A DNA stretch of 40,057 nucleotides from Myxococcaceae bacterium. Lineage in GTDB: Bacteria > Myxococcota > Myxococcia > Myxococcales > Myxococcaceae. Shown one piece after another: positions 1-40,057 of this stretch; within the stretch, counting starts at the first letter, position 1; every line of letters begins with the position of its first letter. The translations under genes and the position numbers were made by a program. The notes under the pieces are model-generated. The model was not told the DNA's origin. It made no database searches and was given only the letters and a program-made list of their open reading frames with translations. The stretch spans positions 1-40,057 of the forward strand of contig JAFGNZ010000190.1 of assembly GCA_016926755.1 (NCBI GenBank), in the 5' to 3' direction.

Positions 1-1
1 C

Positions 2-73
2 AGCGGCGGCGGCAACAGCGGCGGCGGCAACAGCGGCGGCGGCAACAGCGGCGGCGGCAACAGCGGTGGCGGC
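2..73 (+). repeat. 15-bp tandem repeat array 1 (NSGGG codons)
   Basis: About five in-frame units of 15 bp encode Ser-Gly-Gly-Gly-Asn and run up to the Trp codon at 74-76. The array continues off the left edge. Variation is almost only GGC/GGT at the third base. Confidence 0.9.
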
Positions 74-598
74 TGGGGCAACCCTCCTCCCGGCCATGGC
101 GGCACTCCTCCCGGCCATGGTGGCACTCCTCCGGGCCACGGCGGCGGCAGCTCGCCTCCGGGTCACACCAACAACCCGGGCAACTCGGGCGGCAACAGCG
201 GCGGTGGTAACAGCGGCGGTGGCTGGGGCAACCCGGGTCACGGCAACGGCAACGGCCATGGCAACAGCGGCGGTGGCAACAGCGGCGGTGGCAACAGCGG
301 CGGCGGCAACAGCGGCGGCGGCAACAGCGGTGGCGGCAACAGCGGCGGCGGCAACAGCGGCGGCGGCAACAGCGGCGGTGGCAACAGCGGCGGTGGCTGG
401 GGCAACCCGGGCAACGGCAACGGCCATGGCAATGGCAACGGTGGCGGCCGTGGTAACGGCGGTGGCAACCGTGGCGGCAGTGCCTGGGGCAACAACGATC
501 GCGGCAGCTCCTCTTCCTCGGGTGGCGGTACCTCCGCGCCGCCGCCTCGGGGCGGCTCGTCCAAGTCGGGCGGCAGCGGCGGCCCTGTCCGCTGGTAG
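2..598 (+). CDS. Gly/Asn/Ser-rich pentapeptide-repeat protein (5' end outside window)
   Basis: The reading frame is open from base 2 to the TAG at 596-598 and has no start inside the window, so the gene begins upstream; 198 codons are visible. The protein is low complexity: two arrays of the pentapeptide Asn-Ser-Gly-Gly-Gly separated by Pro-Gly-His-Gly and Trp-Gly-Asn-Pro segments, then a tail rich in Gly, Arg, Ser and Pro ending SGGPVRW. No catalytic domain is visible in this part. Gly/Asn/Ser repeats with scattered Trp are typical of flexible linkers or surface and matrix proteins, so an extracellular or structural role is an inference. Long open frames on the opposite strand and in other frames here are by-products of the repeat. 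I do not recognise the family. Confidence 0.7.
   Translation, partial: SGGGNSGGGNSGGGNSGGGNSGGGWGNPPPGHGGTPPGHGGTPPGHGGGSSPPGHTNNPGNSGGNSGGGNSGGGWGNPGHGNGNGHGNSGGGNSGGGNSGGGNSGGGNSGGGNSGGGNSGGGNSGGGNSGGGWGNPGNGNGHGNGNGGGRGNGGGNRGGSAWGNNDRGSSSSSGGGTSAPPPRGGSSKSGGSGGPVRW
263..397 (+). repeat. 15-bp tandem repeat array 2 (nine NSGGG units)
   Basis: Nine uninterrupted 15-bp units each encode Asn-Ser-Gly-Gly-Gly and end at the Trp codon 398-400. Units differ only by synonymous GGC/GGT changes, which points to recent expansion by slippage or unequal exchange. The unit length is a multiple of three, so copy-number change keeps the frame. Confidence 0.9.
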
Positions 599-624
599 CT
601 GTTCGTCCGCAGCGGGACGGTTGA

Positions 625-650
625 CCGCGGGGTGGATTGCCGCCCCGCGG
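625..650 (+). terminator. GC-rich hairpin after the repeat protein
   Basis: CCGCGGGG (625-632) and CCCCGCGG (643-650) form a perfect 8-bp stem with a 10-nt loop. It lies 27 bp after the stop at 598 and 26 bp before the next start at 677. There is no U-tract. A terminator or attenuator is the likeliest role. Confidence 0.4.
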
Positions 651-676
651 GTGCATGGGAATCTTGGCGAGCAGTC

Positions 677-1534
677 ATGAAGTCTCCATGCCTGCTCGCT
701 TGCTGTGTCTTCCTGGGTTTGGGTCTCTCGGCCTGTGGGTTCGGCTCCATGCCGGATCCCGGCGTGCGCACCGAGGAGGCCCAGCCCGTGGATCTGGAGC
801 ACCTCCTCATCACCGTGCATGGCCGGGCGGAGCTGCTGCCCGAGGCCGCGCGGCTGCTGGCGGAGCAGGGGCAGCCCCTGCCCTCGCTCGCGGGGCTCCC
901 CCTGGTCATCGAGGAGCCGCTGCGCGTGGCGGTGAACGATCCGAGCGCCACCTTCGGCGCCAGCGCCCTCGCCGAGGATGGCGGGTTCTCCGTCCCCCAC
1001 GTGCCGGTGAAGGACATCCACATGAGCCTCGCGGCGAGCATCGACCACGAGGGCCTCGCGCGCAGCTCCACCATCGTCTTCGACACCGCCTTCACCGGCT
1101 CCCGGCCACGGACGGATCTCATCGGCGTCCACGCCTGGGCGCTGCCGCGGGCCTTCCATGACGCGCTCACCCGCGCCGTGGGGCAGGACACCCTCCTGGC
1201 CCTCACCGACGGCCGGGCCCGGAGGCTCGAGGAGGCGGGCTTCCTGCTCGGCCGCGTGGTGGATGCCACCGGCCAGCCCCTGGCGGGCGCCCGGGTGCGG
1301 CTGGATCGAGGCGAGCTCGCCGACCGGCTCTACTACCTCTCCGAGGACCTCTCCCACGCGGCCCAGGAGAGCACCAGCGCCAACGGGCTCTTCCTCTACA
1401 TCCACTCGGGCGCGGACGTGGAGACGTTCCGCGCGAGCCTCCAGGGCACGGAGGAGTACACCTGGCGGAACCTGGGCGCCATGCCCGGGCGAGGCCTCGT
1501 GCTCACCCTCTTCCCGGGCTCCCATCCTCCCTGA
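677..1534 (+). CDS. Lipoprotein with carboxypeptidase-regulatory-like (CarboxypepD_reg) segment
   Basis: This 285-residue protein starts MKSPCLLACC and has a lipobox, LSAC, with the acylated Cys at position 20, so it should be a membrane-anchored lipoprotein. The in-frame ATG at 677 was chosen over upstream starts because it places the signal peptide at the N-terminus. Around residues 190-215 the motif GRVVDATGQPLAGARVRL matches the start of carboxypeptidase regulatory-like beta-sandwich domains, which are common in secreted myxobacterial proteins. The rest is not recognised. No enzyme active site is visible, so a surface, adhesion or scaffold role is only an inference. It is followed by a 123-bp gap before the next gene, so co-transcription is uncertain. 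Confidence 0.75.
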   Translation: MKSPCLLACCVFLGLGLSACGFGSMPDPGVRTEEAQPVDLEHLLITVHGRAELLPEAARLLAEQGQPLPSLAGLPLVIEEPLRVAVNDPSATFGASALAEDGGFSVPHVPVKDIHMSLAASIDHEGLARSSTIVFDTAFTGSRPRTDLIGVHAWALPRAFHDALTRAVGQDTLLALTDGRARRLEEAGFLLGRVVDATGQPLAGARVRLDRGELADRLYYLSEDLSHAAQESTSANGLFLYIHSGADVETFRASLQGTEEYTWRNLGAMPGRGLVLTLFPGSHPP

Positions 1535-1657
1535 GCCGCCGCGAGCTCCCTCCTCCGAGCTCCTGATTTTCGCCCCCACGGCCCTACCCGGATTGATCTC
1601 GTTTCCTGAGAATGTAATTGTGAACTTTTAGGGCACTGCGTTCCGGGGGGAACTCGC

Positions 1658-3604
1658 ATGTCCAGTGGATCCAATGCACGGAGCGCCCTGATCTTCCGAG
1701 GCCTCGTGTGGGCAGGGATCGCAGCCAGCCTCCTCGCAGGAGGCTGGGGGCTGCTCGTCTGGAGCTCGGCGCGCGGCGCGCGGACACCGGAGGCGCTCGG
1801 CGCGCTGGACGCGGCGCCCTCCCCCCCCACCGCGCTTCTCCTGGGCAGCCTGGCCCTGGGGCTGCTCCACCCGAAGGCCCCCGGCAGGCTCCGCAGGGCC
1901 GTTGGCATGGCCTGCGCCGGGGGAGTGGTCGCCATGGGCATCACCGCGCTCTTCCAGGGCCAGGGCCTGGGGCTGACGCAGGCGATCCTCGTGCTGCTGG
2001 GGTGCGCGCTGCTGGTGCTCGGGCGTCACTCCCTCCTGCATTCCGGGCGGATGGAGGTGTTCATCCTGCCAGCGCTGTGCGCCACCCTGCTGGTGTTCAA
2101 CAGCCTGCTGCACGGCGCCCTCAAGTCCGCCGAGGCCCCCGACCTGCTCTCCTCCGCGGGCCTGGAGCTGCAGAGCGCCGCGGGGCTCCTGCTGCTCGGC
2201 ATCGGCGTCCTGTGCGCGCGACCGGAGCAGGGGCTGATGGTCCGCATCACCCGGAACACGCTCGGCGGCTTCCTCGCGCGCCGGCTCGTGCCGGTGACGC
2301 TGCTGAGCCCCACGCTGTTCAGCCTGCTGCTGGCGGTGCTCGAGCGGTTCACGCTCCTCGGCCCGCTCATGAAGGCGCCCCTCTTCTCCACCGTGGCGAC
2401 CAGCGGTGGCGTGGGGCTGGTGCTCATCTCCACCGCGATGGTGGACCGCATCGTCCTCAAGCGCCGCCACGCCAGCACCGCCCTCGCGGCCTCCGAGGCC
2501 CGCTATCGGGGCCTGCTGGAGACGGCGCCGGATCCGGTGGTGGTCATGGATCGGCGCGGGGTGCTGCACCTGGCGAACGACCGGACGGAGCAGGTGTTCG
2601 GCTACTCGCGCGAGGAGCTGATCGGCCGGAACGTGGAGGTGCTGATCCCGGAGCGCTTGCGGAAGTCGTACCAGCGGAACTTCGAGGCGTACATGCTCGC
2701 CCCCGTGGTCCGCTCGGTGGGCCAGGAGGTCTCGCTGCATGGCCGGCGCAAGGATGGCTCGGAGCTCCCGGTGGAGGTGAGCCTCAGCCCCTACCTCACC
2801 GCGGAGGGGCTGATGGTCACCGCCATCATCCGGGACGTGACGGAGCGCGAGCTGCACCTGAACCGCCTTCAGCAGGCCCACCGCGAGCTGGAGCGCCTCC
2901 AGCAGGAGTACGTGGGGATCATCTCCCATGATCTGCGCAACCCCCTCCAGGTCATCGCGCTGCGCACCCACATGCTCCAGCGCATGCTCGAGGAGAAGGG
3001 CCTCACCCGCGAGGCGCACCTCGCCAGCGGCCTGCTGCGGAACACCCAGCGGATGGGGGGCATGGTGGAGGAGCTGCTGGACAACTCCCGCCTCGAGGCA
3101 GGACAGGTGGAGCTGCGCTGGCAGCCGACGGACCTGGCCCGCTTCCTCGACGAGGTGCTCGAGCGGGACATCCCCCCCGACTCGCGCGAGCGCTTCCGCC
3201 TGAAGACCGCCGAGGTGCCGCCGGTGCCGGTGGACCCGCCGCGCCTGGAGCGGGTGCTGGTGAACCTGCTCACCAACGCGCTCAAGTACAGCCTGCCGGG
3301 GACTCCCATCACCGTCCGCCTGGAGCGCACCGAGAGCCACGCGGAGATCTCGGTGCAGGATCAGGGGCAGGGCATGCGGCCGGAGGACACCGGGCGCCTC
3401 TTCGAGAAGTACTATCGTACGCGCGAGGGCCGGCTGGCGCAGGGGATCGGGTTGGGGCTCTACATCAGCCGCCTCATCGTCGAGGCGCACGGAGGTCGCA
3501 TCCGCGTGGCGAGCAACCCAGGCCAGGGCTCCATCTTCACCATCACCCTCCCCTTGAAGCTCGCCGCGCGCGAGGAGTCCGCGACGAAGCTCGGCGCCGC
3601 GTGA
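1658..3604 (+). CDS. Membrane PAS sensor histidine kinase
   Basis: This 648-residue kinase has an N-terminal membrane region (about residues 10-265) with roughly eight hydrophobic helices. A PAS/PAC domain follows at about 280-395 (ETAPDPVVVMDRRGVLHLAN to AIIRDVTERE). The HisKA dimerisation domain carries the H-box SHDLRNP with the phospho-acceptor His424. The C-terminal HATPase domain shows the N-box (LVNLLTNALKYS), G1 (DQGQGM), F-box (LFEKYY) and G2 (GIGLGLYISRLI) motifs, so all catalytic elements are present. The multi-helix N-terminus suggests sensing in or near the membrane; the ligand is unknown. No response regulator gene is nearby, so it is an orphan kinase. The oxidoreductase gene starts 28 bp downstream and is probably co-transcribed. 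Confidence 0.9.
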   Translation: MSSGSNARSALIFRGLVWAGIAASLLAGGWGLLVWSSARGARTPEALGALDAAPSPPTALLLGSLALGLLHPKAPGRLRRAVGMACAGGVVAMGITALFQGQGLGLTQAILVLLGCALLVLGRHSLLHSGRMEVFILPALCATLLVFNSLLHGALKSAEAPDLLSSAGLELQSAAGLLLLGIGVLCARPEQGLMVRITRNTLGGFLARRLVPVTLLSPTLFSLLLAVLERFTLLGPLMKAPLFSTVATSGGVGLVLISTAMVDRIVLKRRHASTALAASEARYRGLLETAPDPVVVMDRRGVLHLANDRTEQVFGYSREELIGRNVEVLIPERLRKSYQRNFEAYMLAPVVRSVGQEVSLHGRRKDGSELPVEVSLSPYLTAEGLMVTAIIRDVTERELHLNRLQQAHRELERLQQEYVGIISHDLRNPLQVIALRTHMLQRMLEEKGLTREAHLASGLLRNTQRMGGMVEELLDNSRLEAGQVELRWQPTDLARFLDEVLERDIPPDSRERFRLKTAEVPPVPVDPPRLERVLVNLLTNALKYSLPGTPITVRLERTESHAEISVQDQGQGMRPEDTGRLFEKYYRTREGRLAQGIGLGLYISRLIVEAHGGRIRVASNPGQGSIFTITLPLKLAAREESATKLGAA

Positions 3605-3632
3605 AGGCCCGCGCGCTCGGCCGGGAGGCCTC

Positions 3633-4742
3633 GTGAGACGGCTGCTCCTGGTGGGCCCCGGCCACGCCCACCTCTTCGTGCTGGAGGCGCTGGCACGCGC
3701 GCCCCTGCCCGGCGTGGAGACCGTCCTCGTGTCGCTGGGCGCCCGGCAGCTCTACAGCGGCATGGTGCCGGGTTGGATCGCGGGCGACTACGCGCTGGAG
3801 CAGCTCTGCCTGGAGCTCGCGGGGCTCGCGCGGGCCGCGGGGGCGCGGCTGGAGCCGAGCGGCGCCCAGGCGCTGGACGCGGCACGCCGGGAGGTGCGGC
3901 TGGGAGACGGCCGCGTGCTGGGCTACGACGTGGCGAGCTTCGACATCGGCTCTCTGCCCGCGGGGGATGAGCTGCCCGGCGTGAAGGAGCACGCCCTGGT
4001 GCTCAAGCCGCTGGAGCAGGCGCTCGCGGTGCTCTCCGAGTCGCTCCGCCAGCCAGGCCCCCTCCTCGTCGTGGGCGGCGGGGCCGCGGGCGTGGAGCTG
4101 GCCCTCTGCCTCCAGGCCCGGACCGGCCGCCTCATCACGCTCCTGGACAGCGACGCGGAGGTTCCCCGCGGCGCGCCCCCCACCGCCAGGCGCCTCGTGC
4201 GGCGGCTGCTGGCGCGGCGTGGCGTGGCGCTGCGGACGGGCGCGGCCCTGGTCTCACTGGCACCCGGGGCCGCGCGGCTGGAGTCCGGCGACTGCCTCCC
4301 CTTCACCACCTGCGTGTGGGCCACGGGTGCCCGGCCTCCCCCGCTCTTCGCCGGCAGCGGGGCAGCGCTGGACGCGCGAGGCTACCTCGCGGTGGAGGAC
4401 ACCCTGCGCAGCCCCTCCCACCCGGAGCTGTTCGCCGCGGGCGACTGCGCGGGCTTCATCCGCGGCCAGCGCGTCCCCAAGGCCGGCGTGTACGCGGTGC
4501 GCCAGGGGCCGGTGCTCAGCGCCAACCTGCGCGCGGCCCTCACGGGCCAGGGCACGCTCCGCCCCTATCGCGCCCAGTCCGGCTTCCTCTCCCTGCTGAA
4601 CGCGGGGGATGGGAAGGCGGTGGCCGCGTGGAAGGGGCTCGCCTTCCACGGCCGCGCCGTATGGCGGCTCAAGGACTTCATCGATCGGCGCTTCATGGCG
4701 CGCTTCCAGCGGCTCGCGGGGCAGCAGCCGGGCTCGCGGTGA
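3633..4742 (+). CDS. FAD/NAD(P)-dependent oxidoreductase, SelD-N-terminal-like (TIGR03169-type)
   Basis: The protein has 369 residues and a GTG start preceded by GGGAGG four bases upstream. The N-terminal dinucleotide-binding motif is GPGHAH (residues 8-13). A second Rossmann motif, VVGGGAAGVELAL, lies near residue 145, and the late FAD motif LFAAGDCA is near residue 268. The stretch YSGMVPGWIAGDY is characteristic of the pyridine nucleotide-disulfide oxidoreductase family that is fused to selenophosphate synthetase SelD in some bacteria. Here it stands alone, with no SelD part. A redox-active CxxC pair is not visible, so an NADH dehydrogenase-like reaction is more likely than disulfide reduction. 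It follows the histidine kinase gene closely in the same direction, which suggests a shared transcript. Its substrate cannot be told from sequence. Confidence 0.85.
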   Translation: MRRLLLVGPGHAHLFVLEALARAPLPGVETVLVSLGARQLYSGMVPGWIAGDYALEQLCLELAGLARAAGARLEPSGAQALDAARREVRLGDGRVLGYDVASFDIGSLPAGDELPGVKEHALVLKPLEQALAVLSESLRQPGPLLVVGGGAAGVELALCLQARTGRLITLLDSDAEVPRGAPPTARRLVRRLLARRGVALRTGAALVSLAPGAARLESGDCLPFTTCVWATGARPPPLFAGSGAALDARGYLAVEDTLRSPSHPELFAAGDCAGFIRGQRVPKAGVYAVRQGPVLSANLRAALTGQGTLRPYRAQSGFLSLLNAGDGKAVAAWKGLAFHGRAVWRLKDFIDRRFMARFQRLAGQQPGSR

Positions 4743-4751
4743 GCCACCCGC

Positions 4752-5861
4752 TCAGCGGGGAACGAACCACCGCGGCAGCCAGTCCGGGCCCTTCGCCGTG
4801 GTGAGGCGCGTCTGCCTGCTGCCATCCGCGCGCATCAGCCACAGGTCCACCTCCCCGCCCCGCTCCGCCACGAACACCAGGTACTTCCCATCCGGGCTCC
4901 ACGCCGGCGCGTCATCCCGGCTCTTCCCATCCGTGAGGGCCACCGGCTCGCCCCCCTCCACGCGGGCCACCCAGATGCGGCTCCTCGCGTCCGGCAGCCG
5001 CTCCACGAAGGCCACCTTCTTGCTGTCCGGGCTCCACGCCAGCTCGCGCTCGTCGCTCTTCACCGCGCCGCCAGACAGCGGGCGGAGCTGCGTCCCATCC
5101 GGGCGCACCACGTAGTAGCGCTCGCGGCCCTCGCGGTCGCTGATGAACGTGAGCCACTTGCCGTCCGGGCTCCAGCGCGGCTCGCGATCCTCCCGGTAGA
5201 AGGCCGTGATGCGGCGCTCGCTCGTGCCGTCCGCGCGCATCACGTAGATCTCCGGATCGCCCTCCTTGCTGCACACGTAGGCGATCTCGATCCCGTCCGG
5301 CGAGACGGCGGGCTCGAAGCAACCCTCGGGCGCCGTCGTCAGGCGCTGCTCCGCCGTGTCCGCCCTCGGCTCCAGCTTCACCAGGTCGCTGAAGTTCCGC
5401 GCGTCCGACTCGGCCACCAGCCACCGGCCATCCGGCGACCAGCTCGGGTTGCGCGAGCGCGCGCGGGGCGCGTTGAGCGGCACCGGCGCCGAGCCATCCA
5501 GCGGCTGCACCCGGAGCTGCTCCAGGTGGAGCCCTCTCACCGTGCGCGTGGCGATGACCAGCAGCGCCTTGCCGTCCGGAGCGGGCGCCGCCGTGAAGTC
5601 ATCCTCCTCGGGGCTCTTCGTGAGCTGGGTCTCCTCCCCCGTCGGCTTCACCAGCCAGACGTCCTTCTGCTCCGCCCGCTCGGAGATGAAGGCGATGACG
5701 CCGGGGATGGCCCGCCGCTCCTCCTCGGAGAGCGGACCGACGCCGGCCGCCCCACGGCCACACTGGCCCGCGGGACAACCGGCGCCCAGGAGGGCGAGCG
5801 CGCCGCTCAGCCACGCCCACCCCGGCCAGGAACGACGACGCTGTGCGAGGCCCTGGCCCAT
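4752..5861 (-). CDS. TolB-like beta-propeller (PD40) lipoprotein
   Basis: The 369-residue protein has an N-terminal signal and a lipobox, LGAGC, with Cys29. The body contains repeated PD40/WD40-like units with the signature SPDGKWL, SPDGRWLV or SPDSKKVAFV, as in the TolB beta-propeller. The repeats probably form one six- or seven-bladed propeller in the periplasm. The ATG at 5861 has GAGG five bases upstream; a GTG directly before it is an alternative start. The gene begins 12 bp after the amidase gene that precedes it on this strand, so the two form an operon. Propellers of this type bind proteins or glycans, and a role in envelope or peptidoglycan handling next to an amidase is an inference. 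No catalytic residues are evident. Confidence 0.85.
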   Translation of the reverse strand: MGQGLAQRRRSWPGWAWLSGALALLGAGCPAGQCGRGAAGVGPLSEEERRAIPGVIAFISERAEQKDVWLVKPTGEETQLTKSPEEDDFTAAPAPDGKALLVIATRTVRGLHLEQLRVQPLDGSAPVPLNAPRARSRNPSWSPDGRWLVAESDARNFSDLVKLEPRADTAEQRLTTAPEGCFEPAVSPDGIEIAYVCSKEGDPEIYVMRADGTSERRITAFYREDREPRWSPDGKWLTFISDREGRERYYVVRPDGTQLRPLSGGAVKSDERELAWSPDSKKVAFVERLPDARSRIWVARVEGGEPVALTDGKSRDDAPAWSPDGKYLVFVAERGGEVDLWLMRADGSRQTRLTTAKGPDWLPRWFVPR

Positions 5862-5873
5862 CACTCCCTCACC

Positions 5874-7484
5874 TCAGCGGACGCGGACGGCGTCGGCGAC
5901 GACGTAGTAACCCGCGCCCGTCCAGCGGCTGAGCTGCACCTTGTTCCAGCCGGCCGAGAAGCTGAAGGAGCCCAGCGTGTTCCACTGGCCGCCGTTGAGC
6001 TGCTGGTTCACGTTCACCGTGGCCAGCTTGGTGCCCGCCGCGTTCCACATGATGAACGGCGCGGTCGTGGAGCGATCCGTGGCCGCGGTCCACCACGCAT
6101 CGATGGTCTTCGTCGCCGCCGCGGGCAGGTAGAACCAGAACGTCGCCGGATCCGACGCGGCCACCGTGGACGCCACGAAGTAGCCGCTGCCGTAGTAGCC
6201 CCCCACGTTCGTGGACGAGGTCCAGTTGGCGGAGACCTCGATGTAGCCCTTGCTGCTGTCGTTGTTGGCGTTGTTGCTGTCGATGACCAGCTCGGTGCTG
6301 GTGCTGCCGCAGTAGGAGTTGACCTTGCTGATGTAGGTCGACCACGGCCAGTTCGGACCCGGATCCGTGCGGTTGTTCGGCTGCAGCCGCCCGTGCGCCA
6401 CGATGTGGTAGCTGTCGCGCACCACCGTGCGGTCACGCGAGATGTCGCAGGACAGCTTCGCCGAGGCGTCGATCTGCCCCGCGGGGAAGGAGCTCTGGCT
6501 GGCGTAGCCGCCGTGCTCGATGCCCACCGAGAAGTGGTTCACCGACACGCCGTTGAGCCCGCAGTCCTTGCTGCCGTTCAGGCTGCAGTCATAGCTGGCC
6601 GCCACGTGCCAGGCGCGGTTCGCCTCGCTCACCAGCTGGGAGATCTCGCTGCCGCTCTCGTTCACCACGTAGTGCGCGCTGGCGCCCGCCGCGGAGTTGG
6701 TCAGCCAGCCCCAGCAGCCCGAGTAGGCACCCTCGCAGGTGTGGATGACGATCATCGAGATGTCGGTGCCCGCGGGCCGAGAGTTGTAGTTGGGCGAGGG
6801 GCGCCAGATGGACGACGCGTAGTCCGGGCCCGCCGCCAGGGCGCGCGCCGCGGGCAGGGCGAACTTCGCCTCCACCTGCGCGGGCATGATGGACGCGATC
6901 AGCGTCCCGTCAGCGCTCTCGGCCACCGCGCCGTTGCGCAGCGTGGCGTACACGTCCTTGTGGATGTACTCAGCCACCGCGTCCGTGTGGGTGATGCCGC
7001 TGAGCTGGGCCACGGCCGGGGCCCAGGCGCCCAGGTCCGCGCGGTCCACCTTCAGCTCGTCCGCGGAGGCCGACAGCAGGGCGGCGCCAGCGCGGATGTT
7101 GGCCTGCGCGTCGGTGCGCACCAGCTCCGCGGGCACGCCCGCCAGGGCCGCGCCGCGCTCGAGCCGCTCGCCCCGCAGCGCCATCACGCCGAAGGCAGGA
7201 GCCAGGCCCTCGAACTCCTCTTCACCCGCCACCATCTGCCAGCGCGTCTCGGAGAAGGAGATGGCCTTGAGCAGGTCGGCCGGGACGTTGAACTCGGCGG
7301 CGGCCTTGTCGAAGAGCGGATCCAGCTGGCCCGTGGAGCCGCGGTTGAACACGCCCTGGGCCGAGTCGATGGCGCCCGCGGGGGGCTGCGTCTGCTCCGG
7401 ATTCTCGGGGCTCTGTTGGGGACCGCAGGCGGCCAGCGAGAGGGCCGCGGCGGCTGCCGCCAGCGCATTGCGCAACGTGGACAT
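5874..7484 (-). CDS. Peptidoglycan amidase lipoprotein: transglycosylase-like + amidase_2 + golvesin-like C-terminal domain
   Basis: The 536-residue protein starts [10 protein letters not shown] after a good Shine-Dalgarno (GAAGGAG) and has a lipobox LAAC (Cys20). Residues about 52-180 look like a lysozyme/lytic transglycosylase fold: the catalytic-type Glu79 in [15 protein letters not shown] (compare GLMQL), [10 protein letters not shown], and Tyr residues near 173-179. Residues about 225-395 form an N-acetylmuramoyl-L-alanine amidase type 2 domain, with Zn-ligand candidates His248 (VIHTCEG), His364 (VAHGRL) and Asp374 (DPGPNWPW). Residues about 398-536 end in [11 protein letters not shown], the mark of golvesin/xanthan-lyase-like C-terminal beta domains. 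The predicted action is cleavage of the peptide stem from MurNAc in self or prey cell walls. The transglycosylase part may be active or only structural. It is the first gene of a leftward pair with the beta-propeller lipoprotein. Confidence 0.88.
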
Positions 7485-7790
7485 GAGGAGAGACTCCTTC
7501 AGGAGGGGGGGATAGGTGCTGCGGCGGCTCCACCTCGTCCAGAGGCGGGCCGGCCGGGTCCGACCAGCACTCCCCATGCCAACCCGGCCTCCCTCTCACG
7601 CCGCACGCCCACGCCGCCAGAAGTGGAGCATCCATGCTCCACCCCACTCTGGGCGCTGGGAAAACAGCTGTCCTGATTTCAGTCACCTGCCGTATAAACT
7701 TGTTTCACATTGTTTACAGTATTTATGCGTTATTCCGCGCTGGCTTGATTGAAATTCCAAGCGGCGGCGGGCTTGGGTATGAGAGGTGGC
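7485..7790. other. Divergent intergenic region with an AT-rich island
   Basis: This 306-bp region separates the leftward amidase and the rightward metallophosphoesterase and holds no convincing gene. Bases about 7675-7760 are strikingly AT-rich for this genome and probably contain promoter elements for one or both genes. TTGTTT occurs at 7700-7705 and again at 7710-7715, exactly one helical turn apart, with TATTTA at 7720-7725. No clean -35/-10 pair with 17-bp spacing could be fixed. Confidence 0.5.
7623..7642. promoter_or_regulatory. Perfect 9-bp inverted repeat, candidate operator
   Basis: GTGGAGCAT and ATGCTCCAC are separated by CC, giving a perfect inverted repeat of 20 bp. It lies about 140 bp from both divergent starts (7484 and 7791), upstream of the AT-rich island. 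A dimeric regulator binding site is plausible; the regulator is not known. Confidence 0.35.
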
Positions 7791-8528
7791 ATGCGTCTCT
7801 TCGCCATTGGCGACACCCACCTGCCCTCCACCCGCAACAAGGACATGCACCGCTTCGGGTGGACGGAGCATCCCCTGCCGCTGCAGCGCGCCTGGGACGA
7901 GAAGGTGCGCGCCGAGGATGTCGTCATCGTCGCGGGCGACATCTCCTGGGCCACGCGGCCCACGGAGGTGCTGGACGACTTGAAGTGGCTGGACGAGCGG
8001 CCCGGGCGCAAGGTGCTGGTGCGCGGCAACCATGACTACTGGTGGGGAGACTCGGCCTCGAAGCTGCGCAGGCTGCTGGAGCCCTTCAAGACGCTGGAGG
8101 GCTTCCTGCACAACAGCGCGGTGGTGATGGGGCCGTGGCTCATCGCTGGCTCGCGGCTGTGGACGGCGCCCGAGGCCCCGCCCATGCCCGGCGGCGAGAT
8201 GGGAGACGAGCCCGCGGACCTGGGCTACGTGGAGCGCGAGACGCGAAGGCTCGCCACCTCCATCGAGGACGCGCTGAAGAAGGAGAAGGAGAGCCCCACG
8301 CCGCTCACCCGGGTGGTCGCCGTGCACTTCCCTCCGCTCTACGCCAACGAGAAGCCCACCGCCTTCAGCGCGCCCATCGAGGCCTTCAAGCCCAAGGTCT
8401 GCGTCTACGGCCACCTGCACGCCGAGGGCATCGCCGCGGGCTTCACCGGCGAGCGCGCCGGGGTGCGCTACGTGCTGGCTTCCTGTGACGCCGCAAAGTT
8501 CTCGCCTGTGTTGCTCGACGAGATGTGA
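7791..8528 (+). CDS. Calcineurin-like metallophosphoesterase
   Basis: The 245-residue protein has the full set of metallophosphoesterase motifs: GDTH (Asp8, His10), GDISWA (Asp50), GNHDYWW (Asn80, His81), VHFPP (His179) and GHLH (His208, His210). These form a di-metal site that hydrolyses phosphomono- or diesters. The GDISWA and GNHDYWW forms fit a COG1768-type predicted phosphohydrolase; the substrate is unknown. The ATG at 7791 is preceded by GAGAGG and directly begins the first beta-strand; an in-frame ATG at 7779 and a TTG at 7749 are less likely. There is no signal peptide, so it is probably cytoplasmic. The AT-rich island just upstream probably holds its promoter. Confidence 0.88.
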   Translation: MRLFAIGDTHLPSTRNKDMHRFGWTEHPLPLQRAWDEKVRAEDVVIVAGDISWATRPTEVLDDLKWLDERPGRKVLVRGNHDYWWGDSASKLRRLLEPFKTLEGFLHNSAVVMGPWLIAGSRLWTAPEAPPMPGGEMGDEPADLGYVERETRRLATSIEDALKKEKESPTPLTRVVAVHFPPLYANEKPTAFSAPIEAFKPKVCVYGHLHAEGIAAGFTGERAGVRYVLASCDAAKFSPVLLDEM

Positions 8529-8617
8529 GCGCAATGCCTGCATTCCTTGCTCGCGCTCGCCTCCCTAGAATCACCCACGCTGCCTCTGGGAAGAAGAGAA
8601 GGCAGCAGGGGTGTCAC

Positions 8618-9199
8618 ATGCCGGCGAACAAGGTGGATCTCGCGGCACGCCTCACGGCCGCTCATCCAGGAGACAACGTCCTCGGGCTGTTCTTCACCAC
8701 GGTGTTCCACATCGTCGAGCAGCAGGCAGGGCCCGCCGCCCTGATGAAGGTGCGCACCGGCGAGCTGGCCAAGGACTACAGCGAGCTGCGCATGTATCCG
8801 GTGCAGGACTTCCTCCACCTCATCTACCAGGTGGCGGATCTGCTCGAGGGAAAGCTCGGCTCTCCGGAGGACGTCTTCCGCACCTGCGGGGAGACGAGCA
8901 TGACGCGCTACAACTCCGGCCCGGGCCGCTTCCTCTTCGGCGTGCTCGTCCGGGGGGATCCGCACAAGCTCTTCTCCATGGCGCAGATCGGCTACAGCAC
9001 CGCCGTCACCTACGGGCGCCGCGAGTACAAGCCCGTCAGCCCCAAGGCCGGCGTGCTGCGCGCCAACGGCGACATGATCCCCCCGGCCTACCATGAGGGC
9101 GTCATCATCGGCTCGCTGAAGCTGCTCAACATCCAGGGCCACGCGCGGGCTCGCCCGCAGGGGGTGGACCGCGTGGAGTACGACATCACCTGGAACTGA
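8618..9199 (+). CDS. TIGR02265 (DUF2378) family protein, Myxococcus paralogous family
   Basis: The 193-residue protein starts MPANKVDLAA after an AGGGG. Features such as DYSELRMYPVQDFL, the segment around TRYNSGPGRFLFG, and the C-terminal half with YGRREYKP and the final DRVEYDITW fit the Myxococcus-expanded family TIGR02265/DUF2378. The family is present in many copies in myxobacteria and has no established function. There is no signal peptide or membrane segment. A candidate -10 box, TAGAAT, lies at 8566-8571. Its last 14 bases overlap, tail to tail, the end of the leftward graspetide precursor gene. Whether it has anything to do with that locus is open. Confidence 0.85.
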   Translation: MPANKVDLAARLTAAHPGDNVLGLFFTTVFHIVEQQAGPAALMKVRTGELAKDYSELRMYPVQDFLHLIYQVADLLEGKLGSPEDVFRTCGETSMTRYNSGPGRFLFGVLVRGDPHKLFSMAQIGYSTAVTYGRREYKPVSPKAGVLRANGDMIPPAYHEGVIIGSLKLLNIQGHARARPQGVDRVEYDITWN

Positions 9200-9374
9200 G
9201 GCCCGCGCCTCGGGGGCGGGGGCCGCCGCTCTCCTCCCCGACCGCCAGGGTCGTCACCGGCCGGGGCTTGCCCTTGCCCGCCTGCTCGTCCAGGCTCTCG
9301 GACTTCGGGGGCTCGCCGGCGCCTGGCTCGGGCAGCTCGTACCGGATGAACGATGCTCTGTGGCGCTCCGTCAT
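9186..9374 (-). CDS. Graspetide (omega-ester peptide) precursor with TTLAVGEE core
   Basis: The gene encodes 62 residues and has a strong Shine-Dalgarno, AGGAGG, four bases before the ATG. Codons are almost all G/C-ending, as in a real gene here. The leader begins MTERHRASFIRYELPEP; residues 41-48 are Thr-Thr-Leu-Ala-Val-Gly-Glu-Glu (coding bases 9231-9254), followed by a 14-residue Gly/Pro/Arg/Ser-rich tail. This matches the TTxxxxEE core of plesiocin-type graspetides, in which two Thr side chains are joined by esters to two Glu side chains, giving a hairpin-like bicycle. The ATP-grasp ligase required for that chemistry is encoded divergently 113 bp away. Only one core is present. The peptide type is inferred from the core motif plus the neighbour; the leader does not closely match any that I can recall with certainty. 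Confidence 0.78.
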   Translation of the reverse strand: MTERHRASFIRYELPEPGAGEPPKSESLDEQAGKGKPRPVTTLAVGEESGGPRPRGAGLSSR

Positions 9375-9487
9375 GGTGCCTCCTGAAGCGGGAGGGGGGC
9401 TGGGTTGCCGCCCACCCATCTATACGCCGAAGGTGAGTCCTGCTTGCCTGGAGCGGAAGTCTCCGAGTCCCCGAGGGGGGAGGCAGC

Positions 9488-10435
9488 ATGCGAATCGGTA
9501 TCTTCGGCGAGGCCAAGGATCCACAGTGCGCCGCGGTGGCCCGAGAGGCGGCGGCGCTCGGCGCGGAAGCGCTGTACGTGGACAGCCGCGCGCTGGACGA
9601 GGGCCAGCCCCTGTCCATGCTGGACGGGAAGACCTTCTACCTGGGGCAGCCCGTGGACGAGGTGCGCGGCTTCTACGTGCGCTCCATCCCCGCCCCCTAC
9701 GTCGCGGCGATGAAGAAGGATCCGGCGCTGGTGCTCCACGAGGACTGGTTCACCACCTTCAACCAGACGCGGGGGCGGGCGGGGTACTTCGTGGCGTGGC
9801 TGCTGCAGCTGTCGCACCGGGGCGCCACGCTGGTCAACGGCCCGCACGCGGCCAGCGTGATGCAGTATCCGCCCTACCAGCTCCACGCGCTGCGCAGCCT
9901 GGGAGCCAGGGTCCCGCGCACGCTCATCTCGAATGATCCGGCCGCCATCCGCGCCTTCCACGCGGAGGTGAAGGACGTGCTCTACAAGCCCCTGCTGGGC
10001 GGGGCGGGCGCGCGGGCGCTGGAGGCCGAGGCGCTGGAGCGCCTGGAGGCGCTGACGGCCGCGCCCGTCATCTTCCAGGAGCGCGTGCAGGGCGAGGACG
10101 TGCGCGTGCTGCTGGTGGGAGACGAGCTCGTCTCGTGCGTGGCCTCCACGACGCCGGAGCAGCGCCTGGCCCTCGAGGGCGACGCTGACGCCGGCGAGCT
10201 CCTGTACCATGAGGTGGCGCTGCCCGAGCCCGTGCAGCGCTTCTGCCGGGCGGCGGCGAGGGCGTGCGGGCTGACGTTCGCGGGCTTCCAGCTCAAGCAG
10301 CGCGGCAACGACTTCGTCTTCCTGGAGCTCAACAGCACGCCCGGCTACCTGGAGGTGGAGCTGCAGCTGGGGCACCGCATCAGCCGGGCCATCGCGCGCC
10401 GGGTGGTGGAGGGCGCGCGCGCGGCGATGCGGTAG
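9488..10435 (+). CDS. ATP-grasp ligase, predicted graspetide macrocyclase
   Basis: The 315-residue protein has the three-part layout of RimK/MvdD-type ATP-grasp enzymes. An N-terminal Rossmann-like lobe (MRIGIFGEAKDPQC) is followed by the ATP-binding Lys167 in LYKPLLGGAG, then FQERVQGEDVRVLLVG (Glu198, Asp204, Arg206), and the metal-binding FLELNSTPG (Glu280, Asn282). The D-x-R at 204-206 occupies the place where graspetide ligases carry a motif proposed to contact the core. It should activate Glu side-chain carboxylates of the TTLAVGEE peptide as acyl phosphates, and Thr hydroxyls then attack to form esters. The start is supported by GGGAGG four bases upstream. The gene is divergent from the precursor, so the 113-bp gap must hold both promoters. 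Convergent kup ends 10 bp downstream. A general RimK-like ligase is the alternative. Confidence 0.82.
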   Translation: MRIGIFGEAKDPQCAAVAREAAALGAEALYVDSRALDEGQPLSMLDGKTFYLGQPVDEVRGFYVRSIPAPYVAAMKKDPALVLHEDWFTTFNQTRGRAGYFVAWLLQLSHRGATLVNGPHAASVMQYPPYQLHALRSLGARVPRTLISNDPAAIRAFHAEVKDVLYKPLLGGAGARALEAEALERLEALTAAPVIFQERVQGEDVRVLLVGDELVSCVASTTPEQRLALEGDADAGELLYHEVALPEPVQRFCRAAARACGLTFAGFQLKQRGNDFVFLELNSTPGYLEVELQLGHRISRAIARRVVEGARAAMR

Positions 10436-10445
10436 GCCCTGGCGC

Positions 10446-12368
10446 CTACAGCTCCACCTGCGTGCCCAGCTCCACCACGCGGTTGGGGGGGATCCGGAAG
10501 AACGCCGTGGCGCTGCGCGCGTTGCGGCTCATCCACGAGAACAGCGCCTCGCGCCAGATCGCCATCCCCGGCTTCTTCGAGGGGATCAACGTCTCGCGCC
10601 CCAGGAAGAACGAGGTGGACATCAGCTGGAACTGCAGGCCCTTCTCCCGGCACTTCTTGAGGATGTCCGGGATGCTGGGGTTCTCCATGAAGCCGTAGCG
10701 GGCGATCACCCGCACGAAGCCCAGCTCCAGCGGCTCCACCTCCACCCGCTCCTCCAGCGCCACGTGCGGCACGTCCTCCGAGAGGATGGTGAGCAGCACC
10801 ACCTGCTCGTGCAGCACCTTGTTGTGCTTGAGGTTGTGCAGCAGCGCCGGCGGCGAGCCCTCCGGGTTGCCCGTCATGAACACCGCCGTGCCCGGCACCC
10901 GCACCGGCGCGTGCTCGCCCTTGAAGCTGTCCAGCAGATCCTCGAGGTCCATGCTCGCCGCGCGCAGCTTGCCCGCGAGGATCTCCCGCCCGCGCTTCCA
11001 CGTCGTCATCAGCGTGAAGAGCGCCACCGCCAGCACCAGCGGGAACCAGCCGCCATCAGCGATCTTCACCGCGTTGGCGCCGAAGAAGGACAGGTCCACC
11101 GCCAGGAACGCCCCTGCCACCGGCAGCGCCACCGCCCGCCGCACGCCCCAGCGCTCGCGCGCCAGCACGTACGCCAGCATCGTGGTGATGGCCATGGTCG
11201 TCGTCACCGCGATGCCGTACGCCGCCGCCAGCGCGCTCGAGGAGCGGAACCCCAGCACGAGCGCCACGACGCCCACCAGCAACATCAGGTTGAGGCCAGG
11301 CAGGTAGATCTGCCCCTTCTCCTCCGCCGAGGTGTGCACCACCTCCATGCGCGGAGAGTACCCGAGCTGCATCGACTGGCGCGTGAGCGAGAAGGCACCC
11401 GAGATGAGCGCCTGGGACGCGATCACCGTGGCCCCCGTGGCCAGCGCCACGAGCGGGTAGAGCGCCCAGTCCGGGGCCAGCAGGTAGAAGGGGTTGCGCG
11501 CCGCCGTCGGATCCCTCAGCAGCAGCGCCCCCTGCCCCAGGTAGTTGAGCATCAACCCCGGCAGCACCAACGCGAACCACGCCTGGCGGATGGGCTTCCA
11601 GCCAAAGTGCCCCATGTCCGCGTAGAGGGCCTCGCCGCCCGTCACCACCAGGAAGACGGCGCCCAGCACCAGGAAGCCGTGTCCCCCGTTCTCCAGGAAG
11701 AAGCGCACCCCGTGCGTCGGCGACAGCGCCCCCAGCACCGCCGGGTTGTGCACCAGTTCCTTTCCCCCCAGCACTCCCAGCGCGATGAACCACAGGCACA
11801 TGAAGGGCCCGAACACGTTGCCGATGCCCCCCGTCCCGTGCCGCTGCACCAGGAAGAGCGTCAGCAGGATGACCAGCGTAATCGGGATGATGTAGGGCTC
11901 GAAGACGGGGGTCGCCACGCTCAGGCCCTCCACCGCGCTCAGCACCGAGATGGCCGGCGTGATGAGCCCGTCCCCGTACAGGAGCGACGCGCCGAAGATT
12001 CCCAGCACCAGCAGCACGGGGCGCGCCGGGCTCGGCCCCCGGCTTCCCCGGGGCCGCTGCATGACCAGCGCCAGCAGCGCCAGGATGCCGCCCTCGCCCC
12101 GGTTGTCTGCTCGCATCACGAAGATCAGGTACTTCACCGAGACGACGATGAGCAGTGACCAGAAGATGAGCGACAGCACCCCCAGCACGTTGCCCGGCGT
12201 CGCGGCGATCCCGTGCGGCCCACTGAAGCACTCGCGCAGCGCGTACAGCGGGCTGGTGCCAATGTCCCCGTAGACGATGCCCAGCGCGCCCAGCGCCAGC
12301 AGCGCCGTGCGTTTGAAGGTATCTGGCCCCTCGGCCAGGGAGGCGGGGGCTTCTGGGGTCGGGTTCAC
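10446..12368 (-). CDS. kup: Kup low-affinity potassium transporter
   Basis: The 640-residue protein is a full-length KUP/HAK/KT family K+ uptake permease. The N-terminus has the signature GALGIVYGDIGTSPLYA in the first membrane helix, followed by about twelve hydrophobic segments ending near residue 450. A hydrophilic cytoplasmic C-terminal domain of about 180 residues follows, also as expected. It imports K+ with protons. The start is a GTG at 12366-12368 with GGAGG just upstream. It stands alone and is convergent with the ATP-grasp gene. No regulatory K+ riboswitch was seen. Confidence 0.95.
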   Translation of the reverse strand: MNPTPEAPASLAEGPDTFKRTALLALGALGIVYGDIGTSPLYALRECFSGPHGIAATPGNVLGVLSLIFWSLLIVVSVKYLIFVMRADNRGEGGILALLALVMQRPRGSRGPSPARPVLLVLGIFGASLLYGDGLITPAISVLSAVEGLSVATPVFEPYIIPITLVILLTLFLVQRHGTGGIGNVFGPFMCLWFIALGVLGGKELVHNPAVLGALSPTHGVRFFLENGGHGFLVLGAVFLVVTGGEALYADMGHFGWKPIRQAWFALVLPGLMLNYLGQGALLLRDPTAARNPFYLLAPDWALYPLVALATGATVIASQALISGAFSLTRQSMQLGYSPRMEVVHTSAEEKGQIYLPGLNLMLLVGVVALVLGFRSSSALAAAYGIAVTTTMAITTMLAYVLARERWGVRRAVALPVAGAFLAVDLSFFGANAVKIADGGWFPLVLAVALFTLMTTWKRGREILAGKLRAASMDLEDLLDSFKGEHAPVRVPGTAVFMTGNPEGSPPALLHNLKHNKVLHEQVVLLTILSEDVPHVALEERVEVEPLELGFVRVIARYGFMENPSIPDILKKCREKGLQFQLMSTSFFLGRETLIPSKKPGMAIWREALFSWMSRNARSATAFFRIPPNRVVELGTQVEL

Positions 12369-12428
12369 GGCCTCCGCTTTAGCTGAATCTGTGTGAGGAG
12401 CAACTGACTCCCGCCCTCGCGTCTCCTC

Positions 12429-12455
12429 ATTTTACAGCATGACTGGAATAGACAA
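12429..12455 (-). promoter_or_regulatory. Candidate sigma70-type promoter for kup
   Basis: Read leftward, TTGTCT (12455-12450) is followed after 15 bp by TAAAAT (12434-12429), five of six matches to the -10 consensus. It lies about 60 bp before the kup GTG. The spacing is short of the usual 17 bp. Confidence 0.3.
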
Positions 12456-12585
12456 CCCACCAGGAGCTTGCTCGCCTGGGGGTGTGCATATGTAGGCGTG
12501 TCCACCGGCATACTTCCGGCGACAATCACCTTTGCTCAATCCATTGTTCACATGTGCGATCACCCTTTTGGGGGGCGTGCACGGA

Positions 12586-15500
12586 ATGGCTTCCTCGAGC
12601 TCGGGCCAGCAGACACAGCACTACCAGGGCAGTCCTCCGAGCCTGGCGGAGCGGTTGGCGTTGCTGGCCGAGGCCTCTCGCGTGCTCGCGGACGCGAGCC
12701 TGGAGCCCCCCGCCGTGCTCGAGCGCATCTGCGCGCTGGTGGTGCCCTCCCTGGGCGAGGCGTGCGGGCTGCGCCTGCTGTCCGAGGATGGGCAGTGGCT
12801 GCACCCCTTCGGCGTGGCGCACGCGGATCCGGCCGCCCAGGCCAGCTTCCAGGCGATGACCTTCGGGCCCCAGCGCGCGGACGAGGGGCTGTCCGCGCTG
12901 GTCATCCGCAAGGGCGAGTCGCTGCTGCTGTCCGCCCTGCCGCCCGAGGTGCTGCGCCGGGCGGTGGCGCCCACGTTCCGGGCGGCGGCCGAGCGCTTCC
13001 CCTTCAGTGATCTGCTCGTGCTGCCCATGCGCGCGCGCGGGCGCATCCTGGGCACGTTGACCGTCGCCCGGGGCCTGGGCATGCGCCCCTTCGAGGACTC
13101 CGAGCGCATGCTCCTCCAGGATCTGGCGGATCGCTCGGCGGTGGTGCTGGACGTGGCGCGCGCCTACGCGGCGGAGAAGCAGGCCCGGCAGGCCGCCGAG
13201 ATCGCCGCCGATCGCATCCTGCGCATGCAGCGCGCCACCGCGGCGCTCTCCGAGGCGCTGACGCCCGCGGACGTGGCGGGGGTGGCCATGCGCGAGGCCA
13301 TGGACGCGCTGGGCGCGGAGCAGGGCGTCGTCACCGTGGCGGGCGAGGATCCCGCCTGGCTGGAGATCCTCGGCAGCCGCAACCTGCCGCCCGAAATCCT
13401 GGAGCGCCTGATCCGCTTCCCGAACGATGCGCCCCTGCCCTCGGCGGAGGCCTACCGGACACGAGAGCCCGTGTGGGTGGAGTCGCAGGAGGCCTTCATC
13501 ACCCGCTACCCCGGCGCCCACCAACGCCCGGAGGCGTCCCCCCAGGCGGTGGCCAGCCTGCCGCTGCTCTCGCGCGGGCGGGCGCTGGGCGCGCTCTCGC
13601 TGGGCTTCCAGGCGCCGCGGACCTTCAGCGAGGACGCGCGCGCCTTCCTGAAGGATCTGGTGGGGCAGACGGCCCAGGCGCTGGAGCGGGCCCGGCTCTA
13701 CGCCGCCGAGCAGCACGCGCGCGCCAACGCCCAGCGCGCCGCCGAGCGCACCAGCCGCCTCCAGGCCGTCACCGCCGAGCTGTCCCATGCGCTCACCGCC
13801 TCGCGCGTGGCGGAGATCCTCGTGGACCATGGCGTGGCCGCGGTGGGGGCGCGCAGCGGGGGGCTGTGGCTCGTCGAGCCGGAGGCCACCCACGCGCGGC
13901 TGGTCCGCACCTTCGGCTACCCGCAGGAGGTGGTGGAGCGCTTCCAGCGGCTGCCCCTGCAGCTGGGCGCGCCGCTCATGGAGGCGCTGCGCGAGGGCCG
14001 GCCGGTGTGGATGGAGACGGCCGAGCCGGGGGCCAGCCGCGCCCCGGAGCTCGCGCGGCACAAGGGGACGACGCCCATGCCCCTGACACCCTCCATGGCC
14101 TGCCTGCCGCTGCGCGCCGAGGGGCGCACGCTGGGGGCGCTGGTGCTGGGCTTCACCGAGTCGCGCCGCTTCGACAAGGACGAGCGCGCCTTCCTGGAGC
14201 TGCTGGTGCACCCCGCCGCGGAGGCGCTGACCCGGGCGCGGCTGCTGGAGCAGCAGCAGTTGGCGCAGGCGGCGCTGCGCGAGGCGCACCAGACGCTCTC
14301 CACCATCATCCAGGCCTCCCCCGCCGCCATCGTGCTGATGGATCCGGACGGCGCGGTGCGCCTGTGGAACGCCGCCGCCGAGCGCATCTTCGGCTGGACG
14401 GAGGAGGAGGCCCTGGGGCTGCGGCTGGTGGCGGTGCCCCCGGACAGGCACGAGGAGTTCCGCGCGAACCTGGAGCGCGCGGCCCGGGGCGAGTCGCTCA
14501 TGGGCGTGGAGACGCAGCGCCAGCGCAAGGATGGCTCGCTGATCGACGTGGAGCTGTGGGCCTCGCTGGTGCACCACGCGAGCGGGCAGGTGCAGTGCGT
14601 CTACGTCATCACGGACATCACGGAGCGCAAGCGCGCGGAGGACTCGCAGCGCTTCCTGGCGCGCGCGGGCAGCGAGCTGGCCAGCAGCCTGGATGACGAG
14701 GCCACGCTGGAGCGGGTGGCGCGCCTGGCCGTGCCCTCCTGGGCGGACATCTGCTCCATCCACCTGCTGGAGGACGGCGAGCTGCGGTGCGTGGCCTCCG
14801 CGCACGCGGGCGCCGCGCCGGAGTCCCCCTCGGGAGAGCCCGAGCTCAGCGCGGTGGCCCGCATCATCGCCTCCCGGGAGCCGGAGCTGAGCAAGGAGTC
14901 CACGCCGCGGCCATGGGCCTCGCTGCGCGTGCCGCTCATGGTGCGCGGCCAGGCGCTGGGGGTGCTGTCGCTCACCACCACCCGGCGCCTCTATGACTCG
15001 CAGGATCTGGCGCTGGCGCAGGAGCTGGCCCGGCAGGCCGCGCTCGCCATCGACAACGCCCGACTCTACCACAAGGCCCAGCAGGCCGTCCGGCTGCGCG
15101 AGGAGTTCCTCTCCATCGCCAGCCACGAGCTGAAGACGCCCATCAGCGCCCTCCAGCTCCAGGTGCAGAGCCTGATGGCCACGCTGGCGCGCTCACCCAC
15201 GGGGCCGACTCCGGAGCGGCTGCGCCGCAGCCTGGAGACGGTGGACCGGCAGGTGCGGCGGCAGACGCAGCTCATCAACGACTTGCTGGACGTGTCGCGC
15301 ATCTCCGCCGGGCGGCTGCAGCTGCAGCCAGAGCCCGTGGAGCTGTCTGCGCTGGCGCGCGAGGTGGCCGAGCGCTTCGAGCCGGAGCTGACGCGCGCGG
15401 GCTCGGCCCTCATGCTCCAGCTCTCGGCGGAGACGCAGGGCCAGTGGGATCGGCTGAGGCTGGATCAGGTGCTGACGAACCTGCTGTCCAACGCGGTGAA

Positions 15501-15777
15501 GTACGGGCGGGGCAACCCCATCCAGCTCCTCACCGAGACGACGGACAACCAGGTCCGGCTTTGCGTGAAGGACGGGGGCATCGGCATCGCGGAGGAGGAT
15601 CTCGCGCGGCTCTTCAACCGCTTCGAGCGGGCGGTGTCCGAGCGCAACTACGGCGGCTTCGGCCTGGGGCTGTGGATCGCCCGGCAGATCGTCGAGGCGA
15701 TGGGCGGGAGCATCCACGTGACGAGCCAGCTCGGCGTGGGCTCCACGTTCACGGTGGAGCTCCCCCGCCGCGACTGA
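12586..15777 (+). CDS. Multi-GAF/PAS soluble sensor histidine kinase
   Basis: The 1063-residue kinase starts MASSSSGQQT; GTG and TTG codons at 12577 and 12532 are weaker alternatives. It has no membrane helix, so it should be cytoplasmic. Domains in order: three GAF domains (about residues 25-190, 210-370 and 390-550), a PAS/PAC domain (about 567-685, with IVLMDPDGAVRLWNAAAERI and ITDITERKRAED), a fourth GAF (about 690-825), a HisKA domain with SHELKTP and phospho-acceptor His847, and an HATPase domain with LTNLLSNAVKYG, KDGGIGI and GFGLGLWIARQI. All catalytic motifs are intact. The repeated GAF domains suggest integration of several small-molecule or redox signals. No response regulator lies nearby, so it is an orphan. 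A hairpin follows the gene. Confidence 0.93.
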   Translation: MASSSSGQQTQHYQGSPPSLAERLALLAEASRVLADASLEPPAVLERICALVVPSLGEACGLRLLSEDGQWLHPFGVAHADPAAQASFQAMTFGPQRADEGLSALVIRKGESLLLSALPPEVLRRAVAPTFRAAAERFPFSDLLVLPMRARGRILGTLTVARGLGMRPFEDSERMLLQDLADRSAVVLDVARAYAAEKQARQAAEIAADRILRMQRATAALSEALTPADVAGVAMREAMDALGAEQGVVTVAGEDPAWLEILGSRNLPPEILERLIRFPNDAPLPSAEAYRTREPVWVESQEAFITRYPGAHQRPEASPQAVASLPLLSRGRALGALSLGFQAPRTFSEDARAFLKDLVGQTAQALERARLYAAEQHARANAQRAAERTSRLQAVTAELSHALTASRVAEILVDHGVAAVGARSGGLWLVEPEATHARLVRTFGYPQEVVERFQRLPLQLGAPLMEALREGRPVWMETAEPGASRAPELARHKGTTPMPLTPSMACLPLRAEGRTLGALVLGFTESRRFDKDERAFLELLVHPAAEALTRARLLEQQQLAQAALREAHQTLSTIIQASPAAIVLMDPDGAVRLWNAAAERIFGWTEEEALGLRLVAVPPDRHEEFRANLERAARGESLMGVETQRQRKDGSLIDVELWASLVHHASGQVQCVYVITDITERKRAEDSQRFLARAGSELASSLDDEATLERVARLAVPSWADICSIHLLEDGELRCVASAHAGAAPESPSGEPELSAVARIIASREPELSKESTPRPWASLRVPLMVRGQALGVLSLTTTRRLYDSQDLALAQELARQAALAIDNARLYHKAQQAVRLREEFLSIASHELKTPISALQLQVQSLMATLARSPTGPTPERLRRSLETVDRQVRRQTQLINDLLDVSRISAGRLQLQPEPVELSALAREVAERFEPELTRAGSALMLQLSAETQGQWDRLRLDQVLTNLLSNAVKYGRGNPIQLLTETTDNQVRLCVKDGGIGIAEEDLARLFNRFERAVSERNYGGFGLGLWIARQIVEAMGGSIHVTSQLGVGSTFTVELPRRD

Positions 15778-15794
15778 GGGCGCCCCGGGCGGAC

Positions 15795-15826
15795 GGGCGG
15801 GCGGCCTCGTGGCCTCACGCCCGCCC
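15795..15826. terminator. Bidirectional GC hairpin between convergent genes
   Basis: GGGCGGGCG (15795-15803) pairs with CGCCCGCCC (15818-15826), a perfect 9-bp stem whose loop can fold further. It sits in the 62-bp gap between the converging genes ending at 15777 and 15840. There is no U-tract. Confidence 0.5.
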
Positions 15827-15839
15827 TGGGCTCCATGGC

Positions 15840-16412
15840 TCAGAGGGACAGCAGCAGCACGGTCGCCTGCTCCGCGGGGCTGAGCTCCTTCAGCGCCTCG
15901 GGGATCTGCACCACCGTCTCCCGCTCGAAGACCCGGTCACAGCTGCGCCGGCCCACGTAGGTGCCCGGCTCCTCGGTGCCCTTCAGCCGGTAGGTGCAGC
16001 TCCGGAGGTACACGGTGAGCTCCGCGGGGCTGTAGGTCAGCTCCGCGGGGCTGCCGCCGAAGCCGCCCTTGGCCTTGAGGGTGTCTCCCTCCACCTGGGC
16101 CTTCAGGCTGACGGCCTCGCCGCCGATGTTCCCGCTCGCCTGGTTGCCGTTGAACGTGATCACCGTGGCGGCGTCGAAGATCCGGCCCCGGATCTCCTTG
16201 CGGCTGTGGCTGAGCTGGAGGTGGGGGGCGGTGATGGCCCTCCCCGTGAGCTTCACGTTGTAGGACTGCTGGGGGAGCTTCACGGAGATGGTGGGCTCGG
16301 TCGGCGCGCCGACGGCCACTCCCCCCGCGAGCAGCCCGAGGCCCAGCATGAGACGGATGGAGCGTGGAGTTCTCATGCGGGGAAGATAGTCACCCCCCCC
16401 CTGGAACTCCAT
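15840..16412 (-). CDS. Exported protein of unknown function
   Basis: The 190-residue protein has an N-terminal hydrophobic stretch (LMLGLGLLAGGVAVGA) that looks like a Sec signal peptide cut after VGA. The mature part is rich in beta-strand-like alternation (SVKLPQQSYNVKLTGRAITA) and contains two Cys (in LRSCTY and RRSCDR) that could form a disulfide. The ATG at 16412 has GGAGG four bases upstream and starts 10 bp after the stop of the prolyl oligopeptidase gene, which suggests coupling. An ATG at 16376 gives a shorter, more typical signal peptide but has no clear ribosome binding site. I do not recognise the family. It is probably periplasmic and co-transcribed with the peptidase. Confidence 0.7.
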   Translation of the reverse strand: MEFQGGGDYLPRMRTPRSIRLMLGLGLLAGGVAVGAPTEPTISVKLPQQSYNVKLTGRAITAPHLQLSHSRKEIRGRIFDAATVITFNGNQASGNIGGEAVSLKAQVEGDTLKAKGGFGGSPAELTYSPAELTVYLRSCTYRLKGTEEPGTYVGRRSCDRVFERETVVQIPEALKELSPAEQATVLLLSL

Positions 16413-16422
16413 CCCACCTCCG

Positions 16423-18429
16423 CTACTTCGCACCCGAGGCGCCGGGCGCCGCCGGCGCGCTGCCCAGGTGTTTCTCGAGGAACATGAGCGTCGACATCAT
16501 CGCGTAGTCCCGGTTGGCCTTCTTCTGGAAGCCGTGCCCCTCGTCGAGCGCGAGCATGTACCAGACGTCGGCGCCCCGGGCCCGCACCGCCTTGACGATC
16601 TGCTCCGCCTCGGACTGCGGCACGCGCGGATCATTCTTGCCCTGCAGCACGAGGAGCGCCGCGCGGATGCGCTCCACGAAGTTCAGCGGAGAGATCCGCT
16701 CCTGAACCTTGCGCACCTGCGGATCCCGCTCGTCCCCATACTCGGCGCGGCGCAAGTCCCTGCGGTAGGCCTGCGTGCTCTGCAGGAAGGTGGGCAGGGA
16801 GGAGATGCCCACCGCGTCCACCACGGCCTTGATGCGCTCCGGGTAGAAGACGGCCGTGGCCAGCACCATGTAGCCGCCGTACGAGCCGCCGTAGACGCCG
16901 ACGCGCGAGGCATTCAGGTCCTTCCGCGCGGCGATGAAGTCCAGCGTGGCGCCGATGTCCGCCAGGCTCTGCTCGCGCTTCACCCCGTCATCCATGGCCC
17001 GGTACGCCTTGCCGTAGCCCTCCGAGCCGCGCACGTTGGGCAGCAGCACCGCCATCTTCAGCTCGGTGACGACGAACTGGACGAGGGGGCTGAAGATGGG
17101 CTGGCTCTGGGCCTCGGGCCCGCCATGGAAGATGACCACCACGGGGGCCTTCCCGCTCACCCCCCGGGGCCGGTAGAGGAAGGCCGGAACCTGTACGCCG
17201 TCGGTGGAGGGGTAGCGCACCAGCTCCGGCTCGACGAAGGTGTCCGTGTTCAGGCCGCCCACCTCCGAGCGCGTCCACCGCGTCGTCTTCTTCGTGCGCA
17301 GGTCCAGCTGCCACACGTCGATGGGCGAGCGCGCCGTCATCATCGACAGGAACAGCGTGTCCGAGCGCCTGCCGGGGAACTTCAGCTCCGTCAGCACCCC
17401 CTGGGGCAGGCTCACCGGCGAGAGCGCGCTGGTGCGCGTGTCCAGGAGATACAGCCGGCTGGAGCCGTCCTCGTTGACGGGCAGCGCGAGCTGGCGGCCA
17501 TCCGGAGAGAGCTCGAGCTCCTCCACGTTCCAGCGGATGGACTTCGTCAGCGACGGCGGCGCGGCCGTGTACGGCGCCTTGGCGAGCTCCAGCCGGTACA
17601 GCTCCGCGAAGTCGCTGTAGCGATCCGTGATGAGGTAGACGCCCTGGCCATCCGGCGTGAAGCGGGCGTCCACGACGCTGCCCAGGCCCTCCTTGGGGGT
17701 GAGCTGGCGGCGCTCGTTCGTCTTCAGATCCACCACGTGCAGATCCGCGTCGGCCACGGAGCGGAACTGCTGGACCAGCAGCTTCGAGCCGTCCCGGGAG
17801 AAGTCGACGGGGTACCAGGTGCCCTTGGCCTCGGTGATGCGGCGGGCCTGGCGGGGGTTGTCCGTGGGCGCGACGTAGACGTCCGTGTCCTCCCCGTTGC
17901 GGAGGGTGTTGCCGTAGGCCAGCCACCTGCCATCGTGGGAGAGCTCCAGCCCCTCGTGGCGGCTCTTTCCGTCGGTGATGAGCTCCGAGCGGCCGGTGCT
18001 CCGGTCGAGCCGGAACACCTGGTAGAACTCACCGCCGCCCACGTCCTGCATGTAGAAGAGGGTGCTCGGGGAGCCCGGGAGGAGGCGCGCCTCGAAGATG
18101 GGCTCGGGGGTGAAGGTGAGCTGGGTGCGCGCGCCCATGGGCTGCTCCACCAGGTGGATCTGGCTCACCTCGGAGAAGCGCGTGGAGATGATCGCCTGCC
18201 TGCCATCGTCCGAGACGTCCAGCAGCTGCGCGTTGCGGGACTCGAGGTACTGACGGACGCGGGCCTCCAGCTCGGGAGGCACGGCGGGGATGCCACTGAC
18301 GAGGACATTGGGGAGCCCGGACAGCGGCGCCACACCGGCCACGGTGGAGTGCGCGGCGGGAGCGGGCTTCCCAGGCTGTGCCTGCGCGGTGAGCAGGGAC
18401 ACCAGGAGCGGCAGGGTGGAGAGGTTCAT
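16423..18429 (-). CDS. S9-family prolyl oligopeptidase / acylaminoacyl-peptidase
   Basis: The 668-residue protein has a signal peptide (MNLSTLPLLVSLLTAQAQ). An N-terminal beta-propeller with SHDGRWLAYG, SRDGSKLLV and SPDGRQLALP repeats spans about residues 70-400, and a C-terminal alpha/beta-hydrolase domain follows. The catalytic triad is visible: Ser516 in GGSYGG, Asp600 in GKNDPRV and His632 in DEGHGF. Such enzymes cut short peptides, the propeller limiting access to the active site. The signal peptide points to a periplasmic or secreted enzyme, in keeping with predatory nutrition. The small exported protein follows 10 bp downstream on the same strand. Confidence 0.93.
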   Translation of the reverse strand: MNLSTLPLLVSLLTAQAQPGKPAPAAHSTVAGVAPLSGLPNVLVSGIPAVPPELEARVRQYLESRNAQLLDVSDDGRQAIISTRFSEVSQIHLVEQPMGARTQLTFTPEPIFEARLLPGSPSTLFYMQDVGGGEFYQVFRLDRSTGRSELITDGKSRHEGLELSHDGRWLAYGNTLRNGEDTDVYVAPTDNPRQARRITEAKGTWYPVDFSRDGSKLLVQQFRSVADADLHVVDLKTNERRQLTPKEGLGSVVDARFTPDGQGVYLITDRYSDFAELYRLELAKAPYTAAPPSLTKSIRWNVEELELSPDGRQLALPVNEDGSSRLYLLDTRTSALSPVSLPQGVLTELKFPGRRSDTLFLSMMTARSPIDVWQLDLRTKKTTRWTRSEVGGLNTDTFVEPELVRYPSTDGVQVPAFLYRPRGVSGKAPVVVIFHGGPEAQSQPIFSPLVQFVVTELKMAVLLPNVRGSEGYGKAYRAMDDGVKREQSLADIGATLDFIAARKDLNASRVGVYGGSYGGYMVLATAVFYPERIKAVVDAVGISSLPTFLQSTQAYRRDLRRAEYGDERDPQVRKVQERISPLNFVERIRAALLVLQGKNDPRVPQSEAEQIVKAVRARGADVWYMLALDEGHGFQKKANRDYAMMSTLMFLEKHLGSAPAAPGASGAK

Positions 18430-18446
18430 AGGCCGGAGACCCTAAC

Positions 18447-18683
18447 TCAGAAGCCGTGCGGGTTCCTCGGCGGGTTCACCAGCCAGTCCACCATTGCGTC
18501 CAGCATCTTCCAAAGTCCGCCCCCCACGCCGCTGAAGCCCGGCTGCGGCGCGGCCCGCGGAGCCTGGCCGAGCCCTTCGCTCCCCCCAAGGCCCGCCCCG
18601 CTCCGCCTGACGCGCGACAGCATACAGGCGGTCTCTTGGCTCGGCATCCGCGATGCAGTGAAGATGGGGGTATAGGAGTCCAC
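18447..18683 (-). CDS. Possible small hypothetical protein
   Basis: An open frame of 78 codons with a GTG start ends 17 bp before the prolyl oligopeptidase start on the same strand. Codon third positions are G/C in most codons, and the C-terminus (LWKMLDAMVDWLVNPP) looks like an amphipathic helix. Against it, the frame abuts the divergent start at 18686, no homologue is recognised, and the middle is low-complexity Gly/Pro. It may instead be the promoter region of the two divergent transcription units. Confidence 0.25.
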   Translation of the reverse strand: MDSYTPIFTASRMPSQETACMLSRVRRSGAGLGGSEGLGQAPRAAPQPGFSGVGGGLWKMLDAMVDWLVNPPRNPHGF

Positions 18684-18685
18684 AC

Positions 18686-19897
18686 ATGCGTGCCCCCAGC
18701 ATCCTGCTGCTCCTCTTCGCCGCCGCCGCGAACGCCCAGCCCTCCCAGAAGGCGCCGCCCGAAGAGCTCCTCACGCCGCCTCCCATCACCTCCGCGCCCC
18801 GAGACGATGAGCCCCTGCCGGTCCGCGTGCCCGAACCGGCTGCCAACCCCGAGGACGAGTTCCTCCCGCTCCCCGGCACCTCCGCTTCTCCCGCCGAGCC
18901 GCCCCCGCCGCCGCGCGCCACCTCCACGCCTCGAATCGCGCCACCGAGCACCCCGCCACCGCCGCGCGCCGCCACCGCCGCACCAGCCCAGCCCGCGCCG
19001 CCCCGCGCCGTCGGCCCCGCCGAGCCCGCCAGGAGCCGCGCCCTGCGCTACAGCCGCTACTCCGCGGGCGCGGGGGGCCCCGTCCTCGCGCTCGCCGAGG
19101 GGATGATCGGCATCGCCACCGGCGCGATGCTGGGCTCCGCCTTCGACATCGCCAGCAGCCAGGAGGACAGCGATGGCTACACGGGGGCCATCATCGGCGG
19201 GCTCACGCTGGGCACCGCCGCCACCATCTACCAGTACTTCGTCCCCATCGGGCGCCGCGAGGGGCTGCTCGCCGCGGGCGCGGCGACGGCGGGGTTGATG
19301 GCCAGCCTCACCCTCGCCAACTCGCGTGACTTGAGCGACCAGGACAGCTCGATGCTCGCCTTTGGCGCCACCCAGGCGGGCGTCGCCGCCGTGCTCCTGC
19401 TCACCGCGGGCGGCGGGGACGTGAGCGCCGGAGACGCGGGGCTCATCGGCGCCACCTCGCTCTACAGCTTCATCATCGTGGGCCTCGTCGAGTACATCCA
19501 CGCCAAGCAGACCCAGCAGCACTACAACTACGTGCCCCTCCTGCTGGCGCCCGCCGTCGGCATGGCCCTGGGCGGGTTGATCGCCATCCCCGCGGAGATG
19601 TCGTCCACCGGCGTCTTCGAGCTCACCGCCTATCCGCTCGGCACGGGCCTGCTGGCGCTCCTGCTCGGCTCGCGGCTGGCCGACAACGTCCTCGTCGCCA
19701 AGGCGATGCTGGGCACCATCGCCGGCACCTTCGCCATCGTCGGCATGGTCAACCTGCTCTCCGGCGCGCCCGTGGAGGCTCCCCAGGCGTCCGCCTCCGC
19801 CGAGTCCTTCGAGGCCATGCCCGTCCCCGTGGTGATGACGGCGGGCCGCAACCATGACTCGCTCGCGGCGGGCCCTGGCCTCTTCGTGCGGTTCTGA
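18686..19897 (+). CDS. Paralogous exported membrane protein 1 of 3, unknown function
   Basis: The 403-residue protein has a signal peptide (MRAPSILLLLFAAAANAQ), then a Pro/Ala-rich linker of about 95 residues. The core opens with RYSRYSAGAGGP and contains several glycine-rich hydrophobic segments, including GYTGAIIGGLTLGTAATIYQ and APAVGMALGGL. The C-terminus ends AAGPGLFVRF. The next two genes encode clear homologues in the same order of blocks, so this is a tandem triplication. The start has TAGGAG seven to eight bases upstream. The second gene begins 7 bp after this stop, so the trio is an operon. The final residues alternate hydrophobic/polar and end in Phe, like the beta-signal of outer-membrane proteins, but the core looks helical. 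The function is not recognised. Confidence 0.75.
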   Translation: MRAPSILLLLFAAAANAQPSQKAPPEELLTPPPITSAPRDDEPLPVRVPEPAANPEDEFLPLPGTSASPAEPPPPPRATSTPRIAPPSTPPPPRAATAAPAQPAPPRAVGPAEPARSRALRYSRYSAGAGGPVLALAEGMIGIATGAMLGSAFDIASSQEDSDGYTGAIIGGLTLGTAATIYQYFVPIGRREGLLAAGAATAGLMASLTLANSRDLSDQDSSMLAFGATQAGVAAVLLLTAGGGDVSAGDAGLIGATSLYSFIIVGLVEYIHAKQTQQHYNYVPLLLAPAVGMALGGLIAIPAEMSSTGVFELTAYPLGTGLLALLLGSRLADNVLVAKAMLGTIAGTFAIVGMVNLLSGAPVEAPQASASAESFEAMPVPVVMTAGRNHDSLAAGPGLFVRF

Positions 19898-19904
19898 GGT
19901 CCCC

Positions 19905-20927
19905 ATGCGCTCGCTCCTGCTCCTGGTGTGTCTCGTCTCCGCCGCAGCCGGCGCCCAGCCCCTGGGGCGCTTCTCCGCCCAGGCCGAGCCTCCTGACTCC
20001 TCCTCGTCTCCGGACGAGCCCGACTGGGCCAGGACGCCTCCCGCCGAGGGCCCCGCCGAGCCCGCGGGAGTGCGCGCGCGGCGCTACAGCCGCTTCTCCG
20101 CGGGCCCGGGGGGCCCCTCGCTCGTGGTGCTCGAGGTCATCATCGGCCTGGCCGGGGGCGCCATGGTGGGCTCCTCTTTCGACGCCGAGGGCGAGACCAA
20201 CCACTTCTATACCGGCGCCATGCTGGGCGGGCTCACGCTGGGCACCGCCGGCACCCTCTACCAGTACTTCCTCCCCGTGGAGCGCCGCGAGTCGCTCCTC
20301 ACCGCCTTCGCCGCGGTGGCGGGGCTCTCGGCGGGCATCGGCTTCGCCAACAACCAGGACCTGCCCGATCGGGACCGGGCGATCATCGCCCTCATGTCCT
20401 CCCAGCTCGGCGTGTTCTCCTCGCTCCTGCTCACCTCCGGGGACCTGGAGCTGAGCGGCTCGGACCTGGGGCTGATCAGCATCATGCCCATCTACACCAC
20501 GCTCTTCGCCGGGTTCATCGAGCTGATCAACGATGCCCAGAGCACCCGGGGGTACAACTACGCGCCCATGCTGATCGCGCCCGCGGTGGGCATGGCCATC
20601 GGCGGCCTGCTCTCCATTCCCCTGGAGCTGAACGGCCTGGGCTTCGCGCTCATCACCGCGATTCCGCTCTCCATCACCGGGATGACGTTCGGCTTCGCGG
20701 TCGCGATCTCCCGGGGACTCTCGGCCGGCGCCGCGAGGGCCGGGCTCATCTCCCTGAGCGCCAGCCTGGTGATCACCGCGCTGACCACCGCCCTCACCTA
20801 CGTCCCGCCTCCCCAGGAGCGGGCCTCCGCCAGCGCCGTGCGGATCACCCCCATGCCCGTCCTGCTGGCCGCGGGCCGCGACCACTCCGGGCTCGCCGCG
20901 GGGCCCGGCCTGTGGATCCAGTTCTGA
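19905..20927 (+). CDS. Paralogous exported membrane protein 2 of 3, unknown function
   Basis: This 340-residue member has a signal peptide (MRSLLLLVCLVSAAAGAQ) and a much shorter linker than its neighbours (about 40 residues). The core keeps RYSRFSAGPGGP, FYTGAMLGGLTLGTAGTLYQ, the QLGV block, IAPAVGMAIGGL, and a C-terminus AAGPGLWIQF. It has diverged most from the other two, for instance lacking the GGGDVS motif found in copies 1 and 3 (here SGDLELSGSD). The ATG at 19905 begins right after the previous stop. The order of conserved blocks shows that the copies arose by duplication. No function is recognised. Confidence 0.75.
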   Translation: MRSLLLLVCLVSAAAGAQPLGRFSAQAEPPDSSSSPDEPDWARTPPAEGPAEPAGVRARRYSRFSAGPGGPSLVVLEVIIGLAGGAMVGSSFDAEGETNHFYTGAMLGGLTLGTAGTLYQYFLPVERRESLLTAFAAVAGLSAGIGFANNQDLPDRDRAIIALMSSQLGVFSSLLLTSGDLELSGSDLGLISIMPIYTTLFAGFIELINDAQSTRGYNYAPMLIAPAVGMAIGGLLSIPLELNGLGFALITAIPLSITGMTFGFAVAISRGLSAGAARAGLISLSASLVITALTTALTYVPPPQERASASAVRITPMPVLLAAGRDHSGLAAGPGLWIQF

Positions 20928-20958
20928 GCCTCCCCCCATGCCTCCAGGAGCCCACCCC

Positions 20959-22011
20959 ATGCGGTCCATCGCCATCCTGCTGAGCCTCGTGGCGGCCGTC
21001 GCCAGCGCCCAGCAGCCCGACGCGCCCACCGCGCAGCCCGAGCCGACGCCGCCCCCCATCACCCCCGCGCCGCCGAGCGAGCTGCCTCCACCTCCGCCCC
21101 CGCCGTCCACGGCCCTGCCCCCGCCGGCCGCCGGCCCCGCCGAGTCCCCGGGCGAGCGCGCGGTGCGCTACAGCCGCTTCTCCGCGGGCGGGGGCGGGCC
21201 GCTGCTCGCCTTCACCGAGGTCCTCGCCGGCGTCGTCAGCGGCGCCATCCTCGGGATCAGCTACGACGACCCGGACAATGACAAGGAGAGCAACGCCTAT
21301 ACGGGCGCGGTGATCGGCGGGCTCACGCTGGGCACCGCCGCCATCGTCTACCAGTACTTCCTCCCCGTGGAGCGCAACGAGGCGTTCCTGGCCGCGGGCG
21401 GAGCGGCGACGGCCTTCCTCGCGGGCATCTCCGTCGCCGCGGACTCGGACATGTCCGCGCGGGAGGCCGCCCTGGTGACGTTCCTCAGCACGCAGATCGG
21501 CGTGGCCACCGTGCTCGCGCTCACGTATGGGGGCGGGGACGTGAGCACCGGGGACGCGGCGCTGGTGGGCATGGTGTCCCTCTACACGCTCGCCCTCACC
21601 GGGCTCACCCAGGGCATCATCGACGGGGCGAGCAGCTCCGACACGAACTACGTCCCCACGTTGGTTGCCCCCGCGGTGGGCATGGCCCTGGGCGGCCTGC
21701 TCTCCCTGGCGCTGGAGATGGATCCCTCGCGCGTGCTCAAGCTCACGCTGATCCCGCTCGGGGTGGGCCTGACGATGCTCACGCTGGGCGCCGCCCTCGC
21801 CGAGGGCACCACCGTGCCGCTGACCGCGCTGGCCGGCGTCGTCACCTCGTTCGCCCTCACGCTCCTGTTGACCTCGGATCCGGGCGTGCCCACGGAGAGG
21901 GACAGCCTGCGCCGCGCCGACTTCCAGGCCATGCCGGTGCCGGTGGTGATGGCGGCGGGCCGCGACAACAGCTCCGTCGCCGCGGGCCCGGGCCTCTTCG
22001 TGCGCTTCTGA
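20959..22011 (+). CDS. Paralogous exported membrane protein 3 of 3, unknown function
   Basis: The 350-residue member starts MRSIAILLSLVAAVASAQ, with AGGAG nine bases upstream of the ATG at 20959; an ATG at 20938 would add seven residues before the signal peptide. A Pro-rich linker follows, then RYSRFSAGGGGP, YTGAVIGGLTLGTAAIVYQY, TYGGGDVSTGD, APAVGMALGGL and the C-terminus AAGPGLFVRF. It resembles copy 1 more than copy 2. The gene is convergent with the HTH regulator and its stop is 13 bp from that gene's stop. Confidence 0.75.
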   Translation: MRSIAILLSLVAAVASAQQPDAPTAQPEPTPPPITPAPPSELPPPPPPPSTALPPPAAGPAESPGERAVRYSRFSAGGGGPLLAFTEVLAGVVSGAILGISYDDPDNDKESNAYTGAVIGGLTLGTAAIVYQYFLPVERNEAFLAAGGAATAFLAGISVAADSDMSAREAALVTFLSTQIGVATVLALTYGGGDVSTGDAALVGMVSLYTLALTGLTQGIIDGASSSDTNYVPTLVAPAVGMALGGLLSLALEMDPSRVLKLTLIPLGVGLTMLTLGAALAEGTTVPLTALAGVVTSFALTLLLTSDPGVPTERDSLRRADFQAMPVPVVMAAGRDNSSVAAGPGLFVRF

Positions 22012-22024
22012 GCGGGGCCCCCGC

Positions 22025-22843
22025 TCAGCCGAGGGCATCCAGCGCGCCGAGTCGCTCGAGCACCTGCTGCGCGTCCCGAGCCTCTCCCAGGCGATCCGCC
22101 AGGCCATGGCTGGCCAGCCGTGCGATGTGCGCCAACCTGCAGAGGTGGGTGCGTCCCCGCTCGCTCACGAGCACCACCAACACGCGCAGGGGCAGTCCGT
22201 CCGGCGTGTCCGCCTTGAGCGGGCGCGCCAGCGTCACCAGGGCCGCCGTGGGCGAGGCGCCGCCCGTCATGAAGGCATGGGGCACCGCGACGCCGTTGCC
22301 CACCGCGCTCGGGCGCTCCTCTTCGCGCCGTCGCAGCATCGTCGCCAGCGCCGCGGCTCCCACCTCGGGCCACGCGGTCGCCAGACGCCCCGCCATGAGG
22401 TCCAGGGCGTCCTCCAGGCGCGCGCAGGAGAGCCCGAGGACGACCCGCTCCGGGCTCAGCAAGGGCGCCAGGGGAGTGGGGGGCGCGTCCTTGCGGGCAG
22501 CGGGCAGCGGGAACTCCCGGTCGAGGAGCTCGCGCACCCGGAGCAACTGCGCGCCCGTGAGGTTGCGGCGCGCCAGCTCCAGCACCAACGCGCGGGCGCC
22601 TGGCTCCTGCTCCAGGTAGCTGGCCACGAAGGGGTTGATCCGGTGCGCCACATCCATCAGCAGGGTGGGCGGCACGTCCAGCTCCCGGGCGATGGCCGAC
22701 AGGCGCTCGGGGGTGGGGACCGCGTCCAGGCCATGTTCCACCCGGCTCAGATAGGCGCTGGACACGCCAATGCGCCGCGCGAGGTCCCTCAGCGAGAGCC
22801 CCGCATCCACACGCAGCAAGCGAAGGGTTGCTCCAAAGTGCAT
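22025..22843 (-). CDS. XRE-type HTH regulator fused to a PTS EIIA type-2 domain
   Basis: This 272-residue protein has an N-terminal XRE/Cro helix-turn-helix (about residues 4-60: LRLLRVDAGLSLRDLARRIG, SSAYLSRVEHG). The C-terminal half (about 125-270) is an EIIA type-2 (fructose/nitrogen PTS) domain. The phospho-acceptor motif is GNGVAVPHA, with His189. In EIIA-Ntr proteins this His is phosphorylated by NPr, and the protein regulates K+ and nitrogen metabolism. Fusion to a DNA-binding domain suggests a transcription factor controlled by PTS phosphorylation. It lies 61 bp downstream of the cation/proton antiporter gene on the same strand, probably in one transcript, so it may regulate ion transport genes. 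Which sites it binds is unknown. Confidence 0.88.
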   Translation of the reverse strand: MHFGATLRLLRVDAGLSLRDLARRIGVSSAYLSRVEHGLDAVPTPERLSAIARELDVPPTLLMDVAHRINPFVASYLEQEPGARALVLELARRNLTGAQLLRVRELLDREFPLPAARKDAPPTPLAPLLSPERVVLGLSCARLEDALDLMAGRLATAWPEVGAAALATMLRRREEERPSAVGNGVAVPHAFMTGGASPTAALVTLARPLKADTPDGLPLRVLVVLVSERGRTHLCRLAHIARLASHGLADRLGEARDAQQVLERLGALDALG

Positions 22844-22904
22844 GGTCCACTCGTCCCCAGGCCAGGTGTCCCGCTCCGATCAGGAGGAGAGCCGGTGGGG
22901 CGGC

Positions 22905-25058
22905 TCAGGATACGACGCTGCCCGCGGGAAGCTCCTCTGCTGATTCGGCGGCGGCCGCCTCGGCGCGGGCGGCCACCGGGTGGCGCACGACCAGCAGCGA
23001 GGTAGGCGCGTCCTGGACAATGCGCTCGCGGTGCAGTCCGAAGAGGTTGCTCTCCAGGCCCCACTCGGCTCCCACGCCCACCACGACCAGATCATAGCCC
23101 TTGCGAGACTCCTCCAGGGCGGCCGCCTCGGGCTCCGGGTGGGCCACCACCTGGAAGCGCACCTGCCCCGACTCCTCGGGGAAGAGGTCCTCCACCCGCG
23201 TCCGCTTCACCGCGCCTTCGGGGGGCTGGTCGGGCGAGGTGATGTGAAGGAGGGTCACCTCCGCGCCCGCATGGCGCAGCAGCCGCTGTGCCAGCTCGAG
23301 GGCCGTCTTGTCATGCGGACTGCCGATGAAGGGGACGAGGATGCGGCGGAGCTCCTTCAGGCCCCGGTCCACCAGCACGGCCACATCCGTCCCCGCCTCC
23401 TGCATGACTTCGTGCACCGTGCCCCCCAGCACCGTGCGGCTGAACAGCGGCTTGTGCCAGCCGAGCAGGATGAGGTCGGCTCGCTTGGCCTCGGCCGTGC
23501 GACAGATGTCCGTCCCCGGCTCCGAGGAGACGAACGAGAGCGGGCGCACCTCCATGCCCAGGTGTTGCGCTCGGCCCAGGAGCGGCGCCAGGGCGCTCTC
23601 CTGCGGTGTCGGGTCGTGCTTCAGGTGGAAGGACGCACGCTCCGTGGAGGGGATGAGGTGGAGGGCGTACATCTGCGCGCTCTTCGTGTCCCCCGCAGTG
23701 AGGGCGTGGCTGAGCAAGGCCATGCCGGGCCCGACCCTCCCATGAGACACGCACATCAGCACGGTGAAGGGCGGGGCGCTCGCGAGGGCCGGGACCGGGA
23801 CGGCGTCGATGCGGTCTCGCGCCAGCTCCTCCAGCGGGTAGATCCACTTGAGCAGCGGCGTGGTGATGAACGTCGTCACCAGCGCCATGATCACCATCAT
23901 CGTGAAGAGCGTAGGGGAGATGACGCCCAGGTCCAGGCCGATGTTGAGGACGATGATCTCCATCAGCCCGCGGGTGTTCATCAGGACGCCCACGGCGCCT
24001 GCCTCGCGCCAGCGCATGCCCGTGAGGCGCGCGGCCACCGCGCTGCCGCCGAACTTGCCCACGCACGCGATGACGATGATGAGCCCGCACATGGCCCACG
24101 ACTCCGCGGTGGAGAGCAGGCCCACCTGCGTGCGCAGGCCGCTGTAGGCAAAGAAGAGGGGCAGCAGCAGCACCACCGCCACGTCCTCCAGCTTCTCCGC
24201 CAGGGCCTCGGCCAGCCCGCCCTCCTTGGGGATGACGGCCCCCATCATGAAGGCGCCGAAGAGCGCGTGGATGCCGATGAGCTCGGTGGCCCAGGCGGAG
24301 GCCAGCAGCAACAGCAGCGTGCCCGCCACCACGTTCTGGGTGAGCCCGTCCTTGCTGGCCACGCGCGCGCCCATGCGCGCCAGGAAGGGCCTCACCGCCA
24401 GCAGCATCACGGCGATGTAGAGGAGCGCGAAGAGCGTCGTCCACGCCGCCTGCGTCGGGCTCGCCGCGCGGACGATGGAGACCACGAAGGCCAGCAGGCA
24501 CCACGCCGTCACGTCATCCACCGCGGCACAGGCAATGGTGATGGCCCCCACCTTGGAGTGCATGAGGCGGCGCTCGGTGAGGATGCGCGCCAGCACCGGG
24601 AAGGCGGTGATGCTCATCGCCACGCCCATGAAGAGCACGAAGGAAGAGAAGGGCACCTCCGGCTCGCTGAGCCGCGGGTAGAGCCACAGCGCCGCCGCCG
24701 TCCCCAGCGCGAACGGGACGATGATGCTGGTGTGGCTGATGGCCACCGAGCTGTGGCCACGGCCCTTGAGCAGCTTGGGATCCAGCTCCAGCCCGATGAG
24801 GAACATGAAGAGGATGAGCCCCACCTGGCTCAGCATCTTCAGCACCGGCAGGCTGGAGCTCGGGAAGAGCTGGCCCAGGGCCTCGGGCCACAACCACCCC
24901 AGCAGCGAAGGGCCCAGGACGATGCCCGCCACCACCTCGGCGATCACCATCGGCTGCCCCAGCCACCGCGCCCCGCGCCCGATGAGCCGGGACACGCCGA
25001 TGATGACGATGAACTGCACGATGAGCAGGCTCACACCTGTAAGCGTTGGTCCGTGCAC
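22905..25058 (-). CDS. CPA2-family cation:proton antiporter with C-terminal Usp domains
   Basis: The 717-residue protein has an N-terminal Na+/H+ exchanger (CPA2/KefB-like) domain of about 400 residues with some twelve hydrophobic segments, including GIVLGPSLLGWL, FLIGLELDPKLL and the DDVTAW-type stretch AAVDDVTAWCLL (ion-binding Asp pair). Two universal-stress-protein-like domains follow (about 430-570 and 575-700), with LILLGWHKP, HEVMQEAGTDVAVLVDRG and LVVVGVGAEWG. It should exchange K+ or Na+ for H+ across the inner membrane, with the Usp domains acting as nucleotide-binding regulators. The start is GTG at 25058 with AGGAG six bases upstream. A 28-bp palindrome lies just upstream of that site. 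The HTH-EIIA gene follows. Confidence 0.92.
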   Translation of the reverse strand: MHGPTLTGVSLLIVQFIVIIGVSRLIGRGARWLGQPMVIAEVVAGIVLGPSLLGWLWPEALGQLFPSSSLPVLKMLSQVGLILFMFLIGLELDPKLLKGRGHSSVAISHTSIIVPFALGTAAALWLYPRLSEPEVPFSSFVLFMGVAMSITAFPVLARILTERRLMHSKVGAITIACAAVDDVTAWCLLAFVVSIVRAASPTQAAWTTLFALLYIAVMLLAVRPFLARMGARVASKDGLTQNVVAGTLLLLLASAWATELIGIHALFGAFMMGAVIPKEGGLAEALAEKLEDVAVVLLLPLFFAYSGLRTQVGLLSTAESWAMCGLIIVIACVGKFGGSAVAARLTGMRWREAGAVGVLMNTRGLMEIIVLNIGLDLGVISPTLFTMMVIMALVTTFITTPLLKWIYPLEELARDRIDAVPVPALASAPPFTVLMCVSHGRVGPGMALLSHALTAGDTKSAQMYALHLIPSTERASFHLKHDPTPQESALAPLLGRAQHLGMEVRPLSFVSSEPGTDICRTAEAKRADLILLGWHKPLFSRTVLGGTVHEVMQEAGTDVAVLVDRGLKELRRILVPFIGSPHDKTALELAQRLLRHAGAEVTLLHITSPDQPPEGAVKRTRVEDLFPEESGQVRFQVVAHPEPEAAALEESRKGYDLVVVGVGAEWGLESNLFGLHRERIVQDAPTSLLVVRHPVAARAEAAAAESAEELPAGSVVS

Positions 25059-25071
25059 GAGGGCTCCTGGC

Positions 25072-25099
25072 GGGTTGTTAAGTAGCTACTTACCAACCC
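25072..25099. promoter_or_regulatory. 28-bp near-perfect palindrome upstream of the antiporter
   Basis: The inner 14 bp TAAGTAG|CTACTTA (25079-25092) are perfectly symmetric. The flanks extend the symmetry to GGGTTG (25072-25077) and CAACCC (25094-25099), with a single mismatched pair at 25078/25093. It sits 3 bp upstream of the antiporter Shine-Dalgarno (25064-25068) in an otherwise GC-rich region. The position and symmetry suggest a repressor operator; as RNA it could also fold into a hairpin. Confidence 0.6.
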
Positions 25100-25269
25100 C
25101 CCCGAAGGGGCGTCAACCGGGGTGGCCGGAGGCGCGGGGCAGGAGGCAGGCAGCCCTGCGCCTCGACACCTGGAGCATCCGGATCGTCGGCCGCTCCACT
25201 TGCGGGCACGGCCGCCTCCCATGCCCCCGCCGGGTTGCGCGGTACGGGTAAAGGGTATGTGATGGCCGG

Positions 25270-25734
25270 GTGAACAGTCCCGCCAGGCAGGACTCCACCG
25301 AGGTGCCGTCCCCGCGGGAGCCGCTGCCCCTCACGCCGGCCGTCTCGAAGCCGGCCCGAGACGCGCGCTACGACTGGGCCGCCGAGCGGACCCTGCTGGC
25401 ATGGGTGCGCACCGGCCTGGCGATGATGGGCTTCGGCTTTGTCGTGGCCCGCTTTGGCGCCTTCCTTCGGGCGCTCGGCCACTCCGCGCCCGGGCTGCTG
25501 CCGGACCAGGGGCAGTCCTCCGCCTCCGTGGTGGCCGGCCTCCTGATGGTGGTGCTCGGCATGGGGGCCAACATCGAGGCGGTCCGCCGCTTCCTGTCCA
25601 ACCACCGGGCGCTCACGCGCGGCCAGCCCGTGGACCCCTCCCCCGCGGGCCCCGCCACGCTCGCCATCTTCGTCGCTGTGATCGGCGCGGCGCTGGCGCT
25701 CCTCCTGGGGCGCACCCTGCTGTCCCGGCCCTGA
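25270..25734 (+). CDS. DUF202 / YidH-family membrane protein
   Basis: The 154-residue protein has a hydrophilic N-terminal extension of about 38 residues. The DUF202 signature AAERTLLAWVRTGLAMMGFG then leads into the first membrane segment, followed by a second (VVAGLLMVVLGMGANIEAV) and a third (LAIFVAVIGAALALLLGR). Family members are small inner-membrane proteins of unknown role, related to E. coli YidH. The GTG start at 25270 has only a weak ribosome binding site; no better in-frame start exists upstream. It is convergent with the haemoglobin gene, 13 bp from its stop. Confidence 0.85.
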   Translation: MNSPARQDSTEVPSPREPLPLTPAVSKPARDARYDWAAERTLLAWVRTGLAMMGFGFVVARFGAFLRALGHSAPGLLPDQGQSSASVVAGLLMVVLGMGANIEAVRRFLSNHRALTRGQPVDPSPAGPATLAIFVAVIGAALALLLGRTLLSRP

Positions 25735-25747
25735 GGCCGCCCCCGCC

Positions 25748-26188
25748 TCAGCCCTCGGTGTTGCGCAGGAAGTCGGCCGTCTGGGCGAAGCGCTCCTCGA
25801 GGAACCGCCGCACGCCACCGGTGATGCCGCGCGCGTCCATGGCCTGGTGCATGCAGCGCAGCCACGCGTCGCGCATGGCGGTGTCCACCGGCACGTGGGC
25901 GTGGCGCATGCGCAGGCGCGGGTGGCCGTGGCGCTCGCTGTAGTGCTGGGGCCCGCCGAGCCAGCCGATGAGGAAGAGGCCGAAGCGCTCGCGCGTGCCG
26001 CGGTTCACCTTGCCGGCCGCGTCCAGCTCATGCAGCCGGGCGAGCGCCGGCTCGCTCGCGTCCATGGCTTCGTAGAAGGCCTCCGCGAGCGCGTGCACGG
26101 CCTCCTCGCCCCCGAGCCGGTGGAAGGGCGTGTCCTCCAGCGAGGGGATCCAGTCGTCCGAGGGAGGCGTCTTGAGCTGAATGGACAT
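25748..26188 (-). CDS. Group II truncated haemoglobin (TrHbO-like)
   Basis: The 146-residue protein has the group II truncated haemoglobin pattern: TPFHRLGGEEAVHALAEAFY, LFLIGWLGGPQHYSERHGHP, and RLRMRHAHVPVD with the proximal haem ligand His96, then DAWLRCM with the conserved Trp. Proteins of this group bind O2 and NO and are thought to work in oxygen or nitrosative-stress chemistry in the cytoplasm. The ATG at 26188 was chosen; a TTG at 26200 would add four residues. The gene starts 39 bp after the 5'-3' exonuclease stop on the same strand and may share its transcript. Confidence 0.92.
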   Translation of the reverse strand: MSIQLKTPPSDDWIPSLEDTPFHRLGGEEAVHALAEAFYEAMDASEPALARLHELDAAGKVNRGTRERFGLFLIGWLGGPQHYSERHGHPRLRMRHAHVPVDTAMRDAWLRCMHQAMDARGITGGVRRFLEERFAQTADFLRNTEG

Positions 26189-26227
26189 AGCGGTGTTCAA
26201 ACCCGGAGAGGGGTGGGCGACATTCTC

Positions 26228-27118
26228 TCAGCCCGTGGCCGCGCCGGCCCAGCGCTTGGGGCGGGACTTCAGGGTGGTGACGCCCAGCCTGTCACACAGG
26301 GCCTCGAAGGGCGCCCGGGGGACACCCGCCCACGCGAGCTGTCCCAGGGACTCCTTCAGCGGCGCGTCCGTCACCAGGGTGGCGAGCTTCCTATAAAGGA
26401 GGGCGTCCTCGCGGTGCTCGCGCAGGGTGGCCGCCAGCTTCTCCGCGCCGCGAGGGCGCACCGTCCAGCTGGAGGAGTCCGCGGGGATGGCCTCCAGGTG
26501 GCCGTAGGCGCAGAGCAGCGCCGAGGCGCCCTTCTCACCGAAGCCGGGCAGCCCGGGGATGCCGTCCGCGTCGTCCCCCACGAGCGCGAGCAGATCCGGC
26601 ACGCTGGCCGGAGGGACGCCGAGCTTCGCGCGCACGCCCTCCTCATCCAGCTCCTTCTCCTGGCGCCGATCCACCTGCACCACCTTCTTGCCGCGCACGC
26701 ACTGGCCCAGGTCCTTGTCCGGGGTGAGCAGCCGCACCTGCTCCACCTCGCCGGCCCAGCGCGCGGCGGCGGTGGCCAGCGCGTCATCGGCCTCGTGGTC
26801 CTTCATGGACCAGACGGTGACGCCGAGCGCGCGCACCGCCTCCTCGACCAGATCGAACTGCGCGTGCAGCTCGGGGGGGACGCCCTCGTCGGACTTGTAG
26901 CCGTCGAAGAGCGCGTTGCGGAACGAGCGGATGGGGTTGTCGAAGGCGACGGCCAGGTGCGTCACCTGCTCCACCTTGTCGTGCAGCAGCGCGAGCAGCG
27001 AGGACATGACGCCCACCGTGGCCTTCACGTCCTGCCCGCCCGGCGCGGTGTGGCCCGGGCGCGGCGAGAAGTGGGCGCGGTACAGCTCATACGTTCCGTC
27101 GACGAGGTGCAGGCGCAT
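26228..27118 (-). CDS. 5'-3' exonuclease (flap nuclease, Pol I N-terminal-like)
   Basis: The 296-residue protein is a stand-alone version of the 5' nuclease domain of DNA polymerase I. Motifs: LHLVDGTYELYRAHF with the first metal-binding Asp (Asp7), FDNPIRSFRNALFDGYKSDE, KDHEADDALA, LLTPDKDLGQCV, and the helix-three-turn-helix segment LVGDDADGIPGLPGFGEKGA. It should remove flaps or RNA primers during replication and repair. No polymerase domain follows. The ATG at 27118 has only a weak Shine-Dalgarno. It is divergent from the DUF4398 lipoprotein gene and upstream of the truncated haemoglobin gene. Confidence 0.9.
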   Translation of the reverse strand: MRLHLVDGTYELYRAHFSPRPGHTAPGGQDVKATVGVMSSLLALLHDKVEQVTHLAVAFDNPIRSFRNALFDGYKSDEGVPPELHAQFDLVEEAVRALGVTVWSMKDHEADDALATAAARWAGEVEQVRLLTPDKDLGQCVRGKKVVQVDRRQEKELDEEGVRAKLGVPPASVPDLLALVGDDADGIPGLPGFGEKGASALLCAYGHLEAIPADSSSWTVRPRGAEKLAATLREHREDALLYRKLATLVTDAPLKESLGQLAWAGVPRAPFEALCDRLGVTTLKSRPKRWAGAATG

Positions 27119-27275
27119 ACGCGGAGACTGTCTACTGCCCCAGGCGCCCCGCCGCCAGCCTGGAGACCGGGCGGCCTCGCGCGAGGCGGATTGCCGGGCC
27201 GCCAGCGCATACACACCTCTGCCCGAGCGGTGGCGCGCTGTCTCGTTCCTCCACCGCGTGGCTCGGGGGTGGACG

Positions 27276-27635
27276 ATGCGCAAGATGTTCCTGGCCGCGG
27301 CCCTGGCGCTGCTGGCCTCCGGGTGCGCCGCGAGGCGCGCGACGACGAAGCCGCCCACCGAGCGGCTGGCGGAGTCGCGGACGGTCATCCGCGCGGCGGA
27401 GGAGGTGGGCGCGGCGCGGGTGCCCGAGGCCGCGACGTACCTGGGCTTCGCCCACCAGCAGGTGACGGAGGCCGAGCGGCTGATGAACGAGGGCCGGTAC
27501 GAGGCGGCGGACCTCCAGCTGCGCCAGGCGTCGGCGGACGCGCAGCTGGCGCTCGCGCTGGCCCGCACGGTGCCGCTGGAGGACGAGGCGCGGCGGCTGT
27601 TGCAGCAGGTGGAGGCGCTCAGGCGCACCCAGTGA
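27276..27635 (+). CDS. DUF4398-type small lipoprotein
   Basis: The 119-residue protein starts MRKMFLAAALALLASGC with a lipobox and acylated Cys17. The mature part is helical and rich in Ala, Glu, Arg and Gln (TYLGFAHQQVTEAERLMNEG, ADLQLRQASADAQLALALA), as in the DUF4398 family. Family members commonly sit beside OmpA-like lipoproteins, and here the OmpA gene begins 19 bp downstream in the same direction. An outer-membrane or periplasmic partner role is inferred from that pairing. GGGGGTGG precedes the ATG. Confidence 0.85.
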   Translation: MRKMFLAAALALLASGCAARRATTKPPTERLAESRTVIRAAEEVGAARVPEAATYLGFAHQQVTEAERLMNEGRYEAADLQLRQASADAQLALALARTVPLEDEARRLLQQVEALRRTQ

Positions 27636-27654
27636 GCCGAGGAGGAGACGCGTC

Positions 27655-28866
27655 ATGCGGCGATGGAAGCGCGTGTGGAGCTGGGCGGGGCTGACGGCCC
27701 TGGTGGCGGGGTGTATGGCGCACCGCCCGCCACCCCGAGAGTTGCTCGATGCCCGCGAGGCGTACCAGCGGGCCTCGGTGAGCAACACGGTGAAGCAGGA
27801 GCGCCCGCAGGACCTGAACGAGGCGTGGCAGGCGCTGCTGGAGGCCGAGCGCGAGTATGACCGCAGCCAGGACTCGACGCGGGCGCGCTCGCTGGCGTAC
27901 GTGGCGTTGCGCAAGGCCCAGCTCGCCGAGGCCCGCGCGAGCGCTGCCGTGGCCGAGCGGCAGCGGGCCCTGGCGTTCCAGGCGCTGAACGAGACACAGG
28001 AGGCGGAGCGGCAGCGCGCGTGGGCGGAGCTGAACGCGGCGCAGCAGCAGCTGGCGGAGGCGCGGCGCCTGAGGGACGAGGCGGCGCGGCTGGCGGAGCA
28101 GCGGCGGCTCCAGGCCGAGGCGGCACAGCTCCAGGCCGAGGCCCAGCGCCGGCAGGAGGAGATACAGCGGCTGAGCCAGGCGGAGCAGCAGCAGCGGGAG
28201 GCGGAGGCCCAGGCGCAGCGGCTGGCCCAGGCCGAGGCCCAGGCGCAGCGGCAGCAGCGGGAGGCGGAGGCCCAGGCGCAGCGGCTGGCCCAGGCCGAGG
28301 CCCAGGCGGAGGCGGAGCGCCGCGAGCGCGAGGAGGCGGAGCGCCAGGCCGCCGAGCAGCTCGAGGCGGAGCGCCAGGCCCGCATGGAGGCGGAGCGCCG
28401 GGCCACGGAGGCGCTCACGGAATTGGAGCGCGCGGGCGAGGTGCAGGTGCGCGAGGACGCGCGGGGCACGGTGCTGACGCTGTCCGGCAGCGTGCTCTTC
28501 ACCTCGGGAGCGGCGAACCTGCTGCCCTCCGCGCGCAACCGGCTGTCCGAGGTGGCGGAGGCGCTCAAGCGGTCCGACAACCCGCTCACCATCGAGGGCC
28601 ACACGGACGCGCAGGGGCCGGAGCAGTACAACGAGGAGCTCTCGCTGCGCCGCGCGGAGGAGGTGCGGGACTTCCTCGTCTCGCAAGGCGTCTCGCCGGA
28701 GCGCATCATGGTGCGCGGGCTGGGCGAGTACCGCCCGGTGGCCAGCAACACCACGCCCGAGGGCCGCGCCAACAACCGCCGCGTGGAGATCGTCCTCCAG
28801 CGCGCCCCCGGAGGCCCCGCGCCCACCGGCACCGGCGGCGGCGGCGAGGAGAGGGAGGTCCGCTGA
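27655..28866 (+). CDS. OmpA-family lipoprotein with long coiled-coil
   Basis: The 403-residue protein has a lipobox (LVAGC, Cys20). A long charged coiled coil rich in Glu, Ala, Gln and Arg spans about residues 100-265. A C-terminal OmpA peptidoglycan-binding domain (about 278-385) shows VLFTSGAANLLPSARNRL, IEGHTDAQGPEQYNEELSLR with the conserved Asp, and NNRRVEI with the Arg that contacts diaminopimelate. The lipid anchor and OmpA domain should tether the outer membrane to peptidoglycan, and the coil can act as a spacer. It forms an operon with the DUF4398 lipoprotein. The start has GGAGGAG eight to nine bases upstream. A 63-bp tandem duplication lies inside the coil. Confidence 0.92.
   Translation: MRRWKRVWSWAGLTALVAGCMAHRPPPRELLDAREAYQRASVSNTVKQERPQDLNEAWQALLEAEREYDRSQDSTRARSLAYVALRKAQLAEARASAAVAERQRALAFQALNETQEAERQRAWAELNAAQQQLAEARRLRDEAARLAEQRRLQAEAAQLQAEAQRRQEEIQRLSQAEQQQREAEAQAQRLAQAEAQAQRQQREAEAQAQRLAQAEAQAEAERREREEAERQAAEQLEAERQARMEAERRATEALTELERAGEVQVREDARGTVLTLSGSVLFTSGAANLLPSARNRLSEVAEALKRSDNPLTIEGHTDAQGPEQYNEELSLRRAEEVRDFLVSQGVSPERIMVRGLGEYRPVASNTTPEGRANNRRVEIVLQRAPGGPAPTGTGGGGEEREVR
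28189..28314 (+). repeat. 63-bp tandem duplication in the OmpA coiled coil
   Basis: Two 63-bp units (28189-28251 and 28252-28314) are identical over the first 57 bases and encode 21 residues each, exactly three heptads (QQREAEAQAQRLAQAEAQA). The duplication lengthens the coil without changing heptad register. Confidence 0.9.
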
Positions 28867-28920
28867 GGCGCCGAAGATCGGACCTCCTGGCGGTCCCGCG
28901 TTAGGCTGTCGTGGACCGCC

Positions 28921-29517
28921 ATGTCGTCCGAACCCACTCCCGTCCTGCTGACCACCGAGCGGCTGCATCTGGCGATGCTCTCTCCCGATGCCGCCGGTCG
29001 CGTGCTGGCCTACCACCAGGTCAACGAGGAGCACCTGGGCCAGGTCTCTCCGGCGCGCCCCCCCACCTTCTTCACGCTCATGTACTGGAGGACGCGGCTG
29101 GCGCAGGACCGCGAGGACTTCCGGCATGACGTGGGGCTGCGGCTGTTCCTGCTGCCGCGCGAGCAGCCGCTGATGACGGCGCCCGTGATCGGCACGGTGA
29201 GCTTCACCCACATCCGCCGCGGGCCGCTGCAGGCCTGCGAGCTGGGCTACGGGTTGGACTTCCGTTACCAGGGCCGGGGGCTCATGACGGAGGGGCTGCG
29301 GGCGGCGTGCAACTACGCCTTCAGCGCCATGGGGCTGCACCGCGTCCAGGCCAGCCACCTGCCGGAGAACCTGCGCAGCGCCGCGGTGCTGCGCCGGCTG
29401 GGCTTCGTGGTGGAGGGCTACGCGCGCGACTACCTGCTGATCAACGGGCGCTGGAGGGACCACATCCTCACCTCGCTCGTCGCCCCCCATGAGCCAGCCG
29501 ACCCCTCGGCCACATGA
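28921..29517 (+). CDS. rimJ: RimJ-type GNAT N-acetyltransferase
   Basis: The 198-residue protein is a full GNAT fold close to RimJ, which acetylates the N-terminal Ala of ribosomal protein S5. Matching features are TTERLHLAML, IGTVSFTHIRRGPLQACELG, the acetyl-CoA binding segment FRYQGRGLMTEGL, HLPENLRSAAVLRRLGF and the C-terminal GYARDYLLINGRWRDHILTS. The ATG at 28921 gives the expected N-terminus. It follows the OmpA gene by 54 bp. The substrate is assigned from motif similarity and could differ, since RimJ-like acetyltransferases are a broad group. Confidence 0.85.
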   Translation: MSSEPTPVLLTTERLHLAMLSPDAAGRVLAYHQVNEEHLGQVSPARPPTFFTLMYWRTRLAQDREDFRHDVGLRLFLLPREQPLMTAPVIGTVSFTHIRRGPLQACELGYGLDFRYQGRGLMTEGLRAACNYAFSAMGLHRVQASHLPENLRSAAVLRRLGFVVEGYARDYLLINGRWRDHILTSLVAPHEPADPSAT

Positions 29518-29633
29518 GCGCTCTGTCTCCTTTCTCAACTTCCCGTTGTTTCATGATGGTTCGATCCAAAGAACAGTAGACTTGAAAAGTTCCAGTCAGG
29601 GTAAGCTACTGGCACACCTCGGGATTTGCTTCG

Positions 29634-31898
29634 ATGCGCGTCCAACCCACTCAGCCCGGAGAGCCTACGGAGGCGGCTTCTTGCGCGCCCTCCTCCGCGG
29701 GCCCCGTGAGCGCGTTGGAGGAGCAGCTGGAGTCCACCCGGCGCCTGCTGCACGAGCTGTCGCAGGTGCACGCCGAGCTCCTCGTCCGCGGAGATCCTCG
29801 CGCCCTCCTCGAGCGGCTGCTGGCGCTCGCGGTCGAGCTGACGCGGAGCGAGCGGGGCTGGCTGGGAGAGCTCCACCGCCCACCCGAGGGCCCGCCTTCG
29901 CTCCGGCTCCACGCCGCGCACGCCTGGGAGGACGCGCAGCGGGAGCTGGAGCCGCTCGTGGGCACGGCGCTCGCCTCGGGGGAGCCCGTGCTGATCCAGG
30001 CTCCCGGCGCGGACACCCAGGAGGCGCCGCCCGGAGCGGCTCCCCGGCGGGCGTTCCTCGGGCTGCCCTTCACGCTCCTGGGCCAGGTGGTGGGCTGGGT
30101 GGGCCTCGCCAACCGGCCCGGCGGGTATGACGAGGGCCTCATCGCGTCCCTGCAGCCCTTGCTCACCGGCTGCGGCTCGGTGCTCCACGTGTGGCGCGAG
30201 GCCGAGCGGCGCCGTCAGGACGAGCAGGCGCGCTCCCAGGCCGAGGCCAGCGGGAGCCAGCTCGCCGGGCAGCGGCCGCGCGAGCAGCAGGTGGCCGAGA
30301 GCACGGAGCGGCTCCGGCTGGCGCTGGAGAGCGTCGATGACGCGGTGTGGGACTGGGACGTGCGCACCGGGGTCATCACGGCCAGCCCCCGGTGGCTGAC
30401 GATGCTGGGCTACGAGCCCATGATGAAGCCCACCCTCGCGTTCTGGCGCGAGCAGCTCTGCCATCCGGAGGATCTGCCCGAGGCCGAGCGCCGGCTGGCC
30501 GAGCACATGGAAGGGCGCAGCCCCAGGTACGAGCTCGAGCACCGCCTGCGGCACAAGGACGGCAGCTGGGTGTGGGTGCTGGGCCGCTCCAAGGTCGTCG
30601 AGTGGGATGAGCAGGGCCGCCCGCTGCGCGTGGTGGGCACCAACGTGGACATCACCTCGCGCAAGCGGGCGGAGGAGCAGCTCCAGGCCTTCATCCAAGC
30701 CATCCCTGACATGCTCTTCCGGGTGCGCCTGGACGGGACGTGCCTGGCCTTCAAGGAGTCCCTGCTGGATCCGCCCGCGATGCGCCCGGAGTTCTTCATC
30801 GGCAAGAACGTGTTCGAGCTGCCGCTGCCGGAGCACCTGCTGACCCACCTGCGGGCCGCGCTCCAGCGCGTCACCCAGGACAGCTCCCTGGAGATCTTCG
30901 AGTACTCGCTGGAGAACACCTTCGGGCTGCAGCAGTACGAGGCGCGCGTGGTGCCGAGCGGGCCGGACGAGGGCCTCTGCATCGTGCGCAACATCACGGT
31001 GCGCAAGGCGCTGGAGGAGCAGCGGCGGCGGCAGCAGGAGCGGCTCGAGGAGCGGGTGCGCGAGGCGACGCGGGAGCTGGAGGCGCGCCAGGCGCAGCTC
31101 ATCCAGTCCGAGAAGCTGGCCTCGCTGGGGCAGATGGCGGCCAGCATCGCCCATGAGCTCAACAACCCGGTGGGCTACGTCTCCAGCAACATCGCCACCC
31201 TGGACGGCTACATCTCGCTGCTCCGCCGGCTGCTGGAGCTGCACCTGGAGGCGGCGCGGCTGCTGGGCGGCGAGGCCCCGCCGCACGTGGCCGAGGTGCT
31301 GGAGCGGGCCCGGGCGCTGCGCGAGGAGGAGCGGCTGGAGGAGGTGCTCCAGGACATGGATGATCTGCTGGCGGACTCGCGCGAGGGCACCCTGCGCATC
31401 CGCGAGTTCATCCAGGACCTGAAGACCTTCGTGCGGGAGGAGACGGGGACGCCGCAGGCGGTGGACCTCAACAAGATGGTGCCGGTGACGCTGCGCATGC
31501 TGCGCCACGAGCTCAAGCACAAGTGCCAGGTGCGCCTGGACTTCGGGCCGTTGCCGCTGCTGCGCTGCCTGCCCACGCAGATCAACCAGGTGCTGATGAA
31601 CCTGCTGATGAACGCCTCGCAGGCGATCGAGCTGCGGGGGGAGATCCACATCAGCACGCGGCGGGAGGGCAACGAGGTGCTGGTGCGGATCCGGGACACG
31701 GGGCGGGGGATGTCGCCGGAGACGCAGGCGAAGCTCTTCACGCCCTTCTTCACCACGAAGCCGCCCGGCCAGGGGACGGGGCTGGGGCTGTCCATCTGCT
31801 ACGCCATCATCGCCCGCCACAAGGGGCGCATCGAGGTGGAGAGCGAGCTGGGAAAGGGCACCACCTTCATCGTGCGCCTGCCCCTCACCGAGGAGTGA
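29634..31898 (+). CDS. GAF/PAS soluble sensor histidine kinase
   Basis: The 754-residue kinase has no membrane helix. Domains in order: a GAF-like domain (about residues 50-190), PAS/PAC 1 (about 222-342: LESVDDAVWDWDVRTGVITA to VDITSRKRAEE), PAS 2 (about 345-455, ending NITVRKALEEQ), a coiled coil (about 455-495), a HisKA-type domain with AHELNNP and phospho-acceptor His507, and an HATPase domain with MNLLMNASQAIE, DTGRGM and GTGLGLSICYAI. The ATG at 29634 follows a 116-bp gap that is AT-rich for this genome, with TTGAAA at 29582-29587 as a weak -35 candidate. No response regulator gene is adjacent. A strong hairpin follows the stop. Confidence 0.92.
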   Translation: MRVQPTQPGEPTEAASCAPSSAGPVSALEEQLESTRRLLHELSQVHAELLVRGDPRALLERLLALAVELTRSERGWLGELHRPPEGPPSLRLHAAHAWEDAQRELEPLVGTALASGEPVLIQAPGADTQEAPPGAAPRRAFLGLPFTLLGQVVGWVGLANRPGGYDEGLIASLQPLLTGCGSVLHVWREAERRRQDEQARSQAEASGSQLAGQRPREQQVAESTERLRLALESVDDAVWDWDVRTGVITASPRWLTMLGYEPMMKPTLAFWREQLCHPEDLPEAERRLAEHMEGRSPRYELEHRLRHKDGSWVWVLGRSKVVEWDEQGRPLRVVGTNVDITSRKRAEEQLQAFIQAIPDMLFRVRLDGTCLAFKESLLDPPAMRPEFFIGKNVFELPLPEHLLTHLRAALQRVTQDSSLEIFEYSLENTFGLQQYEARVVPSGPDEGLCIVRNITVRKALEEQRRRQQERLEERVREATRELEARQAQLIQSEKLASLGQMAASIAHELNNPVGYVSSNIATLDGYISLLRRLLELHLEAARLLGGEAPPHVAEVLERARALREEERLEEVLQDMDDLLADSREGTLRIREFIQDLKTFVREETGTPQAVDLNKMVPVTLRMLRHELKHKCQVRLDFGPLPLLRCLPTQINQVLMNLLMNASQAIELRGEIHISTRREGNEVLVRIRDTGRGMSPETQAKLFTPFFTTKPPGQGTGLGLSICYAIIARHKGRIEVESELGKGTTFIVRLPLTEE

Positions 31899-31968
31899 GC
31901 GCGTGTCCGCACGGAGAGGGTCTTCATGATTCCGGCGCCTCCTCTGCAGACTCTTGCGCGGCCGTGAG

Positions 31969-32005
31969 GCCCCCGGCCCCGCCCGCGAGCGGGGAGGCCG
32001 GGGGC
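31969..32005. terminator. Strong bidirectional hairpin between convergent genes
   Basis: GCCCCCGGCC (31969-31978) pairs perfectly with GGCCGGGGGC (31996-32005), a 10-bp GC stem, and the loop has further complementarity. It lies between the histidine kinase stop at 31898 and the protease stop at 32022. There is no U-tract. Confidence 0.55.
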
Positions 32006-32021
32006 TCGGCTCACGAAGTCT

Positions 32022-34310
32022 TCAGCGGATGACGATGGTGATGCTCTTCGACTGCCGGTCGATGGTCACCGTGTCTCCCGTCGCCATGCCCGGGGTCGAG
32101 GATGCCTCGACGCTCATGGCGCTCAGGTCCCCCGGCCCGGTCATGGTGCCCTGGGGCTCGCCTTCCATGGATGTGGTCCTTCCGGTCAGGACGGTGCCCC
32201 TGCCGGCACGCGGCATCTCCCCGGAGCCGTGGGCCACGATGGCCAGCGGCACCTTGCGGCCATTGGACTCCGAGAGGTCCGGCGCGACGCCACCCCGCGC
32301 GAAGAGGGGGGAACTGGGGCGCCAGAACATGTAGGCCCAGCTGAGGCTCCAGCGGTAACTCCAGGATGTCGCGTTGCCGTTGGCCCGCAGCAGGATGTTA
32401 TTGAGGAGCAGCTCGTTGCCCGAGCGCGGGGTCATGACGCCGCCCGGGGTGGCCACGTACTGGAAGCGGTCGATCTCGCGGCCGTCGGGACCCTGCGAAT
32501 GGAGCATCATCTGGTCCAGCCGCACCGAGCTGATGCCCGGGTTGAAGATGCGGCAGTTGGCGCGAATGAAGCACTCCCTGCCCGTGCCCAGGAACTCGGG
32601 GGTGACCTGGACCGTGAACCAGATGCGCTTGGCGGCCTCCAGGGCCCGGCGGCAGTTGATGCGGCCGAAGCCGAACTCCTCGTCCCGGCCCGCGGCGCCC
32701 AGCTCATCCGCGGTGAGCTTGATGATGTCCTCCACCTCCCAGGAGCGCAGGTCCGGGTCCACGGAGAGGATGAGCGCCATCAACCCGGCCACGTGCGGCG
32801 TGGCGGACGAGGTGCCGTTGAAGTCCGGCACGTAGTTGTTGCCCGAGTAGCCCGCCGAGCCGGAGATGTCGGTGGTGAAGATCTTCACGCCCGGCGCCAC
32901 GACATCCAATTCCGGCCCGTAGTTGGAGCCCCACCACGTCTCGCCGTCGCGGCTGGTGCGGCTCTTGCGCTGATCCCACTGGTTGGAGGCCCCCACCGCC
33001 AGCAGCCCGGGGATGGAGGGTGACAGGTTCGCCGGGTAGCTGACGCCCCGCACATCGTCATTGCTCGAGGCGACGGCGATGGCGCAGCCCCTGCCCCCGC
33101 GCCCGTTCGTCTGCGCGTAACGGAACGCGGAGGTGATGGCCGAGCTGGGCGCGCCACCGCCCCACGAGTTGGACAGCACGTCCGCGCCCCGGTCCACCGC
33201 CTTGCGGATGCCGTCGGCAATCATCGCATCCGTGGTGAACCAGCCCCCGTTGGGCAGGCCGCGCGCGATGCGAACGGGCAGGACCAGGCATTTGGGGGCC
33301 ACGCCCACGCCGCCACGGCCGTTGTTGGCCTTGGCCGCCACGATGCCGGCGCACGACGTGCCGTGCCCGTCTCCCGGCTGCGGCTCCTGGTTGTCCGTCT
33401 GGGTGACGGCGTCGTAGCCCGGCAGCTTGCAGGCCAGGTCCTCGTGGGCGACGTTCACGCCCTCGTCGATGACGGCGACGGAGATGCCGGAGCTGCCCAT
33501 GGAGATGTCGAACGCATCCAGCGCGCGAATCTTCTGCAGCGCCCACTGGGAGCTGAGGTTGGGATCGGTGGGAGTCAGGAAGGGGCCCACGGGCACGCCG
33601 GTGGGCTGGCCGCGTGCCACCCTCGGCGCCGAGGGGCCCTCCAGGCCGAGCATCATCGCCTCCAGGCCCATCCCGTCCGCCGGCGCGGTGGCCCCCTCGC
33701 CCGTCACGTCCACGCCAGCCACGCGAGGCATGAGGCGCACGAAGTTCGGCTGCGCATACTCGAACAGGCCGGATTCGTAGAGGCGGTTGGCGACCTCCAC
33801 GGTCTCCAGACCGGGACGCGCTGCGAGCAGGAAGGCCCCGGGCTCCGGGTAGTCCGCCTTCTTCACCTCCACGCCCTGCCGCTCCAGCACCTTGCGCTGG
33901 GCTTCGGGCGCCGTGGTGGGCTTGAACTTCACGAGGACTTCCCCGGCGGGGATGACGGCCTCCTGGCGCGGAGAGCTCGGCGTCCGGAAGACGGTGGGGC
34001 CGGGCGTCACATCCTCGGAGGACTCCAGCATGGAGCGCACCTGATCCAGCTCCGCGGACGCGCCCGGGCCCCGGGTGGCCCCTCCTGGAACCTCCACCAC
34101 CACGAGCTGGTACTCCGGCAGCTCCAGCACCCTTCCCCGCCCCGCACGGGTGGAGATGGAATCCGTGAGCCGGGTGAGCGCGCGGGTCGCCGCCTCCTCC
34201 TCCCCCGCCACGCGCACGGCCACGTACTCCGGGGAGACGGCGAGAGGAACCTTCTTCCCGTCCGCGTAATAGAACAGCTCGGTTTCATTCCCTTTGCGTA
34301 CTTCCGCCAT
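32022..34310 (-). CDS. S8-family subtilisin-like serine protease
   Basis: The 762-residue protease has the full catalytic triad: Asp282 in AVIDEGVN, His316 in GDGHGTSC and Ser501 in FNGTSSATPH. An N-terminal region of about 250 residues includes a propeptide-like stretch (EVLVKFKPTTAPEAQRKVLE) as in fervidolysin-type S8 enzymes. A C-terminal region of about 200 residues after the catalytic domain is not recognised. The N-terminus (MAEVRKGNETELFYYADGKK) lacks a Sec signal peptide, which is odd for a subtilase and suggests another export route or an intracellular role. The start is well supported by AAGGAGGAG before the ATG. It lies on the same strand as the lanthipeptide genes but about 1.3 kb beyond lanM, with other genes between. 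Confidence 0.92.
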   Translation of the reverse strand: MAEVRKGNETELFYYADGKKVPLAVSPEYVAVRVAGEEEAATRALTRLTDSISTRAGRGRVLELPEYQLVVVEVPGGATRGPGASAELDQVRSMLESSEDVTPGPTVFRTPSSPRQEAVIPAGEVLVKFKPTTAPEAQRKVLERQGVEVKKADYPEPGAFLLAARPGLETVEVANRLYESGLFEYAQPNFVRLMPRVAGVDVTGEGATAPADGMGLEAMMLGLEGPSAPRVARGQPTGVPVGPFLTPTDPNLSSQWALQKIRALDAFDISMGSSGISVAVIDEGVNVAHEDLACKLPGYDAVTQTDNQEPQPGDGHGTSCAGIVAAKANNGRGGVGVAPKCLVLPVRIARGLPNGGWFTTDAMIADGIRKAVDRGADVLSNSWGGGAPSSAITSAFRYAQTNGRGGRGCAIAVASSNDDVRGVSYPANLSPSIPGLLAVGASNQWDQRKSRTSRDGETWWGSNYGPELDVVAPGVKIFTTDISGSAGYSGNNYVPDFNGTSSATPHVAGLMALILSVDPDLRSWEVEDIIKLTADELGAAGRDEEFGFGRINCRRALEAAKRIWFTVQVTPEFLGTGRECFIRANCRIFNPGISSVRLDQMMLHSQGPDGREIDRFQYVATPGGVMTPRSGNELLLNNILLRANGNATSWSYRWSLSWAYMFWRPSSPLFARGGVAPDLSESNGRKVPLAIVAHGSGEMPRAGRGTVLTGRTTSMEGEPQGTMTGPGDLSAMSVEASSTPGMATGDTVTIDRQSKSITIVIR

Positions 34311-34712
34311 GTTGCTCCTCCTTGAGAGTTGCCAGGGCCCGCTCATCCAGGGCGGACGAATCCCGCGACCGGCGCCCTGGAGCGCCAGCGGAAGACGTCT
34401 CCTCCTGGAATCAATGTTTTGCGGCGTGAGCCCAGAACCGCCGCGCTCTGCTGAAGCGCGTTGCAAGATGGCACTGCGGAGCACGGGGAAACACAGCACT
34501 CCGGTGTGGCCTCGATGTCACGCCCTTCACAGGGCGTTGGACGGCCGCCTGCACATGGCGAGGCGGACGACCTCCACCGTCCAATCTCCCCACGCCGGGT
34601 TCAGAATGGGTAGGACCCTCGAGCAACAAGGAGCGCCTGTCCATGAGGAGCGCACAGATGAGGCGAGTGGCTGCCGTGAGTGATGCAGCGGTGCTCGCGT
34701 CGACGAACGCGC
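34311..34712. other. Gene-poor stretch upstream of the protease
   Basis: This stretch holds no convincing gene. The open frames on both strands have no recognised homology and mixed codon use. It presumably carries the promoter for the S8 protease and the remnants of whatever once followed the barstar-like fragment. Confidence 0.5.
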
Positions 34713-34937
34713 TCACGCAGCCGGGAGCGGGGGACCCCTCGGCTCCCACGGAGATATCGACGAGCTCGTCGGACTCACCCGACCAGCTTCTGGTACTCGG
34801 GCGGCGGCGGCCACAAGATTGTGCCCCCACTCAGCGCGGGGGATCAGCTTTCGGGATACCTCTTCGTAGAAGCCTTGCAGGTCGTTGAACGCCGTCCCAT
34901 CAATCTCGAGTACAGGCTTCCTGGAGTGCGGTTGCAT
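34713..34937 (-). pseudogene. Barstar-like N-terminal fragment
   Basis: The frame from the ATG at 34937 (AGGGGG upstream) reads MQPHSRKPVLEIDGTAFNDL and continues with QGFYEEVSRKLIPRAEWGHN. This matches the N-terminal half of barstar-family ribonuclease inhibitors as I know them (VLEIDG, then EWGxNL). After that point, where family members continue with DAFNDIL and GGFGTP, the protein runs into an unrelated Ala/Pro/Ser-rich tail and stops at 75 residues. None of the three frames restores the family sequence, so the 3' half seems lost or replaced rather than simply frameshifted. Barstar proteins inhibit barnase-type RNase toxins. No toxin gene is visible. An upstream in-frame ATG at 35003 overlaps the end region of the NADAR gene. 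Confidence 0.55.
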
Positions 34938-35005
34938 GTTTCGGCCCCCTGCCACGAAGGGACGCACGCGCCCCATCAACTCAACTGTACCCGGGGACAG
35001 CATGC

Positions 35006-35491
35006 CTACGTTCTGAGCTCCTCCCTCAGGCGCGTGAGCACCTTTCCCAGCAGGTTCTGCCCACGCCAGCGCGAGGGATCCTGGATGCGCGGATCCTCCG
35101 CCGAGAGCCCCACGCCCCAGATGCGATCCATCGGACTGGCCTCCACCAGCTCCGTCCCCGCCGTGGCCAGCAGCGCCGCGAGCAGCTCCGCGTTCTGGGT
35201 GAACTTGGCGCGGTTGCCCTCATACACGATGCGCTCCCGCTCACCGCGCCACACCTGCTCATCGAAGCCACGCACCTTGCGGCCCAGCGCCTTGTGCGTC
35301 TTGGGCGACGTGGAGGCCAGGATGCGCTCGGCCACCTCCAGGTCTCCGAACAGCACCGCCTTGCCGTACATCATGTACTGCTCCGCACAGATGAACCGCT
35401 TGCCCTCCACCACGAACTCCGCCGGATGAAACTGCGAGAACGGGGACTCCTTCCGATAGAAGAACGTGAACCTGCGCTGCTCGCCAGTCAT
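35006..35491 (-). CDS. NADAR (YbiA-like) family protein
   Basis: The 161-residue protein has the NADAR/YbiA pattern: FTFFYRKESPFSQFHPAEF, CAEQYMMYGKAVLFGD with the conserved Glu37, LGRKVRGFDEQVW, FTQNAELLAALLAT, and the C-terminal GQNLLGKVLTRLRE. YbiA-type enzymes hydrolyse N-glycosidic bonds in reactive riboflavin-pathway intermediates. Other NADAR proteins reverse ADP-ribosylation of guanine in DarT1-NADAR toxin-antitoxin pairs. No DarT gene is seen here. The ATG at 35491 has AGGAG eight bases upstream. A palindrome lies 15 bp before the start. The barstar-like fragment follows on the same strand. Confidence 0.9.
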   Translation of the reverse strand: MTGEQRRFTFFYRKESPFSQFHPAEFVVEGKRFICAEQYMMYGKAVLFGDLEVAERILASTSPKTHKALGRKVRGFDEQVWRGERERIVYEGNRAKFTQNAELLAALLATAGTELVEASPMDRIWGVGLSAEDPRIQDPSRWRGQNLLGKVLTRLREELRT

Positions 35492-35505
35492 GGACTCGCT
35501 CCTGG

Positions 35506-35528
35506 GTTGGTGTAAAAACAACACCAAC
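35506..35528. promoter_or_regulatory. 8-bp inverted repeat upstream of the NADAR gene
   Basis: GTTGGTGT (35506-35513) and ACACCAAC (35521-35528) form a perfect inverted repeat around AAAAACA. It lies between the lanM stop (35572) and the NADAR start (35491). It has no downstream U-tract, so a transcription-factor operator is more likely than a terminator. Confidence 0.4.
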
Positions 35529-35571
35529 GACGAGAGATGCTCCCGAACCTGACGGGGCGAGGAATCCTGCC

Positions 35572-38500
35572 TCAGCGGGGAGGCTGCAGCGAGAGCACGC
35601 TCGGCACGAGCTCCGGCGCCGAGAGCCTCAGCAGTCCATGGCCGATGCCCGCCAGCCCCATCAGCATCCCGGGGCTCTCGCTGCCTCCGGGCAGGCCGCA
35701 GCGCCACCCGCCCTCGCGCCCCTGGCGGAGGACGGTGGCCGCCTGCTCCAGCGCGGCGCGGCGCCACCGAGGCTCGCCCAGCACCTCGCCCGCCAGGTGC
35801 AGCACCTCCAGGTTCCCCACGTCCCCATGGCACAGGCAGTGGTTGCCGCCGAAGCCTCCTCGCAGCGTCGTCTCGAGCGCCGTCGACAGCTCCGCCCGAA
35901 CCTCCGGCCCGTCCAGGTGTCGCAGCGAGAACAGCCGCCCGAGCGCGATGCCTGCCGCCCCATGGCACCACATGGCCATGAAGTGCCCTTCCGTGCTCGT
36001 GGGCGTGGTGCCCGGGGCGCGCAGGTCCTTCCAGTTCCCCCGCTCCGGCACGAAGAGCGTGCGCTCGTAGGCGAGCCCTCGGCGCGCGAGGTCCGCGTAG
36101 CGGGCATCACCCGTCGCCTCGGCCAGCTCCAGCAGGGCCCAGCAGATGCCCGCCGCGCCGTGGGAGAAGCCCGCCAGCGGCAGCAACCCCACCTCGACCT
36201 TCCAGCCGACCGCGCTCTCCGAGACCGGCACCGCCGTGGCCACGAGCCGCTCTCCGCAGCGCCGCGCGGCCTCCAGCAGCCGCGCGTTCCCCGTCCTCCG
36301 GTACTGTCCCAGCAGCGCCACCGCCAGCCCCGCCGAGCCGCTCAGCAGATCCAACCGCGTGTCGCTGTCGATGAGCGCCTCCAGCGCGGGCAGCCCGGCC
36401 AGCAGCTCGTCCAGCAGCGCCGGCTCGTTCCAGAGCGCGGCCAGGTGTCCCAGCGCGTACACGGCGGCGCCGCGACCGACGAACACTCCCACGCCTGTTC
36501 CGCCACCTCGACTGGGCTTGAGCCAGTCCTCTCGTACCGGCTCCAGGGCCGCGCGCGCGAGCGCCTCGAAGTCCGCGCGCCCCGTCCTCCGCGCCAGGTA
36601 TCCAAAGAAGAGCGCCAGCCCTCCCAGCCCCTCGTAGAGGTCCATGCCCACGGGCGACAGGCTCCAGCGCCAGTTGCGGAGATCCTCCAGGTTCAAGCCA
36701 ATCCAGCAGGCATCCCGGCTGCCTCGGATGGCCTTGGCCGCGAGGTCCTCTCCAATAGCGACCGCCCCGGCCAGACACTCCTCGGGGGTCGCGGCGGGCA
36801 GGGCCTGCGCTTCACTCGAAGGAGTGGTGACACGCGTCGTCCCCCGCCCCTTGTCGAGCGCCACCATCGCCTTGCGGATGAAGGACACCTGGGTGGCGCA
36901 GTCCCGCTCATCCATCTGCTCGAGCCGTTGCAGGACTTCTGCCAGGCTGTCGTGCGTGAAGTAGTCCGGGATGCACTCGCCGGTGCTGCTCCAGAGGTGC
37001 CGCGCGCCGGGGCGGGCGGTGAAGAACGGGATGTCTCCCAGGCGGAGATCCGCGTGCTCGAACGGGATGAGCCTGCGCAGCGCGGGCACCTGCGCGGACT
37101 CCGCCCACAGGTGATCGAGCACCTTGTCGCGCTCCAGGCCATCGCGCAGGAAGTCCGGGTGATGGCTCTCGTGGAGCAGCATCCCGTAGCGCTGGGTGGC
37201 TCGGGCGATGTGCCGGACCTCCACCTCGGCGAAGGCGCGCAGGCGTGGCGCCAGGGCCTCGCGCCGCCGAGACAGCAGCGCATAGGTCTCCTGGAAGCCC
37301 TGGACGAGCTCCTCGGTGAACTCGCTGGCGTCCACCGGCGCCTCTCCCAGGCGGGGGCGGTTGCTGGAGCCGGACATCACCCCCTGGCGGCGGACCACGC
37401 GCATGGTGTCGCGCCCGAGATCCTCCACCATGGGCACGCGCTGAGGCGTGAGCTGCCCGTCCTCGCCTCCCAACCCGCTCAGGTCGAGCCCCGGCCGGCC
37501 CTCCCGGCCGTAGAGGAAGATGGGCAGCATGCCCACGGAGACAATGGACTGCTCCAGCAGCGCCCACGCGCGGGGGCGCGCCCGCTCCTCCGACTCGCTG
37601 CGCGCCAGGTGGTGGAAGAGGGCCTCCAGGTCCACCAGGACCGGGAACTCCCCAGCGGCGATGAGGTTCTCCAGGTGGAAGTCCACCGCGGACAGCAGGT
37701 GGAGCAGCGCCAGGAAGCTGCCCTGCCTCCAGTAGAAGCGCTGCAGGGCCTCGCGCGAGTCACAGCCGGTGGCCTCCACGAACTCGACCCAGCCGTGGCT
37801 CCCACGGTCCACCACGCGGAGCACCCGGTGCGGGTGGCGCAGCCCCTCCGCGTCGAGCCACTGGAGGAGCTCTTGAAACCGCACATCCACCCCAAGGCCC
37901 TTCGGCTTGTAGACGAGCCGCAGCCCCGAGCTGAACCGCAGCAGGAAGACGCCGCGACCTCCGCGGTGCGAATCCGAGACGTCGCCGCGCAGCACCGTGA
38001 GCGTGCCCAGCTCGCCGCCGGCGAGGAACGTCCGCTCCAGCACCTCCCGCTCCTGGGCGAGGCGCTCGAGGAACTCCAGGCGGGTCTCGCACCAGCGCTC
38101 CAGGGTGGTGACCATCAGCCGGGCGAGCACCGGGTACTCCTCGAGGATCGCGGCGCGCGCCTCCGGCGCTCGGAGCAGGACGGTGGAGAAGTCGTGGAAC
38201 CGCTCCCGGGGCGTGCTCCCCGAGAGCCGGTCCATCATCCGGGCCACGTTGAGCTCCAGGATGAGGACGCGGGAGGCGAGCTCATGGAGCTGCTGCACGA
38301 GATCATTCAACAGGGCGGCCTCGACCTCGGGCCCCAGCATCGGGCGGTGTGTGGGGTGACGCGTGCTCAGCGCCGCGAGCCCCGCCCGGAGCCGCGCCGC
38401 GCCAGACCGGAGGAAGGGCTGGAGGAAGCCGGAGAACGGCAGCCCGGGCTGATCGGCACCCGCGGGAGCGTGGAGGAACGCGGGCAGTGGCTCCTCCGCG

Positions 38501-38802
38501 CGCCGATCCTCGAGGATCTCCTGGAGGAGCTCCTGCCAGGAGTGACTGGGGGGGCTCCCGGCAGCGCGCTCCGCGCGAGCCAGGACCTGCAGGAAGCCCT
38601 CCCGGTCCAGCCCGACGCTCCTCAGGCGCTCCTCGAGCGTCCCCTCATCCACGGCCATCACCTGCCGCCAGGCACTCGCGCGGCGCTCCGCCTGCTGGAG
38701 CGACGCCTCACTCTCCGGAGGAGGAGCGCTGCCCTCCGCCAGGGCCCGCTCGTGGAGGAACGTCGCCTTCTTCCAGGGAAACGCAGGGGAGTGCGCGTGC
38801 AT
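35572..38802 (-). CDS. lanM: Class II lanthipeptide synthetase LanM
   Basis: The 1076-residue protein has both LanM halves. The N-terminal dehydratase (about residues 150-660) shows LRLVYKPKGLGVD with Lys299 and Lys301, and DFHLENL with Asp374, His376 and Asn379, the site that phosphorylates and eliminates Ser/Thr. The C-terminal LanC-like cyclase (about 720-1070) has the Zn ligands Cys946 (AMWCHGAAG), Cys991 and His992 (CLCHGDVGN). It should dehydrate Ser/Thr and add Cys thiols to give (methyl)lanthionine rings. The start at 38802 has GAGG about six bases upstream and lies 53 bp after the stop of precursor A on the same strand. A hairpin in that gap may tune expression. All key residues are intact, so it is probably active. 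Confidence 0.95.
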   Translation of the reverse strand: MHAHSPAFPWKKATFLHERALAEGSAPPPESEASLQQAERRASAWRQVMAVDEGTLEERLRSVGLDREGFLQVLARAERAAGSPPSHSWQELLQEILEDRRAEEPLPAFLHAPAGADQPGLPFSGFLQPFLRSGAARLRAGLAALSTRHPTHRPMLGPEVEAALLNDLVQQLHELASRVLILELNVARMMDRLSGSTPRERFHDFSTVLLRAPEARAAILEEYPVLARLMVTTLERWCETRLEFLERLAQEREVLERTFLAGGELGTLTVLRGDVSDSHRGGRGVFLLRFSSGLRLVYKPKGLGVDVRFQELLQWLDAEGLRHPHRVLRVVDRGSHGWVEFVEATGCDSREALQRFYWRQGSFLALLHLLSAVDFHLENLIAAGEFPVLVDLEALFHHLARSESEERARPRAWALLEQSIVSVGMLPIFLYGREGRPGLDLSGLGGEDGQLTPQRVPMVEDLGRDTMRVVRRQGVMSGSSNRPRLGEAPVDASEFTEELVQGFQETYALLSRRREALAPRLRAFAEVEVRHIARATQRYGMLLHESHHPDFLRDGLERDKVLDHLWAESAQVPALRRLIPFEHADLRLGDIPFFTARPGARHLWSSTGECIPDYFTHDSLAEVLQRLEQMDERDCATQVSFIRKAMVALDKGRGTTRVTTPSSEAQALPAATPEECLAGAVAIGEDLAAKAIRGSRDACWIGLNLEDLRNWRWSLSPVGMDLYEGLGGLALFFGYLARRTGRADFEALARAALEPVREDWLKPSRGGGTGVGVFVGRGAAVYALGHLAALWNEPALLDELLAGLPALEALIDSDTRLDLLSGSAGLAVALLGQYRRTGNARLLEAARRCGERLVATAVPVSESAVGWKVEVGLLPLAGFSHGAAGICWALLELAEATGDARYADLARRGLAYERTLFVPERGNWKDLRAPGTTPTSTEGHFMAMWCHGAAGIALGRLFSLRHLDGPEVRAELSTALETTLRGGFGGNHCLCHGDVGNLEVLHLAGEVLGEPRWRRAALEQAATVLRQGREGGWRCGLPGGSESPGMLMGLAGIGHGLLRLSAPELVPSVLSLQPPR

Positions 38803-38813
38803 GCGTGCCTCAT

Positions 38814-38836
38814 CGGAGGGCCCAGGGAGCCCTCCG
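38814..38836 (-). promoter_or_regulatory. Hairpin between precursor A and lanM (possible attenuator)
   Basis: CGGAGGGC and GCCCTCCG form a perfect 8-bp stem with a 7-nt loop. It occupies the 53-bp spacer and ends just before the lanM Shine-Dalgarno. Partial terminators in this position are known in lantibiotic operons, where they give more precursor than enzyme mRNA. The role here is inferred. Confidence 0.5.
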
Positions 38837-38855
38837 GCTCAGGGGGAGGTGGCCG

Positions 38856-39104
38856 TCAGTACTCGAGCTCCTTGATGGGGCAGATGACGATCCCGCAGGT
38901 CTTCCGCACAGGTCCGGTGCAGCCCGTGGAGCCGCCGATCTCCACCGGCTTGAGCCCGCCGATGATGTCGCTCAGCTCTCCCTCATCGAGCTCGGTCATC
39001 GGCTTGCCAGAGGGGCTGTCGGGGAGTGAGGCCCGCTGCTCGGTGGAGAGGCGGGCGCGAAACTCCGGGTCCTTCCAGGCCCGGATGATCAGATCGGTAT
39101 CCAT
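38856..39104 (-). CDS. Class II lanthipeptide precursor A (three Cys)
   Basis: The 82-residue precursor starts MDTDLIIRAWKDPEFRARLS with AGGAG about seven bases upstream. The 50-residue leader is of the mersacidin/NHLP-like type and ends DEGELSDIIGG, with the cleavage pair Gly49-Gly50. The core (51-82) contains Ser59, Thr60, Thr63, Thr69 and three cysteines, Cys62, Cys70 and Cys75 (GCTGPVRKTCGIVICP). Up to three lanthionine or methyllanthionine rings are possible. The gene lies directly upstream of lanM in the same direction, which makes it the most likely principal substrate. Ring pattern and activity cannot be predicted from sequence alone. Confidence 0.92.
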   Translation of the reverse strand: MDTDLIIRAWKDPEFRARLSTEQRASLPDSPSGKPMTELDEGELSDIIGGLKPVEIGGSTGCTGPVRKTCGIVICPIKELEY

Positions 39105-39169
39105 GGGGTTCTCCTGTTTGAGCCCGCGCCGTTCTGGAGTGGGCATCAGGAGGGAGTCCGAGAGCGCTG

Positions 39170-39178
39170 TTTGTGACG
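39170..39178 (-). promoter_or_regulatory. TCACAAA element upstream of precursor A
   Basis: Read leftward the motif is CGTCACAAA, 65 bp before the ATG of precursor A. The same TCACAAA heptamer lies 58-59 bp upstream of the other two precursor genes. It is a candidate shared activator site or -35 region. Confidence 0.5.
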
Positions 39179-39203
39179 CGGGCTCGGGGTGGGCACCTCT
39201 CAC

Positions 39204-39218
39204 GCCTTTCGAGAAGGC
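39204..39218 (-). terminator. Small hairpin downstream of precursor B
   Basis: GCCTT and AAGGC flank a 5-nt loop 31-45 bp after the precursor B stop. The stem is short and there is no long U-tract, so it is at best a weak terminator. Confidence 0.25.
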
Positions 39219-39248
39219 CCACGTCGAGGCCGTGTCCCAGGCTCAGGC

Positions 39249-39536
39249 CTACCGCAGGTTGTTGAGGGCCAGCTCCTGAACCTGGAAGTTCACCCGGGGA
39301 TCGATGTCGAGCCGGGTGCGGGTGAACTTCGTGGTCAGCGTCCAGTCCGAACAGATGCACCCATCGTCCGGGAGGTAGAAGGCGCCGCCGCCCACGGCGT
39401 CCGCAAGCTCGCTCTCGTCCAACTCGGTGAAGGCCGTACCTGCCGGGCACTCCGGCAGTGCCGAGCGCTCCTCGGTGCTCAGGCTCGCGCGGAACTCGGG
39501 GTCCTTCCAGGCCCGGATGATCGTCTCTCGCTTCAT
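39249..39536 (-). CDS. Class II lanthipeptide precursor B (CxC core)
   Basis: The 95-residue precursor starts MKRETIIRAWKDPEFRASLS with AGGAG about seven bases upstream. Its 50-residue leader is closely similar to that of A and ends ESELADAVGG (Gly49-Gly50). The core (51-95) has Cys60 and Cys62 in DGCICSDWTLTTKFTRTRLD, followed by Ser63 and five Thr (66, 68, 69, 72 and 74). Cysteines lie before most Ser/Thr, so rings would close from a downstream dehydroamino acid to an upstream Cys, a direction less common than the reverse. Leader Cys30 should not be modified. It lies upstream of precursor A on the same strand, with its own conserved upstream region. Confidence 0.9.
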   Translation of the reverse strand: MKRETIIRAWKDPEFRASLSTEERSALPECPAGTAFTELDESELADAVGGGAFYLPDDGCICSDWTLTTKFTRTRLDIDPRVNFQVQELALNNLR

Positions 39537-39592
39537 GTCCCTGCTCCTTGCATTGCCCATGAGTGGGCACTCAGGCGGAGTGGGCTCGGCAC

Positions 39593-39638
39593 GCTTTGTG
39601 ACGGAGGAAGCTGGGAAACAGTGCGTTCATCACAAAGC
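39593..39638. promoter_or_regulatory. 9-bp inverted repeat in the divergent promoter of precursors B and C
   Basis: GCTTTGTGA (39593-39601) and TCACAAAGC (39630-39638) form a perfect inverted repeat with a 28-bp spacer. Each arm carries TCACAAA oriented toward one of the two divergent precursor genes, 58-59 bp from its start codon. This suggests paired promoter or activator sites controlling both genes. Confidence 0.6.
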
Positions 39639-39695
39639 ACCGCGGCCCCACTCCATCTGGTTGCCCCGCAGTGGGCACAGCAAGGAGACAGCGCC

Positions 39696-39962
39696 ATGAA
39701 GAAGGAAATGATCATCCGAGCCTGGAAGGATCCGGCGTTCCGTGCAGGGCTCTCGACCGAGGAGCGCGCGGCATTGCCCGAGAGCCCCGTGGGCAGTCCG
39801 CTCACCGAGCTCGAGGAGGGCGCCCTGGCGGACGTGGTGGGCGGCTACATCGGGCCCGACCAGGACCTCAGCGACTTCCATCCGCGGATTACCCCCTACA
39901 TCCGCGTCGGCAACCTGGATCGCGTAGCCGTCCTGCAGGCGGGCGCCCTCCGGCGCTGGTAG
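39696..39962 (+). CDS. NHLP-type leader peptide C lacking cysteine
   Basis: The 88-residue protein starts MKKEMIIRAWKDPAFRAGLS with AAGGAG upstream. Its 50-residue leader matches precursors A and B and ends EEGALADVVGG (Gly49-Gly50). The core (YIGPDQDLSDFHPRITPYIR and onward to the terminal LRRW) has no Cys, one Ser and one Thr. Lanthionine rings are therefore impossible within it, unlike A and B. It may be a decayed precursor, a peptide that is only dehydrated, a bacteriocin-like peptide that is exported unmodified, or a substrate for another enzyme. Its upstream region is homologous to that of B, so it remains a recent paralogue. It is divergent from B. Confidence 0.85.
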   Translation: MKKEMIIRAWKDPAFRAGLSTEERAALPESPVGSPLTELEEGALADVVGGYIGPDQDLSDFHPRITPYIRVGNLDRVAVLQAGALRRW

Positions 39963-40057
39963 GAGCCGCTCTAGGAGCTTGTCGGCGAATGAGGCAGAGC
40001 GAAGAGGGCGCATAGGAGGCACCCCATAGGCTCCAGGCGGACGGCTCAAGAGTGCTC

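Follow-up and report, generated by a model that had tools for sequence, protein, structure and literature searches.

A plesiocin-type graspetide locus with a degenerate ligase in a Myxococcaceae bacterium, probably a relic of a family with one to 18 cores per precursor

A divergent precursor and ligase

The window analysed here, a 40,057-nucleotide stretch of a Myxococcaceae genome (assembly GCA_016926755.1, contig JAFGNZ010000190.1), carries a two-gene graspetide locus. The precursor gene (9186-9374, minus strand) encodes 62 amino acids (MTERHRASFIRYELPEPGAGEPPKSESLDEQAGKGKPRPVTTLAVGEESGGPRPRGAGLSSR), and the Shine-Dalgarno sequence AGGAGG (9379-9384, minus strand) lies 4 nucleotides 5′ of its ATG. 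It contains a leader motif, SFIRYELP (9330-9353, minus strand), and a single TTxxxxEE core, TTLAVGEE (9231-9254, minus strand), both of types common to the divergent precursors of related loci. Its last 14 bases (9186-9199) overlap the 3′ end of a convergent DUF2378/TIGR02265 gene (8618-9199, plus strand), which profile matches and the neighbourhood comparison place outside the pathway. On the other side of the precursor, an open frame (9488-10435, plus strand) encodes an ATP-grasp ligase of 315 amino acids that is PsnB-type by sequence, profile and fold and has a degenerate active site in the alignment. A Kup potassium transporter gene, identified by profile matches and neighbourhood comparison (10446-12368, minus strand), served as a flanking control. 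This arrangement agrees with the original prediction of a 62-residue peptide with a strong Shine-Dalgarno sequence and a plesiocin-type TTxxxxEE core, lying partly over the end of another gene and divergent from a 315-residue ATP-grasp ligase.

The two start codons are separated by 113 bases (ATG to ATG). This intergenic stretch (9375-9487) is strongly conserved by eye in the window and in two related loci, L009 and L011 (GCAAGCAGGACTCACCTTC.GCGTATAGATGGGTGG), and is perhaps a shared divergent promoter.

TTLAVGEE is not a chance motif: the six-frame translation of the window, taken in stop-to-stop stretches of 40 amino acids or more, contains TTx4EE a single time, whereas 30 first-order Markov samples average 0.07. 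At the DNA level, the pattern TTxA[codon with T in the middle]GEE, which excludes other core spellings such as TS or ST forms, has a single match in the 9.59-Mb genome, namely this core, and its reversed control has none.

Relation to graspetide synthetases

The ligase is homologous to graspetide synthetases rather than to RimK or GshB. Its best sequence match in the PDB is a PsnB chain (128 bits, 3e-36), compared with 22 bits for the best RimK chain and 34-39 bits for the MdnB/MdnC (MvdC/MvdD) chains of microviridin biosynthesis. Foldseek searches with the predicted model return PsnB at ranks 1 to 15 (TMq 0.78-0.83) and RimK for the first time at rank 32. The best NCBIfam model is TIGR04187, with 98 bits against a cut-off of 350 bits, and the RimK family scores 35; in Pfam, whose hits to this protein include no graspetide model, RimK (31.7 bits) and GSH-S_ATP (28.4 bits) come out on top. 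The glutathione- or RimK-like assignment that would have contradicted the predicted family is thus rejected by the sequence and profile scores and by the fold, and the place of RimK is open in the tree alone.

A quick tree of 48 rows places the ligase in a 27-row clade (SH-aLRT 99), apart from a second clade that unites PsnB with seven Myxococcaceae ligases (support 98). The join of these two clades against RimK, a single row on a long branch (2.3), is drawn open with support below 80. All seven PsnB-clade ligases (L032-L037 and L076) have their precursor on the ligase's own strand, with one core each by the expression used: TTMxVGEE, or TTYACGEE in L036. Plesiocin, the PsnA2/PsnB product of Plesiocystis pacifica (graspetide group 2), is itself myxobacterial. 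The window locus resembles it in its TTxxxxEE core, its single ligase, and the fold and sequence of that ligase. However, the window ligase belongs to a separate clade, in which directly divergent TT-type precursors predominate (22 of 26 loci), its active site is degenerate, and its precursor has one core as against four in plesiocin. By descent, the locus is a member of a known graspetide kind; the kind itself is not new. The predicted graspetide family with a plesiocin-type core is borne out, as PsnB is the closest relative of solved structure by both sequence and fold and TTxxxxEE cores are common in the clade.

A two-gene family with one to 18 cores

The 27 clade ligases come from 26 loci, 26 of the 27 loci found at 53% identity or more being counted. 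Eight entries that were the same records as kept rows had been left out before the tree (L004, L028, L038, L039, L041, L043, L044, L060), as had L042 and L063, one locus cut at a contig start, with no upstream DNA. Precursors of the TTxxxxEE type, with TS/ST and ED forms counted, are found in 23 of the 26 loci and hold 1 to 18 cores each. The motif is therefore conserved in orthologous loci, as the original prediction demanded. An open precursor with leader and TT-type core or cores lies directly divergent from the ligase in 22 of the 26, and in L069 it is located between two ligases. The three loci that lack a TT-type precursor in one frame are L002 (single-Thr cores), L023 (whose leader and cores fall in separate frames) and L031 (a ligase fragment with disrupted frames). 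L023 (G087:C89) also has a TGA inside its ligase and is possibly another decaying or error-ridden copy.

Core number varies widely within this family. One core is present in the window, L012, L015, L016 and L018; two in L009, L010, L011, L013 and L014; and 10 to 18 in L017, L019, L022, L024, L025, L027, L040, L061, L062 and L069. In L020, L021 and L026, the cores run off the contig after at least 5, at least 8 and at least 6, respectively. The precursors of L010, L014, L016, L020, L021 and L024, where the leader regular expression was unreliable, were read directly from their sequences. The five two-core loci are exactly the other members of the window's six-row subclade (support 94), so the single core of the window is a derived loss. 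The window precursor ends in the tail GLSSR, which reads into the end of the DUF2378 gene at the place where these five loci have their second core. The locus had been called minimal; its small size is secondary.

Core position 3 was tabulated for 162 cores from 21 loci and is Leu in 56, Met in 51, Lys in 38, Gln in 7, Ala in 4, Glu in 3 and Arg in 3. Seven loci (L017, L019, L027, L040, L061, L062, L069) have arrays of 13-18 TTxAxGEE-like cores that mix Leu or Met with Lys, Arg or Gln at this position. If position 3 sets protease specificity, such arrays could be natural multi-headed inhibitors of mixed specificity, and counterparts of the bifunctional plesiocin that has reportedly been engineered may already exist in nature.

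The hydrophobic and aromatic leader motif of the window, SFIRYELP, recurs in some form in most relatives (e.g., PFIKFELP and PFTRYELP), whereas L019 (GLVKYALP) and L024 (SLPKYELG) deviate from it. It can be set beside the graspetide leader motif 'Phhx(1,2)h' described in PMC8939145.

Gene neighbourhoods

Eight regions were compared, with part of the neighbouring genes annotated, so that a distant protease or transporter gene may be present. The four near regions (G002, G020, Hyalangium versicolor and G005) keep the metallophosphoesterase gene, and they also keep Kup, except for G005 in the stretch read. The four others (L039, L041, L040 and L074) have just the ligase in common with the window, save for a histidine kinase in L040 that matches at about 41% identity. 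In G001 and G003, both genus-mates, nothing matches the window ligase at more than 36%, although metallophosphoesterase and Kup are present there on a single contig, separated by about 8 kb.

Between DUF2378 and the precursor, G002 carries four further genes, by Pfam an SDR-type gene, a cREC_REC gene, a LysR regulator and a LigB-type dioxygenase. H. versicolor has open reading frames that match three of the four by eye, and G020 has neither these genes nor DUF2378 at that place. Two of the four were searched in the window genome (G000), which has only 47-58% homologues of them elsewhere. Given this and the state of G020, a deletion in the window lineage is no more likely than an insertion in the common ancestor of G002 and H. 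versicolor. The loss of the second core does not depend on this question, because it is the five other subclade loci that have two cores.

Loss of active-site residues

The original prediction held that the ligase has an intact Lys/Glu/Asn site. Lys167, Glu280 and Asn282 are indeed present, as are Glu198, Asp204 and Arg206, but five residues of the clade are replaced: Lys128, Asp228, Phe229, Arg230 and Asp268 have become Pro, Ala, Leu, Glu and Gln. The comparison rests on a 41-row alignment that includes the clade, 11 distant ligases, PsnB, RimK, and MvdC- and MvdD-type ligases. Pro128 (codon 9869-9871, plus strand) stands where every other row with a letter has Lys. Ala-Leu-Glu 228-230 (10169-10177, plus strand) replaces Asp-Phe/Tyr-Arg of the clade and Asp-Phe-Arg of PsnB, and Gln268 (codon 10289-10291, plus strand) replaces the Asp of the other rows. 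Among the other clade members that have a residue aligned there, K128 is kept in 24 of 24, and R230 and D268 in 25 of 25 each; all three are also kept in the 11 distant ligases, in PsnB, and in the RimK, MvdD-type and MvdC-type ligases of the same genome. D228 is Asp in all 25 other clade rows and in the remaining rows, except for Glu in RimK. Further residues seen in the window alone are Gly96 (Glu in 23 of 24 other clade rows) and Ala175 (Thr in 25 of 25). Overall, of 83 columns without variation among the other clade members, the window ligase differs at 10; the maximum among the 24 full-length other clade ligases is 5 of 79 (L019 and L069), and the fragment L031 departs at 39 of 87.

The D-x-R motif cited for the ligase exists, as D204 and R206, yet it is not diagnostic, since RimK of this genome shows the same two residues at these columns.

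The positions of K128, K167, D268, E280 and N282 are presumably ATP or metal contacts, as in ATP-grasp enzymes generally. The D268 column corresponds to residue 281 of the MdnC chain, so Gln268 probably occupies the position of D280 in AMdnC, a protein outside the alignment. The AMdnC variants K165A and D280A are inactive according to PMC5934393. Several of the ATP-, metal- and substrate-site residues that a working pathway would need intact are replaced in the window ligase (K128P, D228A, R230E, D268Q).

The predicted structure is poorly defined in the same region. In the AlphaFold model of the window ligase, loop 224-234 has a pLDDT below 50, and the blocks spanning residues 221-240 have means of 50 and 60. 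The corresponding blocks of the L009 ligase, modelled from the same 31 proteins, have means of 77 and 85, with a low stretch of its own at 73-81.

Since the active site is not intact, the prediction that the pair makes a Thr-Glu bicyclic ester peptide is left unsupported.

Substitution pattern along the ligase branch

A purpose-written two-ratio codon model was applied to the window, G002, G020, H. versicolor and G005. For the ligase, dN/dS is 0.368 on the window branch and 0.081 on the other branches (2dl 24.1, p 9.3e-7). The flanking genes show no such difference: Kup has 0.062 on the window branch and 0.063 on the rest (without G005), and the metallophosphoesterase has 0.082 and 0.063. Counts of private codon changes agree. 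Nonsynonymous and synonymous changes in the ligase number 31:11 in the window, 1:7 in G002, 9:6 in G020 and 13:15 in H. versicolor, so that the window exceeds the three sister branches combined (23:28, Fisher p 0.006) and also three flanking genes (58:73, p 0.001), of which DUF2378 was counted for G002 and H. versicolor only and stood outside the codon model. An amidase control was dropped on account of an out-of-frame alignment (8% identity between the window and G020). As a simple count ratio, the window has 0.94; among the sister branches, G020 is fairly high at 0.53, and the other two have 0.05 and 0.30. The terminal branch of the window ligase in the tree is 0.20 long, compared with 0.03-0.07 for L009, L010 and L011.

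Neutral decay from the outset (dN/dS = 1) is rejected by the codon model despite the count ratio of 0.94, as the window branch lies below 1 (2dl 8.3, p 0.004). A raised ratio of this size would be expected either if decay started part-way along the branch or if some constraint persists.

Private amino-acid changes are absent from the leader SFIRYELP and the core KPRPVTTLAVGEE of the precursor, although the rate of the ligase would predict about 3.1 over these 21 codons, which were chosen after the alignment had been seen (P = 0.043). This is weak evidence that the precursor may still be in use.

A relic in decay and its alternatives

Taken together, the residue losses and the raised dN/dS make it very likely that the ligase has lost its activity. 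The pair is most probably a relic in decay, the product of which is probably no longer made. The locus would descend from a Myxococcaceae family of two-gene, mostly divergent plesiocin-type graspetide loci. In working members, by analogy with the known family, the ligase would bind the leader, two Glu side chains would be phosphorylated with ATP and Mg, and two Thr hydroxyls would attack them to give two nested esters per core, with the loss of 2 x 18 Da per core. The products of these relatives are probably serine-protease inhibitors. In plesiocin, two esters per repeat form a ring within a ring and the product inhibits proteases (PMC12291112, PMC13097080). In the window lineage, the ligase would then have lost Lys128, Asp-Phe-Arg 228-230 and Asp268, and the precursor its second core.

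An unlikely alternative, which overlaps with a dead window ligase, is that the precursor has been kept and is served in trans by a second ligase of the genome. Contig C370 (G000:C370) encodes a ligase (17483-18427, minus strand) and a divergent precursor (18559-19536, plus strand; L066 5466-7537). The contig belongs to the window genome, since a neighbouring gene is 83-85% identical in all six genus-mates; the further ligase matches of these genus-mates at E 1e-20 are only 31-36% identical. The C370 ligase is the only other ligase of the window clade in the genome, is 57% identical to the window ligase and keeps all 12 residues checked. The two leaders are similar (SSFIKYESP in C370, ASFIRYELP in the window), the window core is the genome's only match of the TTxAxGEE pattern used, and its leader and core lack private changes (P = 0.043). 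However, leader recognition is putative, and a P value of this size for such short motifs is weak evidence. Furthermore, the C370 precursor (326 amino acids) has 14 cores of the form [RQHY]TxxxPEE, with one Thr and PEE in place of TT and GEE, and each is predicted to form at most one Thr ester. A bolder version, equally doubtful, is a graspetide swap: the ancestral bicyclic TTxxxxEE system would be on its way out (dead ligase, one core lost), with the single-Thr array and ligase of C370 in its place, and the orphan TT precursor would be retained and modified in trans by that ligase via the FI[RK]YE leader that both precursors share. If this were true, the single-Thr arrays of C370, of G009, where such arrays also occur, and of the G007 repeats would add a new ring topology to the plesiocin branch. 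The G007 repeats are found in a long protein (G007:C175; L067 4295-6082, minus strand) with a leader-like FVNYV start, 11 RTMA[FH]PED repeats and a C-terminal part; it has no Pfam match, and the 12 kb read around it hold no ligase of this type.

That the window ligase itself still makes two Thr-Glu esters in its single TTLAVGEE core is quite improbable. Frame, leader, core and Shine-Dalgarno sequence are intact, and one core as such is viable, because four clade loci (L012, L015, L016 and L018, two of them Archangium records) combine a single core with intact ligase residues. Against this stand the loss of K128, R230 and D268, which every other row with a letter keeps, and of D228, the raised dN/dS on the window branch, and the inactivity of the AMdnC alanine mutant at what is probably the same Asp (PMC5934393).

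Alternatively, the degenerate ligase might have been retained as a pseudoenzyme, for instance one that binds the leader and assists another ligase, as a dN/dS below 1 on the window branch would allow. Other graspetide loci, those of branch 8 in PMC8939145, are reported to contain truncated ATP-grasp proteins without catalytic activity, and PMC13097080 describes partner-dependent graspetides. Such a role is nevertheless very improbable: there is no sign of a conserved class of such proteins, since none of the 25 remaining clade members that have a residue at these columns shares the losses. A sequencing or assembly error is hardly credible even in a draft of 409 contigs with a contamination estimate of 3.67, because each of K128P, R230E and D268Q involves two base differences from the codon in L009, the reading frame is unbroken, the substitutions are many and separate, and the flanking genes look normal.

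If the window locus is a relic, motif and homology alone would send to the bench a pair whose ligase is very likely dead. The positions of K128, R230 and D268 are therefore worth checking in genome mining before cloning. The surrounding family matters more than this one locus. Within a single two-gene family, the number of cores in a precursor ranges from 1 to 18, and the locus is a pointer to its multi-core and single-Thr relatives.

Relation to other described graspetides

A 2026 RODEO survey lists a group 35 that consists of synthetase and precursor only, and in groups 34 and 35 long precursors with repeating motifs are frequent (PMC13097080). By these descriptions, the multi-core relatives of the window locus resemble both groups. 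Corallotide (CorA/CorB, Corallococcus, group 15) offers a myxobacterial parallel of repeats with one ring each, as the C370 array would give. It differs in its KxxxD isopeptide and in its oxygenase and beta-lactamase partner genes, whereas Thr/Glu motifs make up the cores of the window and of C370; the comparison covers the C370 neighbours annotated so far. The microviridin ligases MdnB and MdnC share superfamily and reaction type with the window ligase but fall in a separate part of the tree and score far below PsnB. Clusters labelled 'microviridin' by antiSMASH are listed as conserved in Archangium and Cystobacter (PMC12766979). Among the titles and abstract openings found with queries other than the accession, none was about this locus; it may well be included in the surveys on which Lee 2020, Ramesh 2021 and PMC13097080 are based.

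The window genome holds further enzymes of this superfamily. Five additional graspetide-type ATP-grasp matches are found: two on C245, where one ligase is MvdD-like by profile and the other joins MdnB in the tree, and one each on C38, C310 and C156, which are best matched by the TIGR04187 or MvdD models over partial stretches and below the cut-offs. Other ligase-like matches are RimK on C173 and one on C369.
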